DNA of 64,000 nt from Bacteroidia bacterium (lineage in GTDB: Bacteria; Bacteroidota; Bacteroidia; Chitinophagales; JAUHXS01): positions 270,661 to 334,660 of the forward strand of contig JAUHXS010000001.1 in assembly GCA_030426955.1 (NCBI GenBank), read 5' to 3'. A program made the position numbers and the translations under genes. Under the pieces are notes generated by a model. It was not told the DNA's origin, made no database searches, and worked only from the letters and a program-made list of their open reading frames with translations. Shown here piece after piece: positions 1-64,000 of this stretch. Positions within the stretch are counted from its first letter, which is position 1. Each line of letters begins with the position of its first letter.

Positions 1-665
1 TCTGTTTCAGATATCGCATCTGCATACTGCTCCATATCAAAATAAACCAAGGCCTTTTCTAAATATTTTTCAGCATTGTCAGTATTTCCATCAATAGATA
101 GTTGCATATACTTCAATGCCTGCTCATAATTTTGTGTCTTGTAATAACTTTGCCCTAACCGTTCATATGCATCTTGAAAACCCGGTATGTATTCTATACA
201 TTTTTCAAAATATTCAATGGCTTTATCATATCTATCTTGTGTTTGGTAGCTTTTTGCTAAATAATAATAAGCAATAGGATTTGCCTTTTCCATTCTAATA
301 CTTTGAAAAAGGGAGTTCTCTGCTAAATTATATAGCTCAAGCTCCATTTGCAACTTACCTATTTGCATTGCAACAAGATAATCATCAGGTTTAGCAATTG
401 CTAAATCATAAAATAGATTTAATGCTGCTTCGTTATCTCCTAAAAGCATATAAAGCTTAGCTAGCTCCATCTTTGTATTAACAGAACTTGTATCTAGTAT
501 CAAAGCCTGATTGAGCATATCGCTTGCCTCAACATATCGCTCTCGTATAATCAAAACGTCTGCTCTTCTTATTCTTTCTTCAACTGAAATATCTTGAGCC
601 ACTATAGAAGGCATCGCTGTGAATAATAAAAAAGCACTAATGCAAAATACTTTCAGTTCATTCAT
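1..665 (-). CDS. Exported TPR-repeat protein (C-terminus outside window)
   Basis: The frame is open from an ATG at 665 to the window edge, giving about 221 residues without a stop, so the 3' end is missing. It starts with a cleavable signal peptide (about 22 residues, ending SIVAQ). Degenerate 34-residue helical repeats follow with the TPR pattern, for example AIEYFEKCIEYIPGFQDAYE and LGQSYYKTQNYEQALKYMQ. TPR arrays are protein-protein scaffolds, and in this phylum exported ones often serve envelope or gliding complexes. The partner cannot be told from what is visible. It lies 41 bases downstream of an outer-membrane barrel gene on the same strand, so co-transcription is plausible. Confidence 0.8.
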   Translation of the reverse strand, partial: MNELKVFCISAFLLFTAMPSIVAQDISVEERIRRADVLIIRERYVEASDMLNQALILDTSSVNTKMELAKLYMLLGDNEAALNLFYDLAIAKPDDYLVAMQIGKLQMELELYNLAENSLFQSIRMEKANPIAYYYLAKSYQTQDRYDKAIEYFEKCIEYIPGFQDAYERLGQSYYKTQNYEQALKYMQLSIDGNTDNAEKYLEKALVYFDMEQYADAISET

Positions 666-706
666 GATTTAAATACTAAAAAATTAATGAAATTTAATTT
701 CTAATC

Positions 707-1330
707 TTATTGGTTAAGATCTATTCCGAAGCTAATAACAAAGTCAATGCTTCTGTTTTTAAGGCCTCCAGTATGTATTAAGGATGGCGCATTATCATCA
801 GCTACCTTAGCTAGTCCAAGAGTATAGCTCAGATCAAAATTAACCCAACTATGTTCTGAAGCGTGATAATTAAAGCCTGTTCCTAATCTCATACCATAAT
901 TCAATGTACGAAAATCTTGCGTAACATATCCTACACCTGTTTGAAGTGCCTCAATCATAAGGCCTACCACTGGTCCAATATTTGCCTTGGGGTGCAAATG
1001 GGTTCTCTTATCACCATAGTAGTAATTAAATAATATAGGTACTTCTAAATAGTTTAGTCTTAAATCTAGGTCTATATCATCTTTAACGTATTTACTTCCA
1101 CGCTCAGCATAAAGCAAATCGGCATTAAATCCTAGATGATCTGTAATACAATATTGGATGAATCCGCCTCCTGTAAACCCAGTAATATACTTAGCGTTAG
1201 CTATCGATGGAACCTTACTAATATTAAATCCTAGTTTTGGCCCAGCAGTGAAAGTATGGGCCAGCTGGCTAAAACCTTTGTGTGCCAATAGTAACGAAAG
1301 TAAAATTAAGAGAAAAATTCTTTGCTTCAA
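707..1330 (-). CDS. Outer membrane beta-barrel protein (PorT-like family)
   Basis: This 207-residue protein has a signal peptide (MKQRIFLLILLSLLLAHKGFSQ) followed by alternating amphipathic strands typical of small eight-stranded barrels, such as AGPKLGFNISKV near the start, LNYLEVPILFNYYY in the middle and SIDFVISFGIDLNQ at the end. The final strand closes the barrel, as expected for an outer-membrane insertion signal. Proteins of this type are usually annotated as porin family or outer membrane beta-barrel; a specific substrate cannot be assigned. It is upstream of the TPR gene on the same strand. Confidence 0.8.
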   Translation of the reverse strand: MKQRIFLLILLSLLLAHKGFSQLAHTFTAGPKLGFNISKVPSIANAKYITGFTGGGFIQYCITDHLGFNADLLYAERGSKYVKDDIDLDLRLNYLEVPILFNYYYGDKRTHLHPKANIGPVVGLMIEALQTGVGYVTQDFRTLNYGMRLGTGFNYHASEHSWVNFDLSYTLGLAKVADDNAPSLIHTGGLKNRSIDFVISFGIDLNQ

Positions 1331-1401
1331 GTTCTTCTTTTACGATAAGCTTCCCAAACTTAACAAATTTACATCATATGTGCCAACTTACAAAGAACTT
1401 A

Positions 1402-2223
1402 TTAACCTAAAGCAACATCTAATACCATCATAACAATAAAACCAATGACTAGTCCCATTGTAGAAAAGTCTGTATACTTATCTCTCTGAGCTTCTGGAAC
1501 AACTTCTTCAATCACAACATAAATCATGGCACCAGCAGCAAAAGCAAGTGCATAAGGTAAAATAGGCTGAATAGAAAGAACGGCTATGGCTCCTAAAACA
1601 CCAGCAATTGGCTCTACTATGGCAGATAACTGTCCATACCAAAAACATTTGAGTTGGCTAACCCCTTGTCTTCTCAAGGGCATTGCAACTGCAATCCCTT
1701 CTGGAAAATTTTGTATTCCAATACCTATTGCCAAAGTTATGGCACCCGTTAAATTAGCTCCTGGTAAATCATAAGCTACAGCCCCAAACAACACCCCTAC
1801 TGCTAAACCTTCAGGTATATTATGCAGTGTAATAGCCAAAATAAGCAATGTCGTTCTTTGCCAGTTGGTTTCAATCCCTTCACTTTCTGACATTTTATAA
1901 TTGATATGTAGATGCGGTAATACCTTGTCTAAACCATAAATAAATAATGCTCCAGATAAAAAACCAATGCTTGATGGTATCCAGCCAGGAGTCCCCATCT
2001 CCTCTGATAAATCAATTGCTGGTGCCAATAATGACCAAAAGCTTGCAGCTAGCATTACTCCACCTGTAAACCCAAGCATCCCATCAAGCATCTTACGACT
2101 AAGATCTTTCATCATAAATACCAAAGAAGCACCTAGTGCAGTTAGCCCCCATGTAAAACAAGTAGCAATTAGGGCGCCTAATATTGGGTTAAGGTCTTTA
2201 AAGAAGTCTAAAACAGCTTCCAT
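1402..2223 (-). CDS. ZIP family divalent metal transporter (GufA-like)
   Basis: A 273-residue polytopic membrane protein with about eight hydrophobic segments. The two metal-binding helices carry the ZIP signatures HNIPEGLAVGVLFGA and QNFPEGIAVAMPLR, in which His, Asn, Pro and Glu line the M1/M2 sites, and a later helix has VVIEEVVPEAQ. A cytoplasmic loop with HLHINYKMSESE is short and not very His-rich. Members move Zn, Mn or Fe into the cytoplasm. It lies 6 bases downstream of a DtxR/MntR-type regulator, which suggests a manganese- or iron-responsive uptake operon; the metal itself is an inference. Confidence 0.9.
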   Translation of the reverse strand: MEAVLDFFKDLNPILGALIATCFTWGLTALGASLVFMMKDLSRKMLDGMLGFTGGVMLAASFWSLLAPAIDLSEEMGTPGWIPSSIGFLSGALFIYGLDKVLPHLHINYKMSESEGIETNWQRTTLLILAITLHNIPEGLAVGVLFGAVAYDLPGANLTGAITLAIGIGIQNFPEGIAVAMPLRRQGVSQLKCFWYGQLSAIVEPIAGVLGAIAVLSIQPILPYALAFAAGAMIYVVIEEVVPEAQRDKYTDFSTMGLVIGFIVMMVLDVALG

Positions 2224-2229
2224 ATAATT

Positions 2230-2883
2230 TTATTTTAAATAAATGTTTTTAGCAATTTGATGTGAGATGTTGATCTTTTGATTATTGTATTCTATCATCA
2301 AGGAATTATCAAAATCAATCTTATTCAGGATTTTTATTTCTATTCCTAAGGCAATGTCTATCTCATTGAGGTAAGATAGAAATTCACTTGAACTATCTCG
2401 TACGCCTATTACTTTGCCAGACTCCCCTACCGCAAGAGCAGATAGTTGAATCCCCGATCGTTGAGTAATATTGCCATCCTTATCTGGAATAGGATCTCCA
2501 TGAGGATCGAATTTTGGATGTCCTAAAAAGTCATCTAATCTATCTGTCAATAGATCAGAGTTGACATGCTCTAGTTCTTCTGCAACATCATGCACCTCGT
2601 CCCAAGAAAAGCTAAGTTTTTCAACCAAAAAGTACTCCCAAAGCCGGTGCCTCCTAAGTATTTTGATGGCAATCAGCCTGCCTTTCTCTGTTAGAGATAC
2701 ACCGTGATACTTAACGTAGTTAATCAATTTTTTTTCTGCCAATTTTTTCAACATATCAGTAACAGAGGCCGCTTTAGTAGTTAATTCATTAGCAATTGAA
2801 TTTGTACTAGATGCTTCATTTGCATTAGATCTTGAAAGTTTATAAATGGCTTTGAGATAATTCTCTTCTGTTAACGTTTGCAT
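2230..2883 (-). CDS. DtxR/MntR-family metal-dependent transcriptional regulator
   Basis: A 217-residue regulator with the DtxR layout: an N-terminal winged helix (residues 1-70; LTEENYLKAIYKLS, NSIANELTTKAASVTDML), a metal-binding and dimerisation domain (about 70-140; HDVAEELEHVNSDLLTDRLDDFLGHP has the usual His/Glu ligands) and a C-terminal FeoA/SH3-like domain (about 145-217). With bound Mn(II) or Fe(II), such proteins repress metal uptake genes. The next gene on the strand is a ZIP transporter, the expected target. A palindrome centred 48 bases upstream of its start looks like its operator, so it probably represses its own operon. Confidence 0.93.
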   Translation of the reverse strand: MQTLTEENYLKAIYKLSRSNANEASSTNSIANELTTKAASVTDMLKKLAEKKLINYVKYHGVSLTEKGRLIAIKILRRHRLWEYFLVEKLSFSWDEVHDVAEELEHVNSDLLTDRLDDFLGHPKFDPHGDPIPDKDGNITQRSGIQLSALAVGESGKVIGVRDSSSEFLSYLNEIDIALGIEIKILNKIDFDNSLMIEYNNQKINISHQIAKNIYLK

Positions 2884-2921
2884 GATTCAAAAATACAAAT
2901 ATTTAAGATTAATTAAAAATA

Positions 2922-2941
2922 TTTTTAGACAAACCTAAAAA
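2922..2941 (-). promoter_or_regulatory. Putative DtxR/MntR operator overlapping the regulator promoter
   Basis: A perfect 7-bp inverted repeat, TTTTTAG / CTAAAAA, is separated by ACAAAC. Its right half, ACCTAAA, resembles known DtxR/IdeR/MntR boxes, which have TTAGG/CCTAA half-sites. On the minus strand the centre contains TAGGTTTG (2937 to 2930), an exact match to the Bacteroidota -7 consensus TAnnTTTG. Repressor binding would therefore cover the promoter of the regulator-ZIP operon. The palindrome and box are seen directly; binding by this regulator is inferred. Confidence 0.6.
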
Positions 2942-2997
2942 TATAAGTTTAACATTTATTAACTAATATTCTTTACAAAATTTCGTTAATTAGATAT

Positions 2998-4608
2998 ATG
3001 AATACATACAACATTAGACTAGTCATCCTTTCTCTTTTATTTCTTACTACAAGTACACTCGTTTTTGCTCAGCAAAACTATTATGGCTCTTCAAGTAAAA
3101 ATAAAGTAGCTAAAGTATTTGATATTATAGAATCCTACTATGTAGAAGAGACGAATGATTCTACGCTAGCAGAAACTGCAATTACTTCCATACTGAAGGA
3201 GCTAGATCCACATTCAGTTTATATCCCTAAAAAGAAAGTAAAAAAGATGAATGAGCCATTAGTGGGTAACTTTGAAGGAATTGGTATTCAATTTAATATT
3301 TTAGAAGATACAATTGTTGTTGTCTCTCCAATATCAGGAGGACCATCTGAAAAGCTAGGCATTCAATCTGGGGACAAAATCATTAAAATTGAAGACTCTG
3401 TAGTTGCAGGTGTAGGCTATACAACTACTGATGTCGTTAATAACTTAAGAGGTCAAAAAGGCACAGCAGTTAATGTGAGTATAAAAAGAGAAGGAGAAAA
3501 GAAGCTAATTGATTACGAGATCATTAGAGATAAAATTCCAATCTTCAGTGTAGATGCAAGCTACATGGCAACCCCTACAGTTGGTTATATCAAAGTAAAT
3601 CGCTTTTCTGCAACAACATCAAAAGAATTGGAAGAAGCGTTGCAAAAGCTTAAAGCAGAGGGAATGCAAGATTTGATACTAGATTTACAAAACAATTCTG
3701 GAGGATATCTCAATGCTGCTATTAATATGGCAGATCAATTTTTAGCTGATAATAAACTAATTGTTTATACCGAAGGCAGAAAGAGTCCAAGATATGATGC
3801 AAAAGCCTCAAGTAGAGGCTTGTTTGAATCAGGAAAATTAGTTGTTTTAGTAAATGAAGGTTCTGCATCTGCCAGTGAAATTGTTTCTGGAGCGATACAA
3901 GATCACGATAGAGGAATTATTATTGGAAGGAGGACATTTGGAAAAGGCCTAGTACAAAAGCCCTTTAATCTTCCCGATGGCTCCTCGATGAGATTAACCG
4001 TTTCCAGATACTACACTCCTACTGGAAGGTGTATTCAAAAACCATATGATGATGGTGTAGATGCATACCACAAAGAACTAAGTACAAGATATAAAGCTGG
4101 AGAGCTCATTAATGCAGATAGCATTACCTTTCCAGACTCTTTGAAATTCTATACCCCGAATAAAAGAGTTGTTTATGGTGGTGGTGGAATTATGCCTGAC
4201 TTTTTCATACCACTAGATACAGTCAAAAGAGATGATTTTTACAATACCGTAAGAAGAAAAGGAACTATGCATAGCTTTGCACTAAGCTACGTAGACAAAA
4301 AACGTAAAAAATTATTAGCAGACCACCCTGATTTGGCATCATTCAAGAATAGTTTTCACAAAGAAGAAGAATACCTCACTGAGTTTATAAAATTTGCAAA
4401 AAAGAAAAAAATAGAAACTGATAGTGTTGATGTTCAAAACTTAGACCCTATTCTTAAAGTTCAAATTCAAGCACTAATTGCAAGAAACCTTTGGGATACA
4501 GGTGCTTATTTTGAGGTAATCAATGAGCTAAATGATGCTTATGTAAGAGCTTTGGAAGTAATCAAAGACAATACTTTTGATGAACTAAAAATTGCTTATC
4601 AGCAATAA
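2998..4608 (+). CDS. S41 family C-terminal processing peptidase
   Basis: A 536-residue exported serine protease. After a signal peptide (residues 1-24) come a short helical region, a PDZ domain (about 90-165, including GIGIQFNI and GIQSGDKIIKIED) and the S41 catalytic core (about 185-360). The Ser-Lys dyad is visible: Ser291 in NEGSASASEI and Lys316 in RRTFGKG, 25 residues apart as in Tsp/CtpA. A C-terminal helical region of about 150 residues follows. The family trims or degrades periplasmic proteins after recognising their C-termini through the PDZ domain. The gene is divergent from the DtxR operon and converges without a gap on the next gene. Confidence 0.95.
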   Translation: MNTYNIRLVILSLLFLTTSTLVFAQQNYYGSSSKNKVAKVFDIIESYYVEETNDSTLAETAITSILKELDPHSVYIPKKKVKKMNEPLVGNFEGIGIQFNILEDTIVVVSPISGGPSEKLGIQSGDKIIKIEDSVVAGVGYTTTDVVNNLRGQKGTAVNVSIKREGEKKLIDYEIIRDKIPIFSVDASYMATPTVGYIKVNRFSATTSKELEEALQKLKAEGMQDLILDLQNNSGGYLNAAINMADQFLADNKLIVYTEGRKSPRYDAKASSRGLFESGKLVVLVNEGSASASEIVSGAIQDHDRGIIIGRRTFGKGLVQKPFNLPDGSSMRLTVSRYYTPTGRCIQKPYDDGVDAYHKELSTRYKAGELINADSITFPDSLKFYTPNKRVVYGGGGIMPDFFIPLDTVKRDDFYNTVRRKGTMHSFALSYVDKKRKKLLADHPDLASFKNSFHKEEEYLTEFIKFAKKKKIETDSVDVQNLDPILKVQIQALIARNLWDTGAYFEVINELNDAYVRALEVIKDNTFDELKIAYQQ

Positions 4609-5442
4609 TTAATAATATTTGGACCTAACTTGTTTTACATGATCTAGTATTTCCTCTACAGTTTCTAAAGAAATGGTAACGTGTGCGATCGTCTCAACTG
4701 TTGTTGTTTTGTGTTGAACAGAAACAGTTGGTGTTTTGTACTCGTAATATATACTAACTTCATTGTAAACACTTTCTAGACTTAATACTTCATTATATAA
4801 TTGTTTAACAATCTTGTTTTTGCGCTTATGTTGCTCTAGAAGTCTTCTTAACTGCTCTACCGTGTGCTTCAGCTCTCCTAGTTTATTAATAGCTTCTAAT
4901 GAGACCTGTTCAGAAGCCAAAGTTGCTGTTATATAGATTGTTTCTAGCCACGAACCTGTTGTTAATATTGCTGCATAAACGTAATTTTTATGTGATAATA
5001 AATCTACATTGGTTTCATTTAATAATTCGGATAGGTCGCTTGCAAAACTTTTATTATTAATATCAAAATTTTTGTACTTCGTTAATGCCTTTTCATACTG
5101 CATTCGAAGACCCAAAATATCAGAATACTTAATCATTCTATCAATTCTACTATCAAGGTCAACTGGATGTCCTAATACAGCATGATATGTTAAATCACTC
5201 CCAATAGCGCCGATCCTAAAAACCTTTAATTCATTAGTAAGCTTTTCTTGTTGCTCTAAACTATTTATAATTAAGTTTTCTTGGGGCTCAGAAAGCACAC
5301 CTTTGAAGGTTCTAAAGAAAGTAACTGAATTGGGCGTAGGCCCCAGAAAAAGTTGTTCTTTTTTTTGAGTAAAGACATCTTCAACAAAAAAAATGGTCAA
5401 TAACCAAACGATAATTACTATAGTATTTACAAACCTTCTCAA
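4609..5442 (-). CDS. Conserved-looking exported hypothetical protein
   Basis: This 277-residue protein is not recognised. It begins with a hydrophobic segment (NTIVIIVWLLTIFFVEDVF) that may be a signal peptide or membrane anchor, followed by a mostly helical soluble region. A charged, coiled-coil-like stretch lies near residues 185-215 (LGELKHTVEQLRRLLEQHKR), and the tail (THVTISLETVEEIL-like) is also helical. The start is TTG at 5442, because no ATG lies in frame near the hydrophobic segment. The stop touches that of the convergent protease gene with no intergenic base. Confidence 0.6.
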   Translation of the reverse strand: MRRFVNTIVIIVWLLTIFFVEDVFTQKKEQLFLGPTPNSVTFFRTFKGVLSEPQENLIINSLEQQEKLTNELKVFRIGAIGSDLTYHAVLGHPVDLDSRIDRMIKYSDILGLRMQYEKALTKYKNFDINNKSFASDLSELLNETNVDLLSHKNYVYAAILTTGSWLETIYITATLASEQVSLEAINKLGELKHTVEQLRRLLEQHKRKNKIVKQLYNEVLSLESVYNEVSIYYEYKTPTVSVQHKTTTVETIAHVTISLETVEEILDHVKQVRSKYY

Positions 5443-5521
5443 CCTAATTTACTTGTTATTAGATAGTATATTAATCTACCCCCTATCGGATTATTTACTA
5501 ATTTAGAATAAATAAATAGAA

Positions 5522-5923
5522 ATGATTAAAAAGTTGTCTAGAAATAGAGATTTAGGTAGGCTTATCATTCGCATAGGTATAGGTCTGAGTTTTATTACTC
5601 ACGGATATCCTAAACTAATAGGAGGAATAGCAACTTGGGATAGCCTAGGTCAAAGTATGGGATATCTTGAAATAACATTTCTGCCTGTATTTTGGGGTTT
5701 TATGGCAGCAGTTTCAGAATTTTTTGGAGGTATTATGTTTTTAATCGGCTTTAACCTAAGGATTGCCTGTATATTCTTAGGTTTCACTATGTTTGTTGCG
5801 ACAATATATCACTTTGGGAAAGGTGACGGGCTGCACGGAGCGAGTCATACAATTGAACTAATGACTATTTTTGTCGGAATGTTTTTTATCGGACCAGGAA
5901 AATACAGTTTAGATGGAAGGTGA
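5522..5923 (+). CDS. DoxX family membrane protein
   Basis: A 133-residue protein with four predicted membrane helices. It has the DoxX/MauE-type start (RLIIRIGIGLSFITHGYPKL), then FWGFMAAVSEFFGGIMFLIG in the second helix and a final GMFFIGPGKYSLDG, which is a common DoxX ending. The length is typical. Family members are linked to quinone-dependent oxidation and redox stress complexes, but the exact reaction is usually unknown. It is followed after 24 bases by a thioredoxin-like gene, consistent with a small redox operon. Confidence 0.9.
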   Translation: MIKKLSRNRDLGRLIIRIGIGLSFITHGYPKLIGGIATWDSLGQSMGYLEITFLPVFWGFMAAVSEFFGGIMFLIGFNLRIACIFLGFTMFVATIYHFGKGDGLHGASHTIELMTIFVGMFFIGPGKYSLDGR

Positions 5924-5947
5924 TTTAATTAAGATTGAACTATACTA

Positions 5948-6391
5948 ATGCTTAGAATATCCAATACCCTATTGTTCGTTTTATTTTGCACAGTTGCCTT
6001 CTGTCAAAAAAGCATTATTTTCTTTGAAGGCAATTGGGAGGAAGCTCTAGCAAAAGCTAAAGAAGAGCAAAAACTATTGTTTGTAGATGCTTACGCAACA
6101 TGGTGTAAGCCTTGTAAAATGATGGAAAAAGAAGTTTTTACAAAAGAGAATATAGCGACTTTTTATAATGAAAACTTTATCAGCTATAAGCTTGATGTTG
6201 ATACAAAAGAGGGAAACAATATTGCAGATTATTATAAGGTAAAGGGTATGCCTACTTTCCTATTCGTAGATTCAGAAAAGAACCTCAGATACCAAGGAGA
6301 AGGCTATATTAGTCAAGAAGCATTTATGCAACTAGCTCAAAATGCTTTAAATCCCAAGAAGCAATATAAAATAAAAAAGAAAAAAAGGTAA
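5948..6391 (+). CDS. Exported thioredoxin-fold protein
   Basis: A 147-residue protein with a signal peptide (about residues 1-19, ending AFCQ) and a single thioredoxin domain. The active site is WCKPC (Cys53 and Cys56), and the cis-proline loop is GMPTFLFV. The sequence NWEEALAKAKEEQKLLFVD before the active site is typical of the DUF255/thioredoxin_7-like group rather than classic TrxA. It probably reduces or isomerises disulfides in the periplasm. It ends in a lysine-rich tail (KKQYKIKKKKR). It sits 24 bases behind the DoxX gene. Confidence 0.9.
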   Translation: MLRISNTLLFVLFCTVAFCQKSIIFFEGNWEEALAKAKEEQKLLFVDAYATWCKPCKMMEKEVFTKENIATFYNENFISYKLDVDTKEGNNIADYYKVKGMPTFLFVDSEKNLRYQGEGYISQEAFMQLAQNALNPKKQYKIKKKKR

Positions 6392-6606
6392 AACAGGATT
6401 CATCATATTCTGAGTTGAAACAATTTTCTTCTATTTTTACATTTTGAAAACGTTTTTTTTAAATATAATGATTTTATTTTCAGCCAGATAAGATGAATAA
6501 ATGTGCTCATTTTATGGGATAGCATCATCTAAACAAATTCACATTACCTATTATATGTGTTTGTATTGCTCCTAAAAAATAGCGACTTTTGTGTAAACTA
6601 CAGAAA

Positions 6607-9600
6607 ATGAAATTTATACATTTCGCAAAAATTCTTTTTCTCTCGTCATTCGTTCTCGCTTTTTCTATTGTTAAATCTCAAACTCAATACACACTTTATG
6701 AGGAAGATTTTGAAGGCGCGACTTTTAATATGCTTTTGAACTCTGCAGATACTTTTGGAAATACTGGAAATAACATATGGGTTGTAAACGATGTTTACAA
6801 TGGAGGAGGCACTTATCCAAATACGATACAGCAAAATGTTACTTCAGGCGGGAGTATCACCAATGCCCCTACAGGAAGGTATCTGCATATATATAATTCA
6901 TCCTCAGCAATAACTAATGCCAACTATAATACCAGTGCAGCTTCTGACAAAATAGCCGTTACAACAGGAATATGTACAAATGGCTTTAGCAATGTCAAAC
7001 TAGGTTTCTTTTGGCTTGGTGATGGATCATTAAACGACCATGTTGAGATTTATTATTCTAAAAATTTTGGCGGATGGACACAAGCACCAGCAGGAGCACC
7101 AAGTGGTTTAACACAATATGATGGTAATAATTCACTGTGGCAAGAAGAAACAATAACTGATCCTAATTTTGGTGGAGCAGACAATTTGCGTTTTCTTTTT
7201 AGGTGGACTAATGATCCTAGTGGAGGTGCAAACCGTATATCATTTGCAGTAGATGATATCTCTGTTGTAGGTGAAGATGCATCTACAGCAACTATTACCG
7301 CAAGTGTCGCTTCTGACTCTATATGTATAGGTAGTGGCGGCGGCTTAGGTTTTGAAATCTCAGAAAGACTTTGTTCTGGCACTTACCAACTTTGGATGGA
7401 CGACAATCCTGGCTTTACTAGTCCTACACAAATTGGATTTCCCAGTATAGGTACATTCCAAACAGGTAGCGGCGTATGGAACATTAATATATCATTTCCT
7501 CCAGGAACAACACCAGGGTGCTACTACTTCAGGATTGATAGGTTAGATCAGCCTGCCATTACAGGAATTGTAAGTGGCTGTGTTGTCGCATACGACTGTC
7601 CAGTAACTGGCGTAACAGCCGTTCCAGGCAAACCACTTACGCTAACACATCCTCCATACCCTAATGATACAACATGTAGAGGTAGTGTGATGAATATGAA
7701 TTTTTTGTCTTTTGGAACTTTTAACGTCGGCAATCAATATATCTTGGAAGGAGATACTACAGACAATTTCAACTCTCCCCTATTGAGAGAAGTTGGTAGA
7801 ATAACAGACCCAAATCAATACCCTAGCCCTTTGTCACCAGGATCTGTTGGTGGATTAGTTCCAGAAGATTGGCCTCCAGGGTGTGATTATAGGTTTAGAA
7901 TTAGAAGTACTAATCCCCCTGCCATATTTACTATAGATGGAAACTACTGTGTAAAAGCTTGTCCAATTAGAACTAATGACAACAACCCTGTTGAAGTATG
8001 TGTATCTGATACAGTTGGAAGCTCTATTACTATTCCATTTATCATCGATACGACCGACAATGGTGTTACGTTTTCTCCTCCTAATGAATTTCAAGCACAA
8101 CTATTAGATCCAATGTTTTTTACAATTATTAACACTGGAGTAATAGGCGTTGAAGTTGATACAGCATCAGGAACAATGACTCTAAATTTCCCTTCTGGGT
8201 TTGACCTTTCTACGGTGGGTCTAGGCCCTGGTAGTTTTTTCTTAAGGATCATATCAACGAATCCTAGCGATCCTAATAATGCACATGGTACAATTGTAAA
8301 TTTAACTGTGGGACACTATATAGATAATCAAACTATAACCAAAAGTATATTTAATGGCTTTGACTATATATGTGCGAACATTGCTAATGGCCAATTTTCC
8401 GTATTTCCAGTTCCAAATCGTTTTATGCAAGGATCGATTTACAACTATACTTTTAATGGAGCGCCATGGGTTGATGGATTACCAGGGGGTGTAACTCCTA
8501 TCTATAACGGACCTCCAGGAGACATAGAGATTTGCGTACAAGAAGTAAACAATGGATGTCCTGGACCATGGGTTTGTGATACTACCTTAGCCATTGGCCC
8601 TCCAGATGTGATGTTTGAATTTCCAGACCCTATTTGCGAAGGGCAACCCCAACTGTTTGAGCTTGATTTTGCAGAAGGAGCAACATATAGTTGGTACATA
8701 GATGATACACTACAGCCTTTTAGCTCTCACTTAGCTTATCTTGAATTTCCAGAAGCTGATGAAACCTATACCGTAAGAGTTGTTGCATCAAATGCTTGTG
8801 GTTCTGGGCAATTCCAGAGGAATGTACAAGTGGTATCCGCTCCTGAAATAGAAATCACACCCGATACTTTTATTTGCTATGGAGAATCAGTAAAACTGGA
8901 ATTTTTGAGTGGTCCTGAGTTTGGTAGATATACTTGGTGGGAAGATTCATTATTTATTGCTGAGACAAAAAACATTACAGTTACTCCAGATGTGACAACA
9001 GTCTATTGGGGGAAATTAGATAATGCAGTTGGTCCTGAGGAGTGTGATTATAATCACCAGAGAATGACCGTGAGTGTATCACCTCAATTAATAGTGGATT
9101 CTATCGTTACAATCTGTATCGGAGAATCTATTAATATAAATGCCTATAATGGACATATTTATACATGGATAGACCCTACCAACACGCTTAACGATACAAC
9201 ATTAGAAAGTCCTATTGCTACTCCAGAGATAACAACTACTTATACTGTTATCATAGAGGATACTGTATATGGATGCTCTGTAGATGAGGAAGTGACTGTA
9301 AATGTACTCGACTCTATGGCAGAAGAGCTTATACTCTGTCACTTGGAAGAAAGAGAAATATCAGCTCCTGATGGAGGAATGTCTTATAATTGGAGTACAG
9401 GAGATACAACTAAGACTATCGTAGTAGTTGGGGATAACAATAATCCTGACTATGCGGTTTTTGTTGATATGGTTGGACCTAATAACTGTACAACTACCAA
9501 GACATATTATATTGAAACTACTGAGGAGTGTGATCCTATCTATTATATTCCAAATGCATTTTCACCCAATAATAATGGCAACAACGACTTTCTTAGTATT

Positions 9601-9834
9601 CGTTCAGAAAGGTTGGCTGATGGTTGGAAACTGCATATATATGAAAGAAGAGGCAATAAAATCTATGAGGGGCAAAACTGGGATGGAAACTTCAAAGGGA
9701 AGCCTATTAATGGTGTTGTAGTTGTGAGATTAGAAGCGGAGTCGCTTTACAAATTCAATGAGGCAAATATAGTAGACCCTAATGGTAAAGCAAAGGTCAT
9801 TTCAGAGATTCAGAATGTTTCTATTATTAGATAA
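6607..9834 (+). CDS. Large T9SS type-B sorted surface protein
   Basis: About 1075 residues. An open frame begins at a TTG at 6589, but the ATG at 6607 starts directly at the signal peptide (MKFIHFAKILFLSSFVLAFS) and is preferred. The N-terminal third includes a concanavalin-like or CUB-like region (IYYSKNFGGWTQ, RFLFRWTNDPSGG). Several Cys-containing Ig-like modules follow (CIGSGGGLGF, CEGQPQLFEL, CYGESVKLEF, CIGESININA). The last 85 residues form a gliding-motility-associated type-B CTD, with YYIPNAFSPNNNGNNDF then WDGNFKGKPINGVVVVRLE. Such proteins cross the outer membrane by T9SS and stay on the surface or are released. The ligand is unknown. The 3' end overlaps the convergent gene by 8 bases. 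Confidence 0.9.
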   Translation: MKFIHFAKILFLSSFVLAFSIVKSQTQYTLYEEDFEGATFNMLLNSADTFGNTGNNIWVVNDVYNGGGTYPNTIQQNVTSGGSITNAPTGRYLHIYNSSSAITNANYNTSAASDKIAVTTGICTNGFSNVKLGFFWLGDGSLNDHVEIYYSKNFGGWTQAPAGAPSGLTQYDGNNSLWQEETITDPNFGGADNLRFLFRWTNDPSGGANRISFAVDDISVVGEDASTATITASVASDSICIGSGGGLGFEISERLCSGTYQLWMDDNPGFTSPTQIGFPSIGTFQTGSGVWNINISFPPGTTPGCYYFRIDRLDQPAITGIVSGCVVAYDCPVTGVTAVPGKPLTLTHPPYPNDTTCRGSVMNMNFLSFGTFNVGNQYILEGDTTDNFNSPLLREVGRITDPNQYPSPLSPGSVGGLVPEDWPPGCDYRFRIRSTNPPAIFTIDGNYCVKACPIRTNDNNPVEVCVSDTVGSSITIPFIIDTTDNGVTFSPPNEFQAQLLDPMFFTIINTGVIGVEVDTASGTMTLNFPSGFDLSTVGLGPGSFFLRIISTNPSDPNNAHGTIVNLTVGHYIDNQTITKSIFNGFDYICANIANGQFSVFPVPNRFMQGSIYNYTFNGAPWVDGLPGGVTPIYNGPPGDIEICVQEVNNGCPGPWVCDTTLAIGPPDVMFEFPDPICEGQPQLFELDFAEGATYSWYIDDTLQPFSSHLAYLEFPEADETYTVRVVASNACGSGQFQRNVQVVSAPEIEITPDTFICYGESVKLEFLSGPEFGRYTWWEDSLFIAETKNITVTPDVTTVYWGKLDNAVGPEECDYNHQRMTVSVSPQLIVDSIVTICIGESININAYNGHIYTWIDPTNTLNDTTLESPIATPEITTTYTVIIEDTVYGCSVDEEVTVNVLDSMAEELILCHLEEREISAPDGGMSYNWSTGDTTKTIVVVGDNNNPDYAVFVDMVGPNNCTTTKTYYIETTEECDPIYYIPNAFSPNNNGNNDFLSIRSERLADGWKLHIYERRGNKIYEGQNWDGNFKGKPINGVVVVRLEAESLYKFNEANIVDPNGKAKVISEIQNVSIIR

Positions 9835-11089
9835 AAAGGATATTTGAATCCTTACTACTCATTTGTTTTGCACTTATTACAAAAAGTATAATTATTAACG
9901 GTTGTACTGGAACTCTAAAGCGAGAGCTAACTTCTGCTCCTGAAGATAAAAGAGCAAAGTATATAATTACTGTGATTACAAAGGATATGAATAATCGCTC
10001 CTGAAGATTGTTATTGCTAAAGCATTTTATTGCTAGCAAGAAGCACCCCAATATCAGTAATAACTGTATGAAAAGTTGATAGCCCATTGATAGCTTCAGT
10101 ATCCAATGGTTTCTGTCTATTGCCATTATTTTGCTTGACAGTCCCCTATCTGGTACGAAAAAAAATTTCAAGAAATAATATACTGTATTTTTAGCAAGTA
10201 AATAAGGGTGGCTCACGAATATATTAAAAGCCTTTTCTATTTGGTATTGGCTTATCTTATCAGGTTTATAATAGTACTCTACACGGAATTTTTTCACAAG
10301 TTCATCCCAATACTCAGCTTGAATAGTCTCTATTGGTTTTTCTGTAACGTCAGAAGCTATTTCTGCTGCTCTATAATACAATAAGTTTGTGCTACCAATG
10401 GTACTAATGAATACTGAGCCAAAAGCATTGTAATTTCTTATTAACCATGGCATAAGTGTTAAAATAGACATCAGAACCATTAATACACTTTTAATTGCAT
10501 TCTTTTTCAAATATAAAAGGCATAATAGCATGATAATAGGTAAGAACATGGCAATTGGCTTGCATAAAATACAAAGGGAAGACAGAATACCTAGCATCAT
10601 AAAATTTTGTGTACAACTATTTTTTATTACCAGCCAAAACACATAAACATTTACTAATAATAAGAAGGTAAATAGTGCCTCTGTCATAATCGTATTGCCA
10701 ATAAGAATAGATGGGATATCGATTAAGTAAATACTTGCTCCTATTTTAGCAAACCTATAATCATTACTGCTCATTTTCAGGATCAGGTTATATACGATCA
10801 GGGCTGTTAATAAAGATAGTATCGCCTGAAAGAATATCACAACAAACTCATTCCTTAAAGCACCACTTATAAGCAATGGGTACAATGGGACTCTGGTATG
10901 ATCGGGCATATATGGTTCAACAAGGCTAAGACTAAACCCATGACCAGCTGAAATATTATTTGAAAGCGTTAAATAACGATATGAATCAAACAGTAAGAAT
11001 CCATCTGAATTCTGATAGTGCATTATTGTTAATAATAATAGCCGAGCTAAAATGCCTATTATAAAAACATATCGTAAACGAACATTCAT
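9827..11089 (-). CDS. GT39/ArnT-like membrane glycosyltransferase
   Basis: About 420 residues from ATG 11089; a TTG 18 bases upstream is in frame but adds only SNIFK-type residues before the Met. It has roughly ten membrane helices and the GT-C fold pattern. An acidic first periplasmic loop (DGFLLFDSYRYLTLSNNI) carries the expected Asp. Later features are TRVPLYPLLISG, NTIMTEALFTFLLL and LCKPIAMFLPI, as in PMT_2-type (family 39) glycosyltransferases, which move sugars from polyprenyl-phosphate carriers to lipids or proteins. Acceptor and sugar are unknown. It is not in a recognisable glycan cluster and may modify surface proteins encoded nearby. Confidence 0.8.
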   Translation of the reverse strand: MNVRLRYVFIIGILARLLLLTIMHYQNSDGFLLFDSYRYLTLSNNISAGHGFSLSLVEPYMPDHTRVPLYPLLISGALRNEFVVIFFQAILSLLTALIVYNLILKMSSNDYRFAKIGASIYLIDIPSILIGNTIMTEALFTFLLLVNVYVFWLVIKNSCTQNFMMLGILSSLCILCKPIAMFLPIIMLLCLLYLKKNAIKSVLMVLMSILTLMPWLIRNYNAFGSVFISTIGSTNLLYYRAAEIASDVTEKPIETIQAEYWDELVKKFRVEYYYKPDKISQYQIEKAFNIFVSHPYLLAKNTVYYFLKFFFVPDRGLSSKIMAIDRNHWILKLSMGYQLFIQLLLILGCFLLAIKCFSNNNLQERLFISFVITVIIYFALLSSGAEVSSRFRVPVQPLIIILFVISAKQMSSKDSNILFI

Positions 11090-11166
11090 CTTAAAAATAT
11101 TGCTCAACTCCTTCTTGATAGTTAAATAATATATCGTTTAAAAATACATTATATTTATGTTAATAG

Positions 11167-12648
11167 ATGAAAACTGTATCCGATAACATTTTTGTACTCA
11201 TCAAGTCTCTTACAAAAAATGAGAAGAGGTACTTCAAAAGATTTGCAGGCATTCATGTAAAAGGTAATACAAATAATTATATAAAGCTTTTTGACGCGGT
11301 AGATAAACAAAAGGACAAATATGATGAAAGGAAGTTAAGACAATCACTTAAAGGGGAAACATTTTTATCTCAGCTTTCTAGAGAAAAAAATTACCTATTC
11401 AATGTTATTCTAAAATCGCTAAGAACATATCATACGAACATAAGTATTTCTGTTACAATCCGAAATCAACTCAACAACGCTGAGATTTTATATGAAAAAG
11501 GACAGTATGATCTAAGTTTTAATACTTTAAAAGAAGCAAAAAAGCTAGCAACTCTGGTAGGGAGCTTTCACGATAACCTTAGTGCTACTTTCATTGAACG
11601 AGGGTTAGCCATGCAAACAAAGAAAATTGATATAAAGGAAGTTATAAACCGACGAAAAGAGTTAGTTAAAGGCTTAGAAACTCATTTAATCCAAGAGGAA
11701 GTCTTTTACTTAATAGTGGACTATCGGTCGAAATTTGGTCAGCCAAAAAACAAATCTCAAGAAAAAAAACTTTTTAATTATATCAATATAAAGTCACTAG
11801 AGTACATAAAATATGATAATCTGGATTACAGAAATAAACAAATGTATAACCTAATCTATATAGCACTCGGTCACTTACTGAATGATACTAAGCTGAATTA
11901 CAAATACAGCAAAAAAATGCTAGTGCTTTATGAGGAGTACCCTAAAGCTAAAAAGCTAGATGAATTATCTTATTTAAATGCCTATCAAAATATTTTGTTA
12001 TCCTGTATCCAAAATGGTAAATATGAAGAAGGCTTATTTTATCTTAAGAAGACAGAGAAGATAAAGCTAAGTAATGAGAATACAATACTAAAACAAAAGG
12101 GTATTTGTCTATTATATGGTGTAAACCTGTATTTAAGAATGGAAAAATATAATGAAGGTGTTGTCTTCTTTGAAAGCTTTAAAAGTAATTTAGAAAACTA
12201 CTTGAATGCTTTAGGCAAAGCTCAAAAGGTAGGGTTGTATCAAAATATTTCATTGTTATATTTTGCAGTCGAGAACTATAATAAATCCTTGGACTGGATC
12301 AATGATACTTTAAATGGTTTTGAAGCAACTGATAATGTTAACTCAATACTAATAACAAGAATTTTAGAAATAGTACTCCATTATCAACTAGGAAATTCCT
12401 TTTTGCTGGAAAATAAAATTCCAAGTCTCAAGAGATTTATAAAAAAATACGATTTAGAGAATATAGTTACTACATCTATCATTGAATACTATTCAGCTAT
12501 AAATAATACGGGGCACCGTAAATCAAATTCTGCTAACGAAGAAAGAAATAATCTATTAACGAGACTAAATGAAATATCTAAAAGTAAATCCCATCATATT
12601 TATCTATTCTCAGACTTGCTTATAAAAGATTTGCAAAAGTCTAAATAG
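11167..12648 (+). CDS. Alpha-helical TPR-like hypothetical protein
   Basis: A 493-residue cytoplasmic protein without a signal peptide or membrane segment. The start (MKTVSDNIFVLIKSLTKNEK) precedes a basic region (RYFKRFAGIHVKG) and then regular helical hairpins resembling TPR or SEL1 repeats, such as ILYEKGQYDLSFNTLKEAKK and LLSCIQNGKYEEGLFYLKK. I recognise this as a family seen in Bacteroidota without known function. It is divergent from the glycosyltransferase gene and is followed by the convergent T9SS type-A gene. Confidence 0.65.
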   Translation: MKTVSDNIFVLIKSLTKNEKRYFKRFAGIHVKGNTNNYIKLFDAVDKQKDKYDERKLRQSLKGETFLSQLSREKNYLFNVILKSLRTYHTNISISVTIRNQLNNAEILYEKGQYDLSFNTLKEAKKLATLVGSFHDNLSATFIERGLAMQTKKIDIKEVINRRKELVKGLETHLIQEEVFYLIVDYRSKFGQPKNKSQEKKLFNYINIKSLEYIKYDNLDYRNKQMYNLIYIALGHLLNDTKLNYKYSKKMLVLYEEYPKAKKLDELSYLNAYQNILLSCIQNGKYEEGLFYLKKTEKIKLSNENTILKQKGICLLYGVNLYLRMEKYNEGVVFFESFKSNLENYLNALGKAQKVGLYQNISLLYFAVENYNKSLDWINDTLNGFEATDNVNSILITRILEIVLHYQLGNSFLLENKIPSLKRFIKKYDLENIVTTSIIEYYSAINNTGHRKSNSANEERNNLLTRLNEISKSKSHHIYLFSDLLIKDLQKSK

Positions 12649-12685
12649 AGCAACTTTTTCTACCGTATTACTTATTATAAGATAA

Positions 12686-15600
12686 CTAAAGCTTAGAAAA
12701 TTTAATAATGTGAACATCCTCCCCTTCCTTCACCCTGACATAGTACAGACCTGAGGCTAATTCTGATATATCTATAGAATAAAGTGACTTGTCTCTTTTC
12801 AATTCTAATGGTAATAACTCATTTCCAGCTAGGTCATAAATAGACATTTTGTCGACTCCATGCTCTAAATATATATTCACATTGTTGCTCGTCGGATTTG
12901 GGTAAACCGAGATAAAGTTATTGTCATCTTTAAAATCAACCCATAATGGCTCCACAACCGTAATGGTATCTTTAAAAGAATCTGAACAACCAACACCTAT
13001 AACATTCAGGCTTACTACATAAGTTCCCCTATCCGAATAGGTACTAGTAGCACCTCCCCTTTCTGTACTCTGGGTACCGTTGCCAAAATTCCAACGATAT
13101 TCGTAAAGACTATCAATAATAATTGGATTAAAAGACACAGATTCATTCTCGTTAATCAAGTTTACGCTAGATGCGAAGCCAGCATCTATTTCATTTATAC
13201 GCAAAACTAATTTTCTAAGTCCTTTTCCTGAACTATCTAATGTTGCAAAGAATCGATAAGTAGAATCATTTCTTATATCAACCTCTATATTAAGTTCTGA
13301 ATCTTCTAAGGTGATACAATACTTAGAAGGAAATGAAGCCAATCCAGAAAAATCGAGTTCAAAAGTATCTTCTATAGAATACTGCAACTCAATCGGCATT
13401 CCATATCCATTAATAACATCTGCAGTCCCAATACTATTAACAGAGAGCCTTGAGCTATTAGTGTTGGACATGGTATAAAGATTAGGCATACCTGATACCT
13501 CTGATAATATTTTATAAGCATCTAGATTTGCATCTATCTGTTCTGTTGCATCCTCATGTATTCTAATAATGGACTCATCTACTCCATCATTTAAGCTTAT
13601 ACGCATAATGTGCTCTTCCTTTATTGTCTTAAAGAACGGAGTTGACGAAGCTGAAGTCGCTTCTCTATTTATTGTCAAACCAGGACTAGCTGCATTAGCT
13701 TTTACGAAAAAGGCTTGTCCAGGAGCAATAAATTCAGTTCCACCATTTGTTCCTATACCACTCACATACGAAGCATATTGACCAACATCCGCTCGCCATA
13801 TGTATGTAGCATTATTTAAGTTTGTTTTAGTCCATCCAGTACCAGAAGTCCAATCTAGAACAGAAGGATAAGGGTTTGCAACCAAGTTCCATCCATCATT
13901 TAAAGCATCTCCATTATCAGTGTATTGGATATTAAAGTTAGCATCAGAAAAGTCTGTTGCTCCAACTAAATCTACTGTAAGGGGTAAATCAGGGCCGAGT
14001 CCATAAGAGGTATATCCGTTCTGAAAGATATAAGCGCCATATCCCACACCTCTATCTAAAGTTTTAGAAGTGTTAGAAATTAATGTCCAGCCTGTATCGT
14101 TGCTTGCCCCATCTAATGATTCATCATACCATTGAACACTTGTCCATGTTCCACTCCAAGGGTCTGCTGTTCCACCAGAAATGGCAATATCAAAGTCATC
14201 TAACCAATCTGCTATAGTTTGACCCGCTACAGGAGCAGATAGATATCTATATCCCTCGGTAGTACCTGATAGATATCTCTGAAAGGTTAAATCTCCAGTT
14301 ATTGTTCCTGTTGCACCATTTCCTGCATCAACTCTCGCCGTACCAGATGCATCTGATAACAGTACAAATGAATTGCCTGAACTTACGTCTAAAACACCAT
14401 TTGTAAGTGTCAAAACGTTTATTATCGTATCATTACTTCCACTTAAGGTTGAAACACCTGAAGCATTATTGATAACTAAGTCATAAAAGCTTATATCTCC
14501 CGATATTGTCTGTGCCGAGGTTCCATTAAAAGCGACAACACCTGTCTCATCATAGTCACCATTAATAATTAGATTTCCTGATAAGGTTAATTGATTTGAT
14601 GCTAATGTTAATTGACCTCCATTTTCTACTTCAAGGCTTTTAATGTTTTGGTCTGATGGAAAGGTTACATTATGACCGCTCTGTATCCTAGCATCGTTTG
14701 TATTTGATGGAGTTACTCCTCCTAGCCAAGTCGCTCCTGTAAGCCAGCTACCGCTATTTGCTGATATAAATAAAATTGAATTTGCTCCTGTAAATTCACC
14801 AAACTCATCAGCAGTAACCGTTGCAGACAATCTATTGGTTGACGTAATTGTAGCGTTATAGGTAACCCAGCCTCCTATTGAAGCCTCTTTTCTAGTAACC
14901 ATTTCAGATTCTGCACCCACTATCTTCGCATCTGCATATTCTAGCACAATATCATAGTTTATTGAAGACAAATCATTAGAGCTTACATCCCAGTACATAT
15001 CAGTATAACTCGTTGGGTCTCCAATATCGGGATGTTTACTATTATTCACTCTTACAGCAATATAAGGAGTCGCACCAAGAACAGTACCCACATTTAAGTC
15101 TATAAAAACTGGAGTGTAGTTTGAATTATCACCTACAGGATAAGTAAAAGTGCTTCCATCAGCAACGGTATAATCCTTACGCAATTCACCAGTACCATTT
15201 GCCTGAATATAGGAGGTAGAAGTTGGCGTTGTTATGATAGCATTTGCACCTAAGGTTAGGTTACTTGCACCTAAGATTATCCTACCTGTTTTGAAAACAA
15301 TGTTTTGAGTAATGCTCAAGTTGTTAGATAACGTAAAACCATTAATATTGTCTACTTCTAAATAACTTAATGTGATTGCAGGTTGATTAGTAGGGGAACT
15401 CGTGCCAAGAGATATCCAAACACTATCACCTGAAGAAGGTGTTTGACCATCATCCCAGTTACAAGCATCTGTCCAGTCAGTGCTTACAGCACCAGTCCAA
15501 AGTCCATGCTGTCCACCAGCGGAACCAATTATATTAACAGAATCAACATTTGAAGTATCACTTCCACAAACAGAACTTGCAACTAGACGATAATAGGTGG

Positions 15601-17731
15601 TTGCCGTCAATGCTGGAGTAGTATAAATAATATTATTAGCTCCTGAAATATTGCTAAAGCTTACATTATCCGTCGAAGTTTGCCATTGTAATGTTGTACC
15701 TGAGGCACCTTCTGCCCTCATAATGGTTGTCCCATTAATACACACTTGATCATCATCTCCAAAGTTTACCCCACCAGAAACACAAGGTTCAAATTTAACA
15801 TCTGCATAACCATACATTGCTGTATTGGTAGTAATATTGGGCATAGCATTACTGCTACTTCTATAGGTTGAATGTGTAATATTTAAATGGTTTGAAACAA
15901 CAGGTGTATTAAAACCATTTTTATAAACACCGCTAGATTGATTGTCTAATCTCACAGCAACGACGTACTGATTCCCTGAAGTTATACTCACTGGAGTAAT
16001 GGAAGTGTATGCCCAATCCCTAGATCCTATTACTGATACTGAGGCTAAAACAGTTCCTGCTGGATAAGCATATAGCCTTACGGTATGAGCCACGCCATCC
16101 CTCCAATTACCACCCAATTCTGTAATTTGACCACTTTTTAAAGCCGTAAACCTATAACCCATGTTATAGTTCCAATTCTGGTTTTCTGCGGTTTCGTCAA
16201 TTTGAGTATATTGAAGTGGGTGAAATGGGTCTATCACTTCTATACCGATAGACTCTGAAGTATCCCCGCCACAGTTTGTTGTCGTCAAAACTGTTCTATA
16301 ATAAGTCGTACTCGTTAACGCTCCCGTATTAAGTGTAGAATCCGTCGCACCAGAAATATCTGAAAAAGATACATTATCAGAAGATATCTGCCACTTTATG
16401 CTGCCAGTATTATCTACCGCCGTCAAAACAGTGCTATCTCCAGTCTCCACTATTTGCTGATCTGCAACAATCAATCCTGCAAAATCACAAGGCTCAAAAC
16501 GAATATCAGCCATTCCATACATATAGTTAGTCACAATATTGGTGGGCATAGCATTACTATTACTTAGATACGTTGCATTTGTTATTGTAATTCCAACAGA
16601 AGATAGAGGAGTAGCAAATAAGGCATAATATCCACTAGATTGGTTATTTAATCTGGCCGCAACAACATATTGATTTCCATTAGTTATACTTACTGGTGTA
16701 ATAGCTTCGTATGTCCAATCTCCAGTACCTTGAACGTTAACGGTAGCTAAAACAGTTCCTGCTGGATAAGCATATAAACGAACGGTGTGCGTAACGCCAT
16801 TTCTCCAACGCCCACCTAGCTCTGTAATTTCTCCATCTTTGTTAGCAGTAAAGCGATAGCCCATATTGTAATTCCAATTCTGGTCAGTTCCTGTTAGCTC
16901 AGGATTAGTTGCTTGTAAAGGATAAAATGCTTCGATAACTTCTATCTTTACTGATTCAGAAGTATCAGAGCCACAAGCACCTGATGTTATATACGTCCTG
17001 TAATACATCGATGAATCTAAAGCTCCTGTATTTAAAACAGCTCCTGTGGCTCCCAGAATATTGGTAAAAGAACTGTTGTCTGGTGAAGATTGCCATTGAA
17101 TACTACCCTCATTGCCTAATACCGTTAGCGTAGTATTATTTCCTCTTACGATCTCATAATCATCAGCTGTAATATTGCCAGCATAAGAACAAGGTTCGAA
17201 TGTAATATCAGCTTGTCCATACATAGTCGCTGTTATCAAGTTCGTGGGCATTGCATTACTATTATACTGATACCCTGAACCACTTACGGTAACTCCTCCC
17301 GAAGAAAAAGGAGCAGAAACACCAGTTGAATATAAACCGCTTGATTGACTATTTAGTCTAACTGCAACAAAATATTGATTGCCAGCTGTCAAAGAAACTG
17401 TAGAAATATTTTGATACACCCATGTAGAAGATCCTGCACCAGTAACAGATACAGATGCCAACTGAGTGCCCGCTGGATAACTATATAATCGAACAGTGTG
17501 TGAGACACCGCTTCTCCATCTACCTCCTAGCTGAGTTACATTGCCATCCACCTCAGCTGTAAAACGATAACCCATGTTGTAGTTCCAATTTTGATCTTCA
17601 GCTGCTATAGCAAGATTCTCTTCTTGAAGTGGGTTAGTTTGGGCATTGGCAAATACTATTGTAAAAGCAAAAAGCATTGCACTTACGATGTAATTAAATA
17701 AAAAGTTATATCTCATTATTGTTGCTCTCAT
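12686..17731 (-). CDS. Giant T9SS type-A sorted protein with three DUF4082-like repeats
   Basis: 1681 residues from ATG 17731; a second ATG at 17716 (MRYNFLFNYIVSAML) gives a more normal signal peptide. After the signal come three units of about 235 residues (roughly 35-265, 275-500 and 510-740). Each has a DUF4082-like domain (QNWNYNMGYRFTA, HTVRLYAYPAGT, SITNGNQYVVAARL, ending FEPC) and an Ig-like domain (SIQWQSSPDNSSF). The middle has beta-helix or LTD-like strands beginning DWTDACNWDDGQTPSSGD. A PKD domain lies near 1560-1610 (YRWNFGNGTQSTERGG). The end is a type-A CTD (ISVYPNPTSNNVNIYL, LASGLYYVRVKEG). It is probably a secreted adhesin or matrix protein. Confidence 0.9.
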   Translation of the reverse strand: MRATIMRYNFLFNYIVSAMLFAFTIVFANAQTNPLQEENLAIAAEDQNWNYNMGYRFTAEVDGNVTQLGGRWRSGVSHTVRLYSYPAGTQLASVSVTGAGSSTWVYQNISTVSLTAGNQYFVAVRLNSQSSGLYSTGVSAPFSSGGVTVSGSGYQYNSNAMPTNLITATMYGQADITFEPCSYAGNITADDYEIVRGNNTTLTVLGNEGSIQWQSSPDNSSFTNILGATGAVLNTGALDSSMYYRTYITSGACGSDTSESVKIEVIEAFYPLQATNPELTGTDQNWNYNMGYRFTANKDGEITELGGRWRNGVTHTVRLYAYPAGTVLATVNVQGTGDWTYEAITPVSITNGNQYVVAARLNNQSSGYYALFATPLSSVGITITNATYLSNSNAMPTNIVTNYMYGMADIRFEPCDFAGLIVADQQIVETGDSTVLTAVDNTGSIKWQISSDNVSFSDISGATDSTLNTGALTSTTYYRTVLTTTNCGGDTSESIGIEVIDPFHPLQYTQIDETAENQNWNYNMGYRFTALKSGQITELGGNWRDGVAHTVRLYAYPAGTVLASVSVIGSRDWAYTSITPVSITSGNQYVVAVRLDNQSSGVYKNGFNTPVVSNHLNITHSTYRSSSNAMPNITTNTAMYGYADVKFEPCVSGGVNFGDDDQVCINGTTIMRAEGASGTTLQWQTSTDNVSFSNISGANNIIYTTPALTATTYYRLVASSVCGSDTSNVDSVNIIGSAGGQHGLWTGAVSTDWTDACNWDDGQTPSSGDSVWISLGTSSPTNQPAITLSYLEVDNINGFTLSNNLSITQNIVFKTGRIILGASNLTLGANAIITTPTSTSYIQANGTGELRKDYTVADGSTFTYPVGDNSNYTPVFIDLNVGTVLGATPYIAVRVNNSKHPDIGDPTSYTDMYWDVSSNDLSSINYDIVLEYADAKIVGAESEMVTRKEASIGGWVTYNATITSTNRLSATVTADEFGEFTGANSILFISANSGSWLTGATWLGGVTPSNTNDARIQSGHNVTFPSDQNIKSLEVENGGQLTLASNQLTLSGNLIINGDYDETGVVAFNGTSAQTISGDISFYDLVINNASGVSTLSGSNDTIINVLTLTNGVLDVSSGNSFVLLSDASGTARVDAGNGATGTITGDLTFQRYLSGTTEGYRYLSAPVAGQTIADWLDDFDIAISGGTADPWSGTWTSVQWYDESLDGASNDTGWTLISNTSKTLDRGVGYGAYIFQNGYTSYGLGPDLPLTVDLVGATDFSDANFNIQYTDNGDALNDGWNLVANPYPSVLDWTSGTGWTKTNLNNATYIWRADVGQYASYVSGIGTNGGTEFIAPGQAFFVKANAASPGLTINREATSASSTPFFKTIKEEHIMRISLNDGVDESIIRIHEDATEQIDANLDAYKILSEVSGMPNLYTMSNTNSSRLSVNSIGTADVINGYGMPIELQYSIEDTFELDFSGLASFPSKYCITLEDSELNIEVDIRNDSTYRFFATLDSSGKGLRKLVLRINEIDAGFASSVNLINENESVSFNPIIIDSLYEYRWNFGNGTQSTERGGATSTYSDRGTYVVSLNVIGVGCSDSFKDTITVVEPLWVDFKDDNNFISVYPNPTSNNVNIYLEHGVDKMSIYDLAGNELLPLELKRDKSLYSIDISELASGLYYVRVKEGEDVHIIKFSKL

Positions 17732-17860
17732 ACTCTATACTTTAGCAAACTTAATTAACAACAAACATACATTGACTATTATTACGTATTTTTACTTAAA
17801 AAGTTGCACTATAGGCACATATTTATTGGCATTATACATAAACAATACAATGACAGAACC

Positions 17861-18277
17861 TTAACGAAACAAAGATGTCAGCTTATTCCATATAGATGCT
17901 GACTTATGGGCGTTTCTCTTTATATATTTTATGATGTTATCATACCCATCATCATCTTTAGCAAAAAAATCAGTTGCACCGTATTCTAATGTCGCATTCT
18001 TAACCTCTGGATCTGTATAATTTGACAACATCAAAACTGTTGTCTCAATGCTTTTGTTTTTAATTTTTTTTAATACCTCAAGACCTGTCGTTGTTTGAAG
18101 TGAGTAGTCCAAAATTATCAAGTCTGGGTTATGATACATATTCTTGATAGCTCCTTCTGGATTCACAAAACTCATAACCTGACACCCTTTTACCGCATCA
18201 GCAATATATTCTTCTAGCAGCCCTGAACTTTCTGGATCATCATCAATACAAAAAATCAAATATGGTTCTCCCCTCAT
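17861..18277 (-). CDS. Stand-alone response-regulator receiver protein
   Basis: A 138-residue single receiver domain. The acidic pocket is FCIDDDPES (Asp12-14), the phosphoacceptor is Asp57 in LIILDYSL, the switch residue is Ser85 in LMLSNYTD, and the conserved lysine is Lys107 in FFAKDDD. There is no DNA-binding output domain; the remaining C-terminus (KRNAHKSASIWNKLTSLF) is a short amphipathic helix. Such CheY-like proteins act through protein contact or phosphorelay. No histidine kinase is encoded in this window, so its partner is unknown. Confidence 0.9.
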   Translation of the reverse strand: MRGEPYLIFCIDDDPESSGLLEEYIADAVKGCQVMSFVNPEGAIKNMYHNPDLIILDYSLQTTTGLEVLKKIKNKSIETTVLMLSNYTDPEVKNATLEYGATDFFAKDDDGYDNIIKYIKRNAHKSASIWNKLTSLFR

Positions 18278-18437
18278 TTTCTAAGTCTTTACAATCGTGA
18301 AATATAAGCAAATCAAGTCAATCTGCACATTGTTTTTCGATAAATGCATCAGAAAATCTGATAAAATGGCTTGTATTAAAGAAATAAGATTTCTTTATAA
18401 GTCAACAAAGGAAAATCTAGCTTTTTCATGATTAATA

Positions 18438-18478
18438 GTTTCATAAAAATTATATCTTTGTGCTGGAGACGTGTCAGA
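18438..18478 (+). repeat. Direct repeat: duplicated promoter and 5' end of tRNA-Ser
   Basis: Positions 18453-18478 are identical over 26 bases to 18856-18881. The preceding 15 bases (18438-18452) match 18841-18855 with a few changes, at a constant offset of 403. The identical part contains TATCTTTG, a perfect Bacteroidota -7 box, and the first 14 bases of tRNA-Ser (GGAGACGTGTCAGA). After that the sequence diverges. The result looks like a 403-bp insertion or duplication that places the nuclease gene behind a copy of the tRNA promoter. Confidence 0.85.
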
Positions 18479-18479
18479 T

Positions 18480-18554
18480 CCGTCTTTACTGGCTTTAAGC
18501 CAGCCAGCCGAGATAAAGTGGTCGCCTGCCTCGGCTCGAAGTAATGAGAGACGG
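18480..18554 (+). other. Predicted three-way-junction leader RNA before the GIY-YIG gene
   Basis: Three perfect stems nest together. CCGTCT (18480-18485) pairs with AGACGG (18549-18554) as the closing stem. CTGGCTT (18489-18495) with AAGCCAG (18497-18503) forms the first inner hairpin. AGCCGAG (18506-18512) with CTCGGCT (18530-18536) forms the second. The segment is much richer in G+C than its flanks. It would be the 5' leader of a transcript begun at the duplicated tRNA promoter. Pairing was read by eye and no energy was calculated. Confidence 0.5.
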
Positions 18555-18583
18555 GAATGAGGTAGCAAGTTAAAATTTTATAT

Positions 18584-18841
18584 TTGCCATTTACATATAT
18601 TCTATTTAGTAAGTCTTGCAGAAAGACCTATACGGGATGCACTTCTAGGAATGACGTTAATCTTAGATTAAGTGAACATAATTTAGGAAAAACAAAAAGT
18701 ACTAGAAAATATAAACCATGGATTCTAATACATTATGAAGAACATGACACCTTTGAAGAGGCGAGACATAAAGAATTATGGCTAAAATCTCGATCTGGTA
18801 GACGTTGGATGAAAGAAAATATTCCTTTTCCTAAAGATTAA
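18584..18841 (+). CDS. Small GIY-YIG nuclease-domain protein
   Basis: An 85-residue protein that is nearly all GIY-YIG domain. The motifs are FTYILFSKS (GIY strand, Tyr5), KTYTGCTSR (YIG strand), Arg28 in NLRLSEHN, and the metal-binding Glu64 in RHKELWLKSRSGRRW. This matches the single-domain URI/YhbQ-like group. The start appears to be TTG at 18584: an in-frame TAG at 18563 closes the frame upstream and no ATG lies between. It is enclosed by direct repeats of the tRNA-Ser promoter and 5' end, so it may belong to a small mobile or duplicated unit. Its substrate is unknown. Confidence 0.8.
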   Translation: MPFTYILFSKSCRKTYTGCTSRNDVNLRLSEHNLGKTKSTRKYKPWILIHYEEHDTFEEARHKELWLKSRSGRRWMKENIPFPKD

Positions 18842-18855
18842 TTTCATAGAATTTC

Positions 18856-18863
18856 TATCTTTG
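18856..18863 (+). promoter_or_regulatory. tRNA-Ser -7 promoter box
   Basis: TATCTTTG matches the Bacteroidota -7 consensus TAnnTTTG exactly and ends 4 bases before the mature tRNA 5' end. An identical box sits at 18453-18460 before the truncated copy. No strong -33 element was recognised. Confidence 0.6.
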
Positions 18864-18867
18864 TGCT

Positions 18868-18952
18868 GGAGACGTGTCAGAGTGGTCGAATGAGGCGGTC
18901 TTGAAAACCGTTGACCTTCGCGGGTCCGGGGGTTCGAATCCCTCCGTCTCCG
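18868..18952 (+). tRNA. tRNA-Ser (anticodon UGA)
   Basis: The 7-bp acceptor stem is GGAGACG with CGTCTCC (18945-18951), plus discriminator G at 18952. The anticodon arm is GCGGT-CTTGAAA-ACCGT with anticodon TGA at 18902-18904, reading UCN serine codons. A long variable arm, as expected for tRNA-Ser, lies between the anticodon arm and the T arm, and GGTTCGAATCC marks the T loop. CCA is not encoded. The length of 85 bases is normal for a class II tRNA. Confidence 0.97.
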
Positions 18953-18972
18953 CTCAGAGCACTAAAGCTCAT

Positions 18973-18996
18973 AAAGCCCCTTAATTTGGGGCTTTT
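18973..18996. terminator. Bidirectional intrinsic terminator after tRNA-Ser and nth
   Basis: AAAGCCCC and GGGGCTTT form a perfect 8-bp stem around the loop TTAATTT, followed by a T run on the plus strand and, through the A-rich left flank, a T run on the minus strand. It lies between the tRNA and the convergent endonuclease III gene and can serve both. Confidence 0.85.
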
Positions 18997-19008
18997 CTAT
19001 GCATCAAC

Positions 19009-19635
19009 TTAACCCCTCCATCCTATCTCTTGTTCAATTGGAGCTTGTTCTGGCTTAAACCCTCTTGCTGGAGAATACTCCCTGCCGTAATAGATTATTT
19101 GCAAATGCAACTTGTTCCAAAGCTCTTTGGGGAAAAGTCTTTTTGCATCTTTCTCGGTTTGCTCAACATTTTTACCTGAAGATAAACGCCATCGATACAT
19201 CAACCGATGTATATGTGTATCTACTGGGAAAGCTGGAACACCAAATGCCTGACTCATCACAACTGATGCTGTTTTATGCCCTACACCTGGTAACTCCTCT
19301 AATTGTTCAAAGCTTTGAGGCACTTCTCCATCATATTTTTTTATTAAAATTTGGGAAAGCTCCGATATTGCCTTTGATTTTCTTGGAGAAAGTCCACATG
19401 GTTTAATAATTTCACGAATATCATCTACATTCATCTTTGCCATATCAAATGGATTGTCTGCTCTCTTAAACAGATGTGGTGTAACGGTATTTACTCTGGC
19501 ATCTGTGCACTGTGCCGATAATAGAACTGCAATCAACAACGTATATGAATCGTTATGGCCTAGTGGTATAGGCACTTCAGGGTAAAGCTCTTCTAGCTTT
19601 TCAATAATAAAGTTTACTTTTTCTTTCTTATACAT
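19009..19635 (-). CDS. nth: Endonuclease III-like DNA glycosylase/AP lyase without the 4Fe-4S motif
   Basis: A 208-residue HhH-GPD protein for repair of oxidised pyrimidines. The helix-hairpin-helix is LPGVGHKTASVV with the Schiff-base Lys121, and the catalytic Asp139 is in PVDTHIHRL, matching E. coli Lys120 and Asp138. The usual C-terminal iron-sulfur loop (C-x6-C-x2-C-x5-C) is absent: after the family-typical HLQIIYYGRE the protein continues SPARGFKPEQAPIEQEIGWR with no cysteine. The only two cysteines are in SAQCTD and KPCGLS. No frameshift that would restore the motif was seen. Activity is likely, but without the cluster. Confidence 0.93.
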   Translation of the reverse strand: MYKKEKVNFIIEKLEELYPEVPIPLGHNDSYTLLIAVLLSAQCTDARVNTVTPHLFKRADNPFDMAKMNVDDIREIIKPCGLSPRKSKAISELSQILIKKYDGEVPQSFEQLEELPGVGHKTASVVMSQAFGVPAFPVDTHIHRLMYRWRLSSGKNVEQTEKDAKRLFPKELWNKLHLQIIYYGREYSPARGFKPEQAPIEQEIGWRG

Positions 19636-19800
19636 GATAATCCTAAATGTAAGTATTATTAATGTTTATATGGAGCTATAGAGTAAATCTTCTCTTCTTA
19701 TTTGTCAGACCATCATAAGTTACTTCTTTCATAAAACGTAAAGGTGCTTGATTTAGCATTAGCACAATAAAGCACTTGACTTTTGTGTTGTATTAATAGC

Positions 19801-19808
19801 TATATTTG
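19801..19808 (+). promoter_or_regulatory. -7 promoter box of the HMG-CoA reductase/GHMP kinase operon
   Basis: TATATTTG fits the TAnnTTTG consensus exactly, and TTTTG at 19781-19785 lies at a plausible -33 distance. Transcription would begin near 19815, downstream of the TTG at 19806. That argues that the gene starts at the ATG at 19827 with a very short leader. Confidence 0.5.
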
Positions 19809-19826
19809 CAACATAAACAAAGCTGG

Positions 19827-21182
19827 ATGCAAGAAAATATACAACCTGTAAAAGGTTTCTCCAAACTATCTAAAGACGCAAAACTTGAATGGCTTTCCGA
19901 TAAATACCTCCAAGATGGAGATGATACCATTGAGTTGATTAAAAGTTACTGGCATAAAGATGCTAAAACGCAACAACTGCACGATGAGTTTATTGAAAAT
20001 ACAATAACCAATTTTTACTTACCTTTTGGTATAGCTCCAAACTTTATGATTAATGACACATTATATTGTCTTCCAATGGCAATTGAGGAAAGCTCTGTAG
20101 TGGCAGCAGCGGCTAAAGCAGCTAGATATTGGCTAACCAGAGGTGGTTTTAAAGCAGAAGTGATTTCTACAAAGAAAGTCGGGCACGTACACTTTTCTTG
20201 GAACGGTGATACAGAAAAGCTCCAAAAGTTCTTCAATGAAATTAAATCTCAATTATTAGCATCTACCGATGATATTACAGTAAATATGAGAAAAAGAGGA
20301 GGCGGTATTGTTGATATTGAGTTAATCGATAAAACTTTAGAGGAACCGAACTATTATCAAATACAAGGTACATTTGAGACTTGTGACTCCATGGGGGCTA
20401 ACTTTATTAACTCCATTTTAGAATCTATTGCTAAAACGTTTAAAGCTGAATTAGCTAATGCGAAAAGCTTTACAACGAAGGAAAAAGAAGTTTCTATCAT
20501 CATGTGTATATTGTCTAATTACACACCGGAATGTATCGTGCGATCTGAAGTAAGTTGTAAGGTAGAGGATTTAATAGATGGAGATGAAATGTCTCATCAG
20601 GAATTTACAGATAAGTTTAAACAGGCGATTCGAATTGCGCAAAAAGAACCTTATCGTGCAACAACACATAATAAAGGGATTATGAATGGTATTGATGCCG
20701 TTGTGATTGCAACAGGAAACGATTTTAGAGCAGTGGAAGCCTGTGCACATACTTACGCATCCAGAGATGGTCAATACAGAAGTTTAACCGATGTTGAAGT
20801 AAAAAATGGGATGTTCAAGTTTTTTATTGAAATCCCAATGGCGCTGGGTACAGTTGGAGGATTAACCTCACTTCATCCTATGGTAAAACTAGCTCATAAG
20901 ATGTTAGGCAATCCAAATGCAGAAGAGCTAATGAAAATAATTGCTTCAGCAGGCTTAGCACAAAACTTTGGTGCGGTTCGATCACTAGTAACTACAGGCA
21001 TTCAAAAAGGTCATATGAAAATGCACCTATTAAATATTATGAATCAACTTGGTGCCAATGATGCTGAGAAAGAGAAAGCCAAGCATTATTTCAAAGATAA
21101 AGTAGTGAGTGTACAATCTGCAACCAACTACTTTTATCAACTAAGAGGTATCAAGAATCCTAATCTAGTCACAAAGAAATAG
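19827..21182 (+). CDS. Hydroxymethylglutaryl-CoA reductase (class II-like)
   Basis: About 451 residues from ATG 19827; the longer frame from TTG 19806 overlaps the promoter box. The protein interconverts HMG-CoA and mevalonate. Class II hallmarks are visible: the N-terminal GFSKLSKDAKLEWL, ESSVVAAAAKAARYW with the active-site Glu, the cofactor-binding CDSMGANFIN, NKGIMNGIDAVVIATGND with catalytic Lys and Asp, and the flap histidine in QKGHMKMH. In Bacteroidota this enzyme feeds the mevalonate route to isoprenoids. It is followed 3 bases later by a GHMP kinase gene, so the pair is probably co-translated. Confidence 0.95.
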   Translation: MQENIQPVKGFSKLSKDAKLEWLSDKYLQDGDDTIELIKSYWHKDAKTQQLHDEFIENTITNFYLPFGIAPNFMINDTLYCLPMAIEESSVVAAAAKAARYWLTRGGFKAEVISTKKVGHVHFSWNGDTEKLQKFFNEIKSQLLASTDDITVNMRKRGGGIVDIELIDKTLEEPNYYQIQGTFETCDSMGANFINSILESIAKTFKAELANAKSFTTKEKEVSIIMCILSNYTPECIVRSEVSCKVEDLIDGDEMSHQEFTDKFKQAIRIAQKEPYRATTHNKGIMNGIDAVVIATGNDFRAVEACAHTYASRDGQYRSLTDVEVKNGMFKFFIEIPMALGTVGGLTSLHPMVKLAHKMLGNPNAEELMKIIASAGLAQNFGAVRSLVTTGIQKGHMKMHLLNIMNQLGANDAEKEKAKHYFKDKVVSVQSATNYFYQLRGIKNPNLVTKK

Positions 21183-21185
21183 CCA

Positions 21186-22121
21186 TTGCAGCACTTTCAC
21201 AGTAATGGCAAGTTATTACTAACGGGTGAATATGTTGTTTTAGATGGTGCTAAAGCACTTGCTCTTCCGACTCCAAAAGGTCAAAGCTTACAAGCAAAAG
21301 TCAACGATAAAGATCAATTAGATATACTTAGTTGGATTAGTTTAAATGAAGATGGCTCTGTTTGGTTTTCGGGATCGTTTAAACTAAACAACTTTGACAT
21401 TATTATCAGCAATATGGATAAAGTTGCTGAAAAGCTACAACACATTTTAAGAACTGCTCGAAAACTAAATCCTTTATTTCTGGAATCAGGACCAACTTAC
21501 GAGGTGACTACAAAGCTTGAGTTTAATAGAAATTGGGGACTAGGGAGTAGTTCTACTCTGATTAACAATATTGCAGATTGGGCTCAAGTAAACCCTTTTG
21601 AATTATTGCAAAGTACTTTTGGAGGCAGTGGATACGATCTGGTTGCTGCTAAAATCAATAATCCTTTTATATTTCAGATTATTAATAATGAGCCTCATTA
21701 TAAAGAAGTAGATTTTAATCCGGTATTTAAAGACGAACTGATTTTTATTTATTTGGGTAATAAGATGAACAGTCAAAAGGCAGTGACTGATTATAAAACG
21801 ATCAACCTTGAAAATAGAAAGCAGAAAGTATTGCAGATAAATGATATTACCAATGCTATTCTTAATTGCAATACTCTTGAAGGTTTTGAGCAATTAATAG
21901 ATGAGCACGAGCAAATGCTTAGTGAGTTAATTCAAACTCCAACTGTAAAAGAAAAACTCTTCGCAGACTACCCTTACCCTGGAAGTATCAAGTCACTAGG
22001 TGCTTGGGGAGGAGATTTTGCACTGGCAACTAGGGGTGAAAAAAACTACTTTGAGGATAAAGGGTTCAAGACTATTATACCGTTTAATGATATGTTGTCA
22101 AAACAACCCCTATCTCATTGA
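21186..22121 (+). CDS. GYDIA-type GHMP kinase
   Basis: A 311-residue GHMP-fold kinase. The N-terminal SNGKLLLTGEYVVLDGAKA is the GHMP motif 1 region, the ATP loop is NWGLGSSSTL, and the motif that names the Bacteroidota GYDIA family appears as GGSGYDLVAAK (Leu-Val for the usual Ile-Ala). The C-terminal SIKSLGAWGGDFALAT is GHMP motif 3. The start is TTG at 21186, 3 bases after the HMG-CoA reductase stop. Position suggests a phosphorylation step in mevalonate metabolism, but the substrate is not shown by sequence. Confidence 0.9.
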   Translation: MQHFHSNGKLLLTGEYVVLDGAKALALPTPKGQSLQAKVNDKDQLDILSWISLNEDGSVWFSGSFKLNNFDIIISNMDKVAEKLQHILRTARKLNPLFLESGPTYEVTTKLEFNRNWGLGSSSTLINNIADWAQVNPFELLQSTFGGSGYDLVAAKINNPFIFQIINNEPHYKEVDFNPVFKDELIFIYLGNKMNSQKAVTDYKTINLENRKQKVLQINDITNAILNCNTLEGFEQLIDEHEQMLSELIQTPTVKEKLFADYPYPGSIKSLGAWGGDFALATRGEKNYFEDKGFKTIIPFNDMLSKQPLSH

Positions 22122-22164
22122 GATCTCTCTTTATTTTGTTTTCTCAAAAGTGTATATTTAGTTT

Positions 22165-24060
22165 ATGATACCTATAATAAGATCCCTTGAAGAATACCAA
22201 TCTGTTTACAAAGAAAGCATTGAAAATCCAGAATCTTTTTGGAGTAAAGTTGCCGAACATTTCACTTGGAAAAAGAAATGGAATAAGGTAAGGTCGGGTA
22301 ATTTTGACGATGTTGATTTTAAATGGTTTGAAGGAGCGCAGCTTAACATTACAGAAAACTGTTTGGATAGACACCTGGAAAACAATGGAGATAAAACGGC
22401 TATCATATGGGAATCTAATGATCCAAATGAAGCCTCAAAGCACATTTCGTACAAAGAATTACATAAAGAGGTATGTCGATTTGCCAATTTATTAATCAAT
22501 CAAGGCGTAAAGAAGGGAGATGTAGTATGCCTTTATATGCCTATGGTTCCTGAGTTAGCCATTGCTGTATTAGCTTGTGCAAGAATTGGTGCTATTCACT
22601 CGGTTATTTTTGGAGGGTTCTCTGCCACTGCGTTGGCTGATCGAATTAATGATGCATCATGCAAGATTTTGCTTACTGCAGATAGTGTCATGCGAGGAAA
22701 CAAAGAAATCAAACTAAAAGATATTGCTGATGAGGCCATGCAAAAAGCTCCCAGTATAACCACTTGTATCACCTACAAAAGAACTGGTAATACAGTGCAC
22801 ATGCAACAGGAAAGAGATCTTTGGTGGCATGATGCGCTATCCGATGTACAAGACCATCATGATGCGACCAGCATGGATGCTGAAGATCCTTTATTCATTC
22901 TATATACTTCTGGTTCTACCGGAAAGCCTAAAGGGGTTTTGCATACTTCGGCAGGCTACATGGTCAATACTGCTTATACGTTCGCTAATGTTTTTCAATT
23001 TGAAGAAAATGACATCTATTGGTGCACTGCAGATATTGGTTGGATTACTGGTCACTCTTATATCGTTTATGGACCTTTGTTATGTGGTGCAACTACTTTA
23101 ATGTTTGAAGGTATTCCAACGTTTCCTGATGCAGGAAGGTTTTGGGAGATCGTCGATAAGCACAAAGTAAGTATATTTTATACTGCTCCAACTGCTATAA
23201 GAGCATTACAAGCTTGCGATATCAACTTTGTAAAAAACAAAGACTTATCATCATTAAAGGTTTTGGGATCAGTTGGCGAGCCAATAAATGAGGAAGCTTG
23301 GCATTGGTATAATGAATACGTTGGCAAGAAAAAATGCCCAATTGTAGATACTTGGTGGCAAACGGAAACTGGGGCTATTTTAATTTCACCTTTAGCTAAT
23401 ATTACCCCTTTAAAACCATCGTATGCAACACTTCCGCTTCCTGGTGTTCACCCTGCTTTAGTTGATACCGAAGGAAATATTATTGAAGGCAATGATAAAG
23501 AAGGTAATCTTTGCATAATAAATTCATGGCCATCACAAGCCCGCACAATATATGGAGATCATGATCGTTTTGTTCAAACCTATTTTAGTACTTATAAAGG
23601 GAAGTATTTCACTGGAGATGGTTGCAAACGAGATAAAGATGGCTTTTACAGAATTACTGGCAGAGTGGATGATGTAATTAATGTTTCAGGACATCGCATC
23701 GGTACAGCTGAGGTGGAAAATGCTATTGATGAACACGAAGCTGTTTGTGAAACCGCTGTAGTTGGGTTTCCGCATGAAATAAAAGGGCAAGGGATTTATG
23801 CTTATGTGGTATGCTATGATTCTCCTTCCGATCAAAATGAGCTAAGGAAAAGCATCGTCACTTTGATTAATAAAATTATAGGACCGATCGCCAAGCCTGA
23901 CAAGATTCAGTTTGTTACAGGCTTACCTAAAACTCGCTCTGGAAAGATCATGAGACGTATCTTAAGAAAAATTGCGGAGAGAGATACCAGCAATCTTGGC
24001 GATACTTCTACCCTGCTAGACCCATCTGTAGTTGAACAGATTAAACAAAATGCACTTTAA
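22165..24060 (+). CDS. acs: Acetyl-CoA synthetase (acetate-CoA ligase)
   Basis: A 631-residue AMP-forming ligase that activates acetate to acetyl-CoA with ATP. It has the family N-terminus (FTWKKKWNKVRSGNF), the P-loop-like LYTSGSTGKPKGVLH, TWWQTETGAILIS in the adenylate pocket, the hinge region GRVDDVINVSGHRIGTAEVE and the catalytic Lys594 in TRSGKIMRRILRK, the residue commonly regulated by acetylation. The length is slightly below the usual 650. It follows the kinase gene by 43 bases and may be in the same transcript, though it has its own AT-rich leader. Confidence 0.96.
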   Translation: MIPIIRSLEEYQSVYKESIENPESFWSKVAEHFTWKKKWNKVRSGNFDDVDFKWFEGAQLNITENCLDRHLENNGDKTAIIWESNDPNEASKHISYKELHKEVCRFANLLINQGVKKGDVVCLYMPMVPELAIAVLACARIGAIHSVIFGGFSATALADRINDASCKILLTADSVMRGNKEIKLKDIADEAMQKAPSITTCITYKRTGNTVHMQQERDLWWHDALSDVQDHHDATSMDAEDPLFILYTSGSTGKPKGVLHTSAGYMVNTAYTFANVFQFEENDIYWCTADIGWITGHSYIVYGPLLCGATTLMFEGIPTFPDAGRFWEIVDKHKVSIFYTAPTAIRALQACDINFVKNKDLSSLKVLGSVGEPINEEAWHWYNEYVGKKKCPIVDTWWQTETGAILISPLANITPLKPSYATLPLPGVHPALVDTEGNIIEGNDKEGNLCIINSWPSQARTIYGDHDRFVQTYFSTYKGKYFTGDGCKRDKDGFYRITGRVDDVINVSGHRIGTAEVENAIDEHEAVCETAVVGFPHEIKGQGIYAYVVCYDSPSDQNELRKSIVTLINKIIGPIAKPDKIQFVTGLPKTRSGKIMRRILRKIAERDTSNLGDTSTLLDPSVVEQIKQNAL

Positions 24061-24106
24061 GTCAGCATTAATTATAATTGAATTACCAAAATCTTGCTAA
24101 ACCAGG

Positions 24107-24180
24107 GTCATTTCGACGTTAGGAGAAATCTAACTTTGTGTCTTAACTAAAGGTAGATTCTTCACTACGTTCAGAATGAC
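24107..24180. repeat. Imperfect inverted-repeat intergenic element
   Basis: The left arm (24107-24132) begins GTCATTTCGACG and ends AGAAATCTA. The right arm (24154-24180) reads TAGATTCTTCACTACG then TTCAGAATGAC, so the two arms pair over about 26 bases with mismatches. The GTCATT...AGAATCT pattern resembles a short palindromic repeat common between genes in many bacteria. It could act as a terminator-like hairpin after acs. Only one clear copy is seen in this window. Confidence 0.6.
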
Positions 24181-24320
24181 AAATAACTGTATAATCGAAT
24201 ATAATATTACTTTAAATGAAATGGATTTTTCAGTATTATGCTCACAAATACTGCAATTTGTAAACTAGATGTTACATTTCTTAATGTATCTTTACGGTAT
24301 AAAAACAAAATATCTCGAAG

Positions 24321-26591
24321 TTGAATAGGTATTTTCAAAAGACATTCACATTACTCATTATACTTTTAAGTTTCAACTCGTTCGCACAAAATGGCAATAT
24401 TAGAGGCTTTGTGTATGAAGAGGAAAGTGGAGAGCCAGTGATTTTCACTCCTGTTTTCATTAAAGGCACTACCCAAGGCGCTATGACAGATATTAATGGA
24501 TTTTACTCCTTAAATGGTTTGAAAAAAGGAACTTATCTCATACAATGTAAAGCTTTAGGTTACGATTCAGTAGGTTATACTGTCGAATTAAAGTCAGATG
24601 ACGACATTGTCTCTCAAAATCTTTTCCCCAAAAAGAACTCAGTTCAATTAAAGGCAGTAGATATTACTGCATCTAAAACTGAAAAAGAGAACAACATTCA
24701 GATATCTACAGTTAAAATCACCCCCCAACAAATTAAACATATTCCTGCTGTTGGTGGTGAACCTGACCTAGCACAATACTTACAAGTTTTACCAGGAGTG
24801 GTATTCACAGGAGACCAAGGAGGACAGTTATACATCAGAGGAGGATCTCCAATACAAAATAAGGTGTTATTAGACGGAATGGTTATTTATAATCCATTTC
24901 ACTCTATCGGCTTATTTTCAGTATTTGAAACAGACATCATAAGAAATGTAGAGGTATTGACAGGAGGGTTTAATGCAGAGTATGGGGATAGAATATCCGC
25001 AATTGTTGATATCACAACTAGAGATGGCAATAAAAAGGAACTAGGAGGGAAAGTATCGGCCAATCCCTTTGTATCATCATTCTTACTAGAAGGGCCTATT
25101 TCTAAATTAAATGATAAGGGGGGGAGTTCTTCTTTTATACTTTCATCTAAGTACTCCTATTTGGACAAAAGCTCTCCACTATTCTACCCTCATATAGATA
25201 CATTACCTTATAACTTTAAAGACTTTTATGGTAAAGTTTCTTTTAACTCAGCTAATGGAAGTAAGCTTAATCTCTTTGGATTTAACTACAATGACAATGT
25301 CAACTTTACAGGCGTTTCAGATTTAAACTGGAATGCTTTAGGTTTTGGCACCAACTTCGTAATCGTTCCAGGAAAATCACAGGTATTGATTAATGGAAGA
25401 TTTTCTTATTCAGACTATAAGGTTACCTTTTCAGAAAATGCAGAAAAGCCCAGATACAGTGAAATTGGAGGGTTTAATGCTGGAATAGATTTTACTTATT
25501 TTATACCTGACGGAGAAGTAAAATATGGAATTGAAATTGTAGGATTTAAAACTGCCTTTGAATTTTACAATTCTCTTGGGTTAATAATAGACCAAACTCA
25601 AAATACGACAGAACTAGCTGGGTTTGTAAAATATAAAAAGAAGATCAAGAAGTTTTTGATTGAGCCTAGCTTAAGGCTACAGTATTATGCAACACTTTCT
25701 ACTCCTTCCTTAGAGCCTCGTCTAGGCATGAAATATAATGCAACAGATCGACTTAGGTTTAAGTTTGCTGGAGGCAGATTTACCCAAAACTTAATAAGCA
25801 CTAATTCAGATCAAGATGTTGTAAACCTATTTAGTGGATATTTATCTGGTCCAGAAGTCACATTGAGAGACCTTGATGGTGAAGTAGTAAGTGCCAATAT
25901 TCAAAAAGCTTGGCATGCCATTGCAGGAGTTGAATATGACATTAATAACCACTGGGAGGTCAATGTAGAAACCTATGTTAAAGACTTTACACAGCTAATA
26001 GTTCTCAATAGAAATAAGCTATTTGACAGTGATCCTGATTATGCTATAGAGACTGGTATTGCATATGGAATAGACTTCTTACTACACTATGAATATAAAA
26101 GATGGTTTCTATGGGCAGTCTATTCACATGGGTATGTCAAGCGGAATAATGGTGATCAAATATATCCTCCTAATTTCGATAGAAGGCATAATATCAACTT
26201 TGTGGGATCAAGAATACTTGGAAAAGATTTAAATTGGGAGGTAAGCGCTAGATGGAACCTTGGCTCTGGATTCCCATTTACTCAGACACAGGGATTTTAT
26301 GAAGAAATAAGTTTCCAAAATGGTATCAATACCAACTACACTACTCAAAATGGCAACTTGGGTATTTTATATGCAGATGAGATTAATGGTGGACGACTAC
26401 CCTATTATCATCGACTAGACTTTGCAGCCAAAAGAAAATTTTTCTTCAAGAATGATATGGAATTAGAGGCCAATGCTACTGTAACAAATGTTTATAATAG
26501 AGAAAACATCTTCTATTTCGACAGAATAACTTATTCTCGTGTTAACCAGTTACCGATAATTCCTAGTATGGGGCTAAAATTCACCTTTTAG
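24321..26591 (+). CDS. TonB-dependent receptor with carboxypeptidase-regulatory domain
   Basis: A 756-residue outer-membrane receptor. A signal peptide (ending NSFAQ) is followed by a CarboxypepD_reg-like domain (about 25-110; IRGFVYEEESGEPVIFTPV, GFYSLNGLKKGTYLI), a plug (about 120-235; GGQLYIRGGSPIQNKVLLDG, GGFNAEYGDRISAIVDITT) and a beta-barrel ending in the aromatic strand PSMGLKFTF. The start is TTG 24321, as no ATG lies near the signal peptide. It imports an unknown ligand using TonB energy. There is no adjacent SusD, so a glycan utilisation locus is not indicated. Its 3' end overlaps the next convergent gene by 4 bases. Confidence 0.95.
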   Translation: MNRYFQKTFTLLIILLSFNSFAQNGNIRGFVYEEESGEPVIFTPVFIKGTTQGAMTDINGFYSLNGLKKGTYLIQCKALGYDSVGYTVELKSDDDIVSQNLFPKKNSVQLKAVDITASKTEKENNIQISTVKITPQQIKHIPAVGGEPDLAQYLQVLPGVVFTGDQGGQLYIRGGSPIQNKVLLDGMVIYNPFHSIGLFSVFETDIIRNVEVLTGGFNAEYGDRISAIVDITTRDGNKKELGGKVSANPFVSSFLLEGPISKLNDKGGSSSFILSSKYSYLDKSSPLFYPHIDTLPYNFKDFYGKVSFNSANGSKLNLFGFNYNDNVNFTGVSDLNWNALGFGTNFVIVPGKSQVLINGRFSYSDYKVTFSENAEKPRYSEIGGFNAGIDFTYFIPDGEVKYGIEIVGFKTAFEFYNSLGLIIDQTQNTTELAGFVKYKKKIKKFLIEPSLRLQYYATLSTPSLEPRLGMKYNATDRLRFKFAGGRFTQNLISTNSDQDVVNLFSGYLSGPEVTLRDLDGEVVSANIQKAWHAIAGVEYDINNHWEVNVETYVKDFTQLIVLNRNKLFDSDPDYAIETGIAYGIDFLLHYEYKRWFLWAVYSHGYVKRNNGDQIYPPNFDRRHNINFVGSRILGKDLNWEVSARWNLGSGFPFTQTQGFYEEISFQNGINTNYTTQNGNLGILYADEINGGRLPYYHRLDFAAKRKFFFKNDMELEANATVTNVYNRENIFYFDRITYSRVNQLPIIPSMGLKFTF

Positions 26592-27064
26592 GCAAGTTGA
26601 TTTTGCTCATCAAAAGATAGATTGCAATCATTAATTATACCTTGCCTAGTAACTCTGCTCATCGTAAAAAAGGCTAACATTAAGACAGCAACTCCCAAGT
26701 AAATATAATGTCCAAGTAACAAATAAGCAACTAAAGCAGTAATAGTTGGCGCCTCTAACAAAGCAAGTCTTACAATTACAGCAGTTTTATATTTACTTAA
26801 ACGCTGATCTAGACTAATGTCTTCTTTTTTATTCTGTTTTATAAAAATTTTATATACCTGTTTACTAATAACTATGCAGATTAAAGAAAATATCGGAATA
26901 AAATAAAAGAACACTTCATTTAACTCTTGACTTTCAGATAATACTCCCTTTATTTCTACAAGAAAAACACTTACCATTAATAAAGCAAACTGCATAACTA
27001 TCATAGCTAGATTGACTAAATTAATTTGCTTGAAACTTTCCTTTATATCCATATTTTCAATCAT
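26588..27064 (-). CDS. Small integral membrane protein of unknown function
   Basis: A 158-residue protein with four hydrophobic segments: IVMQFALLMVSVFLVEI, VFFYFIPIFSLICIVISKQV, LALLEAPTITALVAYLLL and YLGVAVLMLAFFTMSRV. The second ATG at 27052 (MDIKESFKQINL) is an equally good start. The hydrophilic loop between helices 2 and 3 is lysine-rich (KQNKKEDISLDQRLSKYK). I recognise the pattern from Bacteroidota hypothetical proteins only. The stop codon lies within the end of the TonB receptor gene on the other strand. Confidence 0.7.
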   Translation of the reverse strand: MIENMDIKESFKQINLVNLAMIVMQFALLMVSVFLVEIKGVLSESQELNEVFFYFIPIFSLICIVISKQVYKIFIKQNKKEDISLDQRLSKYKTAVIVRLALLEAPTITALVAYLLLGHYIYLGVAVLMLAFFTMSRVTRQGIINDCNLSFDEQNQLA

Positions 27065-27209
27065 TTAATGTTACCTATTAATGTGATTTAACTATTTCTA
27101 AATAAAAACGGCCAACGTTAATTTTAAGTTGCACTCCGCTAAACTTAAGCCAGGTGAGCAAGAAAAGGTAAATAAAAATAAGAGTTTATTGAAGTTTCTC
27201 GACCTCTTA

Positions 27210-28220
27210 TTAAACAATTTGGTCTTTTACCCGAGGTAATAATTCTTTAAATTTTCGCACCTCAGTTTCAAGGCTAGTGTTAGCATTCCCTCCTGCCGCC
27301 TTCTGATGCCCACCTCCATTAAAATACTTTTTAGCAAACTCATGTACATCAAAGTCACATGTTGATCTAAACGACATTTTTATAGTAACTATACGATCGA
27401 CAATTAGCGCGCCAAACCTGGTACCTTCAATAGCTAATGCATAATTAACCAAACCTTCAGTATCTCCAGTTGAGATTTCATACCTTTCCAATGCTTCCCT
27501 GTCGACCGCAATTAAAGTAGTATGATATTCAGGAAAATACTCTAAACATTCTTGCATGCAATATCCAAAGAAGTGCAATCGATTTTCGGTAAATGTATTA
27601 TATACCCTATTATATATTTCATCATGTGCAATATTATAACGTAAGATATCTGCTGTAATCTCATGTACTTTGGGAGTAACTGAGTCAAAACGAAAGGAAC
27701 CTGTATCAGTCATAATACCCACATAAAGACAAGTAGCGATGTCTTTAGATAATTTATTGTTTGCATCTAATAATTTGATAAAATCGTATATCAACTCAGC
27801 TGTAGAAGAAGCAGTTACAACACTAAGTTTGTATTTGGCAAAATCATCTGGCTCAATATGGTGGTCGATTAATACTTTTTCTGCTTTAGAACTCCCTACT
27901 TCCTTCCCAAGCTTATTTATACGATGTAGCTTGTTAAAATCTAAACAAAAAATAAGATCCGCATCAGCGACAAGTTGTTTTGTCATTTCTGGCTTCTGCT
28001 CAAAGTCAATAACTAGGTCATTCCCTGGCAACCATTGCAAAAAATGGGCATAATCATTTGGGGTAACAACAACTACCTTTAGGTGTCTATAATTATTTTT
28101 TAGGAAGTGATATAAGCCAAGCGAAGAACCAATCGCATCACCATCTGGTTTGTGATGTGTTGTTATTATAACTTTTTTTGAGTTAAGTAATTTTTCTTTT
28201 AGCTCCTGAATATTTTTCAT
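27210..28220 (-). CDS. DHH/DHHA1 phosphoesterase (NrnA-like nanoRNase/pAp phosphatase)
   Basis: A 336-residue two-domain enzyme. The DHH domain shows HHKPDGDAIGSSLGL, FCLDFNKLHR, VLIDHHIEPD and GIMTDTGSFRF, the Mn-binding motifs of the family. The DHHA1 domain ends with the GGGHQKAAGG substrate motif. NrnA-type proteins degrade very short RNAs, convert pAp to AMP, and in some species cleave pApA from cyclic-di-AMP turnover. That last role would connect it to the diadenylate cyclase gene in this window. The gene stands alone on the minus strand. Confidence 0.93.
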   Translation of the reverse strand: MKNIQELKEKLLNSKKVIITTHHKPDGDAIGSSLGLYHFLKNNYRHLKVVVVTPNDYAHFLQWLPGNDLVIDFEQKPEMTKQLVADADLIFCLDFNKLHRINKLGKEVGSSKAEKVLIDHHIEPDDFAKYKLSVVTASSTAELIYDFIKLLDANNKLSKDIATCLYVGIMTDTGSFRFDSVTPKVHEITADILRYNIAHDEIYNRVYNTFTENRLHFFGYCMQECLEYFPEYHTTLIAVDREALERYEISTGDTEGLVNYALAIEGTRFGALIVDRIVTIKMSFRSTCDFDVHEFAKKYFNGGGHQKAAGGNANTSLETEVRKFKELLPRVKDQIV

Positions 28221-28292
28221 CTTACCTCTCTAATAATCGCCCTTTAAGAATCCGTATTATGACGCTCAAATATAATTGATTAATTTAAACTT

Positions 28293-28811
28293 ATGGACTT
28301 AAAGAAAGCTCTATTTAAAGATCGCTCTAAGGCTTACTTGATTGATTTAAGCAAAAAAGTTGGCAACGATCAAGGTATTTTTGACCAACTATGGCTATTG
28401 ATGTTTGAAAAAGATCATGATACTTCTTTTAGATCAGCATATCTGATGGAGTTTTGTACAGAACACAATCCAACGTTATTGGATAAGTATATGCCTAACA
28501 TTGCTAAAGAGGCTAAACATATTCGTTCTCCTTCTGTTAAAAGACACTTCGGTAAAGTTTTATCTAACAAAACGATTCCTGATAAAGAAACAATGAAAAT
28601 GCTTGACATCTGTTATCAATGGATTTTGTCACCTGATGATCCTGTAGCGGTCAAGGTTCATGCGATGCAAATTGCTTTTAATATAGTGTTAAAAAAGGAC
28701 AATGAGTTGAAAGAGGAGTTTATTCAAACTCTGAAGCTTTGTATAGAATTGACACCAACTGCGGGGATTTATTCTAGAGCTAATAAGTTGATGAAAAAAT
28801 TGAGAAAATAG
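28293..28811 (+). CDS. HEAT-like helical hypothetical protein
   Basis: A 172-residue soluble protein made of regular amphipathic helices, for example RSKAYLIDLSKKVGNDQGIF and FDQLWLLMFEKDHDTSFRSA, with a typical HEAT-type helix RSPSVKRHFGKVLSN. It lacks a signal peptide and catalytic motifs. I do not recognise a named family. It is divergent from the DHH gene and 89 bases before maf on the same strand, with a promoter candidate of maf between them. Confidence 0.65.
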   Translation: MDLKKALFKDRSKAYLIDLSKKVGNDQGIFDQLWLLMFEKDHDTSFRSAYLMEFCTEHNPTLLDKYMPNIAKEAKHIRSPSVKRHFGKVLSNKTIPDKETMKMLDICYQWILSPDDPVAVKVHAMQIAFNIVLKKDNELKEEFIQTLKLCIELTPTAGIYSRANKLMKKLRK

Positions 28812-28876
28812 GATCTGTCTAAAGTTGAATAACTAAGACTCACAGTCTTTTACTTGCTTTATAAAAGCGGTCTTTT

Positions 28877-28884
28877 TACTTTTG
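28877..28884 (+). promoter_or_regulatory. -7 promoter box of the maf gene
   Basis: TACTTTTG matches TAnnTTTG, and TTG at 28854-28856 lies 20 bases upstream, within the 17-23 spacing described for Bacteroidota -33/-7 promoters. The start codon is 17 bases downstream of the box. Confidence 0.5.
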
Positions 28885-28900
28885 TCCAGTTATTTTTGTT

Positions 28901-29479
28901 ATGATAAACAACGTATTAAAAAACAAATATATCCTTGCTTCACAATCTCCTCGCAGGCAAGAACTATTAAGAATGCTTGGATTAGACTTTGAGGTTCGAT
29001 CTAAAAACATTGAAGAGACTTATCCTAATAATCTGCCATTAACCGAAATACCCATATATCTATCACAAAAAAAAGCTAAGAGCATATCAAGTGATGTTGC
29101 AGAGAAAGCAATCATTATTGCAGCAGATACTATCGTTACCATTGACGAAAAAATTTTAGAAAAGCCTATTGACAGATCAGATGCTCAAAAGATGCTAGAA
29201 ATGCTTTCAGAAAAACAACATAAGGTAGTATCTGGTGTTACGATCATGCAGGGAGATAATATGAAATCTTTCAATGAAATCACTAAAGTTACTTTTAAAT
29301 CTTTGAGTTCAGAAGAAATTTATTATTATATAGATAAGTATAAGCCCTATGATAAAGCAGGAAGCTATGCCATCCAAGAATGGATTGGGATGATTGGAGT
29401 TAAAAGGCTTGAGGGATGCTATTATAATGTTGTGGGACTACCAATTCATAAACTTTACAAAACTTTATTAACCATTTAA
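28901..29479 (+). CDS. Maf-type nucleoside triphosphate pyrophosphatase
   Basis: A 192-residue Maf/ITPase-fold protein that probably hydrolyses dTTP, UTP or modified NTPs to monophosphates, acting as house-cleaning enzyme. The signature motifs are ASQSPRRQELLRMLGL near the N-terminus, IIIAADTIVTI with the metal/catalytic Asp, SGVTIM, and YKPYDKAGSYAIQEW with the YhdE-type arrangement. The final GCYYNVVGLP is also typical. It is followed after one base by a membrane protein gene. Confidence 0.95.
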   Translation: MINNVLKNKYILASQSPRRQELLRMLGLDFEVRSKNIEETYPNNLPLTEIPIYLSQKKAKSISSDVAEKAIIIAADTIVTIDEKILEKPIDRSDAQKMLEMLSEKQHKVVSGVTIMQGDNMKSFNEITKVTFKSLSSEEIYYYIDKYKPYDKAGSYAIQEWIGMIGVKRLEGCYYNVVGLPIHKLYKTLLTI

Positions 29480-29480
29480 C

Positions 29481-30431
29481 ATGATAAGAAAATTGATCGC
29501 TCCTGCAAGTCTTTTATTTTATGTCCAATCATTGATTGTATTTTTCATCCTCGGGTTGATCTATGCCGGCATTACAGATGCGGCAAAGGGTCAAGGGTTA
29601 GCAGGAGGAGCTATTGTTCTCTTTTATGGTATTTCATTTGCTTTTGCTGCTTTATTTTTTGCACTACTTATGGTTAGTCAATTTAATATTCGAACAATCA
29701 AAAACATTAATAAAGTACTTGTCTTGTTGTTACTATTACTGTCTACTTATGTTGCCTACAAAGTTTTGAAAAGATCCAAGAACCAACCTCCTGCTCAAAA
29801 AGAACAGTTTCCTCCCAAAGTATCATCACCAGCAATTCCTGTTTCTCTGATATCAAGTCAGGGGCAAGAAAAATCAATGGGAATGGGCTTTTTTGCGCCC
29901 AATTTTTACGAACACAAGACTTTATACTTTTATGGCAACCTAAACCTAGAGAAAGCAATAAGCGATCATTTACCTTATGATAGTATTTTATTCAAACAAA
30001 CAGAACGCGGTATAGAGATCGCTAAAGCCCCTCCTTGGCTGGCTCCAAAGCACATGAAAATGGACTATGGCATTTTACTTTTTAAACTTGAAAGCTTGGC
30101 TTATGACTTTATAGAAATTGAAGTCAATACATACAATCAGCAAAAGACTTATGCTAGTAAATATGCTGGAAAAACAATCCTATGGCCAGAATTTTTATTA
30201 TCCGTTAACTCTATTGAGCTATTAGATGATATAAATCAAAAGGTCAAAATAAAGCCGTTAGATCATGCTGGCATTGTCAACACAAAGTATGAATTTCTGC
30301 GACCTATCCAAGTAAAACAAAACTGGGCTAAAGTAAATTTATTAGATAATAATCTAAAAAAGGTGGATGAAGGCTGGGTAAAATGGCATGAAAATGGTAA
30401 GCTCTTGATACGATATTCTTTATTGAGCTAA
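29481..30431 (+). CDS. Membrane-anchored hypothetical protein
   Basis: A 316-residue protein not assigned to a family. Three hydrophobic helices occupy the first 95 residues (FYVQSLIVFFILGLIYAGI, AIVLFYGISFAFAALFFALL, VLVLLLLLLSTYVAYKVL). A Pro/Lys-rich linker (NQPPAQKEQFPPK) leads to a soluble C-terminal domain of beta strands with conserved aromatic residues (TLYFYGNLNLEKA, APPWLAPKHMKMDYG, GWVKWHENGKLLIRY). The C-terminal ending has the look of an SH3-like module. Its start overlaps nothing and is one base after maf, so the two are likely co-transcribed. Confidence 0.65.
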   Translation: MIRKLIAPASLLFYVQSLIVFFILGLIYAGITDAAKGQGLAGGAIVLFYGISFAFAALFFALLMVSQFNIRTIKNINKVLVLLLLLLSTYVAYKVLKRSKNQPPAQKEQFPPKVSSPAIPVSLISSQGQEKSMGMGFFAPNFYEHKTLYFYGNLNLEKAISDHLPYDSILFKQTERGIEIAKAPPWLAPKHMKMDYGILLFKLESLAYDFIEIEVNTYNQQKTYASKYAGKTILWPEFLLSVNSIELLDDINQKVKIKPLDHAGIVNTKYEFLRPIQVKQNWAKVNLLDNNLKKVDEGWVKWHENGKLLIRYSLLS

Positions 30432-30439
30432 GATCCACA

Positions 30440-32992
30440 TTATTTAATTAAAGTCAAGTTTCCTCTTTGCTGAAAAAAACCAATCCCCTCTAGCGTCGCA
30501 TCAACTATGTAAACATACGTTTCTTGATTAGCAGGCTTTCCATTAATCATCCCATCCCAAGTATCATTAATGTCTGTTGCTTCAAAAATCATCTTTCCCC
30601 ATCGATCAAAAATCCTAACTCTAACATCCTCTATACGTTCTCCTCTAATTCGAAATAAATTATTAGTTCCACTTAGCTTAATAACATTAGGCACAAATAT
30701 AGATGGACAGCTTATCGATATGTTTACTGTGTCGCTACCTTCACAACCAGACTTAAGAACATATATAGAATATGTTCCTGAGTCAGTAACCGTGATAAAC
30801 GAGGTTATTTCATTTGTAGACCATAGATAGCTATCGAAGTCGCCCCCTGCATCAAGTATTAGAGGAATACGCTCGCAAGTTATAGTATCTACTCCCAAGT
30901 CAACACTTACGGTTATAGTTTCAACACTAAGAGAGTCTGCATTATTACAATTGGTTGAGCTATCTATTATAGAAATGTAATACATTGTTGTTTCAAGGGG
31001 CTTCGCAATTGGATTATTTATAAATAGATTACTAAGTGAATTATCCGATTTCCATATAAAACTACTAGCAGAGGGTGAAATAGCTTGTATCTGTAAACTA
31101 TCACCGAGACAAATGGCTGTGTCTATCAAGGGTTCAGTTATCAGGCTGGGTAACTGCCTTACAAAAACATTAATCGAATCGGTATCACTACTACAAATAT
31201 TATTTATCTCAAGGTAATAGGTTGTCGTATCATCGGGACTAACCGTAATAAAAGGTGTAGTATCTCCGGTTGACCATAAATACGAAGCAACATCTTCAAT
31301 TTCTTCACCAATGGTAATGGAATCATTTAGGCATACAGAAGTATCTCTTTGCGCAAAAGATATGATGGGCTCTGGTACAACTGTGACATTGTCAAAATAG
31401 TAGTAAGCCCAATTATACGTAGCTCCTGGATTATCTTGTACAAAAGTTGTATTTGCATTATCATAAAAGTTACCAATGGTAATATAGCGCTCCCCTCCCA
31501 CTGCCGTGTAAGTTCCTGATAACTGAGTCCAATTTGAAGTATCTGACAATATGACTCCTGGAGTGGTCTCTATTTGAGGCGTATAGGGCAAAACATTAAC
31601 CAGGTTTGTATCCGTATCAAAAGATGAAAAAAATGCACCAATACGGTCTATCGAGTACTGAGACTTATTTGCTTTTGAATAATATAAGCTTACACAATAG
31701 TTTCTTCCAGCTTCAAGTGGTTGTTCTAAAGGTGTAATTAAATACTCTCTTGCTTGAAATTGATGATAAAGTATTATTCCGCAATATCCATCTCCATGCA
31801 TTGCTAACTGATTTCCCTGTTGATTATCAGGAACTCCAACAGTTCCGCTTAGTCCATTGTTACAAGAGTGATAATGATCTGATGTGCCCAAAGGATCTGT
31901 CCATGGATAAGGCGTATGTAAAGTGTTAGTATTTATTCCTGGCGGACAGCAATCGTATTCTTCAAAGCTATAATTGGGGACTACATTCCCTGTTGGACCA
32001 TATGTTTCTGAAACGTCTATAATTCTACAAGTACTGGGTTGTGAAGTGTTTGCAGGAGTGAAAGTAATACCATCTATTTGTATGGTATTGCACGCAGCAT
32101 CAAAAATATCTCCAGATACCGCATCGTCGGTTATATCAAAAGTCAGCCAAAAATAATTCAATCCTGTTTGTAAAACCTGAGAAGTCGTGATAGAAAATGC
32201 TCCATTAGGGTTCAGGAAAGTTCCTGCTAGTATTGTTATTCCAAAGGTATCGACATCGGTATACCACAAGTTAGCCCTTGTAATATTAGCAAGGTTAGTT
32301 GTTGTACCCGTCATATCGAATGAAAATGTTTGAGCTACGGATGGGTTGAGCAAGTACTCCATATCTATCTCAATGCTAATCACTTCCGTATTGGAGGCAG
32401 GAACCGTAGTAAAGCAACCTGTTGCTCCTGGTCCAATCTGGCAAACTTTTTGACGAACATCAGACGAACGATAGGTCATATCTTGATCAACAATCATAAT
32501 GGTGAAGTCTTCTGCTTCCCCTAAGGTTGTTGTATCACAAGAATTCCAGAAGCCAAAATCATCTGAACGGATTCTTAACCGCGTAGCGCCTAATTGTGCT
32601 GTAGTTGGAATTAAAATGTCCCTATCTATTTGGTCTGATCCAGGTAGTTCTTCATCAAAAATCTTTTCATCTGCATCGTCAAAGTCTCCATCTTGATTCC
32701 AATCAAACCAAACTCTAACGGTTTCTGGACCTGGTATAGGGCCTAATGTAAATCTATAATAACCACCTCTCGCTACCACCGCTGTATCAGTTGCCGTTCT
32801 ATCTACATAACCCTCATCTGCCGAACTTGTTCTATTGATTTGCTCAAAGCTAATATCTGTTACCCCAGTAGTAGCGTCTGACGCTGTGATCACGACATTG
32901 CAGTATTGAGCGTGTAGATAAGTGACAGAAAACAGAATCATTATGAGGTAAGAAAATAATGACCTGCTTATATATGTTACAAACTTACTCAC
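30440..32992 (-). CDS. T9SS type-B sorted protein with GEVED and Ig-like domains
   Basis: An 850-residue exported protein starting with GTG at 32992, which overlaps the end of the preceding gene by 8 bases. After the signal peptide comes a GEVED domain (about 55-170; VRVWFDWNQDGDFDDADEKI, TRLRIRSDDFGFW, GEAEDFTIMI). Next is a beta-sandwich like the BNR-neuraminidase N-terminal domain (about 175-330). A carbohydrate-binding-like domain follows (about 340-545; VPNYSFEEYDCCP). Two Ig-like modules (CLNDSITIGE, CLGDSLQIQA) precede a type-B CTD (SIFVPNVIKLSGTNNLFRI, KMIFEATDINDTWDG). It is likely surface-exposed; its target is unknown. Confidence 0.9.
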   Translation of the reverse strand: MSKFVTYISRSLFSYLIMILFSVTYLHAQYCNVVITASDATTGVTDISFEQINRTSSADEGYVDRTATDTAVVARGGYYRFTLGPIPGPETVRVWFDWNQDGDFDDADEKIFDEELPGSDQIDRDILIPTTAQLGATRLRIRSDDFGFWNSCDTTTLGEAEDFTIMIVDQDMTYRSSDVRQKVCQIGPGATGCFTTVPASNTEVISIEIDMEYLLNPSVAQTFSFDMTGTTTNLANITRANLWYTDVDTFGITILAGTFLNPNGAFSITTSQVLQTGLNYFWLTFDITDDAVSGDIFDAACNTIQIDGITFTPANTSQPSTCRIIDVSETYGPTGNVVPNYSFEEYDCCPPGINTNTLHTPYPWTDPLGTSDHYHSCNNGLSGTVGVPDNQQGNQLAMHGDGYCGIILYHQFQAREYLITPLEQPLEAGRNYCVSLYYSKANKSQYSIDRIGAFFSSFDTDTNLVNVLPYTPQIETTPGVILSDTSNWTQLSGTYTAVGGERYITIGNFYDNANTTFVQDNPGATYNWAYYYFDNVTVVPEPIISFAQRDTSVCLNDSITIGEEIEDVASYLWSTGDTTPFITVSPDDTTTYYLEINNICSSDTDSINVFVRQLPSLITEPLIDTAICLGDSLQIQAISPSASSFIWKSDNSLSNLFINNPIAKPLETTMYYISIIDSSTNCNNADSLSVETITVSVDLGVDTITCERIPLILDAGGDFDSYLWSTNEITSFITVTDSGTYSIYVLKSGCEGSDTVNISISCPSIFVPNVIKLSGTNNLFRIRGERIEDVRVRIFDRWGKMIFEATDINDTWDGMINGKPANQETYVYIVDATLEGIGFFQQRGNLTLIK

Positions 32993-35081
32993 CTAGATAA
33001 AAATCATTAGCATAAAGATCTTTTAGGCTGATCTGTTTGCCTTGATAAAAAGCTACAATAAAGGCATCTCTAATGCCTTGATCGATAATACTCCTTCTTG
33101 CCTCTTCGGCTTTGGCAATATTATTGATTTCGCCTACCTGAAATCTAGTAATCCCATCACTTCCTAATTTTTTATTCACTTCACCTATTGAGCTAAGGTC
33201 AGGATATTTAAAGAATTGTGGATTTTTAAATGCTCCTATCTGTATAGTAAAGTTGATATCCGTAAACATATTGTCTTTATACTTCAAAATAATGTTTTCC
33301 ATAGCAACACTTTGTGACATCGTCATATTATAGACCTTCTGCCCTCCTTCAGTATCATTTACTTGCTTTATAGGCTCTTCCTTATTATCCGCCAAATTAG
33401 TTATATTGTTTTTACTTGATTCCTCTATTGGTTTATCCATAGATGCTTCCTGAACAGAATCTTGTTGCATAGTGTCTTGTTTTGACGAATAAGATTCGTT
33501 ATAAAGTGATATATTTTTCACAACCTCTTCAAAGTCACTTAATTCTTTTACATCAATATAGTCCACATAGTTCGGGAATCCGTCAATAACAAACTCCAAC
33601 TTATACTCCTTGCCAGACTTTAGGTTAATCAGATACTTACCTGTCGCATCATTAGAGGTAAAACTAGATAACACATTCATATTAGCATTATCATAAACCG
33701 TAATATTTGCACCAATAGGCATATCATTAGCGGTTACCACTCCCTTTATCAACATGATATATACGGTTTTTCTTTCTTCTACCTCAATACTACCAGGAGT
33801 TACCACATAAATATCTCCTTTACCAAACCCTCCTTTTCTACTGGACGAGAAATAGCCGTGCGCGCCACTTGCTGATACCACATAATGAATATCATCTCCT
33901 GTCGTATTGATCGGATAGCCAATATTCTTAGGAGCTAACCACTTCCCACCCTTCTTCTTTGATTGAAATATATCATAGGCTCCCATACTGTTATGCCCTT
34001 GAGAGCTAAAATATAAAGTAACCCCATCTGGATGAATAAATGGTGCATCTTCATCATAAGGAGTATTGATAGAATCACCCAAGTTTTCAGCAGCCCCCCA
34101 TTCCCCTTCTTCATTTTTAGTCGATTTATAAATATCTTTTCCTCCAAAACCTTCAGGACGATCGCTACTGAAATAAACCGTTTTGTTATCTGAGGAAAGC
34201 GTAATACTTCCCTCCCAAAACTTCGAATTTATATTATCACTCATTTTCTCAGGCTTTGTCCAATTGCTACCTTTGAGTTTACTGAGGTATATCTCTCCGT
34301 TTCCGCCTTTGCCACCCTTGTCGTTTTTATATAAAAACAAAGTCTGACCATCTGCTGATAATGCAATACTAGCGTCATGCCCCAATGTGTTAATTACCGT
34401 ACTAATCCCTTTAGGACTAGACCATTCTTCATCTTTTTCAGAAAAGTAAATATCTTCATAATAATCACCTTTAGGATCAGGCTCTAAAAAAATATTTAGC
34501 TTGCCTCCTAAAACACCATCTCCTCTGTAAGTGTAGATCAATACAGACTCATCAGATGAGATGACAGGTGCATACTCTTCGTATTTAGTATTAATACGAC
34601 CGCCAAGATTGTTGATTTCAGCATCAATAGGGTTCGCTACTAAAACTTTACCATTTTCACAATTTTCAATAAACTTGTTAATTAGGTTTTTTCTGGGCTC
34701 ATCTTTAGCTTCTTCTCTAGCTTTATTGAAGAACTCAATAGCATCATCAAATTGATGAACATACATATTGGCAAGTCCACTATAGTAATTGGTATATTTC
34801 AGCTTTCCTTTTTTATCCTTTTCCCTAACATCATGAAAAATAGCTGTTGCTTTATCTCTATTAACAGGTGTTTCCAAATAGCAAATGCCGAGATAATACT
34901 TATATTCTGTTTTTTTAGGGTAAAAATCAACCAGTTGCTCGTAAAACTCTGATGCTTTTTTATATTCGCCCTCTTTATAAAACGAGGCAGCTAACTTCTT
35001 GACATCCTTTTTCTTTAATTCCTTAGCAAACGAAGTGACTGAAATTAAAACAATTAAAGCAATGGTCGTAAGTCTATTCAT
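32985..35081 (-). CDS. TPR/PD40 envelope protein with SPOR-like C-terminus
   Basis: A 698-residue exported protein. Domains in order are: signal peptide, TPR repeats (about 20-140; KKASEFYEQLVDFYPKKTEY), a beta-propeller of PD40/WD40-like blades (about 165-420; EGSITLSSDNKTVYFSSDRP, DEDAPFIHPDGVTLYFSS), a carboxypeptidase-regulatory-like domain (about 440-535), a low-complexity linker, and a SPOR-like end (about 605-698; NFTIQIGAFKNPQFFKYP). T9SS-associated relatives usually end in OmpA; here no OmpA peptidoglycan motif is seen. It precedes the type-B cargo gene in one operon, which suggests it assists that cargo. Confidence 0.85.
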   Translation of the reverse strand: MNRLTTIALIVLISVTSFAKELKKKDVKKLAASFYKEGEYKKASEFYEQLVDFYPKKTEYKYYLGICYLETPVNRDKATAIFHDVREKDKKGKLKYTNYYSGLANMYVHQFDDAIEFFNKAREEAKDEPRKNLINKFIENCENGKVLVANPIDAEINNLGGRINTKYEEYAPVISSDESVLIYTYRGDGVLGGKLNIFLEPDPKGDYYEDIYFSEKDEEWSSPKGISTVINTLGHDASIALSADGQTLFLYKNDKGGKGGNGEIYLSKLKGSNWTKPEKMSDNINSKFWEGSITLSSDNKTVYFSSDRPEGFGGKDIYKSTKNEEGEWGAAENLGDSINTPYDEDAPFIHPDGVTLYFSSQGHNSMGAYDIFQSKKKGGKWLAPKNIGYPINTTGDDIHYVVSASGAHGYFSSSRKGGFGKGDIYVVTPGSIEVEERKTVYIMLIKGVVTANDMPIGANITVYDNANMNVLSSFTSNDATGKYLINLKSGKEYKLEFVIDGFPNYVDYIDVKELSDFEEVVKNISLYNESYSSKQDTMQQDSVQEASMDKPIEESSKNNITNLADNKEEPIKQVNDTEGGQKVYNMTMSQSVAMENIILKYKDNMFTDINFTIQIGAFKNPQFFKYPDLSSIGEVNKKLGSDGITRFQVGEINNIAKAEEARRSIIDQGIRDAFIVAFYQGKQISLKDLYANDFYLGE

Positions 35082-35082
35082 A

Positions 35083-35862
35083 TTATTTACCCTTAAAGTT
35101 TGGCTTTCTCTTTTCTATAAATGCCTGCATACCTTCTTTTTGATCTTCTCCCGCAAACAATAGATAAAAGTTTTTACGCTCCAATACCAGCCCTTCATCT
35201 AATGATGTATTAAAGGATTCTAAAACGGCTTCTTTTGCTAGTTTAACAGCAACGGGAGACATACTTGCCACTTCTTTTGCCAACTTAACAGCTTCTGATA
35301 AATACACGTCAACAGGAACTACTTTGTTGATGAGTCCTGCACCTTGTGCTTCTTCTGCACTAATGAACTTACCCGTTAGTACCATCTCCATTGCCTTTAC
35401 CTTACCAATTGCTTTAGTCAATCTTTGTGTTCCACCAGCACCAGGCATTACTCCTATCTTGATTTCTGGTTGTCCAAATTTTGCAGTTTCAGAGGCTACA
35501 ATCATGTCACAATGCATACACAATTCACAACCTCCTCCTAAGGCAAAACCAGATACTGCTGCAATCAAAGGTTTTTTTGTTTTTTTGATTTGATCCCACG
35601 TAGAAAACTGGTCGATATTTAACATATCAATAGCAGTTTTGCCTGCCATTTGTTTTATATCTGCTCCAGCAGCAAAGGCTTTTTCATTTCCCGTGATAAT
35701 GATGGCTCGCACGCTATCATCACTATCTAACTCTTTAAGCGTATCTCTTATCTCTCCCATTAGCTGAAGATTGAGCGCATTTAGTTCTTTAGGTCTGTTT
35801 AATTGTATTAATGCAATATGCTCCTCATATTGTTTATCGACTTTTATAAATTCCAAGCTCAT
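35083..35862 (-). CDS. Enoyl-CoA hydratase/isomerase (crotonase family)
   Basis: A 259-residue crotonase. The oxyanion-hole segments are FAAGADIKQM and SGFALGGGCELCMHCD; the two catalytic glutamates are in GGGCELC and FGQPEIKIG, as in mitochondrial ECH. The adjacent GVMPGAGGTQRLTKAIG and C-terminal EGMQAFIEKRKPNFKGK are also typical. It hydrates trans-2-enoyl-CoA in beta-oxidation or a related degradation route. It is separated by one base from the PD40 gene, so they may share a transcript although no functional link is evident. Confidence 0.95.
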   Translation of the reverse strand: MSLEFIKVDKQYEEHIALIQLNRPKELNALNLQLMGEIRDTLKELDSDDSVRAIIITGNEKAFAAGADIKQMAGKTAIDMLNIDQFSTWDQIKKTKKPLIAAVSGFALGGGCELCMHCDMIVASETAKFGQPEIKIGVMPGAGGTQRLTKAIGKVKAMEMVLTGKFISAEEAQGAGLINKVVPVDVYLSEAVKLAKEVASMSPVAVKLAKEAVLESFNTSLDEGLVLERKNFYLLFAGEDQKEGMQAFIEKRKPNFKGK

Positions 35863-35913
35863 AATGAAATAATTTTCATATATATATTTAGTTTTTCAAT
35901 GGTCATATGGAAC

Positions 35914-35962
35914 TTACCAAAAGCATTTTATTCGTGGTAATTTTTGTGTAAATAAAATGCTT
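35914..35962. terminator. AT-rich hairpin with two mutually exclusive stems
   Basis: AAGCATTTTATT (35921-35932) and AATAAAATGCTT (35951-35962) form a perfect 12-bp stem with an 18-base loop. A second, shorter pair TTACCA (35914-35919) and TGGTAA (35935-35940) would compete with it. The site follows the ZIP gene stop and precedes the enoyl-CoA hydratase start on the minus strand. It may be a terminator, or a switchable leader for the hydratase gene. Confidence 0.4.
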
Positions 35963-35971
35963 ATGGACGTT

Positions 35972-36688
35972 TCAAGTTATTAATGCCAATAGCACACCTG
36001 CTAAAATAGCTAAAATTTTTGTCACGCTAAATTGATGACTTTCTGTGCTGGACTCAAATAAAATGGTAGTTGATATATGAAGAAATGAGCCAACAACCAA
36101 TCCCATCAAGAGTCCCATATATTTATGCCCTACCCAATCACTAAAGCCCAGCTGGGCAGAAACAAAAGAGGTCATTGGAGTGATTAGTGCAAATAAAAAC
36201 AAGAGTAGTACAATTTTTTGCCTTGAAAGGTTTTCATGCCTAAAAACTGTAACCAGAGCGAACGCAGCAGGAATTTTATGCAATGCTATTCCAAGCACTA
36301 ATGGCATATGGTTATGTTCGCCATGATGATGTTCTCCTAAAGGCAAGCCTTCTATAAAAGCATGAAAAGAAAGTCCTAACATTATAGGCAAGACAAATGA
36401 ACGACCTCCATGCTTGTGCAAGTGTGTATGCCCATGCTCAATACCACTTGATAATTGCTCTAAGACTACTTGAATGAAAAAACCAATTAAAATATATCTA
36501 CCTGTTGTTAAATGATCATTGTGATAAGCCTCAGGCAATAAGTGTAAAATAGAAATGCTCAACAAGTAGGCGCCACTCAATGCTATAAATAATTTAATAT
36601 CTACTTTTTTGCTAATTGAAATAGCAAAAGCACCTCCGATTACTGGAGCGACGAATATTATAATGTTATTTAAAAGACCTTCAATCAA
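35972..36688 (-). CDS. ZIP family metal transporter
   Basis: About 238 residues from a TTG at 36688 that overlaps the TGA stop of the upstream PAP2 gene as TTGA. An open frame extends further upstream, but that part is the shadow of PAP2 and has no hydrophobic start. It has about seven membrane segments with the ZIP elements SFHAFIEGLPLGEHHHGEHNH (His-rich, listed in part) and ALHKIPAAFALVTVF in helices 4 and 5. The second has HKIPAA in place of the common HKxPEG. It probably carries Zn or a related metal. The operon order is methyltransferase, PAP2, ZIP. Confidence 0.8.
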   Translation of the reverse strand: MIEGLLNNIIIFVAPVIGGAFAISISKKVDIKLFIALSGAYLLSISILHLLPEAYHNDHLTTGRYILIGFFIQVVLEQLSSGIEHGHTHLHKHGGRSFVLPIMLGLSFHAFIEGLPLGEHHHGEHNHMPLVLGIALHKIPAAFALVTVFRHENLSRQKIVLLLFLFALITPMTSFVSAQLGFSDWVGHKYMGLLMGLVVGSFLHISTTILFESSTESHQFSVTKILAILAGVLLALIT

Positions 36689-37245
36689 AGTTGTATATAT
36701 TTTGCAAACAAGCTTGACATTACGATACCAACACTGCTTCCTAGTATTCCACCAAAAATGATATCTAATGGAAAGTGAACCCCTACATAAACCTGTGCAT
36801 ACGAAATGCTTAAAGCCCAAAAAATCAACAAATACCTTATACTGAACTTCATATACTTTATAGTTCCTATCAAAAGTGTTGCAACAGCAAAGTGATTCGT
36901 GGCATGGGAAGAGGGAAAGCTTTTGCCGCCTCCACACCTAACTAAAACATTTATATATTCTACTATATTTTCGGTATTACAAGGTCGAAGTCTTCCAAAT
37001 AGTGGCTTTAGTAAAGCACTACTTATTTGATCTCCGACCAAAACGGTTAAGACTAAAAAGACAACTAGATAGCCACCTTCTCTTTTGTGATTTACAAGCA
37101 AATAGGAAACAATAAACAAATATAGAGGTGCCCAAAAATACTTGTTCCTAAGGTAAGGCATCACAGTATCAAAAAAGCTATTACTCCATTTGATATTAAT
37201 GAAGTAAAATAAGTTATAGTCAACGGATAAAATATATTCCATCAT
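36685..37245 (-). CDS. PAP2-family membrane phosphatase
   Basis: A 186-residue protein with about five membrane helices and the three-part PAP2 signature: KPLFGRLRPC, PSSHATNHFAVA and YVGVHFPLDIIFGG. The conserved Arg, both His and the Asp of the phosphatase triad are present. It may act on undecaprenyl-pyrophosphate or another lipid phosphate; the substrate is unknown. The start shares one base with the stop of the methyltransferase (TAATG), and its stop overlaps the TTG start of the ZIP gene, so all three are translationally coupled. Confidence 0.93.
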   Translation of the reverse strand: MMEYILSVDYNLFYFINIKWSNSFFDTVMPYLRNKYFWAPLYLFIVSYLLVNHKREGGYLVVFLVLTVLVGDQISSALLKPLFGRLRPCNTENIVEYINVLVRCGGGKSFPSSHATNHFAVATLLIGTIKYMKFSIRYLLIFWALSISYAQVYVGVHFPLDIIFGGILGSSVGIVMSSLFAKYIQL

Positions 37246-37985
37246 TACTTTTCTGCCACTATAATCAGACGAGGTGATTGTTTTTCATCATATTGATTGA
37301 GATTATAATCCCCAAATGTGTGCTTTACCCTAAAACCTGCTTGACTAAGATATCGTTCAAAGTCATATAAATTGAGTGCCTGTACTTTTTCTTCAAATTT
37401 AAACTTTTTCCCCCTGTCCGTAAACTCAATTGCCTTAATTATCTTCCCTTCATTGTAGTGGCGAATAATATTAAACGAAATGTCATTAAGTATTTTGGTC
37501 TCTTGCTTGACCAATTGATCCAATGTAAGAACTGCATTAAAAAAATCAATCACAACAAAACCATGTTGCTTCAGATTTTCATACATAGCATTAACAACAA
37601 GCTGGTTTTCTTCCTCAGAATTAAAATACCCGAAACTGGTAAAGAGGTTTAAGATAATATCAAAATGATCTTCTTTGTAGACTGCTCTCATGTCATGAAC
37701 CTCAAATCGTAACTTATCATTTGTATATTGACTAGCATGAATAATACTTTCTTGAGATAGGTCAACACCTGTGACATCAAAGCCTTTTGATGAGAGATAT
37801 CTTGCGTGTCTCCCCTTACCGCAGGCAAGGTCTAAAACTTTAATCCCATGATTTAAAAAAATGGGGAGCTGGTTAGTAATATTGTCTAAGAAGAACTTTG
37901 CTTCTGTATCATCCCTATTTTGATATAATACGTGATAGTATGCAGAATCAAACCAACTCTCAAACCAATCAATAGATTTAACCAT
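37245..37985 (-). CDS. SAM-dependent methyltransferase (class I)
   Basis: About 246 residues from ATG 37985; a TTG at 38000 adds five residues and is less likely. The SAM-binding motif I is VLDLACGKGRHARYLSSKGF, followed by the acidic VTGVDLSQESI. Motif II is near FDIILNLFTSFGYF. The rest fits a methyltransferase domain 25/11 type enzyme. The substrate cannot be inferred: related proteins next to PAP2 genes are seen, but a shared pathway is not established. Confidence 0.88.
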   Translation of the reverse strand: MVKSIDWFESWFDSAYYHVLYQNRDDTEAKFFLDNITNQLPIFLNHGIKVLDLACGKGRHARYLSSKGFDVTGVDLSQESIIHASQYTNDKLRFEVHDMRAVYKEDHFDIILNLFTSFGYFNSEEENQLVVNAMYENLKQHGFVVIDFFNAVLTLDQLVKQETKILNDISFNIIRHYNEGKIIKAIEFTDRGKKFKFEEKVQALNLYDFERYLSQAGFRVKHTFGDYNLNQYDEKQSPRLIIVAEK

Positions 37986-38035
37986 AGAACAAACGTACAA
38001 AATATCTTTGACAGAACTTTAAGCCGATAAGCTTA

Positions 38036-39400
38036 TTAGATATTTATCAATAAAACATTCTCTTTAGCCTTAGCAGTATGCTCTTGGAGTTGATGAAAAA
38101 CCTGATCAATCTTTTTATAAGATTCGTTTTTCGTTACTGGAAGGTCATTGATCCCAGTTTCATTAATCATATCAACAACTCGTTTTACAGTAATTTTATT
38201 AATATCTAGTGCAGGTTGATAGGCTAACTCTTTTTCGTTTTCTGTTTTTACTTCAGAAACACCCCCTGCTAGATGTAAATCATGAAGGGTTTTATTTAAA
38301 ACTCTCATTGGCAGTCTAAGTTTTTCTGATATCTCATTTGCCGTCATAGCTTTCCCGCCTACTTCAAAGTTCTTTACTAAAAGATGCATGACCCATAATG
38401 TCAACATTCCTCGATAATTGTTGCTAATTAACTTAGATTCCAGCTCGAATTCATACCGACCAACATTTTGCTCAGCAAATGCTATTTCCGCGCCAAACAA
38501 AACAATTAGCCATGCTGTTTGCATAAAAAAGAGAAATAGAGGCAATGCCGCAAAACTCCCATAAATTCTATTATATTGCGCCACTCCGATTTCAAAACTC
38601 ACAAATCCCCACTCTGTTATTTTATATATAGTTCCTGCAATTATGCCTGCAATGATAGCAGACCTTATTTTTACTGTGGTGTTTGGCATGACTATGTAGA
38701 GGAATGTGAATAACACCCACATCAGAAAGTATGGTGAAAAGCCAAATAGAAAGTTAACCATTGAAACCATAAATCCTGAATAGTCAACTTTCTCCACCAA
38801 AGCAGTTAGACTGGTATTAATAAAAACCGTAATACTACTTGATAGTACCAATAAAAGTGGTGCCAACAACATAATAGAAAGATAGTCGGTAAACTTTCTC
38901 AACCAAGATCTTGATTTTTTTATTTGCCAGATATCATTAAATGAAGCCTCTATATTCCCTAGAACTTTCATTACCGTCCAGATCAGAATAGCTACACCAA
39001 TTCCTGCTACTAAGCCTCCTTTAGTATTTTCCAACATACTATGTGCAAAGCTAGTTGCCTGATGTAACACCTCTTTTTGAGCACCAAACATCTCTTCCAG
39101 CTCTTTATCTAGCATTTTCTGAAACCCAAAACCTTGAGCAATACCAAATGCCATAGCAATGATGGGAACAATAGAAAGCAGGGAATAAAAGGTTAGTGCC
39201 GAAGCCTGAAGCATACACTTATCTTCGTTAAACCCCCTAATAGCCAACATAACTACCCTAAGTTGACGAATTAAAAAATACTGACTTTTTGGAAGTCCGT
39301 CTAAGGACATATTCCAAATATCATAGCGAATAAACTTAATTGCTTTTTTCAACTTGCTTTCCTCTGATGACACGTTATTAGTATTATTTGAGTACCACAA
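38036..39400 (-). CDS. YihY/BrkB family inner-membrane protein
   Basis: A 454-residue protein. The core (about 50-330) has six membrane helices and family signatures such as ASALTFYSLLSIVPIIAMAF, LIWTVMKVLGNIEASFNDIW, and YRIYGSFAALPLFLFFMQ-like GSFAALPLFLFF. A C-terminal region (about 345-454) resembles a winged helix (MTANEISEKLRLPMRVLNKT), as in many Bacteroidota members. The function is unresolved; it was once called ribonuclease BN in error. The start is uncertain, TTG 39400 or a GTG nine codons in, as there is no ATG before the core. Confidence 0.9.
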   Translation of the reverse strand: MWYSNNTNNVSSEESKLKKAIKFIRYDIWNMSLDGLPKSQYFLIRQLRVVMLAIRGFNEDKCMLQASALTFYSLLSIVPIIAMAFGIAQGFGFQKMLDKELEEMFGAQKEVLHQATSFAHSMLENTKGGLVAGIGVAILIWTVMKVLGNIEASFNDIWQIKKSRSWLRKFTDYLSIMLLAPLLLVLSSSITVFINTSLTALVEKVDYSGFMVSMVNFLFGFSPYFLMWVLFTFLYIVMPNTTVKIRSAIIAGIIAGTIYKITEWGFVSFEIGVAQYNRIYGSFAALPLFLFFMQTAWLIVLFGAEIAFAEQNVGRYEFELESKLISNNYRGMLTLWVMHLLVKNFEVGGKAMTANEISEKLRLPMRVLNKTLHDLHLAGGVSEVKTENEKELAYQPALDINKITVKRVVDMINETGINDLPVTKNESYKKIDQVFHQLQEHTAKAKENVLLINI

Positions 39401-39439
39401 ACTTAGTAAAAATAACTAAGGTCTATGCTACTATAAAGC

Positions 39440-39473
39440 AAAAGCCCAACTCAAAAGATGTGGTTGGGCTTTT
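39440..39473 (-). terminator. Intrinsic terminator after the Omp28-like gene
   Basis: AAAAGCCCAAC (39440-39450) and GTTGGGCTTTT (39463-39473) form an 11-bp perfect stem with a 12-base loop, with a T run on the minus strand. It lies 25 bases after the stop of the lipoprotein gene and before the BrkB gene. Confidence 0.85.
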
Positions 39474-39497
39474 GTTCTAAATGGAAATCTTAATACA

Positions 39498-40445
39498 CTA
39501 GTTATGAGACAACTCTTTATTAGCGTTAACATACTGATAATTCACGTACGACTTTTTCTCCCAGATTACGGAAACAATGTGGACATTATTGATATCGTTA
39601 TGCGCATTAACACTTAGAGAAGTTTGTCCTTCTAATATTTCTCCTGGTTCTGCTTCCCCATCTAATAAAACCTCTCCCCAAGTATTACTAGTTGGTGCTA
39701 TAACAGTATGATTATGCTCATACCCTGCAGCGCCACTTGCCTGTGAATAAACACCTGTTGCTGGAATACCATCTTCTACAGCATAAAATGCCAGATAGTA
39801 CTCTGCGTCAACCTCTTGAAATATTTGAACTTTGTAATCAATTGTAAACTCACTACCATCTAATGTTGTTCTAAACCCAGTAGCCATCAAGGGATCAGAG
39901 CTTATCTTTCCATCTATTATTGTTTCTACTTGAGACATCTGTGTATTGTAGCCTAATTGTTCATGATTAATAAAAAAAGAAGGAACTCCACTAACAGAAA
40001 ACACTGTAGAAAGGAAATCATTCCAAATTTGATCTACCTGCATTGGATCTGAAGCATATTGACTTGGAACATGAACAGCTAATGCAATAAGGTCGTCACC
40101 GTAATTAGCATTAACGCTATTAAAAAACGGTCCTCCATTAGATCCACAAGGGGGACACCAGCTACCAGTAACCTCCACAAATAGTGCATTTTGCTTTTCC
40201 TCTGCATATTGGCAACTACCATCTTCTTCCGTTGCTTCACCATTATAGTTAACAGCCTCTGCATCCATGCAACCTTTTACAACAATAGGTTCTGGATATT
40301 GACAAGTTCCATCATCTACTTCTGCCTCAGCATTGTAGTTTGTTGCTGAAGAGTCTGTGCACCCTTCTTTTTTCTCCTTTTTACAAGCGGAGAATATAAT
40401 AATGCTTATACATAAGATGGATAACGCTACTGTTCTTTTTTTCAT
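39498..40445 (-). CDS. Omp28-like thioredoxin-fold lipoprotein with two Cys-repeat modules
   Basis: A 315-residue lipoprotein with lipobox IIFSAC (Cys21). Two tandem modules of about 28 residues follow (about 28-48 and 58-80), each with GC(T/M)D at the start, NYN in the middle and G(T/S)CQY at the end, a pattern seen in Bacteroidota surface proteins and possibly Ca- or protein-binding. The main domain (about 85-315) has the thioredoxin-like active site GSWCPPCGSN (Cys97 and Cys100) as in Omp28-related proteins, and GVPSFFINHEQLG in the cis-Pro region. It is probably attached to the outer membrane with a redox or binding role. Confidence 0.85.
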   Translation of the reverse strand: MKKRTVALSILCISIIIFSACKKEKKEGCTDSSATNYNAEAEVDDGTCQYPEPIVVKGCMDAEAVNYNGEATEEDGSCQYAEEKQNALFVEVTGSWCPPCGSNGGPFFNSVNANYGDDLIALAVHVPSQYASDPMQVDQIWNDFLSTVFSVSGVPSFFINHEQLGYNTQMSQVETIIDGKISSDPLMATGFRTTLDGSEFTIDYKVQIFQEVDAEYYLAFYAVEDGIPATGVYSQASGAAGYEHNHTVIAPTSNTWGEVLLDGEAEPGEILEGQTSLSVNAHNDINNVHIVSVIWEKKSYVNYQYVNANKELSHN

Positions 40446-40592
40446 TTTATTTTAATTTATAATACTTTGATTACAAATTAGTCATTTTCCAAGCTAAAAA
40501 CAACTAAAATAATTCATATTATCAGGATCCCAACAAAGAAGCCATCAAGAGAAACAGTATCTAATGGTTTATTAATCAATAAAAAATACGTA

Positions 40593-41096
40593 TCAAAAAG
40601 TATCTAATTTTTCAGATAGTTGCTTTGCCGTGATCACATCTGCATCAATCGTTTGATCACAAAGGTCATAATATTTCTTTCTTTCCTCCAGCTTATCTTT
40701 TATAAGATTTAACCACTCCTCTGGTTCATATGAAGCTAATAAGGGACGCTTTTGATCCTGCATAACAAGTCTATTAAAAAGTATCTTAGGATCAACTGCT
40801 AAGTAAACAGATTTTCCATTTGCCTTAACCCAGTCCATATTATTATTATAGCATGGAGTTCCTCCTCCAAGTGCAATAATAGTATTATCTTTTAATGGCA
40901 GCTTTTCTAACAGATGTGATTCTAGCTGTCGAAAATAGACTTCTCCTTTCTTTGAAAAAATATCTTCAATGCTTTGATTTGTCTTTGCTTCTATGAACTC
41001 ATCAAAGTCGATAAAGTCCCAATTGATCTTTTTGGCTACCTTTTTGCCAAGGTAAGATTTTCCAGCACCCATAAATCCAATAAGAAAAACTCTCAC
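40593..41096 (-). CDS. aroK: Shikimate kinase
   Basis: A 167-residue P-loop kinase of the chorismate pathway, transferring phosphate from ATP to shikimate. The Walker A is GFMGAGKSYLG, the shikimate-binding motif is DFDEFIEAKTNQSI with the expected Asp pair, Arg in VYFRQLE and ALGGGTPCY are the Walker B-proximal glycine loop. The LID arginine is in QDQKRPLL. It starts with GTG at 41096. It lies 6 bases after the ABC permease gene on the same strand. Confidence 0.95.
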   Translation of the reverse strand: MRVFLIGFMGAGKSYLGKKVAKKINWDFIDFDEFIEAKTNQSIEDIFSKKGEVYFRQLESHLLEKLPLKDNTIIALGGGTPCYNNNMDWVKANGKSVYLAVDPKILFNRLVMQDQKRPLLASYEPEEWLNLIKDKLEERKKYYDLCDQTIDADVITAKQLSEKLDTF

Positions 41097-41102
41097 TTTT
41101 TT

Positions 41103-42164
41103 TTAAGCTTCATTTACAGCTACTCTAGGATCTAGCAGGCTATATATTACATCAACAATAGTGTTGATCAAAACGAAAATTGTAGCAGTAAATAAGACGG
41201 TACCCATCACTACTGGGAAGTCAGACTTCTGTAATGCATCAACTGCGGCTTTGCCAATTCCTTTCCAGCTAAAAATATACTCTACGAAGAAAGCTCCTGC
41301 CATCATAGATGCAAATAGTCCAGAGACAGCCGTAACTACTGGATTTAAAGCATTTCTTAAAGCATGTTTAAATATAACCACGTTCCTCAAAACGCCTTTT
41401 GATACTGCCGTTCTAATATAATCTTGCGATAATACGTCTAGCATAGAACTTCTAGTCAATTGAACTATTATAGCTAAAGGTCTTATACCAAGGCTAATCA
41501 TCGGTAAAATGAGATTTTGAGGTGCCAATATTCTACCTTCAAAAGCATCTACTTCATATAAACTACCTGTCATGTTTAACCCAGTTATTTCACTTAAAAC
41601 GAAACCAAACAAATACGATAATAAAATAGCTGAAAAAAAGGATGGTACAGAAGTTCCCATAATAGATAATATGCTTATAATACCATCGGTAATAGTATTT
41701 TGCCTTATAGCTGTAATTACACCTAAGAAAACACCTAAAATTGATGCAAAAACAATGGATGACAATGCTAAGATAAAGGTACCTGGCAAAGCTTCTATTA
41801 ATATTTCTGAAACTCGCCTTCTCGTCTGGTAAGACCTCCTAAGGTAAGGCACTTTTATGACCACAACTTTTTCTCCCACCGTTAACAGCTCATTATATTC
41901 ATACTTTTCTTTATTTTTCTCTGTATGCTCATGAACTGATATAGGAGAAAGGTCATTGACATACATCAAAAACTGAGTTAAAATAGGTTTATCCAAGCCT
42001 AGTTCTTTATTAATGGCCTCTATGGAAGCCACATCTGCTCGCTGTCCTAATGTAAGCCTTGCTGGATCACCAGGCAAAATGTTAAACAACATAAACACAA
42101 TAATAACTACTCCAGCTAAGACCAGCAATCCATAAATAATCTTACGTAAAATGTATTGAATCAA
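41103..42164 (-). CDS. ABC transporter permease of the DppB/OppB type
   Basis: A 353-residue inner-membrane permease with six helices. The N-terminal YILRKIIYGLLVLAGVVIIV and FNILPGDPARLTLG are classic for DppB/OppB, as are LGLDKPILTQFL, the EAA-like loop SVLSQDYIRTAVSKG, and GAFFVEYIFSWKGIGKAAVD. It would form half of a peptide- or nickel-type importer. No DppC, ATPase or binding protein is adjacent. A loop insertion near residues 70-110 (HEHTEKNKEKYEYNELLT) is larger than usual. The start is TTG at 42164, as an in-frame stop precedes it and no ATG exists. It follows the BT_3928-like gene by 6 bases. Confidence 0.93.
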   Translation of the reverse strand: MIQYILRKIIYGLLVLAGVVIIVFMLFNILPGDPARLTLGQRADVASIEAINKELGLDKPILTQFLMYVNDLSPISVHEHTEKNKEKYEYNELLTVGEKVVVIKVPYLRRSYQTRRRVSEILIEALPGTFILALSSIVFASILGVFLGVITAIRQNTITDGIISILSIMGTSVPSFFSAILLSYLFGFVLSEITGLNMTGSLYEVDAFEGRILAPQNLILPMISLGIRPLAIIVQLTRSSMLDVLSQDYIRTAVSKGVLRNVVIFKHALRNALNPVVTAVSGLFASMMAGAFFVEYIFSWKGIGKAAVDALQKSDFPVVMGTVLFTATIFVLINTIVDVIYSLLDPRVAVNEA

Positions 42165-42170
42165 TGTTAA

Positions 42171-43280
42171 TTATTTGATCATCGATTTTACTTCCTCCAA
42201 AGATGGCGTATCATTTCCATGCCACTTTTTAATAATCTTCCCGTTTCCTATCAATACTATTCCAGGATTAGAACGTATAATGGTTTTAAGCGCAGTAGCA
42301 TCACAACTGTAGAAAGTGAAAGCAGCTCCAACTTCATGCCTTAAGTTTTCAACTTTTTCATAATTACTGGAGCTTAGTCCAAACGTTTTAATATCATGCT
42401 TTTCTATTTCTTTAGCTAAAAGGGCAATTTTCTTGAAATTATCGACATCAGATTTACTAATATCATATGCTATAATCATCATGCTATGATTAGGAGCTGA
42501 TACTAATTCTTCCGTAATAACATCTCCATCCTCATTCATAATATCAAAGTCATGTATAGTAGATATCTCTCCTTCTTTGATGATTTCATCTTTTCTATCC
42601 ACATATTCCCATTGCCCATCTTGCGGAATATTGGAAGTCTTAAACTCCTTAGTCTCCCCTGAAGATTTATTTTTATAAATAAATATCATCTCTACTTCTG
42701 CAGCAGTACCATCATTCATCAGTGCCATAATATCGGCGCCTTCTTTGTACGCTCGAAAATCCATTGCCGGAAGATGTTGATAACACCAAATCATAAAAGC
42801 TATTACAAGAATAGTAACTGCTCCAACAATGCGATAACTTATTTTGATACTCAATATGGGTTGCAATTTTTTTCGGGATAGAAAAATGACTAATATAAAG
42901 ACTAAAAGAACGAGATCTTTATAAAAAGACTCCCAAGGTGTTAGTGGAATCGCATCTCCAAAACAACCGCAGTCTGTTACTTTACCTGTTACCGCTGAAA
43001 AGCCAGTTAACCAAGTAAAAAATAATATCATTGCTAGTAAACTCCAACTAACCAACTCTCGCTTTATACCCAGTAGTAATGCTAAGCCAACTATTATCTC
43101 TACAACACAGATGATCATTGCCAATAACAAGGCAATGGCTGCTAACCAGTCCATTCCGAACAATACAAAATACTCCTCAAGCTTATATGAAAATCCTAAT
43201 GCATCATTAGCTTTAATAGCTCCTGAAAAGATGAAGAGTAATCCGACTAACCACCTAGATATGTTTAATAGAACTTTCAA
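42171..43280 (-). CDS. BT_3928-like DoxX/thioredoxin-fold membrane protein
   Basis: A 369-residue protein recognised as the BT_3928 type. The N-terminal half has four to five membrane helices with a MauE/DoxX-like start (ISRWLVGLLFIFSGAIKAND) and DCGCFGDAIPLTPWES, a motif seen in methylamine utilisation MauE relatives. The C-terminal half (about 250-369) has a thioredoxin-like shape (FTFYSCDATALKTIIRSNPG, ending IKKWHGNDTPSLEEV) but no CxxC pair. It starts with TTG 43280 overlapping the DUF1599 stop (TTGA). A redox role is inferred from the fold. Confidence 0.88.
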   Translation of the reverse strand: MKVLLNISRWLVGLLFIFSGAIKANDALGFSYKLEEYFVLFGMDWLAAIALLLAMIICVVEIIVGLALLLGIKRELVSWSLLAMILFFTWLTGFSAVTGKVTDCGCFGDAIPLTPWESFYKDLVLLVFILVIFLSRKKLQPILSIKISYRIVGAVTILVIAFMIWCYQHLPAMDFRAYKEGADIMALMNDGTAAEVEMIFIYKNKSSGETKEFKTSNIPQDGQWEYVDRKDEIIKEGEISTIHDFDIMNEDGDVITEELVSAPNHSMMIIAYDISKSDVDNFKKIALLAKEIEKHDIKTFGLSSSNYEKVENLRHEVGAAFTFYSCDATALKTIIRSNPGIVLIGNGKIIKKWHGNDTPSLEEVKSMIK

Positions 43281-43849
43281 GCTTCACTCATTTTTATCAA
43301 TGCAAAAATTGAATAATTGATAATATCATGATAGTTTGCATCAATTCCTTCAGATATTAGTGTAGCTCCTTTATTATCCTCAATCTGCTTTATACGAAGT
43401 AATTTGGCTAAAATCAGATCTGTTAAGGAGCTCGTTCTCATATCTCGCCAGGCTTCCCCATAATCATGATTTTTGTCTAACATTAGCTGTTTGGTCGCAT
43501 TAACTTTTTGATCGTATAGCACTTCTAGTTTGTCAATCGGCAAATCAATATCTAAGTCAGAACCGATCTCTAATTGTATTAAAGCAATAATACAATAATT
43601 AATCATCCCCGAGTACTCTCCTTCTATTGAATCCTGAACTTTACGTTCTCCCTTCTCTTCAATTGTTCTAATTCTTTGTGCCTTGATAAATATCTGGTCT
43701 GTCAGCGAGCTAGTGCGTAAGATACGCCAGGAAGTGCCATAGTCTTTTGACTTCTTCAAAAACACATCTCTGCATTTTTGGATAACCTCGTCATATTGCG
43801 CTATTGTATTCTTTGACTCTTTCTTTTGCTCAACCTCCTGCTCAGGCAT
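43277..43849 (-). CDS. DUF1599 domain protein with two internal repeats
   Basis: A 190-residue protein with two homologous halves. Residues 25-90 include KKSKDYGTSWRILRTSSLTD and residues 115-185 include KNHDYGEAWRDMRTSSLTD, both ending with a hydrophobic helix after INYCIIALIQL or INYSIFALIKM. The fold resembles an all-alpha nucleotide-binding domain related to MazG-type pyrophosphatases, but the function is unproven. In Bacteroidota it is often found upstream of BT_3928-like genes and shikimate or folate genes, as here. Confidence 0.88.
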   Translation of the reverse strand: MPEQEVEQKKESKNTIAQYDEVIQKCRDVFLKKSKDYGTSWRILRTSSLTDQIFIKAQRIRTIEEKGERKVQDSIEGEYSGMINYCIIALIQLEIGSDLDIDLPIDKLEVLYDQKVNATKQLMLDKNHDYGEAWRDMRTSSLTDLILAKLLRIKQIEDNKGATLISEGIDANYHDIINYSIFALIKMSEA

Positions 43850-43919
43850 AAAGTATAGATTATGATGTATTCTTTAAGTTAAGAACTTATTAATTAAATT
43901 TGAAATTAGTTAACAAAAA

Positions 43920-44783
43920 ATGAGCATCAAAGATACCGCTTTTATACAAAAATCAACCATCAATTGTAACGGGAAGATTTTAGATTTATCATCGCCAATA
44001 GTCATGGGTATTTTAAACGTAACTCCCGACTCTTTTTATGATGGTGGGAAGTACTCTTCTGTTGATCAAGCATTACAAAAAGCAGAAAGCATGCTAAGGG
44101 ATGGCGCTTCTATTTTAGATATCGGAGGATGCAGCTCACGTCCTGGAGCAAAAGAGATAAATGAACAAGAAGAAATAGGCCGAGTAATCCCGATCATAAG
44201 AAAGATCAGACAAGTGTTTCCAGAAACTATTATTTCGATCGATTCTTTTAATACTAATGTTGTTCAAAGCGCAATTGAAGAAGGAGCAAATATTGTTAAT
44301 GATATTTCCGCTTTTGAAATGGACAAACAACTATTAAAGGTTATAGTTAATTACAAAATACCTTACGTACTGATGCATATGCAGGGAACGCCTCAATCTA
44401 TGCAAGAAAACCCATGTTATGACGATATTATCACTGATATTACCAATTTTTTTAACGAAAAAATCAATATTCTAAAATCAAATGGTCTAAATGATATCAT
44501 TTTAGATCTCGGTTTTGGATTTGGGAAAACCTTAGAAGATAATTTTAAGCTACTCAGCAATTTAAGCTACTTTAAGAATTTTAATTTACCTATTTTAGCA
44601 GGTATATCACGCAAATCAATGATATATAAATTGCTAGATACAGATCCTGAAAATGCGCTTAACGGAACTACTGCTGCTCATGTGATTGCACTTCAACAAG
44701 GTGCAAAAATATTAAGAGTTCACGATGTAAAGCCCGCTATAGATGCAATCAAAATTGTAGAGTATTGTGATACCTTTGGTTAA
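43920..44783 (+). CDS. folP: Dihydropteroate synthase
   Basis: A 287-residue TIM-barrel enzyme that joins p-aminobenzoate to dihydropterin pyrophosphate in folate synthesis. The signature motifs are IVMGILNVTPDSFYDGG, DIGGCSSRPGAKEI, SIDSFNTNVVQSAI, IVNDISAFE, the pterin-binding DLGFGFGKT, the PABA-related GISRKSM, and the final RVHDV. Sulfonamides target this enzyme. The 3' end overlaps the cdaA start by up to 17 bases, so they are coupled; the two adjoin in other Bacteroidota as well. Confidence 0.97.
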   Translation: MSIKDTAFIQKSTINCNGKILDLSSPIVMGILNVTPDSFYDGGKYSSVDQALQKAESMLRDGASILDIGGCSSRPGAKEINEQEEIGRVIPIIRKIRQVFPETIISIDSFNTNVVQSAIEEGANIVNDISAFEMDKQLLKVIVNYKIPYVLMHMQGTPQSMQENPCYDDIITDITNFFNEKINILKSNGLNDIILDLGFGFGKTLEDNFKLLSNLSYFKNFNLPILAGISRKSMIYKLLDTDPENALNGTTAAHVIALQQGAKILRVHDVKPAIDAIKIVEYCDTFG

Positions 44784-45573
44784 AATAGGCTTTTTAGAAG
44801 TAAGGGCTCTTGATATCATTGATATCATCTTAGTTGGTTTTTTGATATACCAGCTATATAAGTTATTAAAAGGTAGCCTGGCACTTAACATTTTCATCAG
44901 CCTGATTTTCATATATATGGCATCTCAACTAGTTAAAGCATTAGATATGAAAATGCTTTCAGGTATTTTGGGGCAGTTCATTGACGTTGGCGTCATTTTA
45001 TTGCTTATTATCTTTCAGCCAGAAATAAGACGCTTCCTAATCTTTATTGGACGTGGGAATATTCTTAATAAAGAAAATGTTTGGAAAAAGTTCATATCAA
45101 AGAAAATCACAGGCATGACCGACATTGAGAATATGGTCAACGAATTAAATATTGCCATTAGTAATCTTTCAAAAACAAAGACAGGTGCTTTAATAATATT
45201 CCCTCAAACTTCAGAATTGCAGTCTTATGCAGACACGGGAGTGTTGATTAACGGTATGGTTTCTGGAAAGTTTTTAGAAAGTATATTTAATAAAAAAAGC
45301 CCTTTGCATGATGGAGCCGCAATTATTGTCGGAAATAAAATCAAAGCGGCAAATTGCGTTTTACCGATATCAGAAAACCCTGACCTACCTCAAAGAATTG
45401 GCATGAGACATAGGGCTGCAGTAGGCATTACAGAAATAAGTGATGCTTTAGCTGTTATCGTATCAGAAGAAACAGGGCACCTTAGTTATTCACTTAAAGG
45501 AGAGCTTAAGACAGATCTTTCTCTTGAGGAGTTAAAGAAATTTACTTTAGGGTTTCTAACAGGAGAGAAATAG
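44767..45573 (+). CDS. cdaA: Diadenylate cyclase (c-di-AMP synthase), CdaA type
   Basis: A 268-residue membrane enzyme that makes cyclic-di-AMP from ATP. It has three N-terminal helices (ALDIIDIILVGFLIYQLYKL, LALNIFISLIFIYMASQL, GVILLLIIFQPEIRRFL) and the DAC domain, with the catalytic motifs SPLHDGAAIIV and GMRHRAAVGITE. The start is GTG 44767 or TTG 44776; both overlap folP. c-di-AMP controls potassium and osmotic balance. A regulator such as GlmM or CdaR is not adjacent. Confidence 0.95.
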   Translation: MIPLVKIGFLEVRALDIIDIILVGFLIYQLYKLLKGSLALNIFISLIFIYMASQLVKALDMKMLSGILGQFIDVGVILLLIIFQPEIRRFLIFIGRGNILNKENVWKKFISKKITGMTDIENMVNELNIAISNLSKTKTGALIIFPQTSELQSYADTGVLINGMVSGKFLESIFNKKSPLHDGAAIIVGNKIKAANCVLPISENPDLPQRIGMRHRAAVGITEISDALAVIVSEETGHLSYSLKGELKTDLSLEELKKFTLGFLTGEK

Positions 45574-45677
45574 TGCTATTCTGACCAGCCCTTAAGTTTC
45601 AGTATTTACATCATGTATTACAGAAACTGTTAATATCATTATTTTAAGATATTAGAACTAATTTCTATTTTAAAGGT

Positions 45678-47909
45678 ATGACCATACATCAAAGTATTCC
45701 ACAAACAGGGTTTAAAGGTCTTAAAGAGAATTGGAAGAACGACTTGATAGCAGGCCTAAGCGTTGCACTAGTTGCACTACCATCATGCATGGGCATTGCC
45801 ATTGCGTCTGGTGCTCCAGCCATGTCAGGCGTAATTCCAGTAGTATTAGGTGGGTTTATTGTTACTTTTCTTAAAAGCGGATCACTAGGAGTTACTGGAC
45901 CTGCAGCGGGACTAATTACGATTACCATTAGTGCAAATGAGTTATATAGCGATGGTGTCGTATCTGGTTATCCTTATGTCTTAGCTGCATTTATTATTGC
46001 TGGGTTATTTCAGCTACTCATGGGTATTTTTCGTCTAGGTAATCTTGGAAACTTTTTCCCATCATCAGTGATCCATGGAATGCTAGCGGCGATTGGAATC
46101 ATCATCATATCTAAGCAGATTCCTGCTTCCCTAGGCATTTTATCTGAGCCTGGATCAATGTTTAATGTGATTAAAAATATCCCTACTTGGGTACTAAATT
46201 TAAACCCATTTGTTGCGATTATAGCCATCAATACTATTATGATACTAGTAATACATCCAAAGATTAAAAATAAATTTATTCACTTTATACCTGGTACTAT
46301 CTGGGCAATCATATTTGCTATACCCTTTGTTTTTGCTTTTGATTTTGAATCTTATAGAAACATAGATTTTTTAAATAGAATGCATAATATAGGACCATTT
46401 TTATTAGTACGAATTCCCGAAAACTTATTCAATAGTATTGTTTTTCCTAATTTTTCTAAAATTGCTGAGCCACAGTTTTGGTTAATTGTTTTCTCCATCA
46501 CATTGGTCTCTAGCATAGAATCATTGATTAGCGCAAAGGCTGTTGACAAACTTGATCCATTTAGCAGAAAAACAAACCTTAGCAAAGAATTATCTGCATT
46601 GGGCATCGGAACTATTCTATCAGGATTTATAGGCGGCTTACCCATAGCAACCGTTATAGCTAAAAGCTCCGTTAACATTAGTCATGGAGGTAGAACCAAA
46701 TGGGCTAATTTTTTCCAAGGGTTGGTTATCTTGACTTTCATAGTGTTACTATCTCCTATAGTTAAGACCATACCACTAGCTGCCTTAGCGGGCATATTGG
46801 TATTTATAGGGTATAAATTAACATCTCCTAAATTGTTTAAAGACAGCTATCTAAAAGGCAAAGAACAACTTTTTATACTTATAGCAACTATTATAGCAAC
46901 ACTTGTATGGGGATTGATCATGGGTATTGTAATAGGTACATTCATTACACTAATTATACATTTTGCCACAACCAAATTGCCGCTACCTAAATTCATAACC
47001 TATTTAATTCGAGCGTCGATGAATATTGTACACTTAAAAAATGATTCCAGCTATTATATAAAAGTCAGGGGTATTGCAAACTTTATTAATATCCAAAGAC
47101 TTAGTAAGCAGTTGGAAAAAATTCCTCCACGAGAAAATGTGATTGTTGACTTTTCTCATACTGAAATGATTGACCATACAATGATGGAATTTGTCCATGA
47201 TTATCAATTGCTTTACATTAATAATGGAGGAAATTTCGACATCACTGGCCTTAGTGTACATATAAGTTCGTCAGAACACCCAGATTCTATTCATAGACTG
47301 GGTAAACTCAAAAGCTTTAAACCTAAAAGGCTTTCCAAAAGACAAGAAGAACTTAAAAGGATGGCCAATTATCAAGGCTGGGAATTTAGACCTAAAAGAG
47401 TTTGGTCGACAAAGCAACTAAGACCATTTAGCTTTTTTGAAACAAGACCTGTAGAGTTCAAGAAAAATACAATCAAGGGATCATATAAGGAGTATGATAC
47501 AACTTGGGAAATTAGCGATATCACCTTTGACGAAGGGGCTTTATTGGCAACAGAAGTTTACCACACTACTGTTGAGATAATCACACTACCTATTAAACTA
47601 CCATCTTTCACACTAGAAAAAGAAGTATTTTTCAATAAGCTTATCCAGTTTGCAGGCTATGAAGATATAGATTTTAAGACATTTACAGAGTTTTCTAATC
47701 AGTTTACATTAAAAGGAAAAGATAAGGAGTCTATTAGAAAGCTGTTCACGCCAGAATTGATCAAGTTTTTTGAGTATGAGGATATTTATCATTTAGAAAG
47801 CTATCATAATAAACTATTAGTCTTCCGGCAACTCAGGATCGCAAGCCCAAGAGAGATTTTGAAAATGAATAAGTTTAGCAAAGAGTTGGTTTGCAAGCTA
47901 GTTAGTTAA
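45678..47909 (+). CDS. SulP-family anion transporter with STAS and an extra C-terminal domain
   Basis: A 743-residue transporter. About eleven to fourteen membrane segments (residues 20-440) carry the SulP hallmarks ALPSCMGIAIASGAPAM, GPAAGLITITISA and NLSKELSALGIGTILSGFIGG. They are followed by a STAS domain (about 455-545; ENVIVDFSHTEMIDHTMMEF). The substrate may be sulfate, bicarbonate or another anion. After STAS there are about 200 more residues, beginning with a basic helix (KRLSKRQEELKRM) and then a beta-rich part (FFETRPVEFKKN, QFTLKGKDKESIRKLFTP). This extension is not the carbonic anhydrase fused to some SulP proteins, and I do not recognise it with certainty. Confidence 0.92.
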   Translation: MTIHQSIPQTGFKGLKENWKNDLIAGLSVALVALPSCMGIAIASGAPAMSGVIPVVLGGFIVTFLKSGSLGVTGPAAGLITITISANELYSDGVVSGYPYVLAAFIIAGLFQLLMGIFRLGNLGNFFPSSVIHGMLAAIGIIIISKQIPASLGILSEPGSMFNVIKNIPTWVLNLNPFVAIIAINTIMILVIHPKIKNKFIHFIPGTIWAIIFAIPFVFAFDFESYRNIDFLNRMHNIGPFLLVRIPENLFNSIVFPNFSKIAEPQFWLIVFSITLVSSIESLISAKAVDKLDPFSRKTNLSKELSALGIGTILSGFIGGLPIATVIAKSSVNISHGGRTKWANFFQGLVILTFIVLLSPIVKTIPLAALAGILVFIGYKLTSPKLFKDSYLKGKEQLFILIATIIATLVWGLIMGIVIGTFITLIIHFATTKLPLPKFITYLIRASMNIVHLKNDSSYYIKVRGIANFINIQRLSKQLEKIPPRENVIVDFSHTEMIDHTMMEFVHDYQLLYINNGGNFDITGLSVHISSSEHPDSIHRLGKLKSFKPKRLSKRQEELKRMANYQGWEFRPKRVWSTKQLRPFSFFETRPVEFKKNTIKGSYKEYDTTWEISDITFDEGALLATEVYHTTVEIITLPIKLPSFTLEKEVFFNKLIQFAGYEDIDFKTFTEFSNQFTLKGKDKESIRKLFTPELIKFFEYEDIYHLESYHNKLLVFRQLRIASPREILKMNKFSKELVCKLVS

Positions 47910-47944
47910 TAGTTTATGATTATTCGTTTCTAGTTAGATAACTT

Positions 47945-48008
47945 CTCACAAGGACCGTTCCTCCTTCACTCCGTTACGGCGGACAAGTGCACTAATCCTT
48001 GCGACAGA
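47945..48008. repeat. 64-bp repeat, copy A
   Basis: Copy of a 64-bp repeat beginning CTCACAAGG and ending CTTGCGACAGA. It matches copy B with 2 changes and copy C with about 3. It lies 8 bases beyond the stop of the first toxin gene and has no short ORF attached. The ends form a short inverted repeat (CTCACAAG with CTTGCGAG-like). Confidence 0.85.
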
Positions 48009-48016
48009 TTGGGAGA

Positions 48017-48316
48017 TTATCCTTTCATTTTGGCTGGATCTTGTCGCGTATCAAAGATGTCTGTAATGTAAATATATTCCCCTGCTATTCGGTAAATTAT
48101 CTTATAATGACTTTCCACTATTCTACGATGCTTTAAGCCTAGATGCCTAAGGTATTCTTCTCGTTGACCAATTTTAGGATTGGATAGTAACGTATCGGCT
48201 CTGTTGAGGATGTTATCTCGTATTTCCATGAGCTTTGATTCAGGAGCGTCATCACTTATAAGGGATAAAGCTTCTTGCAAGCTTTCTAGCGCTTGCTCGG
48301 TATATAATAATTTCAT
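48017..48316 (-). CDS. RelE/ParE-type toxin
   Basis: A 99-residue RelE/ParE-fold toxin. The start (MKLLYTEQALESLQEALSLI) has the two-helix hairpin of ParE, and the core strands are HRRIVESHYKIIYRIAGEYI and YITDIFDTRQDP. The Arg and the C-terminal DTRQDP are typical of the group. ParE members block gyrase and RelE members cut mRNA; which applies is unclear. The start overlaps the antitoxin stop (ATGA), as is usual for such operons. Confidence 0.93.
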   Translation of the reverse strand: MKLLYTEQALESLQEALSLISDDAPESKLMEIRDNILNRADTLLSNPKIGQREEYLRHLGLKHRRIVESHYKIIYRIAGEYIYITDIFDTRQDPAKMKG

Positions 48317-48540
48317 TTACCTAAAGAACTATCCATTCTTCTAATAACATCTTCCCTGCTTAATAACCGACCGTTTACAATATCTTTTTCGCTCTTTTCT
48401 GATCTTTGTATCAACTTCGCTTTCAGCACATTGTCAAGACGAGTTTTATTTAATAGGGTTCTGATTGCCTCTAAAATATTGATGTCTTTTTCTTGTTCTA
48501 TTAGTTTCTGTAGTTCTGTACGTATGTCTATTGCATCCAT
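48313..48540 (-). CDS. Antitoxin of the first RelE/ParE module
   Basis: A 75-residue protein upstream of the toxin. The N-terminal half is helical (DIRTELQKLIEQEKDINILE), the C-terminus has RLLSREDVIRRMDSSLGK, a pattern common to small antitoxins that wrap around RelE/ParE toxins. No clear DNA-binding motif is visible. It shares layout and some residues (for example LLNKT) with the second antitoxin downstream, so the two modules are probably distant paralogues. Confidence 0.85.
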   Translation of the reverse strand: MDAIDIRTELQKLIEQEKDINILEAIRTLLNKTRLDNVLKAKLIQRSEKSEKDIVNGRLLSREDVIRRMDSSLGK

Positions 48541-48565
48541 AGTTAAAGAGTTTAGTCTCCTAAAT

Positions 48566-48697
48566 TTAACGTTTTTTCATTAGTTTTTGTTTCATTTCGA
48601 CGCTTGCCCGCCTACTGGAGGGGATGTAGCTCCCATTTTTATCGCATGCGTCCGCTGGTGATCTATTAGTCTTAAAATATTTTCCTGTTTCATTCAT
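48566..48697 (-). CDS. Short ORF in the repeat unit (copy B)
   Basis: A 43-codon ORF reading MNETGKYFKTNRSPADACDK at its start and ASVEMKQKLMKKR at its end. It lies between repeat copy B and the first antitoxin. The first ten residues (MNExGKYFKT) recur in copies C and D, and the C-terminal 14 residues (RASVEMKQKLMKKR) also in copy C. Conservation of both frame and start argues for translation or a shared origin, but no codon statistics were computed, and it could be a remnant. Confidence 0.35.
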   Translation of the reverse strand: MNETGKYFKTNRSPADACDKNGSYIPSSRRASVEMKQKLMKKR

Positions 48698-48704
48698 TTT
48701 ATTC

Positions 48705-48768
48705 CTCACAAGCACCGTTCCTCCTTCACTCCGCTACGGCGGACAAGTGCACTAATCCTTGCGACAGA
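48705..48768. repeat. 64-bp repeat, copy B
   Basis: Second copy of the CTCACAAG...CTTGCGACAGA repeat, 64 bases, between the second toxin gene and the short ORF of copy B. It begins 8 bases before the ORF start on the minus strand and ends 31 bases before the stop of the second toxin. The central part can fold as a stem of CACT/AGTG and CCG/CGG with a bulge. Confidence 0.85.
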
Positions 48769-48799
48769 GGGGGCTTTCCAAGAATCTTAATTATGATAT

Positions 48800-49090
48800 C
48801 TACACCTCTCTAGATTGAGGATCTCGACTGGTATGGAATACGCTATACACGATTATTTCTGACTTTATTATTTCGTATATAACAACATAAGGGTAACGAT
48901 TAATGATCGCTTTTCGGTAAGACTTGTAGGTTTTGGGACAAGTCTGGGGATGTTTTATAATATGATTATAACATAAGTCTAGCTCATCAAAAAATAATTC
49001 TCCTAAACCTTCTTGTTGCTTTTCATACCATAGATATGCTTCTATGATTTCTAAAGCGGCTGATGATTTAACAGTAAGTGTGTACTTCAT
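48800..49090 (-). CDS. RelE/ParE-type toxin of the second module
   Basis: A 96-residue toxin from ATG 49090; a TTG-led extension to 49135 is only the shadow of the antitoxin. It starts MKYTLTVKSSAALEIIEAYL, with YEKQQEGLGELFFDELDLCY, the ParE helix hairpin, then INRYPYVVIYEIIKSEIIVY and a terminal VFHTSRDPQ, typical of the RelE/ParE fold. It lies 2 bases after the antitoxin stop and 31 bases before repeat B. Confidence 0.92.
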   Translation of the reverse strand: MKYTLTVKSSAALEIIEAYLWYEKQQEGLGELFFDELDLCYNHIIKHPQTCPKTYKSYRKAIINRYPYVVIYEIIKSEIIVYSVFHTSRDPQSREV

Positions 49091-49092
49091 TA

Positions 49093-49323
49093 TTACTTTA
49101 ACGCTGCTCGTGCTTTGGCTCGAACTTCTTCCCAACTATAACTCTTGCTTTCTCCTGATAGGTGTGCGGTTCTTCGTTCATCTAATATTCTTTTTTGAGC
49201 CTGCGTTAAGGTAAAGTCACTTTCTGTTTTGTTTAAAAGCTCTTTTACTTTGTTTAAGACTTCTTCACTATCCAACATTAATAGCTTTTGCATCAAGTCT
49301 AGTTTTGTTGCTTGAATATCCAT
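49093..49323 (-). CDS. Antitoxin of the second RelE/ParE module
   Basis: A 76-residue protein beginning MDIQATKLDLMQKLLMLDSE and ending SYSWEEVRAKARAALK, the latter being a frequent C-terminus of antitoxins in the addiction module component (TIGR02574-like) family. It precedes its toxin by 2 bases. The 70 bases upstream of its start are nearly the same as those upstream of the first antitoxin, which points to duplication of a whole unit. Confidence 0.85.
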   Translation of the reverse strand: MDIQATKLDLMQKLLMLDSEEVLNKVKELLNKTESDFTLTQAQKRILDERRTAHLSGESKSYSWEEVRAKARAALK

Positions 49324-49348
49324 ATTTAAAAGGTTTAGTCTCCTGAAT

Positions 49349-49429
49349 TTAACGTTTTTTCATTAGTTTTTGTTTCATTTCGACGCTTGCCCGCTGTCTC
49401 GTCTTAAAATATTTTCCTATTTCATTCAT
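49349..49429 (-). CDS. Short ORF in the repeat unit (copy C)
   Basis: A 26-codon ORF, MNEIGKYFKTRQRASVEMKQ then KLMKKR. Compared with copy B it lacks an internal 51 bases but keeps both ends in frame. It lies between repeat C and the second antitoxin. The difference being a multiple of three supports, weakly, selection for the frame. Confidence 0.35.
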   Translation of the reverse strand: MNEIGKYFKTRQRASVEMKQKLMKKR

Positions 49430-49436
49430 TTTACTC

Positions 49437-49500
49437 CTCACAAGGATCGTTCCTCCTTCACTCCGTTACGGCGGACAAGTGCACTAATGCTTGCGAGAGA
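49437..49500. repeat. 64-bp repeat, copy C
   Basis: Third copy of the repeat, 64 bases, with CTCACAAGGATCG at the left and GCTTGCGAGAGA at the right. It sits upstream of the second toxin-antitoxin unit. Its two ends CTCACAAG and CTTGCGAG can pair over 8 bases with one wobble. It differs from copy A by about three bases. Confidence 0.85.
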
Positions 49501-49584
49501 GGGGAGTTGTTTGCAAATTAGTTAATGGTTTATAGTTAGCAGGATGACTATAAACATTTTTAGGCATGGTCAGTATTACTTTTG

Positions 49585-50019
49585 CTAGTTAATTAGTCGA
49601 ATTGTTTTTTCCCATCTTAGAATATCATCTTCTGCATTATAGGCAAAACCAGTTTCTACAAATTCATTTTCACTTATTTGTTGAACTACCGAAGAGCCTC
49701 TGTACTGTCCATTTGCAGAATGAAAGTGATGGATAAGTTTATCTCCTACTAACAATTGATCCGTTTTAATTTTACCATACTCAGGATTATCCTCTTTAAT
49801 ACTTAAAATACCAGAATCAATTATTGATTTTGGCTTTGTGAAAGTTTGTTCTTTAGGATATAGGTCATCTTCTAAATTATACGTTATAATTGCTTTAATC
49901 TGATCACCTTCATGAATTATTTCAGTTTTTCCAGAAGTTTTAGTTTTTGAAGTCCTTTTGTCAGAATAGTAACCTTCCCATTCTCTAAGACCTGAAGAAA
50001 AGAATTTTTTTAAATCCAT
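49585..50019 (-). CDS. Hypothetical protein, beta-rich
   Basis: A 144-residue soluble protein not assigned to a family. It has no signal peptide. The pattern of short strands with polar turns (REWEGYYSDKRTSK, GDQIKAIITYNLEDD, LLVGDKLIHHFHSANGQYRG, ENEFVETGFAYN) suggests a lipocalin- or calycin-like barrel. It begins 49 bases after the symporter stop on the same strand, so it may be its partner, but this rests only on position. Confidence 0.6.
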   Translation of the reverse strand: MDLKKFFSSGLREWEGYYSDKRTSKTKTSGKTEIIHEGDQIKAIITYNLEDDLYPKEQTFTKPKSIIDSGILSIKEDNPEYGKIKTDQLLVGDKLIHHFHSANGQYRGSSVVQQISENEFVETGFAYNAEDDILRWEKTIRLIN

Positions 50020-50068
50020 TTTTTTGTTTTTAGGTCAGTTGGTTGCAACAAATTATAAACTAAAAACT

Positions 50069-51802
50069 CTATACTTCCAAAGCCTCTTCTCTCTGCATCG
50101 CATACCTTAGAATAGTAAAAGCGACACATGCTACAGCAAGAAAAATCAATGCCATCATCCAATCTTTGAAAATCAGCTTTCCCATTCCAAATAAAATAGA
50201 ATAAACCATTATAACAGATGACCCCCAACTCAAAAAAGCATATCTCAGCTTCCCTTGATTAATCGAAGCTCTTCTACCCCAACTACCAGAAGGCTTGACT
50301 TTTTGAATAAACTTATCCAAAGTCTCTTCATCTGTTGCCGGAGAGACGAACGCCACAATCAACCACCCTATTGTCGTTATGGATAGCACAAAAAAGAAAC
50401 TATTAGGAAATACTAAATCCATTTGCTGAGCTATAAAAAAGGCTACAAATGGAAGTATAGTGGCTGCAATCTCCGTCCATGCATTGATACGCCACCAATA
50501 CCATCTTAAAATCAATACCAGCCCCAACCCTGCTCCACATTCTATAATAAACTGCCAAACACCACTAATACTATCCATTTGAGTCGTCACCGCTAAAGAA
50601 AAAAGCATTAAAACAATAGTTGTAATTCGAGAAATAGCAACTTGCTTTTTACCCGATGCCAACTTATCTATAAACGGTTTATAGAAGTCATTAACTACAT
50701 AGCTTGCGCCCCAATTCAATTGAGTGGAAATTGTGCTCATATAGGCCGCAAATAATCCAACTAATAATAGTCCTCTATATCCAGGTGGCATAAATTCTTT
50801 TATGGTCATAATATAGCCTAAGCGCTTTTCATCAGCCCCCAATTCTGGATATAATACAATGGTACATAATCCAACAATAATCCATGGCCACGGCCTAATA
50901 CAATAATGGGCAATTTGAAAGAACAGAGTTGCCCAAACTGCATTTTTCTCATCTTTAGCACTCATCATTCTTTGTGCAATATACCCGCCGCCGCCTGGCT
51001 CTGCACCAGGATACCAGGTCGCCCACCATTGAAAACAAGCATATGCCAAGAATGAGCCTATACTGAGAGTTAAAATTGTTGCGTTGCCCTGTAATGAATC
51101 TCCTAAAGTTGGGAAGAAATTTAAGCTACCCTCTGGAAGTTTTTGAACAAGACCATCAACTCCGCCAATGTCCTCTGAGGCTAAAACAAAGTATGCTAGT
51201 ATAATGCAGCCAAACATGGCAATAAAAAACTGAACTACATCATTAAGAACAACGCCCCAAAGCCCTGACAAGGAAGAATATATCGCCACAAATAACATTA
51301 CGCCTCCAGTATATAAAAGCGCCTCTTCTTTAGGGAGATCAAAGAATACTTGAAGAATTGAGATAAAAGCTAAATTTACCCACCCTATTATGATTGCATT
51401 CATGAATAAGCCATGATAAAAAACCTTAAACACTCTGAGTATTTTCGCTGAAATACCGCTATAACGTATATTAATAAATTCTAGCTCAGTTACCACCCCT
51501 GCCCTTCTCCATAGCTTAGCAAAAAAGAAAGTTGTTAATAATCCTCCTATTAAGAAATTCCACCAAAGCCAATTACCCGAAATGCCCTGTTTATTTACTA
51601 TCTCTGTTACGGCCAATGGTGTATCTGCAGCGAATGTAGTTGCCACCATTGAAACACCTGCAATATACCAAGGCAGTTTTCGACCACTTAAAAAGAAATC
51701 TTCTAGACTCTTTCCAGCTTTCGATGCAAATGATAGCGCAATTGCCAGATTAATTAGTAAAACACCAACAATTATTCCCCAATCGAGTAAAGTTATGTGC
51801 AT
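50069..51802 (-). CDS. Sodium:solute symporter (SSS family)
   Basis: A 577-residue transporter with about fourteen membrane helices. The first region (DFFLSGRKLPWYIAGVSMVA, TTFAADTPLAVTEIVNKQGI) and the later GLLLVGLFAAYMSTISTQLNW with the sodium-site Ser/Thr residues are typical of the family. The middle has PGAEPGGGGYIAQRMMSAKD, which occurs in the proline/sialic acid/unknown-substrate branches. The solute is unknown. It is divergent from phosphofructokinase, whose start is only 24 bases away, so both promoters must lie within the 5' ends of the genes. Confidence 0.93.
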   Translation of the reverse strand: MHITLLDWGIIVGVLLINLAIALSFASKAGKSLEDFFLSGRKLPWYIAGVSMVATTFAADTPLAVTEIVNKQGISGNWLWWNFLIGGLLTTFFFAKLWRRAGVVTELEFINIRYSGISAKILRVFKVFYHGLFMNAIIIGWVNLAFISILQVFFDLPKEEALLYTGGVMLFVAIYSSLSGLWGVVLNDVVQFFIAMFGCIILAYFVLASEDIGGVDGLVQKLPEGSLNFFPTLGDSLQGNATILTLSIGSFLAYACFQWWATWYPGAEPGGGGYIAQRMMSAKDEKNAVWATLFFQIAHYCIRPWPWIIVGLCTIVLYPELGADEKRLGYIMTIKEFMPPGYRGLLLVGLFAAYMSTISTQLNWGASYVVNDFYKPFIDKLASGKKQVAISRITTIVLMLFSLAVTTQMDSISGVWQFIIECGAGLGLVLILRWYWWRINAWTEIAATILPFVAFFIAQQMDLVFPNSFFFVLSITTIGWLIVAFVSPATDEETLDKFIQKVKPSGSWGRRASINQGKLRYAFLSWGSSVIMVYSILFGMGKLIFKDWMMALIFLAVACVAFTILRYAMQREEALEV

Positions 51803-51826
51803 TATTATCTCTAATTTAGTAATGAG

Positions 51827-52810
51827 ATGTCATCAAAAATAAGCAAAATTGCGGTCTTAACATCAGGAGGCGATTCACCAGGTATGAATGCAGCTATCAG
51901 AGCAGTAGTGCGCACGTCTCTCCATTACAAGCTTCAAGTATATGGTGTTAATCGTGGTTATGAAGGTCTTATCGACAATGATTTCACTCAAATGGCATAC
52001 CATTCAGTAAGTAATATTATTCAACGTGGTGGCACAATACTGAGGTCTTCTAGGAGTGAAAAGTTCAGAACCGTTGAAGGAATGCAAACTGCCTTTGACA
52101 ATTTGGCTAAAAATGAAATCAATGGTCTTGTTGTAATTGGTGGGGACGGAAGCTTTAAAGGTGCTAAGGAACTTTCAGAGAAATTTGCTATTAACTGTAT
52201 TGGCATACCTGGCACAATAGATAACGATCTTTATGGCACAGACTACACATTAGGATATGACACGGCTATTAATACTGCCATGCACGCTATTGACAATATT
52301 CGTGATACTGCAGCAGCACATGATCGTCTTTTTTTCATAGAAGTAATGGGAAGAGACGCTGGCTTTATTGCCTTAAGAAGTGGTATTGCTGGAGGTGCCG
52401 AAGCTATTTTAGTTCCAGAAATGAAGACCAATCTAGATCAGCTAACAAGTACAATAGAAGCTGGTTGGAAAAAGAAAAAACAATCTATGATTGTTGTTAT
52501 TGCAGAAGGAGATGATGCAGGAGGAGCATTTAAAGTAGCGGAATCTGTCAAAAAGAAAATAAAAAACTGTGAAATCAAAGTGAGCATATTAGGACATATA
52601 CAACGAGGAGGCTCTCCTACTTGCCTAGACAGAGTCTTGGGAAGCAGAATGGGTGTTGCTGCAGTAGAGGCATTATTGAATGGAGATAAAAATGTAATGT
52701 TGGGTTTAGAACACAGATCAATTGTGCATATTCCTTTTAGCAAAGCCATTAAACACCATAAAGTGATCAATAAAAATTTATTAGAATTATCTGAAATACT
52801 ATCTACTTAA
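51827..52810 (+). CDS. pfkA: ATP-dependent 6-phosphofructokinase
   Basis: A 327-residue enzyme of glycolysis that phosphorylates fructose-6-phosphate. The motifs are LTSGGDSPGMNAAIRAVVR, the ATP-site GGDGSFKGAKEL, the catalytic GIPGTIDNDLYGTD with the Asp, MGRDAGFIAL and LGHIQRGGSPTCLDR. The length matches bacterial PfkA. GGDGS, with Gly after Asp, marks ATP rather than pyrophosphate use in this family. The next gene, dihydroorotase, follows after 15 bases. Confidence 0.96.
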   Translation: MSSKISKIAVLTSGGDSPGMNAAIRAVVRTSLHYKLQVYGVNRGYEGLIDNDFTQMAYHSVSNIIQRGGTILRSSRSEKFRTVEGMQTAFDNLAKNEINGLVVIGGDGSFKGAKELSEKFAINCIGIPGTIDNDLYGTDYTLGYDTAINTAMHAIDNIRDTAAAHDRLFFIEVMGRDAGFIALRSGIAGGAEAILVPEMKTNLDQLTSTIEAGWKKKKQSMIVVIAEGDDAGGAFKVAESVKKKIKNCEIKVSILGHIQRGGSPTCLDRVLGSRMGVAAVEALLNGDKNVMLGLEHRSIVHIPFSKAIKHHKVINKNLLELSEILST

Positions 52811-52825
52811 TCAAAATATCTACAA

Positions 52826-54178
52826 ATGAATAATTCATATTTGATAAAGAACGCAACGATCATTAATGAAGGCAAACAATTTGTATCTGATGTTTTGGTT
52901 AATGGTGGAATAATTGAAAAAATAGCTCCAAACATAAATACTCCTTCCAATAAAGCCATAAGAGAGGTATATGCAGATGGGAAATATCTAATTCCTGGTA
53001 TTATTGATGATCAGGTTCACTTTAGAGAACCTGGCTTCCCACACAAAGCAGATATTTATCATGAAGCAAAGGCAGGAGTAGCGGGTGGTGTAACAAGCTT
53101 CATGGAGATGCCTAATACAAAGCCTCCTGCTATCACACAGGAAAAACTGGAAGAAAAATACCAAATTGGAGCAAAAACCTCTTTGGCAAACTATTCCTTC
53201 TTTATGGGCGTATCAAATGATAATATCGATGAGGTATTGAAAACCGACCCTGCAAATGTTTGTGGTATCAAGATCTTTATGGGGTCTTCGACAGGAAATA
53301 TGTTGGTAGATAGTGAAAGGACTTTAGAAGCAATTTTTTCCAAGACACCTATGCTCATTGCTACACATTGTGAAGATGAGGCAACGGTAGAAGCCAACTT
53401 AGAAGCTTATATCAAAAAATATGGTGATGATATTCCCATCGAGTGCCATCCTGAAATAAGAAATGAGGAAGCTTGCATCAAATCTTCTTCTTTTGCTATT
53501 GAGCTGGCAAAAAAGCACCATACAAGATTGCATATACTACATATTTCAACTGCAGAAGAAACGAAACTTTTTGACAACTCTATTCCACTATCGAAAAAAC
53601 ATATTACGTCTGAGGTTTGCGTTCATCACTTGTGGTTTGACAAGTTTGATTATGATCTTCATGGCACGCAGATAAAATGCAACCCAGCCATAAAAGACTT
53701 CAAACACAAATATGCCTTGATGGAGGCACTATTGGATGACAGATTAGACATTATTGCTACAGATCATGCGCCTCACGCGTTATATGAAAAGCAAAACCCA
53801 TATACCAAAGCACCAGCGGGTGTTCCTTTACTACAACACTCTCTAAATGTTATGTTGACTTTTTACCATCAGGGAAAGATAACGTTAGAAAAGATAGTAG
53901 AAAAAATGTGTCATGCACCTGCTGAGTGCTTCAAAGTGAAAAACCGAGGATACATTAGAGAGGGATATCATGCTGATTTAGCTCTAGTAGACATCAATAA
54001 AGAATGGATCGTTGACAAGTCCAATGTTTACTATAAATGTAGCTGGTCTCCTTTTGAAACTTATATGTTTAAGGGAAAAGTAACCCATACTTTTGTTAAT
54101 GGCTTCCTAGCCTACCACAATGGCAACTTCTATGAAGAGCAAAAAGGAAGTCGATTGGAGTTTGATAAGAGTTTTTGA
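52826..54178 (+). CDS. pyrC: Dihydroorotase
   Basis: A 450-residue amidohydrolase of pyrimidine synthesis. The binuclear metal centre is marked by DDQVHFREPGFPHKAD, where Asp-Gln-Val-His replaces the commoner DxHxH start; the same form is familiar in Bacteroidota. The carbamylated lysine is in CGIKIFMGSSTGN, later ligands include ATHCEDEA and LHILHISTAEE, and the catalytic Asp is in IIATDHAPHAL. All needed ligands appear present. A hairpin after the stop probably ends transcription. Confidence 0.93.
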   Translation: MNNSYLIKNATIINEGKQFVSDVLVNGGIIEKIAPNINTPSNKAIREVYADGKYLIPGIIDDQVHFREPGFPHKADIYHEAKAGVAGGVTSFMEMPNTKPPAITQEKLEEKYQIGAKTSLANYSFFMGVSNDNIDEVLKTDPANVCGIKIFMGSSTGNMLVDSERTLEAIFSKTPMLIATHCEDEATVEANLEAYIKKYGDDIPIECHPEIRNEEACIKSSSFAIELAKKHHTRLHILHISTAEETKLFDNSIPLSKKHITSEVCVHHLWFDKFDYDLHGTQIKCNPAIKDFKHKYALMEALLDDRLDIIATDHAPHALYEKQNPYTKAPAGVPLLQHSLNVMLTFYHQGKITLEKIVEKMCHAPAECFKVKNRGYIREGYHADLALVDINKEWIVDKSNVYYKCSWSPFETYMFKGKVTHTFVNGFLAYHNGNFYEEQKGSRLEFDKSF

Positions 54179-54186
54179 TATACACT

Positions 54187-54228
54187 GTCTCTTCATAAAA
54201 TATATTTTTGTCCTATTTTATGGGAGAC
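54187..54228 (+). terminator. Hairpin after dihydroorotase
   Basis: GTCTC then ATAAAATA (54187-54202) pairs with TATTTTAT then GAGAC (54214-54228), with a small internal bulge and an 11-base loop containing a T run. It begins 9 bases after the stop codon. Confidence 0.55.
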
Positions 54229-54275
54229 TGAAAATGAATATATCGACTTTTAATTCTAGTTCGCTTCAAGAAATC

Positions 54276-54401
54276 TTAATTTTGCACGAACTGCTCTAAT
54301 TCACTAGCAATCTCTCTATTATCTGATAAGCGAGACCCCTCTCTGTCGCCAGCGTCCGCTGGTGACCTATTAGTCTTAAAATATTTTCCTGCTTCATTCA
54401 T
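54276..54401 (-). CDS. Short ORF in the repeat unit (copy D)
   Basis: A 41-codon ORF starting MNEAGKYFKTNRSPADAGDR, the same N-terminal frame as copy B, and ending IASELEQFVQN. The C-terminal half differs from copies B and C and reads like a helix. No toxin-antitoxin pair follows it here. It may be a solitary relic of the same unit or a real small protein; the evidence is only the shared frame. Confidence 0.3.
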   Translation of the reverse strand: MNEAGKYFKTNRSPADAGDREGSRLSDNREIASELEQFVQN

Positions 54402-54408
54402 TTTATTC

Positions 54409-54461
54409 CTCACAAGCACCGCTCCTCCTTTACTCCGTTACAGTAGACTGCTTGCGAGAGA
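54409..54461. repeat. 64-bp repeat family, shorter copy D
   Basis: A more diverged, 53-base copy (CTCACAAGCACCGCTCCTCC at the left, GCTTGCGAGAGA at the right) that lacks 11 bases of the centre. It stands 8 bases upstream of the copy D short ORF, the same spacing as in copies B and C. Confidence 0.75.
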
Positions 54462-54480
54462 CAGTAGTGATTTTGGTCTA

Positions 54481-56595
54481 CTACTTCACCAAAATAGCAA
54501 TCCTATCTTTTCCCTGATAGACAGCTACAAAGGCATCATTAACGGACTGTCTTGCTTTCAACCTCAACGCTTCGGCTTCATTCAATCTATCAAAATTCCC
54601 GATGAGGTATTTTGTATAGCCCGAGGTATTCTCTTTTTTGATTGTGCCTAAAGTTTTCTCCAAGTAATTGTATGAAGTTGGGCTAGCATATCTTAATGCC
54701 CCGACCTGAACTTTAAAACTCAGTCGTTCGCCTCTATAGTCTCCATATTTTTTTAGCAATTCATCATAAGTCATTCCTTCTCCTCTCATACTCGATCTTT
54801 CATATTTCTTAATAATATCAACAAGACTAAATTCATCGTCGCTAAAACTGGTCTCCACATCATCCTCATCAGTCAAATTTAAACCATCAGCATCAGCAGT
54901 CTTCAACTTATTTAACTTAGCTCTCTCTTCATCAATATATGCTTCAATATCCTCTTCATCCATCAAACCTAATGCTAAAGCATCCTGTCTTAGCTTCTTA
55001 TATAAAAACTCGTCGCTTAATGGATCAACATCTTCCTCATCCAGCAATGTCAGCTCTGACTCTGCTTGTTGAAGTTTCTTATAGAGGAAATCTTCTTCAA
55101 AAAAGCCCATATCGTCTTCCTCTTCTATCAAAGCAACTTCTGTTGCCATAGTTTCCAACTTTTCAAAATCAAAATTGTTGTCAAACTTAAAGCTGTAGAT
55201 ATCATCACAGCATGTTCCAGAGTTTTTTGAATACCCTCCGAGACGATTCGAAGAAAAGTAACCTCTCAGCCCTCCGTCTGATAAATAGAAATAGTAATCA
55301 TCTGCACTGCTATTCATAGGTTGCCCCAAGTTAAAAATCTTACCATCTTTTGTCTCGAAAGTAAATTTGGCAATAAAAATATCTAGTTCCCCAAGTCCTA
55401 TATGACCATTAGAGCTAAAATACAAGACACCTTTTCGATAGTCATAAAAAGGGCTAACTTCATCTTTTGCCGTATTAATCGAAGCGCCCATATTACTTGG
55501 TGTGCCTATATTTCCCGCAGAGTCTACCTTGCAAAACCAAATATCAAAACCACCTGAACCTCCTAGCCTATTGGAAGTATAAAATATCATTGCACCTTCC
55601 TTTTCGTCTTCAATGATCATAGGATGCTTAGAAGAAAAACCTGAAATATTGATCGGCTCATTCATTTTTATAGGAACACTCCATTTATCGCCTCCCTCCT
55701 TATTACTGTAATAGATATTACAGTTGTTTCCAGTTTCAATTTCCTCACAAATCGTGTAATATAGGCGTTTGCCGTCAGGTGAAAGTGATGGCGTGCCAAT
55801 ATTGGCTATATTTTCATTTGGGCTGATATTCACAAGCGCTCTCTCCCCCCATGAGCTGGAATCTTTCTCTATTGAAAAGATTCTGCTGACATAAACACTA
55901 TCAATTTCAATTTTTTCTTCGGATACCTCAGATAGGTTTTCTTTTTGCTTGGCATCTATAATGGTCGCACCTGTGAAGTATAAAGTATTTTTGTTGTAAT
56001 CGATTGCAGCAAAGTCAGATAGCTTCTCATTTACCCGATCCCCGACATTTTCTGAAGTTGCTTGTGGTGCTTTCATTTTTAACTCTTCCACTACTTCATA
56101 AGACTCCATCTCTTTCTTAGCTTCATCTAGATATGTTGTATTACTTCCTGAATAATTTTCCACAAAGTCCTCAAAAGCTTCTTTAGATTTTTCATAGTTC
56201 CCATCTGCTTTGAGCATTTTGGCATACCAAAAAGGTGCTAATTCATACTGGCTGGCATTAGGACTATTAACGACCTTGCCATAATACAATACAGCTGTTT
56301 TATACAGTCTTAACGCTCTATCAATTTCACCTAACTTATAATTAGCGGTAACATTCTCAGGATCTTCTTGCAAGGCTTTTTCGAAGTATTCAATAGCAGC
56401 ATAATAGTGCTTACCTCTATATAAGTCTTCTGCTAATCGAAGGTTTTCTTCTACCGTTCTACTTTTCTTAGGTGGTCTGTAACGCTTTTCAAATTGAGCA
56501 TAGACATTGCTAACGAAGACAATAGAAATCAAAATCACAAGCAACCTTAATTGTGCACTTCCTATCATCACTACTTTCTTGGCATTTTGTCTCAT
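54481..56595 (-). CDS. TPR/PD40 envelope protein with acidic repeats and SPOR-like C-terminus
   Basis: A 704-residue exported protein starting directly at the PorP stop (TAA then ATG). After the signal peptide come TPRs (about 45-170; AAIEYFEKALQEDPENVTAN), a PD40 propeller (about 185-470; GTPSLSPDGKRLYYTICEE, EVSPFYDYRKGVLYFSSNG), four acidic repeats of about 28 residues (486-597; LDEEDVDPLSDEFLYKKLRQ), and a SPOR-like end (625-704; LSFKVQVGALRYASP). Relatives partnering PorP/SprF usually end in an OmpA domain; none is seen. It probably links the surface cargo machinery to the periplasm. Confidence 0.85.
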   Translation of the reverse strand: MRQNAKKVVMIGSAQLRLLVILISIVFVSNVYAQFEKRYRPPKKSRTVEENLRLAEDLYRGKHYYAAIEYFEKALQEDPENVTANYKLGEIDRALRLYKTAVLYYGKVVNSPNASQYELAPFWYAKMLKADGNYEKSKEAFEDFVENYSGSNTTYLDEAKKEMESYEVVEELKMKAPQATSENVGDRVNEKLSDFAAIDYNKNTLYFTGATIIDAKQKENLSEVSEEKIEIDSVYVSRIFSIEKDSSSWGERALVNISPNENIANIGTPSLSPDGKRLYYTICEEIETGNNCNIYYSNKEGGDKWSVPIKMNEPINISGFSSKHPMIIEDEKEGAMIFYTSNRLGGSGGFDIWFCKVDSAGNIGTPSNMGASINTAKDEVSPFYDYRKGVLYFSSNGHIGLGELDIFIAKFTFETKDGKIFNLGQPMNSSADDYYFYLSDGGLRGYFSSNRLGGYSKNSGTCCDDIYSFKFDNNFDFEKLETMATEVALIEEEDDMGFFEEDFLYKKLQQAESELTLLDEEDVDPLSDEFLYKKLRQDALALGLMDEEDIEAYIDEERAKLNKLKTADADGLNLTDEDDVETSFSDDEFSLVDIIKKYERSSMRGEGMTYDELLKKYGDYRGERLSFKVQVGALRYASPTSYNYLEKTLGTIKKENTSGYTKYLIGNFDRLNEAEALRLKARQSVNDAFVAVYQGKDRIAILVK

Positions 56596-57636
56596 TTACA
56601 AACGCGGGCAAGGATTTGTAGATAAATTATCTATTTGTGTCTCAGATGATTTCACAAATAAGTACGTTAGCGTTATCTCTAAACCTCCTCGTAAATTAGT
56701 TACATTATTCAAGTCTGAAATGTTTAAATCATAACTAACCCCCAAATTTAAGTTTTTATAATCAATTCTTCCTGCTAGAATAAATGCATCTTTATTTCTA
56801 AACCATGCTCCTAGCGCCACCATTTTATATTCAGAAGAAGTTGACATATCATACTCAAAAGACCCTCCTAAGTTCAACTCTTTTCCCACACCCTGAAGCA
56901 TATAGATCATACTTGGAGTCAAATTAAACTTACCAAATATGCCTACTCGACCACCTGCATGCGCAACATACCTTCTTGAAAGTTTATTAGTGGCTCCAGT
57001 AATAAAAGATTGATTGGGTTCTGTAATATGAAAAACACTACCACCTGCAAACAAGCTATTATTTCCATTTAAATACTTATACCACATCAAGCCTGCCTGA
57101 AAATCTGGATAAGTAACGGCAGTATTGGAAATATTTTCTCCAATAGGTAATCCCTCATCATATCCAACAAAGTCTTGCCATTGAGAGGAAGTTTGAGCCT
57201 TGCTTAAGTCTATTGAATTTTGAACAACTCCACCTTGAAAGCCTAAGGCTAAGTAGTGATCGCCTTTTGCATTTAAAGACTTGTGATAAGATAAAGAAAA
57301 CATATAGCGTTGACCTGAATAATCCAAAGCACCTGTTTTGTCATTGACCATTGACAGTCCGATTCCTCCAAAGTCATTATTATCATTATCTCTCCAAATA
57401 GACATATCTGCAGAAGCACCGTACGAAATAAATGGATCGATACTTGCCCATTGGGTTCGGTAGATTGCTGCCAACCTTACATCTCCTGCCGACAAGCCCG
57501 TTAATGCAGGATTCAACGTCAAAGGCGAAGCGTAAAATTGTGAGAAATGAGGATCTAGTCCAAATATAGAATTTGAAACTAGAAACATGAATACGAAAGC
57601 AACTTTTAACTCTAAACTTTTAACTTTAAACCTCAT
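56596..57636 (-). CDS. T9SS membrane protein, PorP/SprF family
   Basis: A 346-residue outer-membrane barrel. After a signal peptide the family start is clear: DPHFSQFYASPLTLNPALTG, then RLAAIYRTQWASI. Later segments such as YPDFQAGLMWYKY and GGSFEYDMSTSSEYK are usual strands. PorP/SprF proteins dock type-B CTD cargo, most clearly SprB in gliding bacteria. The gene lies 2 bases after the giant type-B protein gene and abuts the PD40 gene, giving the common cargo-PorP-partner operon. Confidence 0.93.
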   Translation of the reverse strand: MRFKVKSLELKVAFVFMFLVSNSIFGLDPHFSQFYASPLTLNPALTGLSAGDVRLAAIYRTQWASIDPFISYGASADMSIWRDNDNNDFGGIGLSMVNDKTGALDYSGQRYMFSLSYHKSLNAKGDHYLALGFQGGVVQNSIDLSKAQTSSQWQDFVGYDEGLPIGENISNTAVTYPDFQAGLMWYKYLNGNNSLFAGGSVFHITEPNQSFITGATNKLSRRYVAHAGGRVGIFGKFNLTPSMIYMLQGVGKELNLGGSFEYDMSTSSEYKMVALGAWFRNKDAFILAGRIDYKNLNLGVSYDLNISDLNNVTNLRGGLEITLTYLFVKSSETQIDNLSTNPCPRL

Positions 57637-57638
57637 GA

Positions 57639-60600
57639 TTATCTAATCAATGTTATTGTCCCTTCTCCCATAATTTCTTCTCCACCAAATGTTACATACC
57701 TTAAGTAATAAGCATAAGTATCTGCATCTAATGGATCCCCTCCCATTGTACCATCCCAACATATACTTGGATCTGCAGTAATAAACACTTCATTACCCCA
57801 TTTATTAAACACTTTAAATTCCAACTCTTCTATTCCATAATTTTCTACACACAACTCATCGTTCACTCCATCTCCGTTAGGCGTAAATAGGTTTGGCACA
57901 AAAACTTCATACACATCTTGTACCGTAATCGTTATGGTATCATACCCATAACAACCATTGGAGTCTATCACTTCAAGTGAATATGTTACACTATCAAATA
58001 ATGGTATCGTAATAGGCGTTGGTATTTTGTCATCATCCAAATCACCTAAAGGAGACCAAGTATAAAACTCTCCGCTACGCGTTGTTCCATCCAACTGAAT
58101 TTCCGCACCGATTACGACCAACGTATCACCTGGTACAATATTCACATCAACTGCTGGATGAACAGTAACTGTTATAAATCCACTATCGCTTGGACACTGA
58201 TTACTTGATGCAATTACTCTATAAATAGTTGTGCTATCTGGACTCGCCATTGGATTGCCAATAGTTGAGTCAGACAACCCTCTTGATGGAGCCCATTGAT
58301 AACTTACGCCTCCTGTAACCGATAGTTGAACGGAGTCTCCGAAACATAATGCCGTATCAGAAATGGCTATACTAAAGCTTGGTATCACAAATACTTCTAC
58401 AGAGTCACTTGCCATACAACCATTCGTATCGACAACAACAACAGCATAAGTTCTCGTTGTATCACCTGTAACTGTCGGATTGGAATCTGTCGGGTTAGCA
58501 ATAAAGCCTCCTGTAGGTGTCCAATTATACACATAACTACCTGTTGTACCAGAAGCTGTAGGAGCTCCTCCTATCATTATATTATCTCCAATACAAATAG
58601 TATCATTCAACCCTGCATCTGCAATTGGAAGTGGGTTCACCATTAGAGTTACAGAGTCACTTGCCATACAACCTGCAACATCAGTAATTACAATCACATA
58701 TGTTGTATCAATTGGATTGACTTGTGGATTAGAATCTGTGTTTGGGTCAATAAATCCTGTATTTGGTGACCATAAGTAAGTATAAGGAGCAAAGCCTCCT
58801 GAAGAAACAGTTACTCCTCCCAAAGTAATGATATTATCCATACATACTGTAGTGTCAGAGCCAGCATCTGCCACAGGAGCAGACACACTTATAATAACGG
58901 AATCTGTTGCTGGACAACCAATACTATCCGTAATAAGCAATTGATAAGTGGTATTACTTGTAGGGAATACAAGTGGGTTAGCGATACTCGTATTATTAAT
59001 ACTATCAGCTGGAGACCATAGATAAGTATACCCCCCTAGCCCACCAGAAGCAGAAGGAGTTCCTCCAATGCTAACCACGTCACCATCACAAATGGTATCA
59101 TTTACTCCAGCATCTGCGACTGGATTTGAAACTTGAACGGTGATAGAGTCTACTGTAAAACAACCTCCAGCATCTGTTACCCTTACAAAATACTCTGTTG
59201 TAGCAAGAGGCTGTGCCGTAGGATTACTTATTGCAAAGTTATCTAATGAGAGTATTGGAGACCAAGCATATAGTATTGAGCCAAGACCACCTATGGCAGT
59301 TGGGCTACCCCCTATCATAACAGATTGATCTAAACATATTGCTGTATCATTTCCTGCATCAGCTAAAACTCCGTTTGAAACTCGAATTGTAATAATGTTG
59401 CTAGTATCACTTCGATTAATAAAGCAGTTTTCAGCTACTGTAAGGGCTAGCTCAATATTATCTCCATCAGTTAAGGTATCTGTGATATATGTCAGCCCAG
59501 TCGCACCAGTAATAGCAACTCCATTTAGTAACCATTGATAGTTTGGTGTAAAACCACTATCTGTAACAGTAGCAATAGAGAAAACAACCGTATCTCCAAT
59601 ACAAATGGTATCATTCACATCATTGCTCTGAATGGTAATAGATGGGTTCAGCGGATTAATATTAAATATTTCCATTGTATCTCTAGTAGCAGGACAAACG
59701 CCATTATCAATGCTCCACTCTAATTCTATATTATCAGGAGCAACTAGCCCACCTATTGTTGCGCTAGGTAGTGAAGCATTTACCAAGCTACCTGTGCCAC
59801 TTAATATCTGCCATAAGCCATTGCCTACTATTGGCGTGTTGCCATATAATACTAAATTCGTACCGTTACATAATACGGTATCTACTCCTGCATCTGCTAC
59901 TGTCGGTAAGTCTAATACGGATATCTCTATAGTATCTCTACTTACTGTACAAATGCCATTACTAATACTCCACTCTAATACTACGGTATCTCCTCTTACT
60001 AGTCCATCTAATTGACTTACTGGATCTAATGGATTCACAATGTTGCCTGCTCCACTTAACAGCATCCAGTTTCCTGCGCCTACTGTTGGGGTATTCGCAT
60101 ACAAGGTAATCATTGTATCACAAATGGTAGTGTCCTCTCCTGCGTCTGCTGCCGTTGGCAAGTCCAGTATTGTGATCGTTAAAGTATCTCTATTTGATGG
60201 ACATACACCACTAGATATTTCCCAACCTAATTCTACTGTATTGCCATAATTCATCTGATTTACTAAGCTCAATGGATCGGTATTCGCCACAATATTAGCG
60301 GTGCCACTTACTATACTCCACATTCCTATTCCAGTATCTGGATTTGTAGCATACAACGTCAAGAACGTGTCGCAAATAGTTGTATCTACCCCTACTACTG
60401 CTGCTGATGGCAATGTGTCTACCGTCATCTGAATTGCGGTACTTGTATCGCTTTGTACAATGAAGCAGTTTTCTGATACCGTCATTATCAATTGTACACT
60501 ATCGCCGTCTTTTAAGCTATCGGTTACATAATGTATGTTGGTCGCTCCTGTAATATTTACTCCGTTTAGCAACCATTGGTAGCTTGGGGTTAATCCACTA

Positions 60601-63600
60601 TCTACTGCGGTGGAAAGATTAAACGTTACGCTTGTACCTTCACAGATCGTATCGTTTGGACTTACAGATATCACTACATTAGGATCTAATGGATTGATGT
60701 TGTATATCGTCATGCTGTCTCTACTCGTTGGACAGATGCCATTGCTAATACTCCACTCTAAGCCAATCGTGTCTGGAAACAACAGTCCATTAATCGTCGT
60801 TGTTGGTTGTGACGAGTCTACTAAATTGCCACTGCCACTCAATATCTGCCATAAACCATTGCCTACTATTGGCGTGTTGCCATATAATACTAAATTTGTA
60901 CCGTTGCATAATACCGTGTCCACTCCTGCATCCGCTATTGTCGGCAACGTATCTACCGTAATTTGAATTGCGGTACTTGTATCGCTTTGTACAATGAAGC
61001 AGTTTTCTGATACCGTCATTATCAATTGTACACTATCACCGTCTTTTAAGCTATCGGTTACATAATGCATGTTGGTCGCTCCTGTAATATTTACTCCGTT
61101 TAGCAACCATTGATAGCTTGGACTTAGTCCGCTGTCTACGGCTGTCGACAAACTAAATGTTACACTTGTACCCTCACAAATCGTATCATTTGGACTGACA
61201 GATATGGTGACGTCTGGATTAAGTGGATTGATGTTATAAATCCTCATGCTATCTCTACTCACTGGACAAATACCATTGCTGATACTCCATTCTAAATCAA
61301 TCGTATCTGGAAATAATAAACTATTAACATTACTTGTTGGGGAAGTTGGGGCTACTAATGAGCCACTGCCACTCAATATCTGCCATAAACCATTGCCTAC
61401 TATTGGCGTGTTGCCATATAATACTAAATTCGTACCGTTACATAATACGGTATCTACTCCTGCATCTGCTACTGTTGGTAAGTCTAATACGGATATCTCT
61501 ATCGTATCTCTACTTACTGTACAAATACCATTACTAATGCTCCACTCTAATACTACGGTATCTCCTCTTACTAGTCCATCTAATTGGCTTGTTGGATCCA
61601 ATGGATTCACAATGTTGCCTGTTCCACTTAACAGCATCCAATTTCCTACGCCTACTGTTGGGGTATTCGCATATAAGGTAATCACCGTATCACAAATGGC
61701 AGTGTCCTCTCCTGCGTCTGCTGCCGTTGGCAAGTCCAGTATTGTGATCGTTAAAGTATCTCTATTTGATGGACAGATCATACCATTCGCTACACGCCAT
61801 TGCAACTCTACAGTATCGCCATAAGCCATCTCATTAACAAGACTAATTGGGTTAAGATCATTCACAACGTTTGCCATCCCACTTAAGACACTCCATCTTC
61901 CAGCACCTACAACTGGATTTGTAGCATACAACGTCAAGAACGTGTCGCAAATAGTTGTATCTACCCCTACTACTGCTGCTGATGGTAATGTGTCTACCGT
62001 CATCTGAATTGTGGTACTCGTATCGCTTTGTACAATGAAGCAATTTTCTGATACCGTCATTATCAATTGTACACTATCGCCGTCTTTTAAGCTATCGGTT
62101 ACATAATGTATGTTGGTCGCTCCTGTAATATTTACTCCGTTTAGCAACCATTGGTAGCTTGGGGTTAAACCACTATCTACTGCGGTAGAAAGACTAAACG
62201 TTACGCTTGTGCCTTCACAGATCGTATCGTTTGGACTTACAGATATCACTACATTAGGATCTAATGGATTGATATTGTATATCGTCATGCTGTCTCTACT
62301 CGTTGGACAGATGCCATTGCTAATACTCCACTCTAAGTCAATCGTGTCTGGAAACAACAGTCCATTAATCGTCGTTGTTGGTTGTGACGAGTCTACTAAA
62401 TTGCCACTGCCACTCAATATCTGCCATAGGCCATTACCCACTAGTGGCGTGTTGCCATATAATACTAAATTTGTACCGTTGCATAATACCGTGTCCACTC
62501 CTGCGCCTGCTATTGTTGGTAAACTATCTACTCTTACATTCACCGAATCAACACCGATACAGCCATTCGCATCAGTAACTTGAAGTTGGTATTCAGTAGT
62601 AGTAGTCGGGAAAGCTAACGGATTAAAGATTGTATCATTGCTTAATGAATCTGATGGAGCCCACTGATAACTATAAGGAGATGTTCCTCCACTTGAACCA
62701 AATAAACTTCCTATCAGAACTGTATCTCCAATACATAAGCTGTCATCAGCTCCGGCATCAGCAATTGGATTTGCATTTACAGTAATTTGGACACTATCCT
62801 GAGCTGAACAGAGATATGTATCTACTACTGTAAAAATGTAGCTAGTGGTTGAAGTCGGCCATGCCATTGTGAAAAAGCAAGTATCACAGTCTAAACTATC
62901 TGATGGCGTCCATTGAATACTATAAGGCATTGTTCCTCCAGCAACCGCAGCCAGTAAAGTTGTTGTATCTCCTAGGCATATTCCAGTATCATTAGTTAAT
63001 GACAAAGTTAAGCCAGGAAGAACAAGTATGTTGACCGTATCTGCATTGCTACACCCATTTGCATCGGTAATTGTGACAATATAATCAGTTGTATCTATAG
63101 GATAAGCCCAAGGGTTAGCTATTGTATCATTACTTAAAGAGTCTGTAGGCAACCATTGATAGCTGTAAGGCATTAATCCTGTTGATGCCGTTGAATTTAG
63201 TTGGATAGAATCTCCAGAACATATTGTGTCATCAACTCCTGCATTAGTATTAGGTCTATCATTTACAACAACATCAATAGTATCGATTGAAGCACAGCCA
63301 TTGCTATCCGCAACAGTGACTATGTAAGTTGTATCGAATAAAGCAACTACCCTTGGGTTTGCTACTGTATCCGCATCTACAAAGAATGTGTCTGGAGTCC
63401 ACTGGTAACTTAATATACCTATTGCAGAACTTCCTGTAGGAATGCCACCTAAGACAAGTGTATCTCCAATACAAATGCCAGTATCATTTCCAGCATCTAC
63501 CACAGGTGGTGTAGATGGTAATACTTCCGTCTGGTCAGTTGACATACATCCATTGGTATCGGTTACAGCTACTGTATAAAGACCAGGTGTATTTACCGTA

Positions 63601-64000
63601 ATGGTTTGAGTCGTGTCTGTAGTGCTCCAAAGAATAGAATCAAACCCAAGTCCAACATCAAGCATTACTGAATCCAAACCACAGGCATAAGCAGTATCTT
63701 GGAGCTGAGGCTCTACCCCGTCTACGACTCTGATTGTAGTTGTTAATATACTTCCACAATACCCTATCGTGTAATTGTACTGAATTGTATGTAATCCTGC
63801 TCCAGCAACTGCGGGGTCGAATACTCCGCTTGAGGACATACCTGGACCTGAGTAAGTCGCATTACAAACGTAAAATGGCGTTGATGTATCTGGATCATCT
63901 GTAGTACAGTAAATACTGTCTAGACCATTCCAAGGACTAACGTTCCAATCTACAAGCGAAACCCTTTTTATTTTGTTATTTCTAGTATCGGCAACATCTA
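57639..64000 (-). CDS. Giant repetitive T9SS type-B surface protein (N-terminus outside window)
   Basis: The frame is open from 57639 to the window edge; the internal ATG at 63839 is not the start, since codons continue upstream without a stop to 64000. At least 2120 residues are visible. It is a chain of Ig/PKD-like modules, each with a Cys-containing opening such as DTICSGDSIQL, CIGDTLVLGG or DTVLCNGTNLVLYG, and a second Cys before the next unit. Nearly identical blocks recur between about 59803 and 62525. The end is a type-B CTD (VFVPNLFTPNGDGVNDELCV, KWGNEVFITADPSICWDG). It resembles a SprB-type adhesin, here with PorP/SprF and PD40 partners downstream. Confidence 0.93.
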   Translation of the reverse strand, partial: DVADTRNNKIKRVSLVDWNVSPWNGLDSIYCTTDDPDTSTPFYVCNATYSGPGMSSSGVFDPAVAGAGLHTIQYNYTIGYCGSILTTTIRVVDGVEPQLQDTAYACGLDSVMLDVGLGFDSILWSTTDTTQTITVNTPGLYTVAVTDTNGCMSTDQTEVLPSTPPVVDAGNDTGICIGDTLVLGGIPTGSSAIGILSYQWTPDTFFVDADTVANPRVVALFDTTYIVTVADSNGCASIDTIDVVVNDRPNTNAGVDDTICSGDSIQLNSTASTGLMPYSYQWLPTDSLSNDTIANPWAYPIDTTDYIVTITDANGCSNADTVNILVLPGLTLSLTNDTGICLGDTTTLLAAVAGGTMPYSIQWTPSDSLDCDTCFFTMAWPTSTTSYIFTVVDTYLCSAQDSVQITVNANPIADAGADDSLCIGDTVLIGSLFGSSGGTSPYSYQWAPSDSLSNDTIFNPLAFPTTTTEYQLQVTDANGCIGVDSVNVRVDSLPTIAGAGVDTVLCNGTNLVLYGNTPLVGNGLWQILSGSGNLVDSSQPTTTINGLLFPDTIDLEWSISNGICPTSRDSMTIYNINPLDPNVVISVSPNDTICEGTSVTFSLSTAVDSGLTPSYQWLLNGVNITGATNIHYVTDSLKDGDSVQLIMTVSENCFIVQSDTSTTIQMTVDTLPSAAVVGVDTTICDTFLTLYATNPVVGAGRWSVLSGMANVVNDLNPISLVNEMAYGDTVELQWRVANGMICPSNRDTLTITILDLPTAADAGEDTAICDTVITLYANTPTVGVGNWMLLSGTGNIVNPLDPTSQLDGLVRGDTVVLEWSISNGICTVSRDTIEISVLDLPTVADAGVDTVLCNGTNLVLYGNTPIVGNGLWQILSGSGSLVAPTSPTSNVNSLLFPDTIDLEWSISNGICPVSRDSMRIYNINPLNPDVTISVSPNDTICEGTSVTFSLSTAVDSGLSPSYQWLLNGVNITGATNMHYVTDSLKDGDSVQLIMTVSENCFIVQSDTSTAIQITVDTLPTIADAGVDTVLCNGTNLVLYGNTPIVGNGLWQILSGSGNLVDSSQPTTTINGLLFPDTIGLEWSISNGICPTSRDSMTIYNINPLDPNVVISVSPNDTICEGTSVTFNLSTAVDSGLTPSYQWLLNGVNITGATNIHYVTDSLKDGDSVQLIMTVSENCFIVQSDTSTAIQMTVDTLPSAAVVGVDTTICDTFLTLYATNPDTGIGMWSIVSGTANIVANTDPLSLVNQMNYGNTVELGWEISSGVCPSNRDTLTITILDLPTAADAGEDTTICDTMITLYANTPTVGAGNWMLLSGAGNIVNPLDPVSQLDGLVRGDTVVLEWSISNGICTVSRDTIEISVLDLPTVADAGVDTVLCNGTNLVLYGNTPIVGNGLWQILSGTGSLVNASLPSATIGGLVAPDNIELEWSIDNGVCPATRDTMEIFNINPLNPSITIQSNDVNDTICIGDTVVFSIATVTDSGFTPNYQWLLNGVAITGATGLTYITDTLTDGDNIELALTVAENCFINRSDTSNIITIRVSNGVLADAGNDTAICLDQSVMIGGSPTAIGGLGSILYAWSPILSLDNFAISNPTAQPLATTEYFVRVTDAGGCFTVDSITVQVSNPVADAGVNDTICDGDVVSIGGTPSASGGLGGYTYLWSPADSINNTSIANPLVFPTSNTTYQLLITDSIGCPATDSVIISVSAPVADAGSDTTVCMDNIITLGGVTVSSGGFAPYTYLWSPNTGFIDPNTDSNPQVNPIDTTYVIVITDVAGCMASDSVTLMVNPLPIADAGLNDTICIGDNIMIGGAPTASGTTGSYVYNWTPTGGFIANPTDSNPTVTGDTTRTYAVVVVDTNGCMASDSVEVFVIPSFSIAISDTALCFGDSVQLSVTGGVSYQWAPSRGLSDSTIGNPMASPDSTTIYRVIASSNQCPSDSGFITVTVHPAVDVNIVPGDTLVVIGAEIQLDGTTRSGEFYTWSPLGDLDDDKIPTPITIPLFDSVTYSLEVIDSNGCYGYDTITITVQDVYEVFVPNLFTPNGDGVNDELCVENYGIEELEFKVFNKWGNEVFITADPSICWDGTMGGDPLDADTYAYYLRYVTFGGEEIMGEGTITLIR
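59803..60950 (-). repeat. Internal DNA duplication in the giant gene, copy 1
   Basis: About 1.15 kb closely matching 61375-62525 at an offset of 1572-1575 bases. For example, the stretch from 60346 (GTAGCATACAACGTC) corresponds to 61921 and holds base for base over long runs. It encodes the modules VLCNGTNLVLYG, DTICDTVITLYANTP-like and DTICEGTSVTF. The part near 60180-60345 has diverged more. Ends are approximate. Confidence 0.75.
60951..61374 (-). repeat. Third copy of the DTICEGTSVTF module
   Basis: About 424 bases that repeat the adjacent part of copy 1 (compare 60417-60850 and 61992-62420), with the module reading NDTICEGTSVTFSLSTAVDS and GATNMHYVTDSLKDGDSVQ. It sits between the two 1.15-kb blocks, so the array has the order block, single module, block. 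Ends are approximate. Confidence 0.65.
61375..62525 (-). repeat. Internal DNA duplication in the giant gene, copy 2
   Basis: Partner of 59803-60950. Long identical stretches include the code for GLWQILSGSGNLVDSSQP and NINPLDPNVVISVSPNDTIC. The low number of silent differences suggests recent duplication or ongoing gene conversion. Ends are approximate. Confidence 0.75.

Follow-up and report, generated by a model that had tools for sequence, protein, structure and literature searches.

A gene for a small GIY-YIG nuclease lies between two copies of the promoter and 5′ part of tRNA-Ser(UGA) at positions 18439-18953 of the window, by which we mean the whole 64-kb stretch of DNA that was analysed. 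A preliminary description of the sequence had pointed to a 26-base repeat at this site. The identity between 18453-18478 and 18856-18881, at an offset of 403, is indeed exact, and gapped alignment of the full left and right copies gave a score of 70.8, compared to a maximum of 30.9 in 500 shuffles. ARAGORN placed an intact, uninterrupted tRNA-Ser(TGA) at 18868-18953, on the right side of the nuclease gene where it had been proposed to be, and the left copy therefore starts at tRNA base 1 at position 18465. The left copy had been taken to comprise the first 14 bases of the tRNA. These bases are repeated exactly, but the copy runs on: behind the promoter/leader it spans tRNA bases 1-28, the D-loop being interrupted by two inserts. 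Its parts are, in order, the leader, tRNA bases 1-13/14, a first insert (~38 nt), AGTGGTC, a second insert (~31 nt) and GAATGAGG, with tRNA bases 14-28 represented by the pieces at 18517-18523 and 18555-18562. The partial, insert-broken left tRNA copy is hereafter referred to as the decoy tRNA. The features of the locus are:

18439..18464 (+): left tRNA-Ser promoter/leader copy, with −7 box TATCTTTG at 18453-18460; aligned to 18842-18867, exact from 18453
18465..18478 (+): decoy tRNA piece 1, tRNA-Ser(UGA) bases 1-14; exact repeat of 18868-18881
18479..18516 (+): insert 1 in the decoy D-loop, with hairpin CTGGCTTTAAGCCAG at 18489-18503; a gap in the left/right alignment
18517..18523 (+): decoy tRNA piece 2 (AGTGGTC), from the alignment; the same piece lies between two inserts in L305 (see below)
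18524..18554 (+): insert 2 in the decoy D-loop, its 3′ part AGACGGGA pairable with TCCGTCT of insert 1; from alignment and fold
18555..18562 (+): decoy tRNA piece 3 (GAATGAGG), where the recognisable copy ends; from the alignment
18584..18841 (+): GIY-YIG nuclease ORF, 85 aa, TTG start; ORF call and PF01541 match
18842..18867 (+): right tRNA-Ser promoter/leader copy, with −7 box at 18856-18863; from the alignment
18868..18953 (+): intact tRNA-Ser(UGA); ARAGORN, and Rfam RF00005 with 55.9 bits

Insert 1 folded alone was equalled by just 0.5% of shuffles, and insert 2 alone folded no better than shuffles. The segment 18467-18583 folded as one RNA was mildly better than shuffles; with a z of just −1.95 we claim no single conserved RNA structure for the window copy. 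The 85-aa GIY-YIG protein is encoded by the only ORF between the two tRNA copies, and the element contains no tyrosine recombinase. An Rfam scan of 17700-19700 with E up to 1, in which a group I intron was sought, returned the tRNA as the sole credible match. Since the left copy retains the −7 box, the nuclease ORF could be read from the duplicated tRNA promoter.

The GIY-YIG protein

The window protein matched Pfam GIY-YIG (PF01541) with an E of 1.6e-13, in agreement with the reading of the TTG-start ORF in the preliminary description. Residues Y5, Y16, G18, R28, H32 and E64 were invariant in 44 sequences. Five of them (Y5, Y16, R28, H32 and E64) form what we take to be the Tyr/Tyr/Arg/(His)/Glu set of catalytic-type residues of the GIY-YIG superfamily. 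The AlphaFold2 model of the window protein (mean pLDDT 94.9) matched SLX1-lineage nucleases (Z 7.3-5.6), I-TevI (5.8), and UvrC-N and UPF0213 (5.5); such Z values of 5-7 are middling and were used only jointly with the sequence matches. A profile of the 11 genomic copies of the protein found 1ywl (3.6e-12) and 1zg2 (2.3e-11) of UPF0213 as the closest solved structures, followed by SLX1 (3e-6). Thus, by profile and fold, UPF0213 (COG2827) and SLX1-type nucleases have the same small domain as the protein studied here, whereas neither mobility nor lodging at tRNAs is described for them in the literature covered. SLX1 cuts branched DNA (PMC6902002). Across the family the protein is a single small domain of 73-85 aa, and a separate DNA-binding domain is absent.

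A comparison of twelve pairs of related copies revealed clear purifying selection on the nuclease. Setting aside one saturated pair and one with a dS of 0, 9 of the 10 pairs with usable values had a dN/dS of ~0.04-0.25. A function in anti-phage defence was considered and rejected: the window protein was unmatched by PADLOC defence models, its relatives gave only short weak domain matches, and no match was full-length. A phage origin was likewise rejected, with no phage match to the window protein and only weak ones (<60% identity) to a relative. A plasmid search returned two matches, both weak.

Units at other tRNA genes

The genome from which the window derives (G000; 3.4 Mb, 97% complete, 35 tRNAs above the Rfam cut-off) encodes 11 proteins of the family, the others being 35-43% identical to the window protein. 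Ten of the 11 genes adjoin a tRNA on the same strand. Eight lie upstream of the tRNA, which is Ser-TGA (in the window), Arg-ACG, Arg-TCG, Arg-TCT, Ser-GCT or, in three cases, Met(CAT); two lie downstream, of Phe and Val. In each of these ten units the far side of the gene carries an incomplete, insert-bearing duplicate of the adjoining tRNA. Examples are the Arg-TCT decoy and one of the Met decoys, whose D-loops contain CCTGCCTGCCGGCAGGCAGG and TCCGCCAGTTGGCGGA, respectively. At L005 a broken older unit lies beside a newer unit. At the family copies that do not adjoin tRNAs, an Rfam search for rRNA, riboswitches and introns found nothing but one tRNA ~950 nt away. The preliminary description had missed the hairpin-bearing decoy, the 10 recurrences in the genome at other tRNAs and the clade-cognate palindromes. 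A different arrangement was observed upstream of tRNA-Val (L009:784-1388, G000 C11), where 182-bp tandem repeats hold no nuclease gene; each repeat contains a tRNA-Val fragment with a TCCCGAT..ATCGGGA-type palindrome, and a separate nuclease gene and decoy lie downstream.

Searches at the genus and family levels returned only the window's own genome, and comparisons were therefore made at the order, class and phylum levels. The family was present in 68 of 100 genomes of the order and in 130 of 198 genomes of the phylum, with zero to 22 copies (matches) per genome. Two mirror layouts were observed: the window has decoy-gene-tRNA, and the opposite order, tRNA-gene-decoy, also occurs. When named GTDB genomes were scanned with a protein alignment, a procedure blind to tRNAs, 80 loci emerged, which belong to Bacteroidota and also to assemblies named Patescibacteria, Nitrospirae, Omnitrophota and Ignavibacteria. 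Among the 72 of these loci that are clear of contig ends, 69 were accompanied, at a distance of up to 150 nt, by a tRNA on the same strand, which was downstream of the gene in 56 cases and upstream in 13. The majority of the named loci carried a partial tRNA decoy on the other side of the gene, with a 14-20-bp palindrome in a loop.

Where an isolated tRNA had the gene no more than 160 nt away, a partial copy was detected in 81 of 91 cases and a palindrome type, as defined below, in 66 of 91. The corresponding values for isolated tRNAs without the gene were 3 of 30 and 1 of 30, these control tRNAs being mostly tRNA-Ser(UGA) and a few loci fetched for allele comparison, not a random sample. According to the preliminary description, repeats no more similar than random tRNA leaders would argue against mobility; the similarity in the window is far above that of shuffles, and the isolated-tRNA control agrees.

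In another, distant family, three tandem 323-bp units with a two-insert decoy were found at tRNA-Ser(UGA) (L305). The D-loop inserts are at nearly identical positions, CAGAGT[insert]GGTTG[insert]AATGCGG in L305 and CAGA[insert]GTGGTCG[insert]AATGAGG in the window, and both inserts of L305 contain clear palindromes. We therefore favour the view that the window decoy is a divergent form of an established architecture. Its inserts match none of the four palindrome types, and the window copy may be decaying. A tandem array at L303 (G148 C34:6929-9824) consists of 7.9 copies of a 364-bp GIY-YIG/decoy-tRNA unit, in a genome with 22 matches in total, and repeated units follow tRNA-Met at L304; the period of the tandem arrays is ~323-365 bp. 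Many units are located at contig ends, and they probably break assemblies. ARAGORN called the decoys at L032, L054 and L083 as odd tRNAs (Stop-tta, aata, Ile-tat), and decoys are a likely source of false tRNA annotations.

Integrative elements with tRNA attachment sites also target a tRNA, keep it intact and have a partial tRNA copy at their far end. In contrast to them, the units described here are ~320-400 bp long, have no integrase, include partial copies that represent the 5′ part in some cases and the 3′ part in others, and carry palindromes in the partial copy.

The common orientation of the genes and tRNAs would also be expected of a system operating at the level of RNA, in which the GIY-YIG protein, e.g. 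a tRNA-cutting toxin or a processing factor, acts on tRNA or decoy RNA. The decoy RNA would adopt a tRNA-like shape with extended arms. We consider such a system very improbable, since decoys are devoid of one acceptor-stem strand, a partner gene is absent, defence-system models give no good match and the solved relatives of the protein are DNA nucleases (the last point is in part background on the superfamily).

Empty, occupied and decayed alleles

At tRNA-Leu(UAA) within one genus, empty (L144, L146), occupied (L142) and decayed (L143, L145) alleles were found. In the empty alleles the tRNA is directly followed by a GCGGGGCG..CCCGC terminator. In the occupied allele the tRNA is followed by a AAGCTGCC..GGCGGC terminator and the GIY-YIG gene, after which come a partial tRNA whose T-loop holds CCTGCCTGCCGGCAGGCAGG, a second partial copy and the GCGGGGCG-type terminator. 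In the decayed alleles the gene is gone and a partial tRNA copy remains; the tRNA of L145 has the AAGCTGCC-type terminator and is without the GCGGGGCG terminator. L142 and L143 thus join two types of flank, with the switch inside the tRNA sequence, as expected of recombination through tRNA repeats. At tRNA-Lys there is an occupied allele (L178), an empty allele with both flanks conserved (L181) and two further empty alleles (L179, L180).

A selfish unit targeting tRNAs had been tentatively proposed in the preliminary description, together with a search for tRNA loci with zero, one or several copies and the caveat that a lack of empty sites in relatives would argue against mobility. Loci of all three kinds, bearing tRNA-lodged GIY-YIG units or free of them, were found at orthologous tRNAs in relatives, and the caveat is thus inapplicable to the family. 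At the window locus itself the proposal gained no such support, as no syntenic empty site was found: in 29 relatives the nth, response-regulator and HMG-CoA reductase genes were not near tRNA-Ser within ~1.5 kb. The 29 other tRNA-Ser(UGA) loci in the order comprised 28 without a nuclease gene and one with a gene start at a contig end.

We find it somewhat more probable than otherwise that the window locus holds a member of a widespread group of minimal selfish nuclease units, which are lodged at tRNAs and spread by homing-type recombination through tRNA arms. Such a unit would be made of a single-domain GIY-YIG gene and a partial decoy of the host tRNA, with loops broken by palindromes, the working tRNA standing intact across the gene. 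The nuclease would cut the uninterrupted tRNA gene (or tRNA-shaped DNA), and repair from the occupied allele, using the real and decoy tRNAs as two homologous arms, would copy the unit into the empty allele while the essential tRNA is kept intact. Units would be gained or lost when the direct repeats of the tRNA undergo unequal exchange. Transcription of the nuclease gene is probably driven by the left copy of the tRNA promoter. Two considerations, among others, speak against homing. First, inserts interrupt the decoy and leave the adjacent working tRNA uninterrupted, and the intact tRNA in an occupied allele should still be cuttable. Second, typical GIY-YIG homing enzymes have a separate DNA-binding domain, whereas the protein here comprises a single small domain.

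Free-standing GIY-YIG homing endonuclease genes of phages and fungal mitochondria likewise present a GIY-YIG gene with occupied and empty alleles, and duplicated or truncated pieces of host genes are reported near mobile elements in fungal mitogenomes (PMC6506933). The units studied here, known from their sequences, differ in encoding one domain of 73-85 aa, in their location at tRNA genes and in the decoy with clade-cognate palindromes.

The proteins cluster partly by tRNA type, across families, and part of the pattern could accordingly be explained by long vertical persistence at a locus. This clustering, the strong purifying selection and the same-strand placement with tRNA would all be compatible with a domesticated host gene, vertically inherited, whose nuclease and decoy serve the cell, e.g. 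in fork or tRNA-locus maintenance or in regulation of tRNA output. However, the patchy presence (68/100 order and 130/198 phylum genomes), the range of zero to 22 copies per genome, the tandem arrays, and the empty and decayed alleles in close relatives make domestication quite doubtful.

Palindromes and nuclease clades

Four types of palindromes were set by eye: A (CCTGCC..GGCAGG), B (TCCGCC..GGCGGA), C (CCGAT..ATCGG) and D (TCCCGC..GCGGGA). When mapped on a tree of 188 nuclease sequences, palindrome type changed 8 times among 110 labelled tips (9 in an earlier count), compared to 29-36 changes in 300 shuffles. Type A is found in a clade spanning several phyla, type B mostly in a tRNA-Met clade, and types C and D mostly in a third group. 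Types A, B and C coexist in G000, each with its own nuclease clade, and genome-wide repeat content therefore fails to explain the match. Because the shuffles ignore kinship and many forks are unresolved with such short proteins, the link between palindrome and clade is a strong association and not proof of recognition.

A simple dispersed-repeat background was rejected as the origin of the palindromes: three palindrome motifs were sought in the 64-kb window and none was present, and palindrome type tracks nuclease clade within one genome. A comparison of hairpin density was discounted as evidence, since natural terminators inflate it. Tandem duplications of tRNAs are common, but passive duplication of a tRNA beside an unrelated small gene, or repeats arisen by chance, are scarcely credible here, being contradicted by the isolated-tRNA control, both shuffle tests and the recurrence across phyla.

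The main rival to homing-type spread is mobility directed by hairpins, similar to that of REP/RAYT systems. The targets of the nuclease would be the palindromes, or the tRNA-like hairpin itself, in a single-stranded or cruciform state, and movement would occur at hairpins in place of homing through double-strand breaks of the classical kind. The decoy would form the end at which the element is recognised, and the palindrome would be a small mobile passenger. The match of palindromes to nuclease clades is in line with this model, as is the SLX1 lineage of the nearest solved nucleases. So is the location of 61 of 75 inserts in D-, anticodon- or T-loops, according to a hand tally of non-independent cases. 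In addition, a search of G000 with the type-A core, one mismatch allowed, gave 22 hits on either strand at ~18 distinct places, in decoys and elsewhere, some of them at hairpin tips outside tRNAs, while the reversed control gave 0. We nevertheless regard hairpin-directed mobility as unlikely. Palindrome copies are few per genome, the units share no common ends, and the decoys repeat the local tRNA in direct orientation, which points to homologous recombination. Moreover, a general mobile palindrome, tolerated in dead copies only, could partly mimic the pattern.

REP/RAYT systems (PMC2817692) also combine a nuclease gene with a short palindrome that tracks the phylogeny of the enzyme and has copies elsewhere in the genome. 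The RAYT enzyme, however, is a tyrosine transposase of the IS200/IS605 type flanked by two inverted REPs, whereas the units described here have a GIY-YIG fold, direct tRNA repeats, one or more palindromes in the decoy and a low palindrome copy number. By analogy, the unit would work like a free-standing homing gene; it resembles REP/RAYT in the pairing with a palindrome, yet has neither the RAYT transposase nor the inverted REPs.

The arrangement that recurs in this way resembles a so far undescribed family of very small selfish DNA elements. In the literature covered, where subscription journals are thinly represented, we found no account of GIY-YIG units combined with a decoy tRNA or a cognate palindrome, and a 2006 survey of the GIY-YIG superfamily contains no link to Bacteroidetes or tRNA genes. 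We tentatively put forward, as a possibility that we hold with less than even confidence, that the units are a new class of mobile elements. In this class an SLX1-like single-domain GIY-YIG nuclease would recognise structured DNA, with the clade-cognate palindromes that are seen in decoy-tRNA loops, and the tRNA gene would serve as target, homology arm and hairpin scaffold. The class would be a non-tyrosine counterpart of REP/RAYT, present in most Bacteroidota and in Patescibacteria, Nitrospirota and Omnitrophota assemblies. If the units are indeed selfish elements, about two thirds of the sampled Bacteroidota genomes hold an overlooked selfish element of <0.5 kb at tRNA genes, with up to 22 matches per genome, and GIY-YIG nucleases gain a mobile lifestyle dependent on tRNA shape and clade-specific palindromes. 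It would also help to account for the annotation of small GIY-YIG genes next to tRNAs, for spurious tRNA calls and for assemblies that break at tRNAs, and would provide a directly testable two-part system of nuclease and palindrome.

Some further palindromes and GIY-YIG genes were observed apart from the units. The CCTGCC-type palindrome is also present at the tips of terminator-like and dispersed-repeat hairpins in G000 (L158, L164, L167, L168, L173 and others), where one palindrome is thus nested in another. A perfect CCTGCCTGCCGGCAGGCAGG palindrome lies ~100 bp upstream of tRNA-Gly/tRNA-Leu at L156 (G000 C5:112515), where no nuclease gene was found nearby; it is possibly a remnant of a lost unit. 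Finally, a separate, well-supported GIY-YIG clade without tRNAs comprises 26 rows, including L011:1501-1725 (G000 C5:93664-93888), L044, L046, L088, L089, L091, L099 and L107. Several of its members are flanked by dispersed repeats of the GTCATTTCGA..GAGAAATCT kind, which suggests a second pairing of GIY-YIG genes with repeats.
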